Shown here piece after piece: positions 1 to 35,912 of a stretch of 35,912 nt of DNA. Position 1 is the first letter of the stretch; every line of letters begins with the position of its first letter. The notes under the pieces were generated by a model. It was not told the DNA's origin. It did not search any database and saw only the letters and a program-made list of their open reading frames with translations. Both the position numbers and the translations under genes were made by a program. The stretch comes from Leptolyngbya sp. CCY15150 (GTDB lineage: Bacteria; Cyanobacteriota; Cyanobacteriia; RECH01). The stretch covers positions 1 to 35,912 of the forward strand of contig NZ_JACSWB010000150.1 in assembly GCF_016888135.1 (NCBI RefSeq), in the 5' to 3' direction.

Positions 1-174
1 TGTCGCCTTGGCTATACGGGGTGCTATCATCGCTTCTCACTAGGTTCCAGCCCTTTTACTCTATTCTATCTACCGCCAGAGTCATTGAAGAGCGTTAGGT
101 TTACTACATAAACCATGCGTGCTGACTAGACTGGCAACCATCAATAATAAAGTCTGCTCTTCCCTTCCTAGCTC

Positions 175-804
175 TCACGGACGCGATCGCAATGCTTCCA
201 GATCGGCACCGACAATATATTCAAGATTGCGGGTGATCTTATCTAACTCCCAATCCCACCAGGCTATCTCCAGCAGCGCCTCAATCACCTCCTCTGGAAA
301 CCGTAGATGGATCACCCTGGACGGATTTCCCCCCACGATCGCATAGGGTGGCACATCCCGCGTCACCACCGCCTTGGCTGCCACGATCGCTCCATGACCT
401 ATCGACACCCCCGGCATCACCGTTGCATCATAGCCTAGCCATACATCGTTGCCCACCACCGTGTCGCCCTTGTAGCTCTCCTCTGCCGTGGGAACTACCC
501 GCTCCCAGCCTTGACCAAAAATTCCAAACGGATAGGTGGAAAAGCCTGCCATGCTATGGTTTGCGCCATTCATGATGAAGGTTACCCCACGGGCGATCGC
601 ACAAAATTTACCCATGATCAGCTTGTCGCCCATGAAGGGATAGTGGTAGAGCACTCGCCGCTCAAAGTTTTCGGAGTCTTCCGGGTCGTCGTAATAGGTA
701 TAGTCACCAATGATGATGTGGGGATTGGAAACCGTATTTTTGATGAAACACACCTGAGGGAAGCCAGGCATCGGGTGGGGGTTGGTCGGATCAGGGTAGG
801 GCAT
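175..804 (-). CDS. Vat/CatB-like xenobiotic O-acetyltransferase (hexapeptide repeat)
   Basis: This 209-residue protein resembles the xenobiotic acetyltransferases (Vat streptogramin and CatB chloramphenicol types), trimeric left-handed beta-helix enzymes that move acetyl from acetyl-CoA to a hydroxyl. The N-terminal part ends in the stretch FIMNGANHSMAGFSTYPF (about residues 77-94). Its H83 aligns with the catalytic His of this family. Hexapeptide turns follow (VGNDVWLG, IGHGAIVAAKAVV) and then the PPYAIVGGNPSRVI signature. Length matches the family. The ATG at 804 is the only good start. The gene is divergent from the small membrane gene at 961. Family assignment is firm. Whether it inactivates an antibiotic or acetylates a cell metabolite cannot be read from sequence; cyanobacterial members are usually of unknown substrate. 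Confidence 0.88.
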   Translation of the reverse strand: MPYPDPTNPHPMPGFPQVCFIKNTVSNPHIIIGDYTYYDDPEDSENFERRVLYHYPFMGDKLIMGKFCAIARGVTFIMNGANHSMAGFSTYPFGIFGQGWERVVPTAEESYKGDTVVGNDVWLGYDATVMPGVSIGHGAIVAAKAVVTRDVPPYAIVGGNPSRVIHLRFPEEVIEALLEIAWWDWELDKITRNLEYIVGADLEALRSRP

Positions 805-960
805 AGGTCATTCCCAATCAAGAGAGCGTCATGGTTAGGGCGATCGCCCGAGAATTCAATCCAAAATCTGCGTTCGTAAGGTGCGGAGAATGTCAGAATA
901 GGAGACATAGGCCAGCTTTCGCTAGTCTACTTGTTCTTTGCTACTGATTGAGTAATCCCT

Positions 961-1239
961 ATGCCTCCTCGTTGGCCCCGACAACCCGATCGCGCGGATC
1001 CTGCCTTTCGTAAGCTGGATGATCGCATGAACTTTGCCACCCATGTGGCCCTTTTTGCAGCGAGCAATTCGGGTGTTTGGTTTGTGCGCACGCTCCAGTT
1101 TCAAGACTGGGGCTGGACTGTTTGGCTAACCGGAGGTTGGCTGACCGTATTAGTGATCCATGGGCTATACATTTTTGCGATCGCTGATTACTCAGTCTCA
1201 ACTGAAGCAACAAGCGGGAAGGGTTTTGCAAAGAAGTAG
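961..1239 (+). CDS. Small 2TM-domain membrane protein
   Basis: A 92-residue protein with two hydrophobic segments, about residues 24-44 (MNFATHVALFAASNSGVWF) and 49-74 (WGWTVWLTGGWLTVLVIHGLYIF), preceded by a basic, Arg/Pro-rich N-terminus. The arrangement of a short charged N-terminus, F-x-x-H in the first helix and LxIHG in the second matches the 2TM domain (PF13239) found in small bacterial membrane proteins and at the N-terminus of some LytTR-type kinases. No catalytic residues are visible. The start is ATG, with only a weak ribosome-binding site. It is followed 59 bases later by the DUF3181 gene on the same strand and could be co-transcribed with it. Function unknown. Confidence 0.75.
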   Translation: MPPRWPRQPDRADPAFRKLDDRMNFATHVALFAASNSGVWFVRTLQFQDWGWTVWLTGGWLTVLVIHGLYIFAIADYSVSTEATSGKGFAKK

Positions 1240-1298
1240 TACTCCTATCCCATTAGTCTTGCTGATTCTATAGTCCCATTCTTTACGGAGGTCACCCC

Positions 1299-1604
1299 AT
1301 GACCCACCCAATCTCTAATGAAGCCATTGAAAAACTAGCAGCAGAAATTGGAGAACAGATCTATATCGATGTAGCTAAGTGGCATCTGTATTTACGAGAT
1401 GCTAAGTTACATACAACCCTATCTGAACAACTTTATCCATTACTCGAATCAGATCCAATCGATTCATCGGCTGTTGAACAGATTTTGGCGAGTACTATGA
1501 TCACCCTAGGAGAACAGCGGCAGGTGCCGTTATCTGACCTAGTACCAACCCGCATTCAAAGCCGCTTAGTGGACTTACTGGAAGACTATCAGCGCAAGCT
1601 GTAG
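1299..1604 (+). CDS. DUF3181 family protein
   Basis: A 101-residue soluble, mostly alpha-helical acidic protein. Its pattern, with EKLAAEIGEQIYIDVAKWHLYL at the N-terminus and a C-terminal RLVDLLEDYQRKL, is that of the cyanobacterial DUF3181 family, which has no known function. The ATG is preceded by a clear GGAGGT site 7 bases upstream, so the start is well supported. The gene ends just before a strong palindromic terminator at 1665-1692 that it shares with the convergent DUF305 gene. Confidence 0.82.
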   Translation: MTHPISNEAIEKLAAEIGEQIYIDVAKWHLYLRDAKLHTTLSEQLYPLLESDPIDSSAVEQILASTMITLGEQRQVPLSDLVPTRIQSRLVDLLEDYQRKL

Positions 1605-1664
1605 GTTTTGGGCAACAGCTCGTGTTCAGACTTGTTCCATGAATTTGAAAGAAGGTTAGAACGA

Positions 1665-1692
1665 AATAGGGCGGGCCATGGCCCGCCCTATT
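1665..1692. terminator. Perfect palindromic bidirectional terminator
   Basis: Positions 1665-1692 form a perfect 28-base palindrome centred on CATG, with GC-rich arms (AATAGGGCGGGC and its complement). It lies between the 3' ends of two convergent genes (stops at 1604 on plus and 1705 on minus). AT-rich bases flank it, but there is no long T-run. A bidirectional terminator is the simplest reading. Confidence 0.75.
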
Positions 1693-1704
1693 CATTGAGT
1701 TAGA

Positions 1705-2376
1705 TTATGAGCCGCCGTACCACTCTTGCCGCCACTGCTCCATCTGATCAATTTCTGCTTGCTGAGTCGTGAGAATTTCCTGCGCCATCTCCTGCACGCG
1801 AGGGCGATTGCTCTTTTCCAAGGCCTCTTGCGCCATCACCAACGCTCCCTCATGGTGAGGAATCATCGCGTCTAGGAACCGTAGATCAAACTCATCATCC
1901 GCTTCACCCAGATCGGCGACCATCATCATGGAACGTTCCATCTGTTTCGTCATCGCCATATCGTGGCCCATTTCTTCGTGCCACATCACGGCTTCCTCGT
2001 CCGCATCGGCATACCATCGTTCGCGCCAGCTACGAAGCTGACGCATTTCTTGCCGCTGGGTATCCAAAATGTTCTGAGCTAGGGCTTGAATTTCAGGACG
2101 TTCAGACTTTTCTAAGGCCTCCCGTGCCATCACCATGGCTCCCCGATGGTGAGGAATCATGCCGTCAATAAACCGCAGATCGAAGGTTCTATCTTTGGGG
2201 CCCAAGGTCATCGCATGAGCTGCACCATTGTCGGATTCTGGTTCAACAGCGCTATCAACAGCGCTATCGGCTGGTTGTCCCTCGCCAGATGGAGCACTGG
2301 CTTGATTGGCACAGCCAACGACAGCAACGCTAGCAACAAGGGCGATCGCTAGCAACGGCTTTTTTAGAGTAGACAT
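1705..2376 (-). CDS. DUF305 lipoprotein with two tandem domains
   Basis: A 223-residue predicted lipoprotein. The start chosen is the ATG at 2376 because it gives a clean signal peptide (MSTLKKPLLAIALVASVAVVGC) with lipobox VVGC and C22 as the lipidated residue. ATGs at 2385 and 2442 would add residues ahead of the signal. After a Ser/Glu/Ala-rich linker (23-60) come two copies of a DUF305 (ferritin-like four-helix) domain. Each contains D-x-M-I-P-H-H (HH at 76-77 and 174-175), A-x-E-A-L-E-K-S and an Arg/Trp-rich end. The His pairs are candidate metal ligands; the function of DUF305 is not settled, though several members occur with copper or metal resistance genes. It has no obvious partner here. 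Confidence 0.85.
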   Translation of the reverse strand: MSTLKKPLLAIALVASVAVVGCANQASAPSGEGQPADSAVDSAVEPESDNGAAHAMTLGPKDRTFDLRFIDGMIPHHRGAMVMAREALEKSERPEIQALAQNILDTQRQEMRQLRSWRERWYADADEEAVMWHEEMGHDMAMTKQMERSMMMVADLGEADDEFDLRFLDAMIPHHEGALVMAQEALEKSNRPRVQEMAQEILTTQQAEIDQMEQWRQEWYGGS

Positions 2377-2474
2377 GACAGTCATAGGGCAGTTTCTGAA
2401 TCCGATAGGGTATGGGAGGGTTGAGCCACGAGAACATCTCATACCACAACCCTCCGCCTATCTTAGAACATCCA

Positions 2475-4229
2475 TCATTCGTTGGGGAGGACGCGCTCAA
2501 AACCGCCTGCTAGACCGCGATTGGGCTGGCGTAACCGCACTTCCCATTCTAGTGGCCCAAGGGCGCAGGGGTTGGGGGCATCCCAGCACAGATCAACGCC
2601 TACATCAATGGGATGAACATAGGATATATCCTGCATTTGTGCCGTGGTCACCCTTGCGGAGGGGAGAAGGGGCGGTAGGAGTAGGTTTGGGTAGCCACGG
2701 ACGGTGGTCACCGCTGCGATCGCTGCCACTAACCCCACAGATATCCATGGCCATTGTTTGCCTAGCTGTAGTCCTGGTCGGGGGAGGCGCTGCCAGCGGG
2801 GTTCAATCCAGGCGTGGCCGAGCCAAGCGATCGCCATGGCTGGAATCAGAATGAGGTAGCCCAGACCAAAGCGAATCAGGGGCGACAAGATGAGGGTGAA
2901 GGCGCTGCCCAATAGTCCTAAAGCACTCACCCAGATGGGCCCACGGATGACGGCGCGGTAGGGCGATCGCCACCAGCGATGGAGCAGTAACATGGTCGCC
3001 ACCGTTGATAGAAGACCTAAGCCAAGGAGCAGCTTATTGGTGATGCCGAGGGAAATCCATTCCCGAAACACCCAGGGCAGCCAAGGTGTACCTTCGGGGG
3101 GTGAACCAAACCAAAGCTGCCAGCCATGGATCTGGGCGCGGGCTTCTTCGCCAGCATCTTGGGGGAGGCTCCAGGGCAAGTCGAGACACATGACGGAGGA
3201 GGGATAGAGAGGGCAGCCGGAGGTCAGCCAGCCAAAGATCGTCATCGGTAACAGAATGATGGTGACTAGCCCTAGTCCTACCAGGAGCGATCGCGGTTTT
3301 TGGTAGTGGCGTCCTACAAAAAACAGGCCGCCGATGGCTAGCAAGGGTAATCCGCTGAGCTTGACTGTGACGGCCACGGCACCTAGGCCAAGAATGACAA
3401 AGGCTAGGCCATCAGCGGTCATGGGATTCTGTTCGTCGCTGATTAGCAGGAAGCTCGATAGAAGAATGGCCAGCAGGATGATGGGGATATCAGGAGATGG
3501 CGATACGACAATCTCCATCATCAGAGACGAGCCAAAGAATAGGGCAATCAGCAGTCCTAAGCTACTGGCTCCAAACCAGTCTGGAATGGTTGCTTTTGAA
3601 GACACAATCCGCGTTAGAGCTGCCCAGCCCTGCAGCAGCAGCAGCCACAGCAAAAATCCATTGGCGATCGCTGTTCCCCGTCCATCCAGGATCACGGGGT
3701 TGAAGGGGGCTGCTAGGGCAAACCAAGACGAGGCAAAGCCAAAGCGATCGTGGATTAGGGCTACACCGACGACGGTGCCGTAGTCGGCCAGCCAGCGAAT
3801 GGTGCCGTAGTGATATAGGCCTGTATCAATCCAGGTGACGGGCTGCACGGTGGCGGCGGCGGCGAGGAGGGCCAGGGCTCCCATCCCTAGACCTTGCCTC
3901 CAGCCGATGGCTTGCCTGAGAGTTTGTAGGTCATGGCGTACGGAGGTTTGTCTGAGGGCGATCGCCGCTAGACCGCCTCCCACCGCTAAACCGACTAGGG
4001 GCGACAGGGGCACCCATAGGCTAATGGAAAAGAGAGCGATCGCCACTCCCAATACCCCCAGCCAAGTGATCAATACCGCCTCGGGTTGAAAAGGGCACAT
4101 TAACCGATGGGGATGGGGTACATCCTCGGGTACGCAGGCAAGACGAACGCCGGCCCGATGCGCTAACCCCAGACCAATGGGTAAACACAGCAGCAACAGC
4201 AGAGCCCACATCACCAAAAAGTAGAGCAT
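2475..4229 (-). CDS. Polytopic membrane protein, LIC_10190-like / GT-C-like
   Basis: A 584-residue protein with roughly a dozen hydrophobic segments. The N-terminus inserts directly (MLYFLVMWALLLLLCLPIGL). A soluble, partly periplasmic stretch around DTGLYHYGTIRWLADYG (about 133-150) carries acidic and His residues, as in the first loop of GT-C enzymes. The C-terminal 70 residues are soluble and contain three Cys (CWDAPNPC). The pattern fits the LIC_10190 family of large membrane proteins, often found in surface-polysaccharide loci. I infer a polyprenol-phosphate-sugar-using transferase or another envelope glycan step, but no catalytic motif proves it. It is the last gene of the 15.6-2.5 kb polysaccharide run, 69 bases after the glycoside hydrolase gene. 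Confidence 0.7.
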   Translation of the reverse strand: MLYFLVMWALLLLLCLPIGLGLAHRAGVRLACVPEDVPHPHRLMCPFQPEAVLITWLGVLGVAIALFSISLWVPLSPLVGLAVGGGLAAIALRQTSVRHDLQTLRQAIGWRQGLGMGALALLAAAATVQPVTWIDTGLYHYGTIRWLADYGTVVGVALIHDRFGFASSWFALAAPFNPVILDGRGTAIANGFLLWLLLLQGWAALTRIVSSKATIPDWFGASSLGLLIALFFGSSLMMEIVVSPSPDIPIILLAILLSSFLLISDEQNPMTADGLAFVILGLGAVAVTVKLSGLPLLAIGGLFFVGRHYQKPRSLLVGLGLVTIILLPMTIFGWLTSGCPLYPSSVMCLDLPWSLPQDAGEEARAQIHGWQLWFGSPPEGTPWLPWVFREWISLGITNKLLLGLGLLSTVATMLLLHRWWRSPYRAVIRGPIWVSALGLLGSAFTLILSPLIRFGLGYLILIPAMAIAWLGHAWIEPRWQRLPRPGLQLGKQWPWISVGLVAAIAAVTTVRGYPNLLLPPLLPSARVTTAQMQDISYVHPIDVGVDLCWDAPNPCALGPLEWEVRLRQPNRGLAGGFERVLPNE

Positions 4230-4298
4230 ACGTCACACCACAGAAGAGGACAGCAGAGCATGAACACGTCCAGATCGCCCGACTGCCTCTAGTGTGCC

Positions 4299-5819
4299 TC
4301 AGTTGAGAACGGCATTGGGCAGCGGTGCGGCTGGGATGACGGCCAGTTGGCTACTGTAGGCAGGCAACGTAAGGCGCAGTTCTCCTTGGGTGACAGCGAG
4401 AGAGGCGATCGCTTCGTCTTGCACCCGTTCGCTAAACTCCCAAAGCGTTCCCGTGCCATCGCTAACTAGGGCGGATAGATCGACGGCGAGGGTATGGGCT
4501 TGGGGCTGATCATTCACCAGCAGCAGATTCACTTGGTTTTGGTCGTCTCGGGTGGCGATCGCCATCACCGCGTCATCACTGATCCCGGCTAACAGCACCG
4601 GTCGCCCGCCCTGGAGGGCGCGAGTACCCATCCGCAAGGCATAGTAGCTCAGGCGGCGATGTCCTTCTGCATCAATTAACCCGGCAAAGTCTCCCCGCCC
4701 CCAGTCGTACAGAGAAAACAAGTGGCTGCCGTAGACGTAGGTGTCTCCCGGTTGCGACATGCGAATCATATTTTTGATCAGATTCAAGGAAAAGGAAAGA
4801 TCATCGTAGCCGTCGGTATAGGTGCCCCATTCTCCCAGCCACAGGGGCGATCGCTCATGGATGGTTCCCTGCATCCAGCCGCGTACTTGACGCACATAGG
4901 CGGAAATATCCCAATCATAGTTATGAACATTGACCTGATCAAAGTACGTAGGAATGGCGTCTAATGTATCTGCGGGCCATAGACTATGTCCTATAGTTTT
5001 CGGTGCATGAATATGAAAGTCTCGTCCCGGTAGATAGGTTTGGTAAACATGGGCGATCGCATCGGCTCCTACGCGAGCCAGCTCAAAATAATCGGCTTGA
5101 TTGCCCCCCCAACCCTGCTGGCGATTATCCGGCTCGTTGTGCAGTTCAAAGTCATCCACCTGATAATCATGACGCACATTCAGCCAGTAGACCGTAGCAA
5201 ACACATGCTGCCACCATTCATTCCAATCTGCTTCTGTACGTGGTGGATTGAGTTGCAGTGCCCAGTCTGGATCCCAACCTGGATCGCTATTGCGCAGGGT
5301 GAGCACCGGACGAATATGGGCCTCTTTCAGGGTTGACAATAGCGTGCTGGCGCTGCCTTGCCACAGCTCGGCCGGATCACCTGAAAAGGCATAGTCGCTG
5401 CCGCCTTCTGGCTGGGTCATCACCCGATCCCACCAATCCCAGTTAACCACATCGGGGTTAGCCTTAATCTGAGCAATGGAGGGATAGCCATAGATGCCAT
5501 CATCGTCCTCGGTTTCCCAGCGAGACATGCCCCCATAGATACGATAGGTGTTGAGCCCTAGGTCTTCTAGGTCAGATAGGTTAAAGTCTACATTTCCTTC
5601 ACAGGCTCCGATATACTGGGTACTCGCACCTAGGGAGCGATCGTATAGTTTTAAGGTGGCGATCGCTGGGCTCGTTTGATCAGCAAGCGCTAGCTCCGTC
5701 ATCCCGCCCGCTAGCATCAGTCCTAACCCTAGCAAAAATGGCAGGACACCCTTCACTAGGATTCGTCCTAGCAGTCTCCAGATAGATGGATGGCGGATAA
5801 TCTGCGAGACGTTCATCAT
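4299..5819 (-). CDS. Secreted clan GH-A glycoside hydrolase (GH39/GH5-like)
   Basis: A 506-residue exported hydrolase. The start is the ATG pair at 5819/5816, which overlaps the TGA of the upstream methyltransferase gene (ATGATGA), giving translational coupling. A longer GTG start would run back into that gene. Residues 14-47 form a signal peptide or anchor ending near LALA-D. The mature part is a TIM barrel with HNEP (E229, predicted acid/base) and LGEWG (E330, predicted nucleophile), the two-Glu arrangement of clan A retaining enzymes. A C-terminal beta domain of about 90 residues follows. The closest layout I know is PslG, a GH39-type enzyme in Pseudomonas exopolysaccharide clusters. It probably trims or edits the exported polymer outside the cytoplasm. 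The exact GH family is uncertain. Confidence 0.82.
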   Translation of the reverse strand: MMNVSQIIRHPSIWRLLGRILVKGVLPFLLGLGLMLAGGMTELALADQTSPAIATLKLYDRSLGASTQYIGACEGNVDFNLSDLEDLGLNTYRIYGGMSRWETEDDDGIYGYPSIAQIKANPDVVNWDWWDRVMTQPEGGSDYAFSGDPAELWQGSASTLLSTLKEAHIRPVLTLRNSDPGWDPDWALQLNPPRTEADWNEWWQHVFATVYWLNVRHDYQVDDFELHNEPDNRQQGWGGNQADYFELARVGADAIAHVYQTYLPGRDFHIHAPKTIGHSLWPADTLDAIPTYFDQVNVHNYDWDISAYVRQVRGWMQGTIHERSPLWLGEWGTYTDGYDDLSFSLNLIKNMIRMSQPGDTYVYGSHLFSLYDWGRGDFAGLIDAEGHRRLSYYALRMGTRALQGGRPVLLAGISDDAVMAIATRDDQNQVNLLLVNDQPQAHTLAVDLSALVSDGTGTLWEFSERVQDEAIASLAVTQGELRLTLPAYSSQLAVIPAAPLPNAVLN

Positions 5820-6946
5820 AGTGAGTCCATAGGCAACGGTTGATCGGATGACCAATGTAGAGGCGGATGGAGGAGGCCTTTTTGAGAAGGAGAAGACTGA
5901 ATCTCTAAGGGATACTGATGCCACTGAAAGGCATAGGTTGCTTCCCAGTCTGGCGAAAAAATGCCGGGATTAATAAAGTAAGTCCCTTGCGCTAGATCTA
6001 GTCGCTCAATATGTAAATCCAGGGTATGCGGAACGGTGATATCTGTCGGCAATGGGTTGATGATGATTTCTGTATCTAGATAAATGTGACCTGATGCATC
6101 ACTGAGACTGATGGTAAACAGAGCAGACTCTAGGGACGCTTTCAGTTGATAGTGAATGGTAATCGTCACGCGATCGCCACAATGGAGTTCCGCAGGATCC
6201 AAGGTCACATCCAGAAGCTGAAGAATAGGAGATGCCCATGGTTCAGGGGGCTCGTCTGCGGGTGGAGGCGATGAGTCGATACATTTTTGTAGATAGATAG
6301 TTGGATGGACGATCGCTTTTGGATGGGCTGGGGCGATCGCTTCTAGGTGAGGATAGGCAGAAAGGCGATCGCCTTTGACAAATATGAAACTATTTTGGGC
6401 GTACCAAGGCTGCACGGCCGGATCCTCCCAAAGGCGATCGCGCAGAATATCTAAAACCAGATAATTATGGGACTGAAAGCGCTGAATCCAATAGTCTGGC
6501 CATTGCTCGTTGACATGGTGGGTGCCGCCCTGGTGGGGAATGGCTGCTGAAAATAGAATCACATCACTGAGTTGAACCAGGGATTCCACAAAGCGATCGG
6601 CGCTCTCCTCGGACAAATGCTCAGCCACTTCTAGGGACAGAGCCAGGTCAAACCTGCGTTCAAGCTGAATAGGCTGGCTTAAATCGGAGGCGACAAAGCA
6701 GTCTTGGGGAATTTGTAACGTATCTGACTGAACATAGTCGCCATCCAGTCCCAAGATATCGTTCACTCCCTCAGACTGAAATACCGACAGCCAGGATCCA
6801 TCCCCACACCCCACATCAACTACACTCGTAGGCTGGATCCACTGCAAGATTAAAGGTACGATAACCTGGGCAGACTGGCGTGAACCCTCTCGTAGGGCTT
6901 CAAAAAACTCGGGGTCATAGAGTTCTGGGAGTATAAGTTCAGCCAT
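5816..6946 (-). CDS. Class I methyltransferase fused to a Wzt-type C-terminal glycan-binding domain
   Basis: A 376-residue two-domain protein. Residues 1-200 are a SAM-dependent methyltransferase: motif I VVDVGCGDGS at 42-51, acidic LDGD at 67-70, and DLALSLEVAEHL at 100-111. A Pro-rich linker (227-240) leads to a beta-sandwich of about 125 residues. That domain matches the end of the neighbouring ABC ATPase: RLDL (315-318), YF (323-324), DW (333-334), WH (342-343), YPL (345-347), KG (356-357) and PPLxW (361-365). All are offset by exactly 38 from the ATPase. The gene lies 28 bases downstream of the ATPase gene and overlaps the hydrolase gene by 4 bases. I infer that it methylates the exported glycan, perhaps as a chain cap. 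The methyltransferase and the domain homology are direct readings; the capping role is inference. Confidence 0.85.
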   Translation of the reverse strand: MAELILPELYDPEFFEALREGSRQSAQVIVPLILQWIQPTSVVDVGCGDGSWLSVFQSEGVNDILGLDGDYVQSDTLQIPQDCFVASDLSQPIQLERRFDLALSLEVAEHLSEESADRFVESLVQLSDVILFSAAIPHQGGTHHVNEQWPDYWIQRFQSHNYLVLDILRDRLWEDPAVQPWYAQNSFIFVKGDRLSAYPHLEAIAPAHPKAIVHPTIYLQKCIDSSPPPADEPPEPWASPILQLLDVTLDPAELHCGDRVTITIHYQLKASLESALFTISLSDASGHIYLDTEIIINPLPTDITVPHTLDLHIERLDLAQGTYFINPGIFSPDWEATYAFQWHQYPLEIQSSPSQKGLLHPPLHWSSDQPLPMDSL

Positions 6947-6974
6947 GGGTTAGGATCTATCCTGGTGTAATTCG

Positions 6975-8222
6975 TTAAGGAGTAAGCGATCGCACCCCAT
7001 CTCCCACAACCTCCCAGCGTAGAGGGGGGCGTAAGATGCCCTTAGAGGGAAGGGTCGTATTCACCGTCAGCGGGTAAACATGCCAGTGGTAGTCATAGGC
7101 ATAGCTCCAGTCTTGCTTATACAGCCCCACATCTACAAAATAGTTGCCGCCTCGTAGATCCAGGCGATCGAGGTTCAGCCGAATTGTTCCCTGTTCCTGC
7201 AGCCGCACGCAGGGAATGCCTGTATCTAGGGTGTTGACGTCTAAACAGGTTTCGCCACTGTCTTGACTGATCGTGACGCTAACAATAGCGCTATCCACGG
7301 GTTGACGGGTTTCATAGTCTACCTCAACACAGAGGGCTGCGCCAGATTCCAGGGTGGCTTGGGGTAGCAAGCGCACCGCTGTGATCTCCGCTTCTAGGGA
7401 ACCAAAGCGATTTTCATTGACCCGTAACTCTGTCCCCGCCGCCGTTAGCTGTACCGGACGCTGGGGGGTGCGCTGCTGGGTTTGCGATCGCATCTCCATC
7501 GTATATTGCCCCGCTACCACCGACGGTTCACCGTAGGCCACCACGGTGCCATGCTTGAGCCACAGGGCGCGATCGCACAGCCGCTCTACCTGCCCTACGT
7601 CATGGGATACCAGCACGATAGCGCAGCCCTGATCTTTCATATCAGCAATCCGATTCAGGCATTTCGACTGAAATGATAGATCTCCCACAGATAAAAACTC
7701 ATCCACGAGTAAAATATCTGGATCGGTATGCACAGCAACGGAGAAGGCTAGGCGCATCATCATCCCAGTGCTGTAGGTGCGCACAGGATTATCGATAAAT
7801 CCTTCTAGTTCGGCAAAGTCTACGATACGATCAAATCGTCGAGCCACCTCGCGGCGGGGTAGGCCAGCTACAATCGCGGTCACAAACACATTTTCTCGCC
7901 CTGTGAGGTCACCATGGAAGCCAGCCCCCAAATCTAGGAGCGCTCCAATGCGCCCTCGCATTTTGACCCGTCCCTCGGTGGGATAGGCAACCTGACCTAA
8001 GATTTGCAACAGGGTTGATTTTCCAGCGCCGTTGTGGCCAATCACCCCGATCATTTCTCCCGCCGCCACCTCAAACGACACGCCGCGCAAAGCCCAGAAC
8101 TTTTCCACAGGCTTAATGCGTCGTAGCCCCGACAAGGCCGCTTCCATAAAGGTCACGGGCTTCTCGGTATGGTAGCGACTAAAGTCTTTCCCCAAATTCT
8201 CTACTAGAATAGCGTCGCCCAT
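6975..8222 (-). CDS. wzt: Polysaccharide ABC exporter ATP-binding protein (Wzt/TagH-like) with C-terminal glycan-recognition domain
   Basis: A 415-residue ATPase of the O-antigen/teichoic acid export type. Walker A is GHNGAGKST (62-70), the signature is YSTGMMMRL (150-158), Walker B is ILLVDE (170-175), and the switch His is H206 in SHD. Residues 245-275 are a Gln/Arg-rich linker, and 276-405 form the Wzt C-terminal beta-sandwich that in E. coli O9a recognises the modified end of the polymer. The ATG overlaps the permease stop by one base (TAATG), so the two subunits are translated together. It powers flipping or export of a lipid-linked polysaccharide across the inner membrane. The presence of the C-terminal domain implies that a terminal modification is read before export. 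Confidence 0.93.
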   Translation of the reverse strand: MGDAILVENLGKDFSRYHTEKPVTFMEAALSGLRRIKPVEKFWALRGVSFEVAAGEMIGVIGHNGAGKSTLLQILGQVAYPTEGRVKMRGRIGALLDLGAGFHGDLTGRENVFVTAIVAGLPRREVARRFDRIVDFAELEGFIDNPVRTYSTGMMMRLAFSVAVHTDPDILLVDEFLSVGDLSFQSKCLNRIADMKDQGCAIVLVSHDVGQVERLCDRALWLKHGTVVAYGEPSVVAGQYTMEMRSQTQQRTPQRPVQLTAAGTELRVNENRFGSLEAEITAVRLLPQATLESGAALCVEVDYETRQPVDSAIVSVTISQDSGETCLDVNTLDTGIPCVRLQEQGTIRLNLDRLDLRGGNYFVDVGLYKQDWSYAYDYHWHVYPLTVNTTLPSKGILRPPLRWEVVGDGVRSLTP

Positions 8223-9025
8223 TAAATCTCCTCCACAAACCGTAGGCTCTGATGTTTGAAGAGCTTATAGCCAATGGGCATCAACACAGCGATCGCCCCG
8301 GCGATAATCGCTAAGGCTAGCCAATCTGGCTGAGTGCCCCAGATCAGAATTTGTCGATAGCAGGTAACGATATGCACCATGGGGTTGAGACCATAGATAA
8401 ACCAGTAGCGATCGGGGATGCTGCCTAGTTCATAGAAGATGGGCGTTAGGTAAAACAGAAACTGTAGTAAAACGCCGAGGGTGTGCTGAGTATCGCGAAA
8501 GGTGACGTTGAGGGATGCGAGGAAGTAGGAGAATGTGACGGTGAGGGCAAACTGAATGATTTGCAGCAACGGTAGGGCCAGCACAACGGGGGTTAGCTGC
8601 ACGCCGTCAATCAACAGAAAGACAACCAGCACTGGCAGTGCCAATATAAAGTGAATGAGCCCGGTTGTCACCACCACTATCGGCAAAATGGCGTTGGGGA
8701 AGCCAGGCTGACGAATCAGAGGACGACTGCTGATAATAATGCCCGTGGCTTGAAAGAGAGAGTTCTGAAACCAGTTCCACACCAAGAGTCCCGTAAAAAC
8801 ATAGGATGAATATTGGGGAATATCCATCTTGATGATTACCTGAAAGACAAAGATAAAAACCAGCAGTTGCAGCAGTGGGCTAATCAACGTCCAGGCAATA
8901 CCTAGGGCCGATCGCTTGTACATGAGCTTCATGTCTCGATCCACAAGCGATCGCAGCAGATCCCATAGATAACTCAGATGGCGGGGCGACAGAGCCCGTC
9001 GTGATAGCCTAGGCTTTCCTATCAT
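8222..9025 (-). CDS. wzm: Polysaccharide ABC exporter permease (Wzm/TagG-like)
   Basis: An ABC-2 family permease of about 267 residues. A cytoplasmic amphipathic N-terminus carries LWDLLRSLVDRDMKLMYKRS, the usual gate-helix region ahead of TM1. Six hydrophobic segments follow, the last ending at KLFKHQSLRFVEEI. The motif LTPIFYELGSIPDRYWFIYGLNP is the conserved end of ABC-2 exporters. It pairs with the ATPase encoded immediately downstream (1-base overlap). I place the start at the ATG at 9025; an in-frame TTG at 9034 would add three residues, and an out-of-frame ATG at 9038 is not usable. It sits directly after a hairpin (9065-9100) that separates it from the glycosyltransferase genes. Confidence 0.92.
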   Translation of the reverse strand: MIGKPRLSRRALSPRHLSYLWDLLRSLVDRDMKLMYKRSALGIAWTLISPLLQLLVFIFVFQVIIKMDIPQYSSYVFTGLLVWNWFQNSLFQATGIIISSRPLIRQPGFPNAILPIVVVTTGLIHFILALPVLVVFLLIDGVQLTPVVLALPLLQIIQFALTVTFSYFLASLNVTFRDTQHTLGVLLQFLFYLTPIFYELGSIPDRYWFIYGLNPMVHIVTCYRQILIWGTQPDWLALAIIAGAIAVLMPIGYKLFKHQSLRFVEEI

Positions 9026-9064
9026 ATCGGTCAACCATAATGAAGGTGAGAGGGAAAGTCTGTC

Positions 9065-9100
9065 CAGCGCTAGAAGATAGATGATTACCCTCTAGCGCTG
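9065..9100 (-). terminator. Intra-locus hairpin between glycosyltransferase and exporter genes
   Basis: Perfect 10-base arms, CAGCGCTAGA (9065-9074) and TCTAGCGCTG (9091-9100), are separated by 16 bases. The hairpin sits just 3' of the double glycosyltransferase stop (9109) and 40 bases before the permease start. Downstream on the minus strand the sequence is pyrimidine-rich but lacks a clear U-run. It is therefore either a partial terminator/attenuator or an mRNA-stabilising 3' end, not a certain terminator. Confidence 0.45.
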
Positions 9101-9108
9101 AACGCCTC

Positions 9109-11793
9109 CTAGGATACGTTACTAGAGGCAGGAACAGTCGATGCAGAAGCTTGGGATAGCCCATGACTGGAGAGCGATCGCTCCTGAACAGGGATGAAAG
9201 GAGCGCTATGCCCTTCCCGCTTCACGCGCTGATGAGATTTCCAAAGCGACCAAGGGCCAGCTAAGTTACCACGTATTTCTAGCCAAATCAGCGAAAGGGG
9301 ATAGTCACTACGCTTCAGAAGATATTCCTTAATCCGGTAATAATGGGCGTAGGGCAGTCCTAGCAGCACCTGGGCTAAGCCTCGCCAGTCTCCATCCCGC
9401 AGCCAAGTGGTTAGGTTGTAGGAGACATGCCCTTTGCTGTAGCCATAGAGCTGACGTTCTAGAGCTTGGCGAGTTTTGCGATGCTTATGCCAAACAAAGG
9501 CTTTGGGATTATACACAATGGTATAGCCTGCCTTTAAGACTTTATAGAAGACGTAAGTATCTTCGCCAACGCCTGATGGCATTCCTGGCCCTAATGCTTC
9601 ATCCATCAAGCCAATGTCAGGATGATGAAAAATACTGGCGCGGAAGGCTGCATTAGCCGTTGCTCCCAAAGACCATGTGGGAGACGGCTTATGGGGAAAC
9701 AGGTCGTACCAAGAACCGTCCACTTCAAACGGTTCAAATCCACGACCTAGACCGCCATAGTTTTCAAAGGCTTGCTGGGAAGCATCTTCTAACTCAATGG
9801 GTAAGACATTGCCATTGACAATCATCACATCTGGACGGGCAAAGGGAGGAATGAGACGTTCAATCCAGTCTGGCGGGACGGTTACATCATCATCTGTGGC
9901 AATTAAGATGTCGCCACTACTGGCGACAAACCCAGCATTGCGCCCGTAGGCCAAACCTTGGCGGGATTCCTGCACCAGCACCACGCCCGGAAAGTCTTGC
10001 ACGACTGGAGCCGTTAGTCCAGAGTCTGGATGATTGTCCACCACCACAATTTCTACTGAACGGTTAGTTTGCTGGGCTTGTAAATGCTGAAGACAGTTGC
10101 GTAGGTCATCGGGGCGATCGAAGGTGGCTACTACAACCGACACGGACACGTCATCAGGTAGCTTAACCGGTTCATCTCGCTCTGCTAACCCATAGCCTTG
10201 AGCGATCGCTTTCACGGCTTGTGGCCATACTAAATCGCTGACGGTGCAAGCATCTAAATCTAGCAACTTGCTACCAAACTGATTAGCAATTAATTTGCTT
10301 AGGGTAAGAACAGATACGTTATTAAATTCATTCTCGTAGTCAAGGTGACCTAAAGGGCTATTGTCCCTGCTTATGAAGATCCGAACCTTAGAATAGGTTT
10401 CTAGATCCTTCAAGGCAGCTAAAGGCTGACTCAGTTCTACTTGGCGGATAGCGATCGCCCCTGAGTCATTGGCAGGGGGCTGAGAGGAGGTTGTCGGTCG
10501 GTAGCGAATGGGCAAGGCTTCTTCTGTTTGCCATCCATGTTCCTGCACAATGGCAGCTACCCGCTGAGTTGCCTTTTGATAGGACGAAAAGCCGGCAAAA
10601 GCTCCTCGGAATTCTGCTAAGACTAGATCTTTTGGGAATTGAGTTCTGTGTAGAGATGAGACGATGGTGCGCCGCACATTCCAATACAGCATCCACCAAA
10701 CGCCAATTTTTAGGCAGGATATCCATAGATCAGGATAGGCGATCGCTAAGCTAAGCCAGAGGGCATAGAGACTGCCGTTAAAGGAAATTTGCCGTTTTAG
10801 CTGAGCATACTCGCGGCGATGGCGATGGCGAATCATCGCTCGCGGTTCATACACCAGAATATGTTCAGATTTAATGATCCGAATAAACATCTCTAGGTCG
10901 CCGCCGCCATTGGTGGGCGTTCCTACATCGAGGGCTGGATCAAAATAGCCAATTGTTTCAAAGATCGATCGTCGATAGGCCATGTTGGCTCCGGTGCCAA
11001 ACTGACCAGCTCCCAGCCACTGCCAAGGCATGGGCTGACCAGGGGCGACTTGATACCATATCTGTTCGAAGCCGCGTCCAAAACCGCCATAGTCTTCAAA
11101 TAAGACTTGAGCTTCTGTTTCTAGCTCATAGGGTACTACTAGCCCTGTGACGGCCATAATCCTGGGATTTTCGGAAAATGTGCGGGCGATCGCCTTCACC
11201 CAGCCTCGATCGACCACCACATCATCATCTGTGTAAGCAATGATCTCTCCCTTGGCTTCCAAAATGGCGCGATTGCGGGCCCAGTCTAGTCCGGGTCGTG
11301 GTTCACGCACATAGCGCACTTGGGGATAGTGGGCGTCTACGAGATCTTTCGTGCCTTCGGTGGCCGGGGCATTATCGACCACGAGAATCTCTAGGTTGGG
11401 ATAGTCGAGCTGGACAATAGCTTCCAAACAACGCTTCATATCATCAGGGCGATCGCGGGTACAGACCGCTACGGTCACCATCGGCCAGTCGTCCACCACC
11501 TCCACTGGCGGTAGGTTTACCAACGCTTCAAGGTTGAGATCCTCTGGCCGCTGGGGAGCTGCTAACCCGTTCTTGAGCAATTGGCAGATAATCGCCCAAC
11601 TGTGTTGCTCTAGGATCAGTTTACCGAGGGTGGCCGCCGTGCAGCATCCTAGGGAAATGGGTGCTTTGACATAGCCAAGCGGTACGCCATGCAGGCGGAC
11701 GAGCCCCTGCAAACCCATATAGTTTTCCAGTCCCTCGAAGGTGGGGATGGGCTGGCTGAGTTCGATATCAACAACTTTGATGGGAAACAGCAT
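9109..11793 (-). CDS. Tandem double GT2 glycosyltransferase
   Basis: An 894-residue protein made of a two-part unit repeated twice. Each unit has a small N-terminal module (ELSQP at 11 and 453, PLG at 38 and 480, both exactly 442 apart). A GT2 domain follows (VTVAVCTRDRPDD and VSVVVATFDRPDD; DDD metal/nucleotide-sugar motif at 189-191 and 634-636; YGGxGRGFE in both). Each GT2 domain ends in RHRHRR or WHKHRK plus a helical tail. Both DDD motifs are intact, so both domains may be active, making two linkages or an alternating repeat. The ATG at 11793 is preferred to 11799 because AGAGG then lies at good spacing. The gene starts 10-16 bases after the stop of the preceding GT2 gene. Cytoplasmic, using NDP-sugars; specificity unknown. 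Confidence 0.9.
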   Translation of the reverse strand: MLFPIKVVDIELSQPIPTFEGLENYMGLQGLVRLHGVPLGYVKAPISLGCCTAATLGKLILEQHSWAIICQLLKNGLAAPQRPEDLNLEALVNLPPVEVVDDWPMVTVAVCTRDRPDDMKRCLEAIVQLDYPNLEILVVDNAPATEGTKDLVDAHYPQVRYVREPRPGLDWARNRAILEAKGEIIAYTDDDVVVDRGWVKAIARTFSENPRIMAVTGLVVPYELETEAQVLFEDYGGFGRGFEQIWYQVAPGQPMPWQWLGAGQFGTGANMAYRRSIFETIGYFDPALDVGTPTNGGGDLEMFIRIIKSEHILVYEPRAMIRHRHRREYAQLKRQISFNGSLYALWLSLAIAYPDLWISCLKIGVWWMLYWNVRRTIVSSLHRTQFPKDLVLAEFRGAFAGFSSYQKATQRVAAIVQEHGWQTEEALPIRYRPTTSSQPPANDSGAIAIRQVELSQPLAALKDLETYSKVRIFISRDNSPLGHLDYENEFNNVSVLTLSKLIANQFGSKLLDLDACTVSDLVWPQAVKAIAQGYGLAERDEPVKLPDDVSVSVVVATFDRPDDLRNCLQHLQAQQTNRSVEIVVVDNHPDSGLTAPVVQDFPGVVLVQESRQGLAYGRNAGFVASSGDILIATDDDVTVPPDWIERLIPPFARPDVMIVNGNVLPIELEDASQQAFENYGGLGRGFEPFEVDGSWYDLFPHKPSPTWSLGATANAAFRASIFHHPDIGLMDEALGPGMPSGVGEDTYVFYKVLKAGYTIVYNPKAFVWHKHRKTRQALERQLYGYSKGHVSYNLTTWLRDGDWRGLAQVLLGLPYAHYYRIKEYLLKRSDYPLSLIWLEIRGNLAGPWSLWKSHQRVKREGHSAPFIPVQERSLSSHGLSQASASTVPASSNVS

Positions 11794-11808
11794 AGACATC
11801 CTCTAGAG

Positions 11809-12900
11809 TTAGATGCGAGATAATAACCAGTGCAAACTAGTGCCAACCAACAATTTGAAGCGCAGACGAAAACTCTGAACCGGAGCTGTAGCAAAGATGG
11901 AATCTAGAATCGAATCTAGATCTGATCTAGGGCGATCGCTCCCTAGATCTTCCGGTGGCACACAGACCATGGGCGACAGCAAGCCCTTGTGCTGGAGCCA
12001 ACTGAGGAGGGCCAGCCGATAAACGCCCAAACGACCTAGGGGTGTGAGGGGATCGATGGCGATCGCCCGCCGAATCCAGTCCAAGCTAGCCTGAGGTAGC
12101 CCATACTGAAAACTTTGTTGCGCAAAGTAAACATAGAGGCTGCTGGCAGACAGGCGGTACAACCAGCCGGATATCTCAGGATGCTTGTCTTGCACTCGTT
12201 GGAGAATGAGCTGGTGAGACTTCGCCATTTGGTTGAAATCTCCCGACATACTGCCCACCGTCTTACGATAACCCACCAAAAAAGCGGGTACCACGCAAAA
12301 CTCGCAGCAGTCTGCCAGGCGTAGGTACAGATCCCAATCTTCACACCCTTGGGCCTGCTGGGCCCGCAGGTGCGGGTCATAGCCACCGATGAGATCCAGG
12401 TAGCGCCGGCGAATGAGAGTAGCGCTGGCATTGCCAATAAAATTGTGGCAAATCAGGGTGGCTAACACCGGCCCCGCCACCGTTGCCGCCCGAAATTGCC
12501 CCGTCGGCTGACTATATTGATCGATATCGACCGACCAGGCATAGGCCACCCCGGCCGTTTCCCCGTGGGCCACCAACGCGGCTAAGAGTTTTGCCAAGGT
12601 CTGGGGATGCCACAGATCATCGGCATCAATGGGGGCAATGAACTCCCCCTGGGCTTGGGCGATCGCTGCATTGCGGGCCGCTGCCACGCCGCCGTTGGCC
12701 TGCTGGAGAATCCTTACGCGGGGATCTCCGTTGGCCACAGCTTGGGCGATCGCCACCGTGTCGTCCGTTGAACCATCGTCTACAATCATCACCTCCATCT
12801 GGGGATAGGTTTGGGCTAAGACTGAGGTGAGGGTTTGGGGAAGCACGTCAGCGGCATTGTAGGCCGGGATAATCACGGAAATTAGGGGATCAGGGGGCAT
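11809..12900 (-). CDS. GT2 family glycosyltransferase
   Basis: A 363-residue enzyme. The GT-A domain begins at once (ISVIIPAYNAADVLPQTL), has VDDGSTDD for nucleotide binding, NGGVAAARNAA, and the DADD metal-binding motif, with ED in GCEDWDLYLRL as the likely catalytic-base region. The last 110 residues are helical with a TPR-like unit (ASLDWIRRAIAIDP), common in polysaccharide GT2 enzymes. It sits 34 bases after the oxidoreductase gene and just ahead of the double GT2 gene, so it is part of the same transcription unit. It adds a sugar to a lipid-linked glycan; donor and acceptor unknown. Confidence 0.9.
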   Translation of the reverse strand: MPPDPLISVIIPAYNAADVLPQTLTSVLAQTYPQMEVMIVDDGSTDDTVAIAQAVANGDPRVRILQQANGGVAAARNAAIAQAQGEFIAPIDADDLWHPQTLAKLLAALVAHGETAGVAYAWSVDIDQYSQPTGQFRAATVAGPVLATLICHNFIGNASATLIRRRYLDLIGGYDPHLRAQQAQGCEDWDLYLRLADCCEFCVVPAFLVGYRKTVGSMSGDFNQMAKSHQLILQRVQDKHPEISGWLYRLSASSLYVYFAQQSFQYGLPQASLDWIRRAIAIDPLTPLGRLGVYRLALLSWLQHKGLLSPMVCVPPEDLGSDRPRSDLDSILDSIFATAPVQSFRLRFKLLVGTSLHWLLSRI

Positions 12901-12934
12901 AGGCGTCTATCACATCAGAGCAGCGCGGGGCAGG

Positions 12935-14395
12935 TCAGCTAAATTTAAGCTGGTTGGAGACCGATGCAACGTCTGGAGATCCTGATCCCGACTGCTGAAA
13001 CTCTTCGTAGTAGGAGCGTTCGGTGTTCACCGTCCATAGGGAATGGCGATCGCCTAACACATTACGAGCAGCGAGCAGCCCCGTGAGCATGGAATGATCC
13101 TGATTGTTGTACCGGTGCATGCCATTACGTCCGACGGTGTATAGATTGTCGAAGGTTTCGACATAATCTTGGATCACCTGGAGGTGCTGCCGGTACTCCA
13201 CGTCGTAGACCGGATAGGCCTTGAGCTGTCGAATCACCGTACCATCTTGCACCAGCTTAGGATCGCTCACCAAACCCAGCTTCACCACCTCTTCCGTGGC
13301 TAGTTTGATCAGGGTCTCTTCCGAGGATTCCCAAACCGAGTCGCCCTGGCTACAAAAATATTCCATCCCCAGACAGGTTTTACTGGCATCCGGCACCATG
13401 TCCGGGCTCCAGTTTTTGAAGTTTTGGATGCGTCCCACCTGAAATTCGGGGCTGTGGATATAGAGCCAGTTGTCGGGAAACAAGGAGGGCGCGTCGATCA
13501 CCAAGGCTACGATCAGAAAATCTCGGTACTTCAGAGATTTGGCAGCCGTCAATACTTCTGGCGGCGGCGGCGGATTCAGGCATTGCAGCAGCTTGGTCAC
13601 GGGCATACTGGAGATAAATTGATCCCCTTCATAGATCTGGGTTTCACCGTTCTGCTCAGCGATAACCCGCTGAATGCGCTGCCCTTCCCGATCGATCTGC
13701 ACGACGCGGGTGTTGAGATGCACCGGACTGCCTTGCTTTTCTAGCAGGGTTTGAAACCGCTCCCACATCATGCCTGGCCCTAGGCGAGGATATTGGAAGG
13801 TTTTAATCAAGGTCTTGGCGTCACTTTTGCCAAACAGGGCATCGGTGATGGCTTTCTTCAGCGATAGACCGCGAATACGTTGAGCCGCCCAGTCGGCGCG
13901 GATTTGCTGACAGGAAATCCCCCACACTTTTTCGGTATAGGTCTTGAAGAAGGTATAGTACAGCTTCTCGCCAAAGCGATTAATCACCCAATCTTCGAGA
14001 CTTTCTTCTTCGGGTAAGGGAGAAAGTCTCGCTTTTAAGTAGCTGGCGACAATCGATAAACTACGGCCAATCCCTAGTTTTTTGACCACATCGAAGGGAT
14101 CAAGGGGGTAGTTAAAAAACTTGCCGTCATAGTAGATGCGCGATAGCCGTGGCACGGTGATCATCTCGTCGCTGAGCACCTCCTGCCAAAGATCCTCAAC
14201 CTCGGTCACCTTGGTGTAGAAACGGTGACCGCCGATGTCAAAACGATAGTCCTTATAGGTTTCAGTGCGCGAGATTCCCCCAACGCGATCGCCACTTTCA
14301 AGCACCACAGCAGGACGTTGGTGTTTTGATAACTCATAGGCCGCGGTTAAACCCGCTGGCCCTGCACCCACAACGACAACAGGATTCAAACTCAT
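12935..14395 (-). CDS. FAD-dependent oxidoreductase, UDP-galactopyranose mutase-like
   Basis: A 486-residue flavoprotein. An N-terminal Rossmann FAD motif, VVVGAGPAGLTAAYEL (7-22), is followed by ES-G-D-R-VGGISRT, the GGxxR-type flavin contact of the amine-oxidase/mutase superfamily. Further on are IGGHRFYTK and, near the end, YTVGRNGMHRYNNQDHSMLTGLLAARNVLG, the C-terminal FAD-binding signature. This group is repeatedly found in cyanobacterial and other polysaccharide loci. Its members resemble UDP-galactopyranose mutase but are longer (mutases are near 370-400). In this context, next to galE, an action on a nucleotide sugar or a lipid-linked sugar is likely. A desaturase or amine-oxidase-type reaction cannot be excluded. 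Confidence 0.8.
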   Translation of the reverse strand: MSLNPVVVVGAGPAGLTAAYELSKHQRPAVVLESGDRVGGISRTETYKDYRFDIGGHRFYTKVTEVEDLWQEVLSDEMITVPRLSRIYYDGKFFNYPLDPFDVVKKLGIGRSLSIVASYLKARLSPLPEEESLEDWVINRFGEKLYYTFFKTYTEKVWGISCQQIRADWAAQRIRGLSLKKAITDALFGKSDAKTLIKTFQYPRLGPGMMWERFQTLLEKQGSPVHLNTRVVQIDREGQRIQRVIAEQNGETQIYEGDQFISSMPVTKLLQCLNPPPPPEVLTAAKSLKYRDFLIVALVIDAPSLFPDNWLYIHSPEFQVGRIQNFKNWSPDMVPDASKTCLGMEYFCSQGDSVWESSEETLIKLATEEVVKLGLVSDPKLVQDGTVIRQLKAYPVYDVEYRQHLQVIQDYVETFDNLYTVGRNGMHRYNNQDHSMLTGLLAARNVLGDRHSLWTVNTERSYYEEFQQSGSGSPDVASVSNQLKFS

Positions 14396-14562
14396 GAACA
14401 GTAACTCTACTCACTCTTAAGAACGCAGGTATGGACGAAAACTGAATCGATGTAGACGAGGGGCGATCGCAGGGCAGGACAAACTCTTCCCCAATAGCAT
14501 GAAGCCTGACCTATATCCTGTACAGCAAACCTGATGGGCAATCCTCAACCGCAGTGTTATGG

Positions 14563-14589
14563 GAGGGCAGAGCCTGGCGGACTGCCCTC
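14563..14589 (-). terminator. Weak hairpin 3' of galE
   Basis: Eight-base arms, GAGGGCAG (14563-14570) and CTGCCCTC (14582-14589), with an 11-base loop, lie 16 bases past the galE stop and before the oxidoreductase gene. There is no T-run after it on the minus strand. It could attenuate readthrough or be an mRNA-processing structure, and it raises the possibility that galE and the genes from 14395 are separate transcripts. Confidence 0.35.
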
Positions 14590-14604
14590 AACCGTAGCGG
14601 TGAA

Positions 14605-15627
14605 CTATGACACCGACGACAAGGAGCCATGGCGAACTTGGTGCCACTGCCAAGCATGGCGAATCATGTCATCGAGGTCGGGGTATTTGGGATCCCAACC
14701 CAGAACGGCGGCGGCCTTTTGACCACTGCCCACGAGGGCCGGCGGATCACCGGGTCGGCGATCGCACTCCACTGCTGGCACTGGACGCCCCGTCACCCGT
14801 TCTGTGGCTTCAATCACCTGACGCACCGAGAATCCACCGCCATTGCCCAAGTTAAAGATATCGCTATCTCCCCCCTTGAGCAGGTGTTCTAACCCCAAAA
14901 TGTGGGCATCGGCTAGGTCACAAACATGGATGTAATCCCGGATGCAGGTGCCATCATCTGTGGGGTAATCCGTGCCAAAGATCGATAGGGATTCTCGTCG
15001 TCCTAGGGCGGTCATCAAGGCCAGGGGAATCAGATGGGTTTCGGGATTGTGATCTTCCCCCAACCGCCCTTGGGGATCGGCACCGGCGGCGTTGAAGTAG
15101 CGGAAGCAAATGGATTTGAGGCCATAGGCGCTATCAAAATCCTTGAGGATTGTTTCCACCATCAACTTGGTTTGCCCGTAGGCATTGATCGGTGCCTGGG
15201 GATGGTTTTCCGGAATGGGGATTTCCTGGGGTACACCGTAGGTGGCGCAGGTAGACGAAAAGACCAGGCGCTTGACCCCCGCTGCCACCATGGCTTCTAG
15301 CAACGTCAAGGTACCGCTGACGTTATTGCGGTAGTATTTTGCCGGATTGGTGGCCGATTCACCTACGTAGGCGTAGGCAGCGAAGTGAATGACGGCGGCA
15401 ACGGAGTAGTCTTGAAACACTTGATCTAAGAGGGCGCGATCGCTAATATCGCCCACAATTAAATCGACGTTTAAAACAGTTTCAACCAGATCTCGATGGC
15501 CGTAGACTAGATTATCTAAGACCACAACGTGGTAGCCAGCTTGCTTTAATTGGTCAACAGCATGGGAGCCGATGTAGCCGGCTCCTCCGGTGACCAAAAC
15601 AGTTGGTTTTTGTGGCTGCATAGTCAT
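14605..15627 (-). CDS. galE: UDP-glucose 4-epimerase
   Basis: A 340-residue extended short-chain dehydrogenase. It has the NAD-binding TGGAGYIGSH (13-22), HFAAYAYVGES, catalytic SSTCATYG (S124/S125) and Y150-GQT-K154, then RYFNAAGADPQGRLGED, which is diagnostic for GalE, and RDYIHVCDLADAH. Length is typical. It interconverts UDP-glucose and UDP-galactose (or the N-acetyl forms) in the cytoplasm and supplies precursor to the transferases encoded downstream. An alternative ATG at 15621 would remove two residues. It is the first minus-strand gene of the polysaccharide locus, divergent from the lone GT2 gene at 16144. Confidence 0.94.
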   Translation of the reverse strand: MTMQPQKPTVLVTGGAGYIGSHAVDQLKQAGYHVVVLDNLVYGHRDLVETVLNVDLIVGDISDRALLDQVFQDYSVAAVIHFAAYAYVGESATNPAKYYRNNVSGTLTLLEAMVAAGVKRLVFSSTCATYGVPQEIPIPENHPQAPINAYGQTKLMVETILKDFDSAYGLKSICFRYFNAAGADPQGRLGEDHNPETHLIPLALMTALGRRESLSIFGTDYPTDDGTCIRDYIHVCDLADAHILGLEHLLKGGDSDIFNLGNGGGFSVRQVIEATERVTGRPVPAVECDRRPGDPPALVGSGQKAAAVLGWDPKYPDLDDMIRHAWQWHQVRHGSLSSVS

Positions 15628-16143
15628 GTTCTAAAAGCTTCTCATGTTGAGTAAGGGCGTATTTGCCCAGCATAGTCTGACCTATGCCTCTGTGCTAGCG
15701 TTGGTGAATGCAGTGTGATTTATGCTACGCCCAGTATGGCATTGAAAATTGCGATCGCCAATTCTATCATCGAGTTTTTATTTGAAAAGAGCAAAAACTT
15801 TGCAAAGTAGAATTCAGTATGAAGAGGGCTTAAAGAGTCGTCAGATTACGTTGCTTTTGTGACGTAGATCCTTGAGGATGGTCATCAGAACGCCTAAGGT
15901 GTAGTTAATTTATAGAAGCCACAGCCAAGCCGATTTTGCAATCCACCCGTTGGGGCTTCTAACATCCGCATACATGACTGAAACTGAAATGTTCGTCAGT
16001 TCTACGGACGCCACACAGCAGGCAAAAGGTTCATGGTGAACTAAACCATTATCTTGAACCCAGAGCACACTAAGCTGACGTGCATCCTACATAGGGCGAT
16101 CGCGATCGTAGTAAATTACTTACCTCACTTTCTGGATAACATC
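15628..16143. other. Divergent intergenic region upstream of galE and the lone GT2 gene
   Basis: About 500 bases without a convincing gene. It should hold the promoters of galE (minus) and the GT2 gene (plus). A 12-base perfect palindrome, ACTTTGCAAAGT, lies at 15797-15808 and could be an operator, but nothing ties it to a known regulator. HIP1-type GCGATCGC sequences occur at both ends. The in-frame extension of the GT2 gene back to 16054 starts at TTG and runs through a HIP1 tract, so I treat it as untranslated. Confidence 0.5.
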
Positions 16144-17289
16144 ATGGTTGGCTCAATTGAAAACACCTGTGACAACAATCCTTCAGTTTCTCAACATGAG
16201 TCTGAGGGAACGCCCCAGACGCCCAGATCCTACAATCTGTCTGTGGTTATTCCAGTTTTCAATGGTGGTGAAGCCTTTCGTGAATGTGTAGAACGCCTGA
16301 ACAACACCTACCCACGTCCTTATGAAGTCATCGTCGTTGTCGATGGCGTCTCCGATGATTCTTGGCAAGTGGCAAAAGATGGTGGCATGAAGGTCATCCA
16401 GCTACCGGTGCAGCGAGGCCCCGCCGTCGCTCGCAACGTTGGCGCTAAGTATGCGTCCGGCGATATCATCGTGTTCATTGATGCAGATGTCGGCATCGAG
16501 CCAGACTTTTTCGCTCAGATCCAGGCACAATTCCAGACCTCACCCACCATGACGGCTCTGATTGGTTCCTACGACGATAAGCCTGGTAAGGGCAATTTCC
16601 TATCCCAGTATCGCAACCTTTTTCACCACTACGTTCACCAAAGCTCTAAGGAAAATACCTTCACATTTTGGGGAGCCTGCAGTGCCATCTTCCGAGATGC
16701 ATTTCTCTCCGTTGATGGATTTGATGAAACCTACTTCAAGCCCTGTATCGAAGATATTGAGCTAGGCTATCGACTCAAGAAAAAAGGGTATAGCATCCGC
16801 CTCTGCAAGGAGATTCAGGTGAAACACCTGAAGCATTGGGGCATGACGTCGATGCTGAAGACAGACTTTTTCCAACGAGCCCTACCCTGGACACAACTGC
16901 TGATGCAGGAAGGGCAAATTAGCAACGATCTCAACCTCAGCCTATCCAGCCGTCTGAGCGTCGTTTGCCTTTATGGTGGTTTGGCAAGCTTGGTGCTGGT
17001 GGCATGGAATCCCCTCTGGTTTGGACTATCCCTGTTCTGCGCCACGATGCTGATCCTGCTGAATCTATCGGTCTATCGCTTCTTTCGGCTGAAGCGAGGC
17101 ACGTGGTTTACCCTGAAAGTGGTTCCAGTTCACTGGCTCTACTACGGGTATAGCGGTCTCGCCTTCTGTATTGGGCTTTTAGATCATTGGCTCAGTACCT
17201 ATCTGAAGGTGACTGGACTACAACCACTACGCTCCTCCTCCCAGCCGAAAACGGAAGCATCATCTACCTATAAAATCCGCCAAAGCTGA
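16144..17289 (+). CDS. Membrane-anchored GT2 glycosyltransferase
   Basis: About 381 residues. After a polar N-terminus of 30 residues comes a GT-A domain: LSVVIPVFNGGEAFRECV, VVVDGVSDDSW, RGPAVARNVGA, the IDADVG metal motif, and FKPCIEDIELGYRLKKKGY, whose ED is the usual catalytic-base region. Two or three hydrophobic segments follow near the C-terminus (LYGGLASLVLVAW, LWFGLSLFCATMLILLNL, YYGYSGLAFCIGLLDHWL), anchoring it to the membrane. I prefer the ATG at 16144; a TTG at 16054 gives 30 extra residues of unlikely composition. It is transcribed away from the galE locus and ends at a strong terminator, so it is a single-gene unit. Substrate unknown. Confidence 0.85.
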   Translation: MVGSIENTCDNNPSVSQHESEGTPQTPRSYNLSVVIPVFNGGEAFRECVERLNNTYPRPYEVIVVVDGVSDDSWQVAKDGGMKVIQLPVQRGPAVARNVGAKYASGDIIVFIDADVGIEPDFFAQIQAQFQTSPTMTALIGSYDDKPGKGNFLSQYRNLFHHYVHQSSKENTFTFWGACSAIFRDAFLSVDGFDETYFKPCIEDIELGYRLKKKGYSIRLCKEIQVKHLKHWGMTSMLKTDFFQRALPWTQLLMQEGQISNDLNLSLSSRLSVVCLYGGLASLVLVAWNPLWFGLSLFCATMLILLNLSVYRFFRLKRGTWFTLKVVPVHWLYYGYSGLAFCIGLLDHWLSTYLKVTGLQPLRSSSQPKTEASSTYKIRQS

Positions 17290-17328
17290 CTCTCGCCCCA
17301 GTGTTTGAACGATGTCTATCAACACATC

Positions 17329-17354
17329 AATGCCCTTGTTACTACAAGGGCATT
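17329..17354 (+). terminator. Intrinsic terminator after the GT2 gene
   Basis: An 11-base perfect stem, AATGCCCTTGT (17329-17339) and ACAAGGGCATT (17344-17354), with a 4-base TACT loop, followed by a T-rich TGTGCTTGTTT. It lies 40 bases past the GT2 stop. A good intrinsic terminator. Confidence 0.8.
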
Positions 17355-17730
17355 TGTGCTTGTTTACCAATACAACATCCAGATAGTTGCCCTAACTTGA
17401 GGGCGATCGCCTATTTTGTGGGATGTGTTAACGCAGCATAATCGTATGAAACCAGTACTCATCAACTCATTCCAATGGCAGAAATCAAGGGGCGATCGCT
17501 TTTCCTGGGAAGGGGTATGGGAGGGGCGATCGCTTTTGCTGAAAATGGTTGTGGCCTTTTCTACCGCTCATCATCCATGGCAAGCACTGAAGGTGCATTT
17601 TCTCATGGGGTAGTCATGGATTGAATCCAACCTATTTTGAAAACCCTGACAGCTTTGTATCATGGATCAAATCATGTTTGGCTGCAACGATTGCCGGACA
17701 ACCTGTTCATTTCTGTGATGGTCACCTTCA
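17355..17730. other. Gene-free stretch with a HIP1-delimited repeat unit
   Basis: No credible gene. A 34-base unit bounded by HIP1 sites (17498-17531) belongs to the repeat family described at 18253. A 65-codon open frame at 17416-17613 runs through these repeats and has no family features, so it is not called. Confidence 0.5.
17498..17531. repeat. HIP1-delimited repeat unit (single copy)
   Basis: A 34-base unit that begins GCTTTTCCTGGGAAGGGG and ends GGGAGGGGCGATC, with a complete GCGATCGC at each junction. It shares the start GCTTTTCCT and the end GGA/GGGGCGATC with the tandem units at 18253-18388 and with 23952-23986. Confidence 0.65.
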
Positions 17731-18243
17731 ATGATTGCCTGCTTCGATGTCCACTACGACAACAATTCTGCAAATGCGGCTGGCATTGTGTTTCACCAGT
17801 GGGATGATGAAACTCCAGCGGAGCAATTTACGATCCACGTTTCAGATGTCGGTGACTATCGGGCCGGTAGCTTCTATGAACGCGAACTGAAACCCCTGCG
17901 TGAGCTCCTTCCGTTGATTACCTGCCCTGTCCAGTACTTCGTGATCGATGCCTACTGTCATCTATCGGATGATGGTTCTCCAGGCCTTGGTGCTTATCTA
18001 TATGAGTTGCTACCGGCTGATTCCATCATTATTGGTGTGGCTAAGAACCGCTTTCGCAACACGAGTCATGCGTTCGAACTGTTCCGAGGGAGCAGTAATC
18101 GCCCGTTATTTATCACATCAATTGGCATTGACTACCAGTGTGCTGCGGATCATATAAAATCTATGGCGGGCGAACATCGAATGCCAACATTGCTAAAAAC
18201 GGTTGATCGTCTTTCTAGAGGTGGAGAGATAATAAAGGGATAA
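17731..18243 (+). CDS. Endonuclease V-like protein (short form)
   Basis: A 170-residue protein with the endonuclease V (PF04493) pattern: FDVHY with D6, then A-x-G-x-V-F-H-Q-W, then YRAGSFYERELKPL with E52, then YFVIDAYCHL with D73, then GSPGLGAYLYELL and IIGVAKNRF. D6, E52 and D73 sit where the Mg-binding D-E-D of the family lies. The family normally cuts DNA (or RNA) next to deoxyinosine/inosine in repair. It differs from the E. coli type: it is about 50 residues shorter, lacks much of the C-terminal helix region, and has YCHLSDDGSPGLG in place of the usual VDGxGxxHPRxxG. Substrate may therefore differ. It stands alone between repeat-bearing intergenic regions. Confidence 0.78.
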   Translation: MIACFDVHYDNNSANAAGIVFHQWDDETPAEQFTIHVSDVGDYRAGSFYERELKPLRELLPLITCPVQYFVIDAYCHLSDDGSPGLGAYLYELLPADSIIIGVAKNRFRNTSHAFELFRGSSNRPLFITSIGIDYQCAADHIKSMAGEHRMPTLLKTVDRLSRGGEIIKG

Positions 18244-18574
18244 TCCAAAGCTGCTTTTCCTAAAAGAGAGGTGTTGGAAGGAGCGATCGCTTTTCCTAAA
18301 AGAGAGGTGTTGGAAGGAGCGATCGCTGTTTCTGGCAAGGGTTCTGGAGGGCGATCGCTGTTTCTGGCCAAGGTTCTGGAGGGCGATCGCTGTTCTTGAG
18401 AGAGATGTTGGAGGGGCGTTCATAACACTTGTTCTCTCTCTGCAACAAAGCTTCAAGTAATCTTCACAAGAGTCTATGATAAATTTCTTGGCCAAATGAT
18501 TTTTTCACTAATGAATTGGGAATACTAGTTAAATTCTACCTGTGCTGTTATCCCTTTCTTTGTGGTTACCTACC
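18244..18574. other. Gene-free stretch holding tandem HIP1 repeats and the upstream region of the sensory operon
   Basis: The first half is the tandem repeat array (18253-18418). The rest is AT-rich (about 18420-18570) and should carry the promoter of the solute-binding-protein operon; I see no confident -35/-10 pair. Open frames on the minus strand here only translate the repeats. Confidence 0.5.
18253..18418. repeat. Tandem array of HIP1-delimited 36 and 32 bp units
   Basis: Two 36-base units identical to each other (18253-18288 and 18289-18324; each begins GCTTTTCCTAAAAGAGAGG and ends GGAAGGAGCGATC). Two 32-base units follow (18325-18356 and 18357-18388; each begins GCTGTTTCTGGC and ends TTCTGGAGGGCGATC), then a partial fifth (18389-18418). 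Every junction between complete units recreates GCGATCGC. Related single units lie at 17498 and 23952. The units are too variable, and the constant part too short, for a CRISPR array. Confidence 0.85.
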
Positions 18575-20011
18575 ATGATGACCCGGCGTGATTTTACTCG
18601 ACTTTCACTAGCTGGAGTCGGGTTGGGATTGGCGAATTGTACGACGCTCGCCAAGACCTCCTTCATAGACTCGACCGTAGACTCGACGACAACTCAATCG
18701 GATGCTGACCTCACAATTTGGTGGGAACAGGGTTTCTTACCTGAAGAAAATGAAGGCTTAGCTCAAATCGTTCAGGATTGGGAGCATTCATCTGGCTTGA
18801 CGGTCAATCTAAAATTCTTGCCTGTTCCCATCATTGATCAACAATTAACTCAGCTATTGGCAGAGCCGGGCAATTCTCAAATTCCAGATATTGTTTATTC
18901 TATTGGAGTAGATGCCAACCTGGCGCCTAAACTAGCTTGGCAGGATCAGCTCCTTGATCTATCAGACGTGATTCAGCCCATCAAGGATCGCTACACGTCT
19001 GTTGCCCTTTCCCAGGTGAACTATCGGAATCAGCTACGGGGAGAGAGAAGCTATTACGCCATGCCCCTCTGGCAAGCTGAGGACTATATTCACTACTGGG
19101 GAAATTTGGTTGAAGCTATTGGTGTCCGCCGAGATGATGTGCCGATGGACTGGGAACCCTTTTGGAGATTTTGGCAAACGGCACAAACCCAATTGCGATC
19201 GCAGGGCTATCCCGACATTTATGGTGTAGGGCTATGCATGTCCTCCATTGGGTTTGACACCTACGCGTCATTGATGATGTTCCTTGATGCCTACAATGTC
19301 GAGGTGGTTAGCCCTGATGGTGATTTTTTGTTGGACGCTCCTGAAAATCGGCAGCGCATGATTGCAGCTTTGGAAGAATTCACTGGATTTTTTCAATCGG
19401 GCTATGTTCCCCCTGCGGCGCTGGAATGGTCTGGAGGCGGCAACAATAACAGCTTCATTGATGGCAGCATTTTAATGACGCTAAATCTTACCCTATCAAT
19501 TCCACTGACGCAACAGTTGCCAGCCAATCAGTATAATCAGGACGCTAACGAACAATATCAGCAAATAATCACCCTTGGCCGACCTCAAAAACCCGATGGC
19601 ACTGACCTCTTGACAAGGAAAGGAATTAAGCAGGCAATTGTTCCAAGGAGCTGTCCACACCCAGAGGCTGCCAAGGATTTTCTGGCTTATTTAACTGAAC
19701 CTAAGATTATCAATCAGTTAATTACAAGTGCAAAAGGGCGAGTCATGCCGGTGATGCCCCAGCTATTTGAAAACTCCCTTTGGAGTGACACATCTGACCC
19801 CCATCTTGAAACGGCCATCAAGATTTACAATCGTCCCAGCCTCATTCCTTACGAAGTCACCCACTCGGCGTTTAGTGAGGTGCAAAGCCAACAACTTTGG
19901 GCTAAAACTGTCCTCCAAGTATTGCAGGACGATGCATCCGCGACTCAAGCCAGTGATTGGGGCATCAGTCAGATCAAGAGCATTTGGACAGAATGGGAGC
20001 GATCGGCATGA
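18575..20011 (+). CDS. Tat-type extracellular solute-binding lipoprotein (ABC sugar-binding family 1)
   Basis: About 478 residues. The start is taken at the ATG pair 18575/18578, which places a twin-arginine motif right at the N-terminus ([22 protein letters not shown]) with a Cys that may be lipidated. The lipobox LANC is imperfect. An upstream GTG at 18542 would bury the signal. The mature part ([25 protein letters not shown], later [21 protein letters not shown] and [14 protein letters not shown]) is typical of family 1 (maltose/sugar type) binding proteins. No permease or ATPase gene is near. Instead its stop overlaps the start of a sensor kinase gene (ATGA), so I infer that it presents a ligand to that kinase rather than to a transporter. 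Ligand unknown. Confidence 0.85.
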
Positions 20012-22647
20012 AACGTTGGTTTAATCAAAGTTTACTGGCCCAGTTAGTTAGCTACTTCTCGTTGCTTTCAATCATTACAGTCAGTGCCGTTGCCGTTGCT
20101 TCTTACTTCCAAGCTCGCGAATCTTTAGAAACTGAAGTGATTAATCGCTTGACAGTTGCTGCGCAGCTTAAAGGGTATGAGCTTGACCAATGGGTTGACA
20201 ATCAATTGCGCGACATTTTATGGGTTGCCCGAGAAGATAGCGTTCAAACAGCTATTAACACGTTGCTCACAACTGAGTCTGACCAGCCTGCCTATCAGGA
20301 AGCCCGCGCAGTACTCACCCAATATGTGGCTGAGTTGACGGAAATTAAACCCAACCTGCGTAGTATTCGCATTACACGCAACAGTGGCTTTGTGGTTTTT
20401 GCCTCCGACGATCCAACCCTCGAAGGTCGCTATCGTCCCCTTGGTGATCCTGCAACGTACTTCACCCGCGATCGCCTCAATGTGGTAGTTCCCAACTTCT
20501 ATATCTCACCTGAGACCCAAAAAGGAGCCGTTACTGTTGCCACACCAATTTTGGACAACCAAGGCGATCGCATGGCGGCGTTGGTGGTTGATTTAAACCT
20601 TGAAGAAGTAGATGCACTGATTCGAGATAATACAGGTTTAGGTGAAACCGCAGAAACCTATCTACTGAGTCGTGCAAGGGGCAAAACTGTCTTTATCTCA
20701 AAACAAATAACGCCAGAGGCGGACGATGCCATAGATATCGAAGACATCGCCAGTGACGGAATCGAACGCGCCATTAACCAACAAAGTGGTTTTGGTCGTT
20801 ACATCAACTATCAAGGGGTTCCCGTCGTGGGCGTCTATCGCTGGCTGCCTGAACAAAATCTGGCTTTGATTGCTGAAATTAGTCAAGCCCAAGCTTTTTT
20901 ACCCGCACGACAATTGGCCAGGAATATTCTGGCGATTGGTTTTTTGTCGTCTGGGATGCTTTTGGCTGCGGTTTATGTGTTGTCCCGGCGCATTACACGT
21001 CCGATTTTAGCGATTAGTACTGCTGCAACTCATCTGGCTGCAGGGGATTTAACCCAAACTGTGCCGGTGGTTACAGAGGATGAGGTGGGCAAGTTAGCTC
21101 AAAACTTCAATCAAATGGCCAGTCAGCTTAATTTGTCTTTTGCTACCTTGGAGCATCGTGTGGCAGAGCGTACGACGGAACTCGCTAAGGCTAAGGAGCA
21201 GGCTGATGCAGCAAACCAAGCAAAAAGTCACTTTTTGGCTAATATGAGCCACGAGTTGCGTACTCCTTTGAATGGAATTTTAGGTTATGCCCAAATCCTA
21301 GGGCGTTCTAAGGAAATTCCTGATAAAGAGCGCCATGGGGTCAATATTATTTACCAATGTGGCTCTCACCTGCTGACGCTGATTAATGATATTTTGGATT
21401 TGTCTAAAATTGAGGCTCGCAGACTGGATCTAGACCCAACACCCCTTCACTTGCCATCGTTGCTTCAAAGTGTGGTGGAAATGTGTAGGATTCGGGCTGA
21501 TCAAAAAGAAATTGAGTTTATCTATCAGCCCAGTTCCCGTTTGCCGGATGGCGTTGAAACCGATGAAAAACGGTTACGACAAGTGCTGATTAATTTATTG
21601 GGCAATGCTATTAAATTTACCGATCGCGGTACAGTGACGTTGCAGATTGATGTATTGGATAGCTCGGATACTCAGGCTTCATTGGTCTTTCAGGTGATTG
21701 ACACAGGGGTCGGCATTGATGAGGCCGATTGCGCCAAGCTATTTCAAGCCTTTGAACAGGTAGGCGATCGCCAGCGACAATCTGAGGGTACAGGTCTTGG
21801 TCTTGCCATTAGCCAGCAGATTGTGCAGCTCATGGGAGGGGAAATCCAGGTCAAGAGTCAGTTGGGCGTGGGCAGCGAGTTTTTCTTTACGATCAATCTG
21901 CCGATAGTCACAGATTGGGTGCAACAAAAACGAGGACTGGAAGGATGCGATCGCATTATTGGCTATACCGGAACCCGAAAAACCATTTTGGTGGTGGACG
22001 ATCGCTGGGAGAACCGGGCTGTCTTGCTGAACCTCTTAGAAGCCCTTGACTTTAAGGTTGTTGAAGCACAACACGGACAAGAGGGACTAGCTTACCTGCA
22101 AGCTGAAAGACCCGATCTGGTGGTGACCGATCTAGCGATGCCTGTGATGGATGGATTTACATTCTTGCGGAAAATTCGTAGCCATGAAACCTTAAAAGAC
22201 ATGAGGGTGATTGTTTCCTCAGCCTCAGTTGCTCAGCTTGATCAACAAATGGCGATTGATAGCGGCGGTAACGACTTCCTGGCTAAACCTGTCGATGTTC
22301 AAGCGTTGTTTCAGTTATTGTCTAAGCACTTGGACATTGAGTGGCTCTATGAAACTCAGATCCATGTGCCAGAGCCGGTACCTTATTCCACTGCAGAATG
22401 GGTACTGCCGCCTCGGGAAACCCTATCTGCATTGTTGATTCTTACTCGACAGGCTAATCTCAAAGTTCTACGGGAAAAGCTGGAGCATTTAGTGCAGACT
22501 GATCCGATCTACCTTCCCTTTACTGAATCTTTGCTCCAGTTAGCTAAACGGTTTCAGGCAGAAGAAATCGAGGACTTGCTACAACAGTATTTAGATAATT
22601 TAGACGATTTGGATAATGTGGATGGAGAGGGAAGTTATGCTGAATAG
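20008..22647 (+). CDS. Hybrid sensor histidine kinase (dCache-HAMP-HisKA-HATPase-receiver)
   Basis: 879 residues. The ATG at 20008 overlaps the stop of the binding-protein gene by 4 bases. An N-terminal TM (about 8-32) is followed by a periplasmic domain of about 270 residues with double-Cache features ([49 protein letters not shown]), a second TM ([20 protein letters not shown]), HAMP ([22 protein letters not shown]), coiled coil, and the HisKA H-box SHELRTP with H415. The ATPase has the N-box ([13 protein letters not shown]), G1 (DTGVGI) and G2 (GTGLGLAI). A receiver follows with ILVVDD, D708 in [11 protein letters not shown] and Lys in FLAKP. The last 100 residues are helical. Membrane sensor, probably gated by the binding protein encoded upstream. 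Confidence 0.93.
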
Positions 22648-23926
22648 CGCCAAAATATTGGTGGTGGATGATACCCCTGCCAATTTAGAGATTGTCACAG
22701 AAATTTTGGCCGATGCAGGATATACTATCTCAACTGCAATCAGTGGCGATCGCGCCTTGAAGCGCCTTGAAGCCTACATTCCAGACTTGATTTTGCTGGA
22801 CGTACAAATGCCAGGGATCGATGGTTTTATAACCTGTCAACGGTTGAAGGATAATCCGGCAACGGCGCATATTCCTGTTATTTTCATGACTGCTGTGGCA
22901 GATACTGCCAGCAAGGTTAAAGGATTTTCGCTGGGTGCTGCCGATTACATCACTAAACCGTTTCAAGAATCAGAGCTTTTAGCTCGGGTGAATACCCATC
23001 TAAACCTTAGCTTGTTGACGCAACAACTTGAACAGCGAATTCAAGAACGCACCGCTGAGTTACAGATGGCTCTAGACCAACTCTCTCGCTCTCAGCTCCA
23101 ACTTATCCAAAGTGAAAAGATGGCCTCGTTGGGAAATTTGGTTGCCGGAGTTGCCCATGAGATCAATAATCCGCTTGGTTTCTTAAATGGTAGTATCGAC
23201 CATCTCAATGACTATGTTGGAGATTTGCTAGGCCATCTGCGCTTATATCAGCAAAGCGATTCCCATATGACAACGGTGATTCAAAACCACGCTGATGAGA
23301 TTAGTTTAGATTTCCTTTGTGAGGACTTGCCGAAGGTTTTGGAATCGATGCAAGGTGCTACCGATCGGATTCGTGCCATCAGCAGTGGGCTACGGACATT
23401 TTCTCGATCGGACGGTGAATACAAAGTGCAGGCTGATCTAAACGAAGGCATTGAAAGTGCGCTGCTGATCCTTAAATATCGTATCAAGGCTAATAGCCAT
23501 CGCCCAGCCATTCAGGTTCTGAAAAATTATGGTGAATTACCGCCCATTGAATGCTTTCCGGGACAACTCAATCAGGTCTTTATGAATATCTTGGCGAATG
23601 CTATTGATGTGTTTGATGAGGCTGCGCAACAGTCTTCCTCCGACTATCTTGATGATAAGCTTCATACCATTGAGATCAGCACAGCAGTGTTGCCAGAGTC
23701 TAAGCATGTGGAAATTCGCATTCGTGACAATGGATCTGGGATGACGCCTGAGGTCAAGGGTCGTGTATTTGATTACCTGTTCACAACCAAAGCTGCGGGT
23801 AAAGGCACTGGGTTAGGGTTGGCGATCGCTCATCAAATTGTGACGGAGAAACACAACGGCAGCTTAGATGTTCGGTCTGAGATTGACCAAGGAACTGAGT
23901 TCTGTATTCGCCTACCCATGCACTAG
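22637..23926 (+). CDS. Receiver-histidine kinase protein (REC-HisKA-HATPase)
   Basis: 429 residues, soluble. The ATG at 22637 is chosen because GAGAGGGAAG lies just ahead of it; an ATG at 22616 lies further inside the preceding gene. It overlaps the hybrid kinase gene by 11 bases. The N-terminal receiver has [14 protein letters not shown], phospho-acceptor D55 ([13 protein letters not shown]) and TKPF. A coiled coil ([21 protein letters not shown]) connects to HisKA with H174 in [13 protein letters not shown], and an HATPase domain with N-box ([13 protein letters not shown]), DNGSGM and GTGLGLAI. There is no DNA-binding output. It is probably the second relay step, receiving phosphate from the hybrid kinase and sending it on to a partner encoded elsewhere. 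This receiver-first design is frequent in cyanobacteria. Confidence 0.92.
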
Positions 23927-23951
23927 TCACGTTGAACAAATCAGGGCGATC

Positions 23952-23986
23952 GCTTTTTCTAAAAGAGAGGTTCTGGAGGGGCGATC
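23952..23986. repeat. HIP1-delimited repeat unit (single copy)
   Basis: A 35-base unit bounded by GCGATCGC at both ends, in the 3' region of the sensory operon. It carries CTAAAAGAGAGGT and TTCTGGAGGGGCGATC and is a close relative of the 36-base units at 18253-18324. It flanks the operon on the side opposite the tandem array. Confidence 0.75.
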
Positions 23987-24021
23987 GCTTTCAAAAACGT
24001 CGGGTCTGCACATGGCCACTA

Positions 24022-24048
24022 AAAAGCCGGGAACATGCCCCGGCTTTT
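24022..24048. terminator. Bidirectional terminator between kinase operon and sbtAB
   Basis: A perfect 10-base stem, AAAAGCCGGG (24022-24031) and CCCGGCTTTT (24039-24048), with a 7-base loop. The A-run on one side and T-run on the other make it work for both strands. It lies between the convergent receiver-kinase gene (stop 23926) and sbtB (stop at 24069). Confidence 0.88.
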
Positions 24049-24068
24049 AAGGTCTACGTCATCTTAAT

Positions 24069-24434
<366 letters not shown>

Positions 24435-24503
24435 CTACATAGAAACGCAGAATATTGGTCTGCCGGGGCAGGGGGCACCGACAGACCCGTGACCCGTTTG
24501 AAA

Positions 24504-25619
24504 TCAGCCGCCCAGCGCTTGGGCCAGCCCGATGAAGAGCGGTATGCACAAGGCGATCGCAACCGGTGTGCCAACGGCTGTGGACGCACCGATGTAGGCC
24601 GAGGGATTGGCTGACGGGATACCAGCGCGCAACGTGGGCGGCCCTGAGATGTCTGAACTGGAGGCAGCGATCACGGCTAGGATCACGACGCCGCCAAGGG
24701 TGAATCCCGTGACGTAGTGGGCAATCAGTCCCAGACCGAAGGCGATAAACCCATGCAACAGTGGTGCCACAAAGGCATATACAGCGTACCACTGAGCTAC
24801 TTTACGTAGCTCACCAAGTCTTGCCCATGCTTCCATACCCATGATTAGCATCAGGACTGAAAGCAGACCGCGGAAGAGGGGGTCGTAGAAGCTTTCATAG
24901 ACACTTGCCGGCTGGGTTAGCAAACCTAGAGCAAGACCAAGCAGCAGTGCGGAGAGAGCGGAGCCTTGGAGGCTTTCCTGGACGATAGGCCATATCTTAA
25001 CCCGAGAGTTGCCCATGCCACCCGGCTCGCTGGGATACCCACCTGCGGTACCACCCGGTTCGCTGGGATACCCGCCTGCGGCAACAGCTTGCTTGCTGAC
25101 ATACACTTCATTGGTGCGATACTTTTCGCGCTTCCGCTTGCTGGTATAAATGCTGGCTAAGACGATCGCCGTCACGAGTGCTGGGATGTCCATGAAAGGA
25201 TAGAGAGCAGCAGCCCAGGGCTCGTATACAAGACCACCTTCATCCAGTGACGTCAGAGCGGCAGCCATGGTGGAGCCACTCACGGCACCGAACAAGCCTG
25301 CGGTTGCAAGGGCATCCACGACTCTGATCTTCGGCAGCTTTGCCAAGGTGTAGCGCCCGATGAATACGATCAGGATCCCTATTGCCATGGCGAACAAAGC
25401 AGGCACTAGCATCTCCACTAGGTTGGAGTCACGGATCGCCTGTCCACCTGTCAGACCGACTTTCATGAGCAGCATGAAAACGATGAACTGGTAGACTGCG
25501 TCTGGAATGGTTAGTTGGCTACCGAGGGCGGCAACGACAACGCCACCAATGAGAAAGCCGAGGGTTGGGGACTGCAACTGCGCCAGGAAGCGCATCAAGA
25601 AATCGGATAAAAAATCCAC
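24504..25619 (-). CDS. sbtA: Sodium-dependent bicarbonate transporter SbtA
   Basis: 371 residues from the GTG at 25619, which has AGGAGGT 5 bases upstream; the resulting N-terminus VDFLSDFLMRFLAQLQSPTLGFLIGG matches known SbtA. Two five-helix repeats surround a long cytoplasmic loop. Key family stretches are VFMLLMKVGLTGGQAIRDSNL, LFGAVSGSTMAAALT, AALYPFMDIPALVTAIVLASIY, and near the end SSSDISGPPTLRAGIPSANPSAYIGASTAVGTPVAIALCIPLFIGLAQALGG. It imports bicarbonate with sodium across the plasma membrane for the CO2-concentrating mechanism. The central loop carries a tandem 11-residue repeat (AAGGYPSEPGG, TAGGYPSEPGG). It is followed by sbtB. Confidence 0.96.
   Translation of the reverse strand: MDFLSDFLMRFLAQLQSPTLGFLIGGVVVAALGSQLTIPDAVYQFIVFMLLMKVGLTGGQAIRDSNLVEMLVPALFAMAIGILIVFIGRYTLAKLPKIRVVDALATAGLFGAVSGSTMAAALTSLDEGGLVYEPWAAALYPFMDIPALVTAIVLASIYTSKRKREKYRTNEVYVSKQAVAAGGYPSEPGGTAGGYPSEPGGMGNSRVKIWPIVQESLQGSALSALLLGLALGLLTQPASVYESFYDPLFRGLLSVLMLIMGMEAWARLGELRKVAQWYAVYAFVAPLLHGFIAFGLGLIAHYVTGFTLGGVVILAVIAASSSDISGPPTLRAGIPSANPSAYIGASTAVGTPVAIALCIPLFIGLAQALGG
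25018..25083 (-). repeat. 33-bp tandem duplication within sbtA
   Basis: Two adjacent 33-base copies (25018-25050 and 25051-25083) differ at 3 positions and encode 11-residue units with the core GGYPSEPGG in the cytoplasmic loop of SbtA. The copy number keeps the frame. The high identity suggests a recent duplication by replication slippage. Confidence 0.85.
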
Positions 25620-26303
25620 AAATACCTCCTTCCGCCTCCTCGTTAGAGGAGTGATTATTGTGATAAGTGACCTTGAAAAAGTAAGGGTGAAGCATGTCAC
25701 CCCTACAGCACAGATGTTACAAGAGAACCTATTGACAGAGGATTCAGAGATAGCCGCCCTCCGAATAGGGCTAGAAGGTGTTGCTGTCTTGCATGACCTT
25801 CCATAGACTCTGGTCTATCAATGTTTGAATTTCCATGTGTTTAAGTCTATCCTGAAAACCACAGTTTTTTGCGCTCCTCAGTATGGATTTGAAACGTAAT
25901 GTCAAATTTGAACCATAAGTTTTTCTTTTGTTTGGCGATCCCCCCTTCTGGTTCAGGTGAATGGCGATCGCAGAGTTTTCTCAATGCGCCATGCTGAATG
26001 TGTGCCCGTTACCCAAGAGCTTCACGACTGTCATGCCTTCTTTTCAGAGGTTTACGCCGTCCTGCACCTTGCCTAGATCAGCCCGACTTGCCTGGATCTG
26101 CGGGCCACTGAGAATGGCGATCGCCCCCTACCCTCTGCCACCCAAGCCCCTCTATTTCTTCTTGTTGATCGACTCTATGGATCGATCCAAACCTCTTGCA
26201 GATGCTGCCCTAGTCAACCCATCTCTGTGAACGATCGCACCACGGTCCCGTTGCGGGCCTACGATGGCTCTTGGAACATACCTTGCTCCTAGAATGGGGC
26301 GGA
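25620..26303. other. Gene-free upstream region of sbtAB
   Basis: About 680 bases between sbtA and the small membrane gene. It includes a candidate sbtA promoter (25878-25907), a short GGGTGA/TCACCC inverted repeat at 25685-25702, and a 6-base-arm hairpin near 25635-25650 close to the sbtA ribosome-binding site. Open frames at 25507-25806 and 25961-26230 have no family pattern and unusual composition; I do not call them. Confidence 0.5.
25878..25907 (-). promoter_or_regulatory. Candidate sbtA promoter with overlapping inverted repeat
   Basis: On the minus strand a perfect -35 TTGACA (25905-25900) is followed 16 bases later by a weak -10 TACTGA (25883-25878). An inverted repeat ATTTGA-N9-TCAAAT (25887-25907) covers the -35 and spacer, as an operator would. 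It would leave a leader of about 250 bases before the sbtA GTG. LysR-type regulators (CcmR/NdhR, CmpR) control sbtA in other cyanobacteria, but this repeat does not match their published consensus closely. Confidence 0.35.
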
Positions 26304-26546
26304 TCAATCCACTCGCAATGCGGGTAGCTCTGTTGGTGGAACTGGCTCCAAGGGGGGACTGTAGCGAGCAACATTCATCCATATGATTGCAATCAGTAAA
26401 CCAACACCGCAACCAATCGCGAAGATCCAGCCGTGGGAAGGTTCTAAAACCCAGAGCAGGCGGCGATCGCTACCATACACCTGTACGACCCACCCCTCAT
26501 GTGTATTCAACTTTGGCTGCGACTGCTTCGATTCAAACTGATTCAT
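26304..26546 (-). CDS. Small single-pass membrane protein, unknown function
   Basis: 80 residues. The ATG at 26546 has GGAG 8 bases upstream and is preferred over a GTG at 26555. A polar N-terminus of about 40 residues (EGWVVQVYGSDRRLLWVLEPSHGW) is followed by one hydrophobic helix (IFAIGCGVGLLIAIIWMNVA) and a Pro-rich tail (PPLEPVPPTELPALRVD). I do not recognise the family. The clear ribosome-binding site, the membrane helix and consistent codon use support a real gene. No operon partner. Confidence 0.6.
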   Translation of the reverse strand: MNQFESKQSQPKLNTHEGWVVQVYGSDRRLLWVLEPSHGWIFAIGCGVGLLIAIIWMNVARYSPPLEPVPPTELPALRVD

Positions 26547-26977
26547 GGTTTTCACTCCACGCTAATTGTGTATATCACTTACAGGCCCTTTGCCCATGTC
26601 AAATGGAAGACTTGCCGAACATCCACCTGATGCGTGTATCGGCTTTAGGACAGTGGTTAAGTCGTTAAGCTGCTTTCGCCAAAGCATAGACATAAATCTA
26701 TGTTTTAATCGAAAACCATACCTTTAAGTTTATGCAATACCTGGCTCACAAGCAGCATTTTCCACACCATAATTGCCTCAGATTTGTCGAATTCTTTGAT
26801 AACCGCAACTTATGATTTGAATCGGTTCGGCTACACCACACCTGATTTCTAGGATGCTTTTGACAACTTACGGGATCATGAGTCTGATTTTGCCCGACGG
26901 GTTTTAGAATGAGAAGGTCGCCGCTTACAGCAGTTGGTGCTGTCGGTATAGCTCCAACCTTTTTAAACTAATCAGCT
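26547..26977. other. Gene-free stretch upstream of dgkA
   Basis: About 430 bases, AT-rich in the middle. No intact gene, terminator or known RNA motif is visible. A short open stretch near 26850-26910 (frame reading DAFDNLRDHESDFARRVLE) could be the tail of a decayed gene, but there is too little to name it. Confidence 0.4.
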
Positions 26978-27349
26978 ATGTCTAACAAATTTCGTTCACC
27001 TGGTTATCATCCAACCCGGAAGCTAAAGGTGATCCTGGCGGGTCTCCATGTTGCGGTAGTCACTGATTTTAGTGTTGCTTATAAGATCATCTTGTCGGTG
27101 CCCGTTTTAGGCGGTGCTTTTCTTTTTCACCAATGGGTAGATGCTGGCTTAATATTGCTCGCAATGGGGCTAATGCTTATTTCTGAATTATTTAACAGTG
27201 CAATTGAAGTCCTGTGCGACTTTGTTGAGCCTCAGCAAAATGATCGTATCCGAGTCAGTAAAGATATTGCAGCAGCGGCGGCTGGACTCAGTATTCTGGT
27301 ATGGGCAACGATTTTAATTATTGAAAGCATCCATCTCGTTCAACTATAG
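26978..27349 (+). CDS. dgkA: Diacylglycerol kinase / undecaprenol kinase family protein
   Basis: A 123-residue membrane protein of the small DgkA family with three hydrophobic segments. The family motif is complete: ELFNSAIEVLCD with E70, N73 and E77, followed by KDIAAAAAGLSIL, which corresponds to the nucleotide-binding K-D of the family. It transfers phosphate from ATP to diacylglycerol or undecaprenol in the inner membrane. In cyanobacteria and Gram-positives the undecaprenol role is plausible, which would link it to glycan carrier recycling. The acidic residue near position 30 is Asp (VVTDFS) instead of the Glu of E. coli DgkA. The ATG at 26978 is the first start; no clear ribosome-binding site. 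Confidence 0.88.
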   Translation: MSNKFRSPGYHPTRKLKVILAGLHVAVVTDFSVAYKIILSVPVLGGAFLFHQWVDAGLILLAMGLMLISELFNSAIEVLCDFVEPQQNDRIRVSKDIAAAAAGLSILVWATILIIESIHLVQL

Positions 27350-27412
27350 TAAAGGAAGTCTGTAAGAAAGTAGTTAGAACCAGCAGATGTTATTTAAGGC
27401 GGATGGAGAATT

Positions 27413-27616
27413 ATGATCCCAGTTAATAAAGCTCAGCAATAGTTGCAAGATTTGATCGATTCGGTGAGCCAGTCTCATCAATCCATTATTATTGCTGGAC
27501 AGAGTAGCGGCGAATTGATATTCAACACCCAGCAAAATAGACAACCCTTGCGGTATCTGATTCTGATCATCACCCTACGACTTCCCTACATTAGCCGTCA
27601 AGAACCATCAAAATAG
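27413..27616 (+). pseudogene. Broken Phd/YefM-type antitoxin gene
   Basis: From the ATG at 27413 (with GGAG 4 bases upstream) the frame reads MIPVNKAQQ, an in-frame TAG (27440-27442, probably from CAG), then LQDLIDSVSQ and SHQSIIIAGQSSGELIF. Antitoxins of the Phd/YefM group normally read AQxxLxxLIxxVxxSHxPIxIxGxxxxAVLIS. The match covers the whole DNA-binding half, then degrades; the usual AVLISEEDW is lost. The 3' end runs 9 bases into the convergent marR gene. No toxin gene is next to it. A decayed antitoxin is the likely reading. Confidence 0.6.
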
Positions 27617-28057
27617 GGATTGAATACGGTTGAGCAATACTCGTAAAAGTTCCATTTCTGAAGGATCTAAGGGTTCGAGGTGCTGTTGAATATCCCAGAT
27701 GTGGGCAGGAAAAACTTGCTCGAAAAGCTGCTGACCAGTAGCTGTGAGTCGCACAATGACGCTGCGGCGGTTGTCTGGAGGAGTTTCTCTTGTGACCAGG
27801 CCTTTTCGTTCGAGGCGGTCAACAACTCCGGTCAGGGTACCCTTCGTAATCAATGTTTTTTCACCAATGTCTCCCATGCTCATGCCCGGGGTGTTACCTA
27901 GGGTAGCGACGACATCAAACTGGGCCGGAGTTAGATCATACTGTCGCACAAAGGTTTCAGAATAGCTCGAAAAGGCTTGATAAGCTCTGACAAGCGCCCT
28001 AACGGTGGCAAGACTTGGCTCTGAAGTGACAGCTTGGGAGGTACTGGGGAAAGACAT
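27608..28057 (-). CDS. MarR family transcriptional regulator
   Basis: 149 residues with a winged helix-turn-helix flanked by dimerisation helices: RQYDLTPAQFDVVATLGNTPGMSMGDIGEKTLITKGTLTGVVDRLERKGLVTRETPPDNRRSVIVRLTATGQQLFEQV. The recognition helix (TKGTLTGVVDRLERKGLV) and the wing DRR are well conserved. No Cys is present, so thiol-based quinone sensing of the YodB/QsrR kind is not available to it. The ATG at 28057 lies 16 bases from an inverted repeat AATAGT-N10-ACTATT, which suggests autorepression. The same site type recurs near the dioxygenase/reductase genes, its probable targets. Confidence 0.92.
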   Translation of the reverse strand: MSFPSTSQAVTSEPSLATVRALVRAYQAFSSYSETFVRQYDLTPAQFDVVATLGNTPGMSMGDIGEKTLITKGTLTGVVDRLERKGLVTRETPPDNRRSVIVRLTATGQQLFEQVFPAHIWDIQQHLEPLDPSEMELLRVLLNRIQSLF

Positions 28058-28073
28058 AGCTTATCTGGCGGTC

Positions 28074-28095
28074 AATAGTTTTAGTCAGTACTATT
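28074..28095. promoter_or_regulatory. Candidate MarR operator at the marR promoter
   Basis: The inverted repeat AATAGT-N10-ACTATT lies 17-38 bases upstream of the marR ATG, where a core promoter should be. An identical repeat with the same spacing is at 30301-30322. Its inner 13-mer GTTTTAGTCAGTA recurs with one change at 30103-30115 in front of the dioxygenase gene. Confidence 0.6.
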
Positions 28096-28146
28096 CTAGT
28101 GGGTAGGGGCAAGTTTTTACAGTGCCTGTTCGTGAGAAAGGCTCAA

Positions 28147-28181
28147 GCTGCTCCTGAGCTTGGGACATGTTCAGGAACAGC
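28147..28181 (-). terminator. Possible terminator hairpin 3' of the reductase gene
   Basis: Eleven-base arms with one mismatch (GCTGCTCCTGA at 28147-28157, TCAGGAACAGC at 28171-28181) and a 13-base spacer lie about 75 bases past the glutathionyl-hydroquinone reductase stop and ahead of marR. There is only a short T-rich tail. Probably a terminator for the dioxygenase-reductase unit. Confidence 0.4.
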
Positions 28182-28254
28182 CTTGACAGGTTTGTCGGTG
28201 GGAAGCTGGGAAGCATAGCTACGCAGCCTCAGCCAGTGCCATCCTAGATGGGGG

Positions 28255-29217
28255 CTAGCGATCGCGTCCATGGGCCATCCCGTAGTCAAGATCTGGCCCG
28301 GCAGGCACAATGCCGTTGGGGTTGAGTTCGGGTAGCCCAGCGTAGTAGAGCTGCTTGACATGCTCAATGCTGCACCATTCAGCCACCCCCGGCTGCTGAT
28401 ACAGCTCACGGCAGTAGGCCCATAGGTTGGGGAAATCCACCAGGCGCTTGAGGTTGGTCTTGAACAATCCGTGATAGGCCAGATCAAAGCGAAACAAGGT
28501 GGTGAACATACACCAGTCGGCCAGGGTGATTTGCTCGCCCACTAGGTAGCGCTGCTGACCCAGAACCCCTTCCCAGTGATTGAGTGCCTCAAATAACTCA
28601 GTGACTGCACTGTTGTAGGCGGTTTGGGAGGCGGCAAAGCCGCTGCGGTAGACGCCATTGTTGATCGGCTGGTAGATGGCGTCGATGGCCGCGTCGATGG
28701 CGGGGCGCAGGGCCTCGGGATAAAAGTCGCGCTTGGGGAAGGCGGCAAATTCGTTAAAGTCCGAGTTCAACATTTGAATGATCTGCCGCGACTCGTTGTT
28801 GACAATGGTTTGGGTTTGCTTGTCCCACAGCACCGGCACGGTGACTCGCCCGCTGTAGTCGGCCTTGGCGCGGGTATAGATCTGCCACAGATAGTCGGCT
28901 CCGTAGAGGCTGTCGGGAATGCTGCCGAAGCGTTCAGAAAATGTCCAGCCTTGGTCACTGATCACCGGATCCACGATGGAGAGGCTGATCACGTCTTGCA
29001 GCCCTTTGAGCGATCGCAGCAATACCGTCCGGTGCGCCCAAGGACAGCCCAGGGACACATATAGGTGGTAGCGCCCCGGCTCTGCCTTAAAGCCGCTGGA
29101 GCCGTTCGCTGTAATCCAGTTGTGAAATAGCGTGGGCATCCGCTTGAACTGGCCGGAGTCGTCGCGCTCAGTCCATTCGGTGATCCATTGGCCGTCGATC
29201 AGTTTGCCAAGTGCCAT
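28255..29217 (-). CDS. Glutathionyl-hydroquinone reductase (Xi-class GST, YqjG/ECM4-like)
   Basis: 320 residues. The N-terminal thioredoxin-fold part contains YHLYVSLGCPWAHR with catalytic C58, the invariant S-x-GCPWA of this class, then DPVISDQGWTFSE and VPVLWDKQTQTIVNNESRQIIQML (glutathione gamma-glutamyl contact ES). A helical C-terminal domain with QPINNGVYRSGFA and RFDLAYHGLFKTN completes the family pattern; length is typical. It reduces glutathionyl-hydroquinones to hydroquinones in the cytoplasm, part of quinone detoxification. It lies 66 bases downstream of the dioxygenase gene on the same strand and is probably co-transcribed with it. Confidence 0.93.
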   Translation of the reverse strand: MALGKLIDGQWITEWTERDDSGQFKRMPTLFHNWITANGSSGFKAEPGRYHLYVSLGCPWAHRTVLLRSLKGLQDVISLSIVDPVISDQGWTFSERFGSIPDSLYGADYLWQIYTRAKADYSGRVTVPVLWDKQTQTIVNNESRQIIQMLNSDFNEFAAFPKRDFYPEALRPAIDAAIDAIYQPINNGVYRSGFAASQTAYNSAVTELFEALNHWEGVLGQQRYLVGEQITLADWCMFTTLFRFDLAYHGLFKTNLKRLVDFPNLWAYCRELYQQPGVAEWCSIEHVKQLYYAGLPELNPNGIVPAGPDLDYGMAHGRDR

Positions 29218-29283
29218 AGAAATGTCTCCGTTGTAGGGTGGGTGGGGGCAGAGGGGAAAGGTATGGAGGGAAGCATCAACTGT

Positions 29284-30072
29284 TTAACTATCCATCCAAC
29301 ATCCATCAAATTGATAGACGGCCATGCTGAAGGCTCCGTAGGTAAACCCTTGATTGACCTGGTGTCCTTGACCGCCTGCCCCCAAGGCCACAAATAGCGG
29401 CAGCAGGTGCTCGTCGGTGGGATGGTTGCGTTCGGCATGGGGGGCGACTTGGCGGTAGTTGAGCAGGGCGGCAAGGTCGTTTTGGTCGATGGCTTTCGCC
29501 AGCCAGGTGTCAAACTCGATAGCCCAGGCGGGTGGCGCGGCATGGTAGTCGCTGTTGAACGCAGCCATGTTGTGGGTGGCGGCTCCACTGCCAATGATCA
29601 GCACGCCTTCGTCCCGCAGGCAGGCCAGGGCTTTGCCCAAGTGTAGGTGGTGAGCAGGGGTTTCCTGCGGCTGCAACGACAGCAGCGTCACCGGAATCTG
29701 ACCTGCGGGACTCATCAAAATCAGCGGCGTCCAGGCTCCGTGGTCGTAGCCGCGATCGCTGTTGAACTGAGGAGCAAAGCCTGCTTCAGCCAGTAACTCA
29801 GCTACCCGCTTCGCCAAGGTGGGGCTGCCCGGTGCCCGATAGACCAGCTCTGACAGGTGGGGCGGAAAGCCGCCGAAGTCGTAGATGGTCTGGGGCTGGG
29901 GGTTGGTGCTCAGGGTAGGCTGGTCGGTGAGCCAATGGGCCGAGATCACCAACATGGCAGTGGGCTGTTCTGGCAGACTAGCCAAGAGCTGGCGCAAAAA
30001 GTCTTGGGTGGGGCCAGTGCGGATGGGCAGGTCTGGCGCGCCGTGGGAGATGAAGAAGGTGGGGAGAGTCAT
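29284..30072 (-). CDS. LigB/DODA-type extradiol ring-cleavage dioxygenase (YgiD-like)
   Basis: 262 residues of the class III extradiol dioxygenase family (4,5-DOPA dioxygenase, YgiD). Candidate Fe(II)-ligand His are H10 (FISHGAPDL) and H46 (VISAHWLTD), with later conserved His in YDHGAWTPL, GSGAATHNM and the motif NHPTDEHLLPLFVALGA. Length is typical. It opens catechol-type rings using O2 in the cytoplasm; the natural substrate is unknown in cyanobacteria. A -10-like TATACT (minus strand, about 30117-30112) lies 40 bases upstream and overlaps a copy of the MarR-site core. With the hydroquinone reductase it makes a sensible catechol/quinone disposal pair. Confidence 0.92.
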   Translation of the reverse strand: MTLPTFFISHGAPDLPIRTGPTQDFLRQLLASLPEQPTAMLVISAHWLTDQPTLSTNPQPQTIYDFGGFPPHLSELVYRAPGSPTLAKRVAELLAEAGFAPQFNSDRGYDHGAWTPLILMSPAGQIPVTLLSLQPQETPAHHLHLGKALACLRDEGVLIIGSGAATHNMAAFNSDYHAAPPAWAIEFDTWLAKAIDQNDLAALLNYRQVAPHAERNHPTDEHLLPLFVALGAGGQGHQVNQGFTYGAFSMAVYQFDGCWMDS

Positions 30073-30102
30073 TGGTGGGGCAATATAATTTGTGTTCAGA
30101 TT

Positions 30103-30115
30103 GTTTTAGTTAGTA
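30103..30115 (-). promoter_or_regulatory. Candidate MarR-site core over the dioxygenase promoter
   Basis: GTTTTAGTTAGTA matches the centre of the marR-promoter site (GTTTTAGTCAGTA at 28078-28090) at 12 of 13 bases, in the same orientation and at a similar distance from the start codon (31 against 21 bases). It overlaps a TATACT -10 hexamer on the minus strand. The outer ACTATT arm is not conserved here. Confidence 0.5.
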
Positions 30116-30300
30116 TAAAATTCGGGGGGGGACTTCAGGGTGCAAGGGACTGCATAGAAGTGTTCTGGGCGATATGGACAGCGACTAGAAATCCTGGGTG
30201 GGTCTTTTGGGGACTGTGTTTGCGGTAACGAGGGCGATCGCCATGAGGACAGCAGGCAGCGCCAGCGAAGGATGAGTCGCCCCCTGATTCTCCTGGCTCA

Positions 30301-30322
30301 AATAGTCTGTATTAGAACTATT
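30301..30322. promoter_or_regulatory. Second AATAGT-N10-ACTATT inverted repeat
   Basis: Half-sites and spacing are identical to the marR-promoter repeat at 28074-28095, though the 10-base spacer differs. A TATTAT hexamer on the plus strand (30319-30324) overlaps the right arm. It is 230 bases upstream of the dioxygenase start and 380 upstream of the hydrolase start, so which gene it serves is open. Confidence 0.5.
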
Positions 30323-30704
30323 ATGATTTTAAGGTATCACCTCTGAGGGGCGATCGCAACCCTACGCCAAAACTTTTGTTATCCAAGAGACTCTACGTTT
30401 CAACCACTTCATGGATGCGTAACACCCCGTTAAGGTTAGCCATAGTTCTGCCCCGTTGATTCCTTGCAAGATGATTGGCGCTAGCAGAACGGGAGCGAGA
30501 CGCCCAGGTTCCGATTTCATAGCCTCATTCAGCAACGCCTAACGGTGGAGTATACTGACAACAACGTCGGTGCCTTTGATCGGCTTATGGGTCGCTGAGT
30601 GGAAACGTTGAAATCGACTAACTGCGGTGCGGCGGTTTTTCCTTGCTCGGTCTATATATGCCCCTATCAATAGTAGTTAGGCTGAACGTCCATAGAGTAG
30701 CGAC

Positions 30705-31616
30705 ATGAAACCAGCGAATACCTGGAGCATTTGGGAAGAATTTAGAGCTGCACAGCAAGAGATTCTTCTGCCAGCAGGCCAAGTTGCTCACATTCCTCTT
30801 TCTGTCAGATATGTTGATGTGGGAGAAGCTCAGCGAGGCACAATCTTACTGATGCATGGGATCCCAACATGGGGATATCTCTATCACGCTGTTATTCCCA
30901 TCTTAGTAGATGCTGGATACCGGATTTTGGCTCCAGATTTTCTGGGTCATGGCTGGTCAGATCGCCGCGATCGCTTCGATCGATCCTTTCAAGATCAAGC
31001 GCGCATGATTATTGCCCTTCTGTCAGCGCTCAACCTGAAGTGTGTGGATGTTGTTGGGCACGATACCGGTGGTGCCGTTGCTCTTATTCTAGCCATTGAG
31101 CACCAAGATTATGTTAATCGTCTTATTATCTCAAATTCTGTTTGCTACGACCGATTTGACGATGATATGCTCGATTTCGGGCATCCTTTAAGATGGAAAA
31201 CTCGTCCGATATCAGATTTGGTCACGGCGCTTGAAGAAAGTCTTGTAGCAGGGCTTTCTGACCAAAACCAGCTTACCCATGAGTTTCGGCAAGGCATTAT
31301 TGCTCCTTGGGCTAGTGAGGAAGGTAAGCTAAGCTTGCTGCGCAATGCTGCTGCGCTCAATGCAAACCAGACGATGGCGCTCGTCGATCGCCATGGAACT
31401 ATCTCTGCTCAGACCATGATTTTATGGGGAATGGATGACCCTTGGCAGAAGGCAGAAGATGGTAAGCAATTGGCTCAAGAAATTCCTGGTGCTGTTTTCC
31501 GCGCTATTGATGGCGCTTCACATTGGGTGCAACAAGATGCACCAGAAAAGTTCTGTGAAGCACTATTAGAGTTTTTCGCCATTGTGCCTAACAGCCGCAA
31601 TGTCCCGGAACGTTGA
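30705..31616 (+). CDS. Alpha/beta hydrolase with Asp nucleophile (haloalkane dehalogenase/epoxide hydrolase-like)
   Basis: 303 residues. Oxyanion stretch HGIPTWGYLYH (51-61), DFLGHGWSD (79-86), nucleophile elbow VVGHDTGGAVAL with D120, acid region LWGMDDPWQ and catalytic H273 in GASHWVQQD. Asp in place of Ser at the elbow puts it with haloalkane dehalogenases, epoxide hydrolases and related C-X or C-O bond hydrolases. True haloalkane dehalogenases have Trp straight after this Asp; here it is Thr, so dehalogenation should not be assumed. Cytoplasmic; no signal peptide. The ATG at 30705 follows a promoter-like AT-rich stretch. It is a single plus-strand gene next to the quinone-response genes. 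Substrate unknown. Confidence 0.85.
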   Translation: MKPANTWSIWEEFRAAQQEILLPAGQVAHIPLSVRYVDVGEAQRGTILLMHGIPTWGYLYHAVIPILVDAGYRILAPDFLGHGWSDRRDRFDRSFQDQARMIIALLSALNLKCVDVVGHDTGGAVALILAIEHQDYVNRLIISNSVCYDRFDDDMLDFGHPLRWKTRPISDLVTALEESLVAGLSDQNQLTHEFRQGIIAPWASEEGKLSLLRNAAALNANQTMALVDRHGTISAQTMILWGMDDPWQKAEDGKQLAQEIPGAVFRAIDGASHWVQQDAPEKFCEALLEFFAIVPNSRNVPER

Positions 31617-31955
31617 AGGATACTGGGAGCTAGTGAAAATTATCTGCATCCGGCAGTTGCGATCATGAGAGATGTTGTTCCCCTACTACCGACCTAGTGG
31701 CTGCATGGTGAAATGTGGTGCTTACTACAGTCGCGATCGCCCCCCTGGATGCGATCGCTTCTCCTAACATCGCAAGTCCTGATCTCAGCTTAGTTGCGCG
31801 CTTCATGTCCACATATCATGCCTACAGATCATGCCTACAGATCATGCCCACAGTATGTTGATCTTCACCCAAACTCAAGCAATTCTCAGGATTATCCGGC
31901 ATTCTAAAGGTAGTGGAACATCTTTCTTCCCTGCCTGTTGCTAGAGTCTTTGCCC
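31617..31955. other. Gene-free stretch between hydrolase and GH63-like gene
   Basis: About 340 bases with two HIP1 sites near 31735-31760 and a 3 x 13 bp tandem repeat at 31815-31853. I see no gene and no clear terminator. Confidence 0.45.
31815..31853. repeat. Three 13-bp tandem repeats
   Basis: Three adjacent copies of ATCATGCCTACAG, the third with one change (CCCACAG). They lie about 100 bases upstream of the GH63-like gene, within its probable promoter region. Slippage product or spaced regulator sites; no way to choose from sequence. Confidence 0.8.
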
Positions 31956-34673
31956 ATGCCTTTACCCATGTCTATGACCCCAGAACATGAACGCTTGCAA
32001 GCTGCCCAAAATTCGCAAACCCCCTGGAAAAAGTGGGGCCCCTACCTAAGCGATCGCCAGTGGGGTACCGTGCGAGAAGACTATAGCGCCACGGGCGAAG
32101 CGTGGGATACCTTCTCCCATCAGCAATCTCACGCTCGCGCCTACCGCTGGGGTGAAGACGGTCTGGGCGGCATCAGCGACGACCAGCAGCTCCTGTGCTT
32201 TGGATTGGCTCTTTGGAACGGTCAGGATCCAGTGTTGAAAGAACGGCTGTTTGGCCTGACAGGCCCCCAAGGCAACCACGGCGAAGACGTGAAGGAATAC
32301 TACTTTTACCTCGACAGCACCCCTACCCATAGCTACCTGAAATTTCTCTATAAGTATCCCCAGTCCGCATATCCCTATGCTGATCTAGTGGACGAAAACC
32401 AGCGTCGGGGACGAGGCGATATGGAGTATGAGTTACTAGATACCGGCGTATTTGATGAAGATCGCTACTTCGATGTGCTGGTGGAATACGCCAAAGCCGA
32501 TCCCGAGGATCTGCTAATCCAGATTGAGGTGATCAACCGGGGCCCCGAGACCGCCACCCTGCACCTGCTGCCAACCCTGTGGTTTCGCAACACTTGGTCT
32601 TGGGAAGAAGGCAGCAAAAAGCCTCTGCTCAAGGTGTTGGATGCGCATGATCACATCAGCACCATCGAAGCATCCCATTCTATCCTGGGAAGCTACTGGC
32701 TTCACTGTGCCAGCGATGAGCGACTACCGCTGTACTTCACCGACAATGAAACCAACTATGCCCAGCTTTTTAACGTAGAAAACACGTCTCCCTATGTCAA
32801 AGACGGTATTCACGCAGCGGTGATGGATGGCAACACAGCGGCGGTCAATCCTCAGCAGGTAGGAACCAAAGCGGCTCCTCATTACCGCTTGAAGTTAGAG
32901 CCAGGAGACTGTCAAACTGTTCGGCTACGCCTGAATCAAACAGCCATGCCGGAAGCTCCCTTCGACCAGAACTTTGACACAACTCTGCAGGCACGGCGGC
33001 AGGAAGCTGATACCTTCTACCAGGCTATAACGCCCTTCGAGTTGAGCGACGATCAGCGCACGATTCAGCGGCAGGCTTTTGCTGGTTTACTCTGGAGCAA
33101 GCAGTTTTACAACTATACCGTTCAAGACTGGCTGCAGGGCGATCCGACCATGCCTGCTCCACCGACGGGGCATCAGCAAGGACGCAACGCCAATTGGCGG
33201 CATCTGGATGCTGCCGATATTATTTCCATGCCCGACACGTGGGAGTACCCCTGGTTTGCTGCCTGGGATCTGGCTTTTCACTGCATTCCCTTGGCTATGG
33301 TTGATGCGGAGTTTGCCAAGTACCAGCTCGACATCATGACACGGGAATGGTACATGCACCCCAATGGGCAGCTACCCGCCTACGAATGGGCTTTTGGGGA
33401 TGTGAACCCGCCGGTTCATGCTTGGGCTACCTGGCGAGTTTATAAGATTGAGCAGAAGCAAACAGGGAAGGGAGACAGAATCTTTCTAGAGCGGGTTTTT
33501 CAAAAGCTGCTGCTCAATTTTACCTGGTGGGTCAACCGTAAAGATATGGAAGGTAAGAATGTCTTTGAAGGAGGCTTCCTAGGACTTGACAATATTGGCG
33601 TTTTTGACCGCAGTGCCGAACTTCCCACAGGGGGAACCCTGGAACAGTCGGACAGCACTAGCTGGATGGCCATGTACTGCCTCAACATGCTGGAAATTGC
33701 CCTAGAGCTAGCCTGCGAAAACCCGGTCTACGAAGATATGGCTACCAAGTTCTTTGAGCACTTCATCTATATCGCCGAAGCCATGAACCACGTCGGTGAT
33801 GATGCCACCCAGCTCTGGGATGACAACGACGGATTCTTCTATGATGTGCTGCATTTGCCCCACGGCGATCGCGTACGGATGAAGACTCGCTCTATGGTGG
33901 GGCTAATTCCTCTGTTTGCGGTGATGACCCTAGACCCAGAGTTGCTGGATCGGGTGCCCAACTTCAAGAAACGATTAGAGTGGTTCATCGACAACCGACC
34001 TGCCCTGAAGCGCAACATCGCCTGTATGGAAACAGTAGGAGTAGGGGAACGGCGCATGTTGGCCCTCTGCTACGCCACGATGGGCCACTCTGAGCCCCAG
34101 GATAAGCTGCGGCGGCTGCTAGAAAAGCTACTAGATGAAGCAGAATTCCTCAGTGATTACGGTGTTCGAGCGCTCTCCAAGTATCATGCTGAGCATCCCT
34201 ACACCTTCCATGCGGATGGGCAGGACTACCGAGTGAATTATGAACCGGCAGAATCGACCAGTGGTCTGTTCGGCGGCAATTCCAACTGGCGTGGGCCTAT
34301 CTGGTTTCCAGTCAATTACCTGATCATCGAATCCCTGCAAAAGTTCCACTATTATTTGGGAGACAGCTATCAGGTAGAATGCCCCACCGGCTCTGGACGC
34401 TGGGTTAATCTGTGGCAGGTTGCCAGCGACTTGTCCCAGCGATTAATGGGCATTTTTCTGCAGGACAAATCTGGGCAGCGCCCCCTCTATGGCGGTATTA
34501 AAAAGTTCCAATCCGACCCCCACTGGCAGCCGTTGATCCAGTTCCACGAATACTTCCACGGCGATAATGGAGCTGGATTGGGAGCTAGTCATCAGACGGG
34601 GTGGACGGGGCTGATTGCCAAGCTAATTCAACAACAAGCGGAATATGCGAAGCAATCAGTTTTAGAAGAATAA
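31956..34673 (+). CDS. GH63-like glucosidase (MGH1-like glycoside hydrolase)
   Basis: About 905 residues with no signal peptide, so cytoplasmic. N-terminal [22 protein letters not shown] is the hallmark of the bacterial MGH1/GH63 group. A beta-sandwich domain (to about 330) is followed by an (alpha/alpha)6 catalytic barrel with [62 protein letters not shown], and near the end [23 protein letters not shown] and [12 protein letters not shown]. Relatives hydrolyse alpha-glucosides or mannosyl/glucosylglycerate, which makes compatible-solute turnover a reasonable guess. Starts at 31938 (TTG), 31956, 31968 and 31974 (ATG) are all in frame; I use the first ATG. It stands alone on its strand. Confidence 0.88.
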
Positions 34674-34701
34674 GTGGCATGGCTGAATCGATAGATGATC
34701 T

Positions 34702-34786
34702 GCCCTCATCCCCAACCCTTCTCCCTAGGGAGAAGGGAGCTAGAACTCCTGTTCCTTCTCTCTGGGAAGAGGGCTAGGGTGAGGGC
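34702..34786. repeat. 85-bp imperfect inverted repeat (REP/MITE-like)
   Basis: The left end GCCCTCATCCCCAACCC pairs with the right end GGGCTAGGGTGAGGGC. Nested inside are CTTCTCCCTAGGGAGAAG (a perfect 18-base palindrome) and CTTCTCTCTGGGAAGAG, so the element can fold into a long cruciform. Sequences of this type (CCCTCA-CCC-AGCCC-TCTCCC) are familiar as scattered intergenic repeats in cyanobacteria. It lies between the convergent GH63-like and ThuA-like genes, where it may also stop transcription. Confidence 0.7.
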
Positions 34787-34808
34787 CGATTGAGCAATTC
34801 ATACTTGT

Positions 34809-34821
34809 ATTCAGCAACGCC
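34809..34821. repeat. 13-mer ATTCAGCAACGCC shared with 30527-30539
   Basis: An exact 13-base match to a site in the 30.1-30.7 kb gene-free region, in the same orientation. The sequence resembles ends seen at insertion-sequence scars in cyanobacteria. With no transposase present it is at most a remnant. Confidence 0.3.
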
Positions 34822-34881
34822 AAATAAGTAATCTCGCTTAATTCAGCTCATCTCCAGGATCAGGCTCTCCTACATGTTCTT

Positions 34882-35772
34882 TCAAAAATCATCAGGAGCC
34901 AGCCATAGAACTGCATTTTTAATATAGGCGTAGATATCTTCTAACTGTTGAGGCTGGTCAAGCACTGCCTGCCCAGGCACATCGGTCACAAAGCTAGGGC
35001 AGCCCATGGATGGATTCCAATTGTAATCCACGAAGTGATGGAAGGTCGATTGGGCAATCACGCGACCCAACCGGGCTCCGGACGTGTCTTGTACTCGTTC
35101 GGCGGCGACAACTAAGTTAAACTGGCGACCGGTAATTTGGCTGGTGCCTGTGGCGATCACCCGCCCATGATCTGCTCCAGTTCCAACGCCGACGCTGCCT
35201 TCATGGGGGTGGGATGGAAAGTATTCTATCTTACCTGTGGCGCTATCGGGATGCTGAAGTAGGGGATGGATCGGTAGATTGGGGGTAATGCGCTGGTAGT
35301 TGCCATTGGCTCCGGAGTGGTAGTTAGGCCAGTTGATATCGGGATTGTGGGTGTCATCACGCTGACTGCCGTCTGGATCGCGCTGGCGGCTGTGGAAGTG
35401 ATGAAAACCACCAATGGCCGACAAGGCACACATAGACAGCCCCATATCCTGGTGATCGCGAGTGGCTAAAATGCCGCCGCCTTGCTGATGAAATTGCGTG
35501 ATTCCTTGGCAGTCGGCAGGGCTTAACCCATCTCCTGTATCGAGGGCAAACAACCAGAGTTGGTCGAAGTTGTCACGGTGCAGTTGACTCAAGACAGGGT
35601 CATCGCCATTGCTATTGGGGGTGCGATCGCGTGCTGTCAGGCTGACCAACGGTTGTCCGGTCGTATCCTTAAGAGATTGTAGATAGGCTTGGAGTAAGGA
35701 AAACCGAGAGATTGTCCAGTTATCGGTGTCGGTGGGCAGAAGGGTCGTTTGCAGTAAGATGCGTTGCGCCAT
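34882..35772 (-). CDS. ThuA/GATase1-like protein of unknown function
   Basis: 296 residues, soluble. The first half has the look of a flavodoxin-like/class I glutamine-amidotransferase-like fold: a strand in DQLWLFALDTGDGLSPADC, then FHQQGGGILATRDHQDMGLSMCALSAIGGFHHFHS, as in ThuA-like domains. A His-rich region follows (DDTHNPDINWPNYHSGANGNYQ, EYFPSHPHEGSVGVG), then RVIAQSTFHHFVDYNWNP and a C-terminal helix. The Cys at CALSAIGG is not in a classical GATase nucleophile elbow, so amidotransferase activity is unlikely. The ATG at 35772 is the only good start. Convergent with the GH63-like gene. Family placement is tentative. Confidence 0.6.
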   Translation of the reverse strand: MAQRILLQTTLLPTDTDNWTISRFSLLQAYLQSLKDTTGQPLVSLTARDRTPNSNGDDPVLSQLHRDNFDQLWLFALDTGDGLSPADCQGITQFHQQGGGILATRDHQDMGLSMCALSAIGGFHHFHSRQRDPDGSQRDDTHNPDINWPNYHSGANGNYQRITPNLPIHPLLQHPDSATGKIEYFPSHPHEGSVGVGTGADHGRVIATGTSQITGRQFNLVVAAERVQDTSGARLGRVIAQSTFHHFVDYNWNPSMGCPSFVTDVPGQAVLDQPQQLEDIYAYIKNAVLWLAPDDF

Positions 35773-35912
35773 AATTGTTGCAAAAACAGGATTCAGCGTG
35801 AATTGGCTGGAAACTCAATAGACTTAATCGGAATTAGGAAAAGCAATCAATTCTTAGTCTGAAACCGATCGATCTTATAGCTACTACATCTATTTGGATA
35901 TCGAGCAACTAA

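Follow-up and report, generated by a model that had tools for sequence, protein, structure and literature searches.

A double-GT2 protein of Leptolyngbya sp. CCY15150, candidate polymerase of an ABC-exported polysaccharide, carries two copies of a small module shared with other sugar-modifying enzymes

The 35,912-nucleotide contig of Leptolyngbya sp. CCY15150 analyzed here (the window) encodes an 896-amino-acid protein, starting with ATG, in which a module of ~70 amino acids and a GT2 domain each occur twice (Table 1). With moderate confidence, we regard this double protein as a bifunctional polymerase of an ABC-exported surface polysaccharide, its modules being shared accessory domains that position the chain or a partner. 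At the inner membrane, the two GT2 domains would take turns in extending the chain with different sugars or linkages, and export of the chain would fall to the neighboring Wzm-Wzt pair. The module would be an independent accessory domain common to the polymerases, deacetylase, methyltransferase, and sulfotransferase of the pathway and, as our best guess, would hold or position the chain or a common partner, allowing these enzymes to act on the same molecule. In this reading, the best supported of those considered, the polymerase role draws on analogy with Escherichia coli K4 chondroitin polymerase (K4CP) and Klebsiella pneumoniae O7 ORF6 together with gene order, while the job of the module as an accessory of the chain or a complex is read from its distribution, the binding partner being the least certain point.

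Table 1. Coordinates of the double protein, its parts, and its neighbors in the window, and of related proteins at other loci
Feature	Position	Strand	Basis
Double protein, module-GT2-module-GT2	9109..11799	-	ORF, Pfam, AlphaFold2
Module 1, residues 7-80, predicted beta-beta-beta-alpha, without a Pfam family	11560..11781	-	alignment, AlphaFold2
First GT2, about residues 106-340, DDD 191-193, D301 in GGGD	10780..11484	-	Pfam PF00535, conservation
C-terminal helices of first half (331-421); residues 354-376 are the protein's most interfacial stretch	10537..10809	-	AlphaFold2
Module 2, residues 449-512, predicted fold as in module 1	10264..10455	-	alignment, AlphaFold2
Second GT2, about residues 552-785, DDD 636-638, ED 746-747	9445..10146	-	Pfam PF00535, conservation
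Wzm-type ABC-2 permease, next gene downstream of double	8222..9034	-	PF01061, conserved neighbor
Wzt-type ATPase with Wzt_C domain	6975..8222	-	PF00005 + PF14524
Methyltransferase fused to Wzt_C domain	5816..6946	-	PF13489 36.6 bits, PF14524 33.1 bits
Ordinary GT2 gene, without module, directly upstream of double	11809..12900	-	Pfam
FAD-dependent oxidoreductase (PRK07208-type), same gene run	12935..14395	-	profile match
GalE-type UDP-glucose 4-epimerase	14605..15627	-	TIGR01179 458 bits, cutoff 262.3
Doubles with degenerate first GT2, later tandem gene	L079:10134, L090:9899, L100:8740, L107:7308, L119:5776, L136:4565, L143:7844		
~1200-aa GT2-M-M-methyltransferase-deacetylase proteins (M, module)	L074:6322-9840, L097:12013-15564, L083:6701-10273, L118:2146-5757	-, +, +, - (in order)	

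Two stretches of the double protein matched PF00535 (166.6 bits for the whole protein versus a cutoff of 23.3), and both domains contain DDD (residues 191 and 636) and catalytic acids (D301 and E746-D747), so that one chain holds two GT2 domains with intact motifs. We take these DXD and acidic residues to be the GT2 active-site motifs. Retention of DDD in both halves, pointed out in the first-pass annotation of this DNA, would fit an enzyme making two linkages of a repeating unit. The accessible text of one paper is also a source for the meaning of such motifs (PMC11231755). Among 59 doubles, most first halves and almost every second half conserve the DDD and acidic catalytic motif; in 11 of the 59, either an aspartate at one end of DDD or the acidic catalytic residue was missing from the first GT2, indicating that two activities are not universal, and second halves were degenerate in 2. 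Of the 11 doubles whose first half is degenerate, seven stand in the later position of a tandem set, and the retention of a dead first half hints at a structural role.

The first-pass annotation held that the small module ahead of each GT2 domain is duplicated as well, and this was borne out. ELSQP (residues 13 and 455) and PLG (40 and 482) both recur at a spacing of 442, the two halves align full length (BLOSUM62 score of 508 in self-alignment), and their N-terminal stretches align with a score of 75, compared with 25 ± 4 in 2,000 shuffles, none of which reached 75 (maximum of 49 or 58, depending on the boundary choice). Residue numbers in that annotation are 2 lower than ours because it started from the second in-frame ATG (position 11793), two codons inside the open reading frame. 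In the AlphaFold2 model of the full-length protein (39-row alignment; pLDDT 88.9, pTM 0.85), both N-terminal stretches folded confidently with the same predicted order of elements, namely strands 7-13, 29-36, and 39-47 and helix 55-80 in module 1, and strands 449-455, 471-478, and 481-489 and helix 497-512 in module 2. Modeled alone from a 54-row module alignment, module 1 reached a pLDDT of 94.2, with 10-residue blocks at 98 across residues 11-70. Since the module pair aligns and both copies are predicted to fold, the two stretches are neither unrelated nor disordered.

The module had been described as foreign to standard GT2 enzymes, in agreement with the absence of any Pfam match on residues 1-100 and 445-545. 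No Pfam family for it was found when 20 members were scanned with E values up to 1; two single-member matches (E = 0.11 and 0.19) were taken as chance, as were four matches to PDB sequences (best E = 0.75). None of 258 Foldseek matches to solved structures had an E value of ≤0.001, the best VIA fold match had a Z score of 4.4 with an rmsd of 3.8 over 63 residues, and the top fold matches in PDB (activating signal cointegrator, E = 0.11, followed by YTH domains) and among viral models (E = 0.13) were weak. This lack of a convincing PDB or viral fold match does not show that the module has a new fold. No description of the module was found in the libraries or the open literature searched, in which the shared module appears to be undescribed.

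Conserved signatures distinguish the copies across phyla, with K8, R35, and P47 kept in the first module and A8, R10, D23, and N48 in the second. Y27 is the only common aromatic residue, and the conserved aromatic face expected of many carbohydrate binders was not seen in the module. It had been proposed that the module binds either the membrane or an acceptor glycan. Membrane binding was rejected as the leading reading, given that residues 342-376, outside both modules, contain the segments most like a membrane interface and that the modules are charge neutral. A search with the module also found it in deacetylase, methyltransferase, and sulfotransferase proteins, and the tandem modules of such proteins in the same gene neighborhoods lend some plausibility to acceptor-glycan binding.

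Fold-search matches of the GT2 halves were GT-A enzymes, hyaluronan synthase and chondroitin polymerase among them. The nearest two-domain structures were E. coli K4CP/KfoC, which also gave the top sequence match in PDB, and heparosan synthase 2 of Pasteurella. Both synthesize alternating disaccharides and, like the double protein, have two GT2-type GT-A domains per chain. They share only about 17% identity with the double protein, and no relation of their N-terminal parts to the module was found by sequence or fold. K4CP (2z87; Z = 22.7 over 438 residues) matched domain by domain but not in arrangement, as indicated by the rmsd of 19.6; heparosan synthase 2 gave a Z score of 20.2 over 434 residues with an rmsd of 25.7. 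No assayed member of the module-GT2 family was found in the literature searched. In K. pneumoniae O7, ORF6 has two GT2 modules and is the O-antigen polymerase of an ABC-dependent pathway, as studied by mutating each DXD motif; these modules lie C-terminal to a methyltransferase-kinase and a coiled coil, and the accessible text of the paper contains no mention of the small module (PMC11231755). In the window, by contrast, a gene of its own encodes the methyltransferase, as a fusion with Wzt_C. Two-GT2 polymerases are already known from chondroitin polymerase and Klebsiella O7.

Among NCBIfam models, the GT2 part scored highest with MftF (TIGR03965, 207 bits), a mycofactocin glycosyltransferase described as a GT2 enzyme adding a glucose chain (PMC7491314). 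Membership was rejected, as the score was below the cutoff of 280 and none of 30 related genomes exceeded it; moreover, the best stretch starts at residue 92, and hence the profile does not cover the module. A phage family was likewise rejected on the grounds of just weak generic glycosyltransferase matches, and PADLOC gave no defense-system match.

The first-pass annotation described the protein as built by duplicating a two-part unit. The unit is duplicated, but the duplication was not made in the present protein: as judged from sequence comparison, the halves are ancient paralogues, found across phyla either within one protein or as two neighboring genes. In all 59 doubles, the first half was closer to first halves of other organisms than to its own partner. 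In a FastTree phylogeny of 255 units, one cluster held 58 of the 59 first halves, with one falling outside; a second held all 60 second halves together with 21 of the 26 downstream genes of close unfused pairs; and a third group held 19 of the 28 upstream genes of such pairs. Median GT2 identity in the 59 doubles was 39.8% within a protein, compared with between-protein values of 60.9% for first halves and 59.9% for second halves, and the corresponding module values were 18.3%, 38.0%, and 31.6%. These lower within-protein identities indicate that the two units split long before their present spread, and recent internal duplication was rejected on the FastTree clustering and the identity medians. 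First- and second-half identities over protein pairs were moderately correlated (r = 0.47), suggesting that the two halves are sometimes inherited apart or that they evolve at unequal rates. In a quick tree of 110 of 155 chosen rows, second halves agreed (D2, 31 rows, 4 changes), and first halves were less resolved (D1, 24 rows, 8 changes, with starred branches forcing 1). The genome of the double protein itself gave nine matches to it, one being the protein itself and eight covering GT2 stretches only, and no second copy of the whole module-GT2 unit was found there.

In the window, Wzm and Wzt lie beside the glycosyltransferase, the arrangement of an ABC-transporter-dependent pathway, with 74 bases between the double and Wzm. 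Both exporter genes were present in 50 of 56 nonredundant loci with a double, and Wzm lay within 600 bp downstream in 41 of the 56; the double would therefore most likely be the polymerase of the exported glycan. Outside doubles the link is weaker, the pair occurring in 23 of 73 loci with single units only (147 loci minus 15 duplicates, 3 having neither doubles nor singles; phmmer at 1e-8). At some of the loci counted as lacking the pair, the region ends at a contig or fetch boundary. The methyltransferase-Wzt_C protein perhaps caps the chain, sharing the glycan-binding domain of the exporter. The neighboring Wzt has a Wzt_C domain of its own, and matches resembling the methyltransferase-Wzt_C protein were seen in 10 of 147 loci, counting that of the window. 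The same gene run encodes a LIC_10190-family membrane protein (2475-4229, minus strand; 235.7 bits versus a cutoff of 100), and a 541-amino-acid protein with no Pfam or NCBIfam match (4299-5924, minus strand) recurs beside doubles in several cyanobacterial loci.

The module is also linked to enzymes of other chemistry. Tandem modules not followed by a family GT2 occur in GT2-methyltransferase-deacetylase and sulfotransferase-deacetylase proteins. The multidomain layouts with two modules in a row were GT2-M-M-methyltransferase (NodS-like)-polysaccharide deacetylase, GT2-M-M-deacetylase, sulfotransferase-M-M-deacetylase, and M-M-GT2-M-M (by Pfam for seven cyanobacterial proteins and by length and module profile for the rest), and similar proteins occur outside Cyanobacteria. 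The first layout places all five parts in one chain of ~1,200 amino acids. A tandem-pair profile matched 8 of 338 cyanobacterial genomes, 7 of which have module matches outside the tandem-pair protein, compared with 60 of the 330 others (Fisher P = 6e-5 for 7/1 versus 60/270, ignoring kinship of genomes, counting 67 other module-positive genomes, including a few weak matches, as unit carriers, and placing the second, unlisted match of the exception, G065, on its tandem protein, which has two modules). In all 7 genomes, the tandem-pair and other module genes lie on the same contig, 2.4 to 5.7 kb apart from hit to hit. Owing to its presence in other sugar-modifying enzymes encoded nearby, the module seems to be a component common to the enzymes of one assembly line.

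Tentatively, the module may found an unrecognized family that marks assembly-line enzymes of exported polysaccharides, serving polymerases, a deacetylase-methyltransferase, and a sulfotransferase as a common handle for chain or partner, duplicated or arrayed for tuning. To our knowledge, the way in which enzymes of ABC-dependent glycan assembly come to act on one chain has been worked out in no more than a few enterobacterial systems. Rulers made of coiled coils are described for such assembly (PMC11231755). If the handle reading is true, a small domain common to polymerases and tailoring enzymes over many phyla would offer a direct handle on enzyme-chain recruitment.

The same distribution would suit a module that contacts no sugar and instead docks onto a common protein partner (the exporter, the enzymes, or itself), thereby gathering a complex. 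The presence of the module in neighboring genes for chemically different enzymes, separate first- and second-module signatures as expected for two different contacts, the four near-identical modules in a row in Brocadia (see below), and the retention of degenerate first halves, chiefly at the later position in tandem sets, all speak for docking, which we consider possible though not favored, as these facts fit chain binding as well and no partner was found. A purely structural cap, serving folding or dimerization of the GT2 subfamily with no recognition role, seems improbable: the module does directly precede GT2 in most module-GT2 proteins, but tandem pairs also stand without a family GT2 behind them, beside sulfotransferase, methyltransferase, and deacetylase domains, and the four-module array likewise argues against a cap. 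Slightly less doubtful, yet still unlikely, is that each GT2 domain adds one different adaptor sugar once, with no polymerizing. Other GT2 genes of the run could then supply the polymerase, and the GT2 pair does occur as two separate genes; against this, the characterized two-GT2 fusions nearest by fold or setting are polymerases.

Other layouts included single units in neighboring genes and a tandem of two doubles; one gene (L155) reads module-module-GT2 and another (L278) GT2-module-GT2. In Candidatus Brocadia carolinensis (L254:4326-6664, plus strand), a module-GT2 unit is followed by four near-identical modules; a frame change lies inside this array, and a second family GT2 was not seen directly behind it.

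The module was detected in 68 of 338 cyanobacterial genomes (alignment A1, 20 rows; E ≤ 0.01). With alignment A5 (60 rows), it was found in 10 of 198 Actinomycetota genomes at 1e-4, one being the center genome, and in 11 of 151 Chloroflexota genomes at 1e-5, one being the center genome and another already known, while the center genome alone matched in the phyla of the gammaproteobacterial (299 genomes), verrucomicrobial (145 genomes), and Bacteroidetes (148 genomes) loci. A collection scan gave at least 77 loci, and the module was seen in 76 of 77 among the matches listed, which came from Cyanobacteria, Chloroflexi, Brocadia-type planctomycetes, KSB1, Verrucomicrobia, Gammaproteobacteria, Actinobacteria, Nitrospirae, Acidobacteria, Ignavibacteria, Gemmatimonadetes, Bacteroidetes, and a Defluviimonas, many of them metagenome assembled, such that the taxon label may be wrong for a contig. 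Among these matches, the module-GT2 unit is common in Cyanobacteria and scattered over about ten other phyla, which suggests horizontal spread. Actinoplanes AMIS_70450 and AMIS_70480, whose GT2 domains start near residues 205 to 214 according to the accessible text of the source (PMC13390465), might also carry the module. On a Gloeothece plasmid, three glycosyltransferase genes directly precede an ABC permease and ATPase, and two of these three genes matched the module profile.

Follow-up and report, generated by a model that had tools for sequence, protein, structure and literature searches.

The MarR-family regulator encoded beside ligB and ghr in Leptolyngbya sp. CCY15150 most likely represses its own gene and the ligB-ghr operon. 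Judging from the sequence of the locus and its relatives, we put the probability at roughly three in four that this repression acts through three 22-bp operators and that a catechol- or quinone-type aromatic releases MarR from them. In the predicted mechanism, a MarR dimer would bind a 22-bp palindrome, which occurs once at the marR promoter and twice upstream of ligB, and the bound protein would repress both marR and the ligB-ghr operon, presumably by sterically blocking the promoters. A catechol- or quinone-type aromatic would enter the MarR ligand pocket, with no thiol switch involved, and MarR would be released; the extradiol dioxygenase would then open catechols, and the hydroquinone reductase would strip glutathione from hydroquinone conjugates. 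We infer the type of inducer from the enzymes and from the MarR pocket. The features are collected in Table 1, with positions in the window, by which we mean the whole stretch of 35,912 nucleotides that was analyzed.

Table 1. Genes and predicted regulatory sites of the marR-ligB locus.
Feature	Position	Strand	Description
marR	27608-28057	-	149-aa MarR-family regulator, no cysteine; Pfam MarR 1e-17
Operator O1 (predicted)	28074-28095	-	exact AATAGT-N10-ACTATT; 27.1 bits; 17-38 bp upstream of marR start
ghr	28255-29217	-	glutathionyl-hydroquinone reductase (Xi-class GST), CPWAHR motif; second gene of ligB operon
ligB	29284-30072	-	DODA/YgiD-type extradiol dioxygenase; Pfam LigB 4e-33
Operator O2 (predicted)	30099-30120	-	proximal to ligB, degenerate; 18.1 bits
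Conserved block around O3	30283-30380	-	98 bp, 80% identical to L226, E ~1e-18 to 1e-21
Operator O3 (predicted)	30301-30322	-	exact AATAGT-N10-ACTATT; 24.3 bits; ~230-250 bp upstream of ligB, distal
alpha/beta-hydrolase	30705-31616	+	resembles haloalkane dehalogenase; divergent neighbor, judged outside the regulon

A 22-bp palindrome at three positions

The first-pass annotation had noticed two exact copies of the inverted repeat AATAGT-N10-ACTATT, and both are present as O1 and O3. Alignment of orthologous upstream regions gave the full operator as the 22-bp palindrome AATAGTTCTAryTAGAACTATT. The arms originally described are therefore correct, but they are the outer ends of a longer palindrome, in which the inner TTCTA..TAGAA is conserved at least as well. 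The 13-mer GTTTTAGTCAGTA at 28078-28090 recurs with one change as GTTTTAGTTAGTA at 30103-30115; this repeat, noticed earlier over the dioxygenase -10 region, is a third, weaker copy of the operator (O2). O1 overlaps TAGAAT, a possible -10 element, and O2 overlaps TATACT ahead of ligB, both of which were called by eye only, since scanning with the sigma-70 consensus returned no promoter there. Many relatives carry a counterpart of O1, ~24-54 bp ahead of marR. A palindromic operator of about 16-22 bp near the regulator's own promoter is characteristic of the MarR family, and O1 and its orthologous sites fit this description as predicted MarR operators.

Just downstream of the cluster, and convergent with marR, lies a prokaryotic diacylglycerol kinase gene identified by Pfam (26978-27349, + strand). 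Judged by eye, 24069-25700 (- strand) seems to encode a bicarbonate transporter of the SbtA type and, after it, a PII-like SbtB whose C terminus carries a CGPDGC motif.

The genome scan suggested in the first-pass annotation returned two exact copies of AATAGT-N10-ACTATT in the 5.75-Mb genome, both at the marR-ligB locus, and 100 dinucleotide shuffles of the window contained zero exact copies. With up to two mismatches the genome holds numerous matches, but the reversed control pattern has more of them, so that only the exact copies are informative; once two or three mismatches are allowed, chance matches dominate. A symmetrised matrix was built from 50 distinct orthologous sites, none of them from the window, and its top three matches in the window are O1, O3 and O2; the next, at 31546 within the hydrolase gene, scores 12.7 bits. 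A simulated genome of matching size (first-order Markov) gave two matches at ≥18 bits and none at ≥20 bits, a comparison in which the matrix scores are somewhat optimistic because the consensus used to choose the training sites had been derived with knowledge of the window sequence, and because some of the relatives are close. When 150 of 1190 candidates from the genome were scored in a profile search, O1 had E=0.023 and O2 had E=3.1; O3 is absent from the matches listed, probably because only those 150 candidates were scored. The only other match listed was a partial one with E=2.4 (L202 ~1501-1518; G000:C162:21496-21513), ~200 bp ahead of a gene that probably encodes an aldehyde-deformylating oxygenase, and we took this match as chance.

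Recurrence of the site with marR and ligB across cyanobacteria

We surveyed 390 genomes of the class with the query TAGTTCTANNTAGAACTA, allowing at most one mismatch, and found it in 41. The reversed control of TAGTTCTANNTAGAACTA also matches many genomes, and the evidence is therefore the location of the sites and not their raw frequency. Of these 41 genomes, 29 have the site next to ligB, ghr, marR or doxX, and MarR is present in every one of the 29. A MarR orthologue occurs in 33 of the 41 site-bearing genomes versus 68 of the 349 others (Fisher P=9e-15, a nominal value because the genomes are not phylogenetically independent). It is extremely improbable that the repeats are AT-rich palindromes that arose by chance and answer to no common regulator: the count of near-matches per genome is indeed no higher than for the reversed control, but the association with the same genes in MarR-bearing genomes and the cross-genome footprints contradict such an origin.

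Comparison of the regions upstream of orthologues, also proposed at the outset, bore out the earlier expectation, with the palindrome recurring at marR and ligB in many families. In these cyanobacterial families the site precedes marR, and also ligB, doxX or snoaL; marR orthologues carry a related sequence upstream and ligB orthologues often a stronger one. Membership of the regulon is most constant for marR and ligB; ghr usually follows ligB, and no operator was found upstream of ghr or its orthologues. A PCC 6406-like genome (L226) keeps the gene order ligB-ghr-marR and all three operators. In the genus g82, the ligB-ghr operon bears the site while marR lies elsewhere in the genome with its own copy, and because both unlinked units keep the site, the regulatory link can be separated from mere adjacency. 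An operator precedes an adjoining DoxX gene at L109, L114 and L120, and an adjoining SnoaL-like gene at L111 and L116. Counting against the proposed regulon, some MarR orthologues, mostly ~50-57% identical, have no ligB within 1.5 kb and weaker or unrecognisable sites, and several ligB orthologues are without a site.

Another regulator, for example a TetR-family protein, might use the palindrome with MarR as a bystander, as a TetR gene beside the ligB site in L124 could suggest. We regard this as very unlikely, because L124 also has a MarR with its own site, each regulon-linked site is in a MarR-bearing genome, and no second regulator recurs beside the site. The footprints and the co-occurrence thus favor MarR as the protein acting at the palindrome, and they support the part of the first-pass proposal in which MarR controls itself and the dioxygenase-hydroquinone reductase pair; its further suggestion, that the hydrolase belongs to the regulon, did not hold up, as described below.

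Two predicted operators upstream of ligB and the divergent hydrolase

Both products of the operon have full-length relatives among proteins of solved structure. LigB matches 8in2 with E=1.8e-59 and YgiD (2pw6) with E=6.5e-40, and its superfamily membership is firm, although its score of 174.8 bits against NF007914 (4,5-DOPA dioxygenase) misses the cut-off of 233. The ghr product matches E. coli YqjG with E=2.5e-97 and 4uss with E=3e-83. The relatives of YgiD/DODA and YqjG/GHR are here joined in one operon under a predicted MarR operator.

O3 lies between the divergent ligB and hydrolase genes, and the earlier annotation had suggested that the Asp-nucleophile hydrolase might also be under MarR control. 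We assign O3 to ligB, because L226, with its hydrolase ~7 kb away, keeps the block around O3 ahead of ligB, and because hydrolase orthologues in other genomes lack an operator within 600 bp upstream. The rest of the ligB-hydrolase intergenic region gave no BLAST match to L226, and the conserved block is probably a distal promoter of the ligB operon. The two ligB operators of L226 (distal, 23.4 bits; proximal, 25.8 bits) align with those of the window at 30301 and 30099; they are 283 bp apart in L226 and 202 bp in the window. Both are also present in L126, where the distal counterpart scores 15.9 bits, and L122, L124 and L146 likewise have two operators ahead of ligB. DNA looping between the paired operators is a speculation that this arrangement invites.

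It is unlikely that the regulon extends to the hydrolase through the operator at 30301. The gene is indeed divergent beside ligB in the window and beside marR in G232, and lies ~7 kb from ligB in G154, but these are the only genomes with the hydrolase near the cluster; in other genomes with both, they are on different contigs or far apart. In no other genome, G232 included, was an operator found within 600 bp upstream of the hydrolase start, the best match there scoring 11.3 bits and the rest below 8. G232 (L182 1061-5640) has an 82%-identical MarR near a DoxX gene, an NDH-2-like gene and the divergent hydrolase, and no ligB was found in the 12-kb stretch that the analysis covered there.

Several further observations concern the intergenic sequences. 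A small palindrome, AGGTGWTACCT, within the conserved block next to O3 (30340-30351, AGGTGATACCT) recurs in L226 and, almost unchanged, in L126, and could be the site of a second regulator or a promoter element. The interval from O3 to ligB showed no trace of a degenerate doxX or snoaL. Repeat arrays resembling CACCCATC lie between ligB and ghr in L038, L039 and L226 and are absent from the window, and a short unit resembling ATCATGCCTACAG is repeated in tandem downstream of the hydrolase at 31808-31855.

The regulator, its probable inducer and known quinone-responsive systems

Orthologues of MarR were found in 101 of the 390 genomes (E≤1e-30). The window protein scores 64.2 bits against the Pfam MarR domain (gathering score, 24.6) and falls below every NCBIfam equivalog cut-off. 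It contains zero cysteines, as noted before, and no cysteine position is conserved among its orthologues, where the commonest cysteine column is filled in 16 of 51. The best relatives of the MarR profile with a solved structure include S. aureus MhqR (9QDR), whose quinone pocket contains F11, F39, E43 and H111 (PMC12893000). If residue numbers in the crystal chain are shifted by 3, an assumption that suits all four positions, the counterparts of F39 and H111 in MarR are F47 and H119, which are conserved in 98% and 96% of 51 orthologues; F11 and E43 are not conserved, and MarR has V19 and A51 at these positions. Because MarR proteins that bind other ligands have equivalents of F39 and H111 as well (PMC12893000), F47 and H119 support an aromatic pocket and not quinone specificity.

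The inducer of the same regulon could instead be another aromatic, such as a salicylate-like compound, a hydroxycinnamate, a DOPA-derived or another cyanobacterial phenolic, in which case the system might serve ring catabolism or metabolite turnover and not quinone stress. MarR proteins bind many phenolics in the pocket, the dioxygenase is of the DODA type, and SnoaL-like genes join the regulon in some genomes. The closest NCBIfam model is HpaR (TIGR02337), itself a MarR repressor of aromatic ring cleavage, although the match is far under the cut-off (59.3 versus 121.2 bits) and the locus has no homoprotocatechuate gene set. We consider such an inducer possible but doubtful, since the constant pairing with a hydroquinone reductase and the frequent DoxX genes favor detoxification.

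The resemblance to the Bacillus response that the first-pass annotation had drawn gains support from the DoxX genes in the regulon elsewhere and from the conservation of two of the four MhqR pocket residues. CatR controls a DoxX-dioxygenase pair, and the DoxX proteins of Bacillus include CatD and MhqP; the DoxX-dioxygenase pairing in other cyanobacteria recalls Bacillus catDE and mhqNOP. The MhqR regulon comprises mhqRED in S. aureus and azoR2, mhqNOP, mhqED and mhqA in B. subtilis (PMC6798810, PMC12893000). Like MhqR, the cyanobacterial MarR is predicted to be a repressor of quinone-detoxifying and dioxygenase genes that acts at a palindromic promoter operator, and it would share with MhqR the lack of a thiol switch and part of the ligand pocket (PMC6798810, PMC12893000). 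It differs in its phylum, in the low sequence identity, in its targets, which are here a LigB-type dioxygenase and a glutathionyl-hydroquinone reductase, and in its operator, which is unrelated to the MhqR operator TATCTCGAA-aTCGAaATA (PMC6798810). The MarR/DUF24 proteins YodB, CatR and QsrR also control quinone reductases and a catechol dioxygenase, but they sense through a conserved N-terminal cysteine (PMC6798810), and this residue (Cys6/Cys7 in YodB/CatR) is absent from the cysteine-free window protein, for which no DUF24/HxlR match appeared among the Pfam hits. The system is a well-supported case of a local MarR repressor of aromatic/quinone disposal, an analogue of MhqR and CatR whose operator is unrelated to theirs and whose enzymes belong in part to other families.

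Our literature search found no described cyanobacterial MarR regulon of such make-up. The control of quinone stress responses is known in detail in Firmicutes, and cyanobacteria make and meet many quinones. We tentatively suggest, at somewhat less than even odds, that these proteins form an unnamed, widespread cyanobacterial lineage of quinone/catechol MarR regulators with a cysteine-free pocket, an operator code of its own and movable targets (ligB, ghr, doxX and snoaL), in which paired ligB operators may loop. The 22-bp operator common to the families makes this a testable regulon and allows target prediction in many genomes, and the operator could be used as an aromatic-inducible promoter part.
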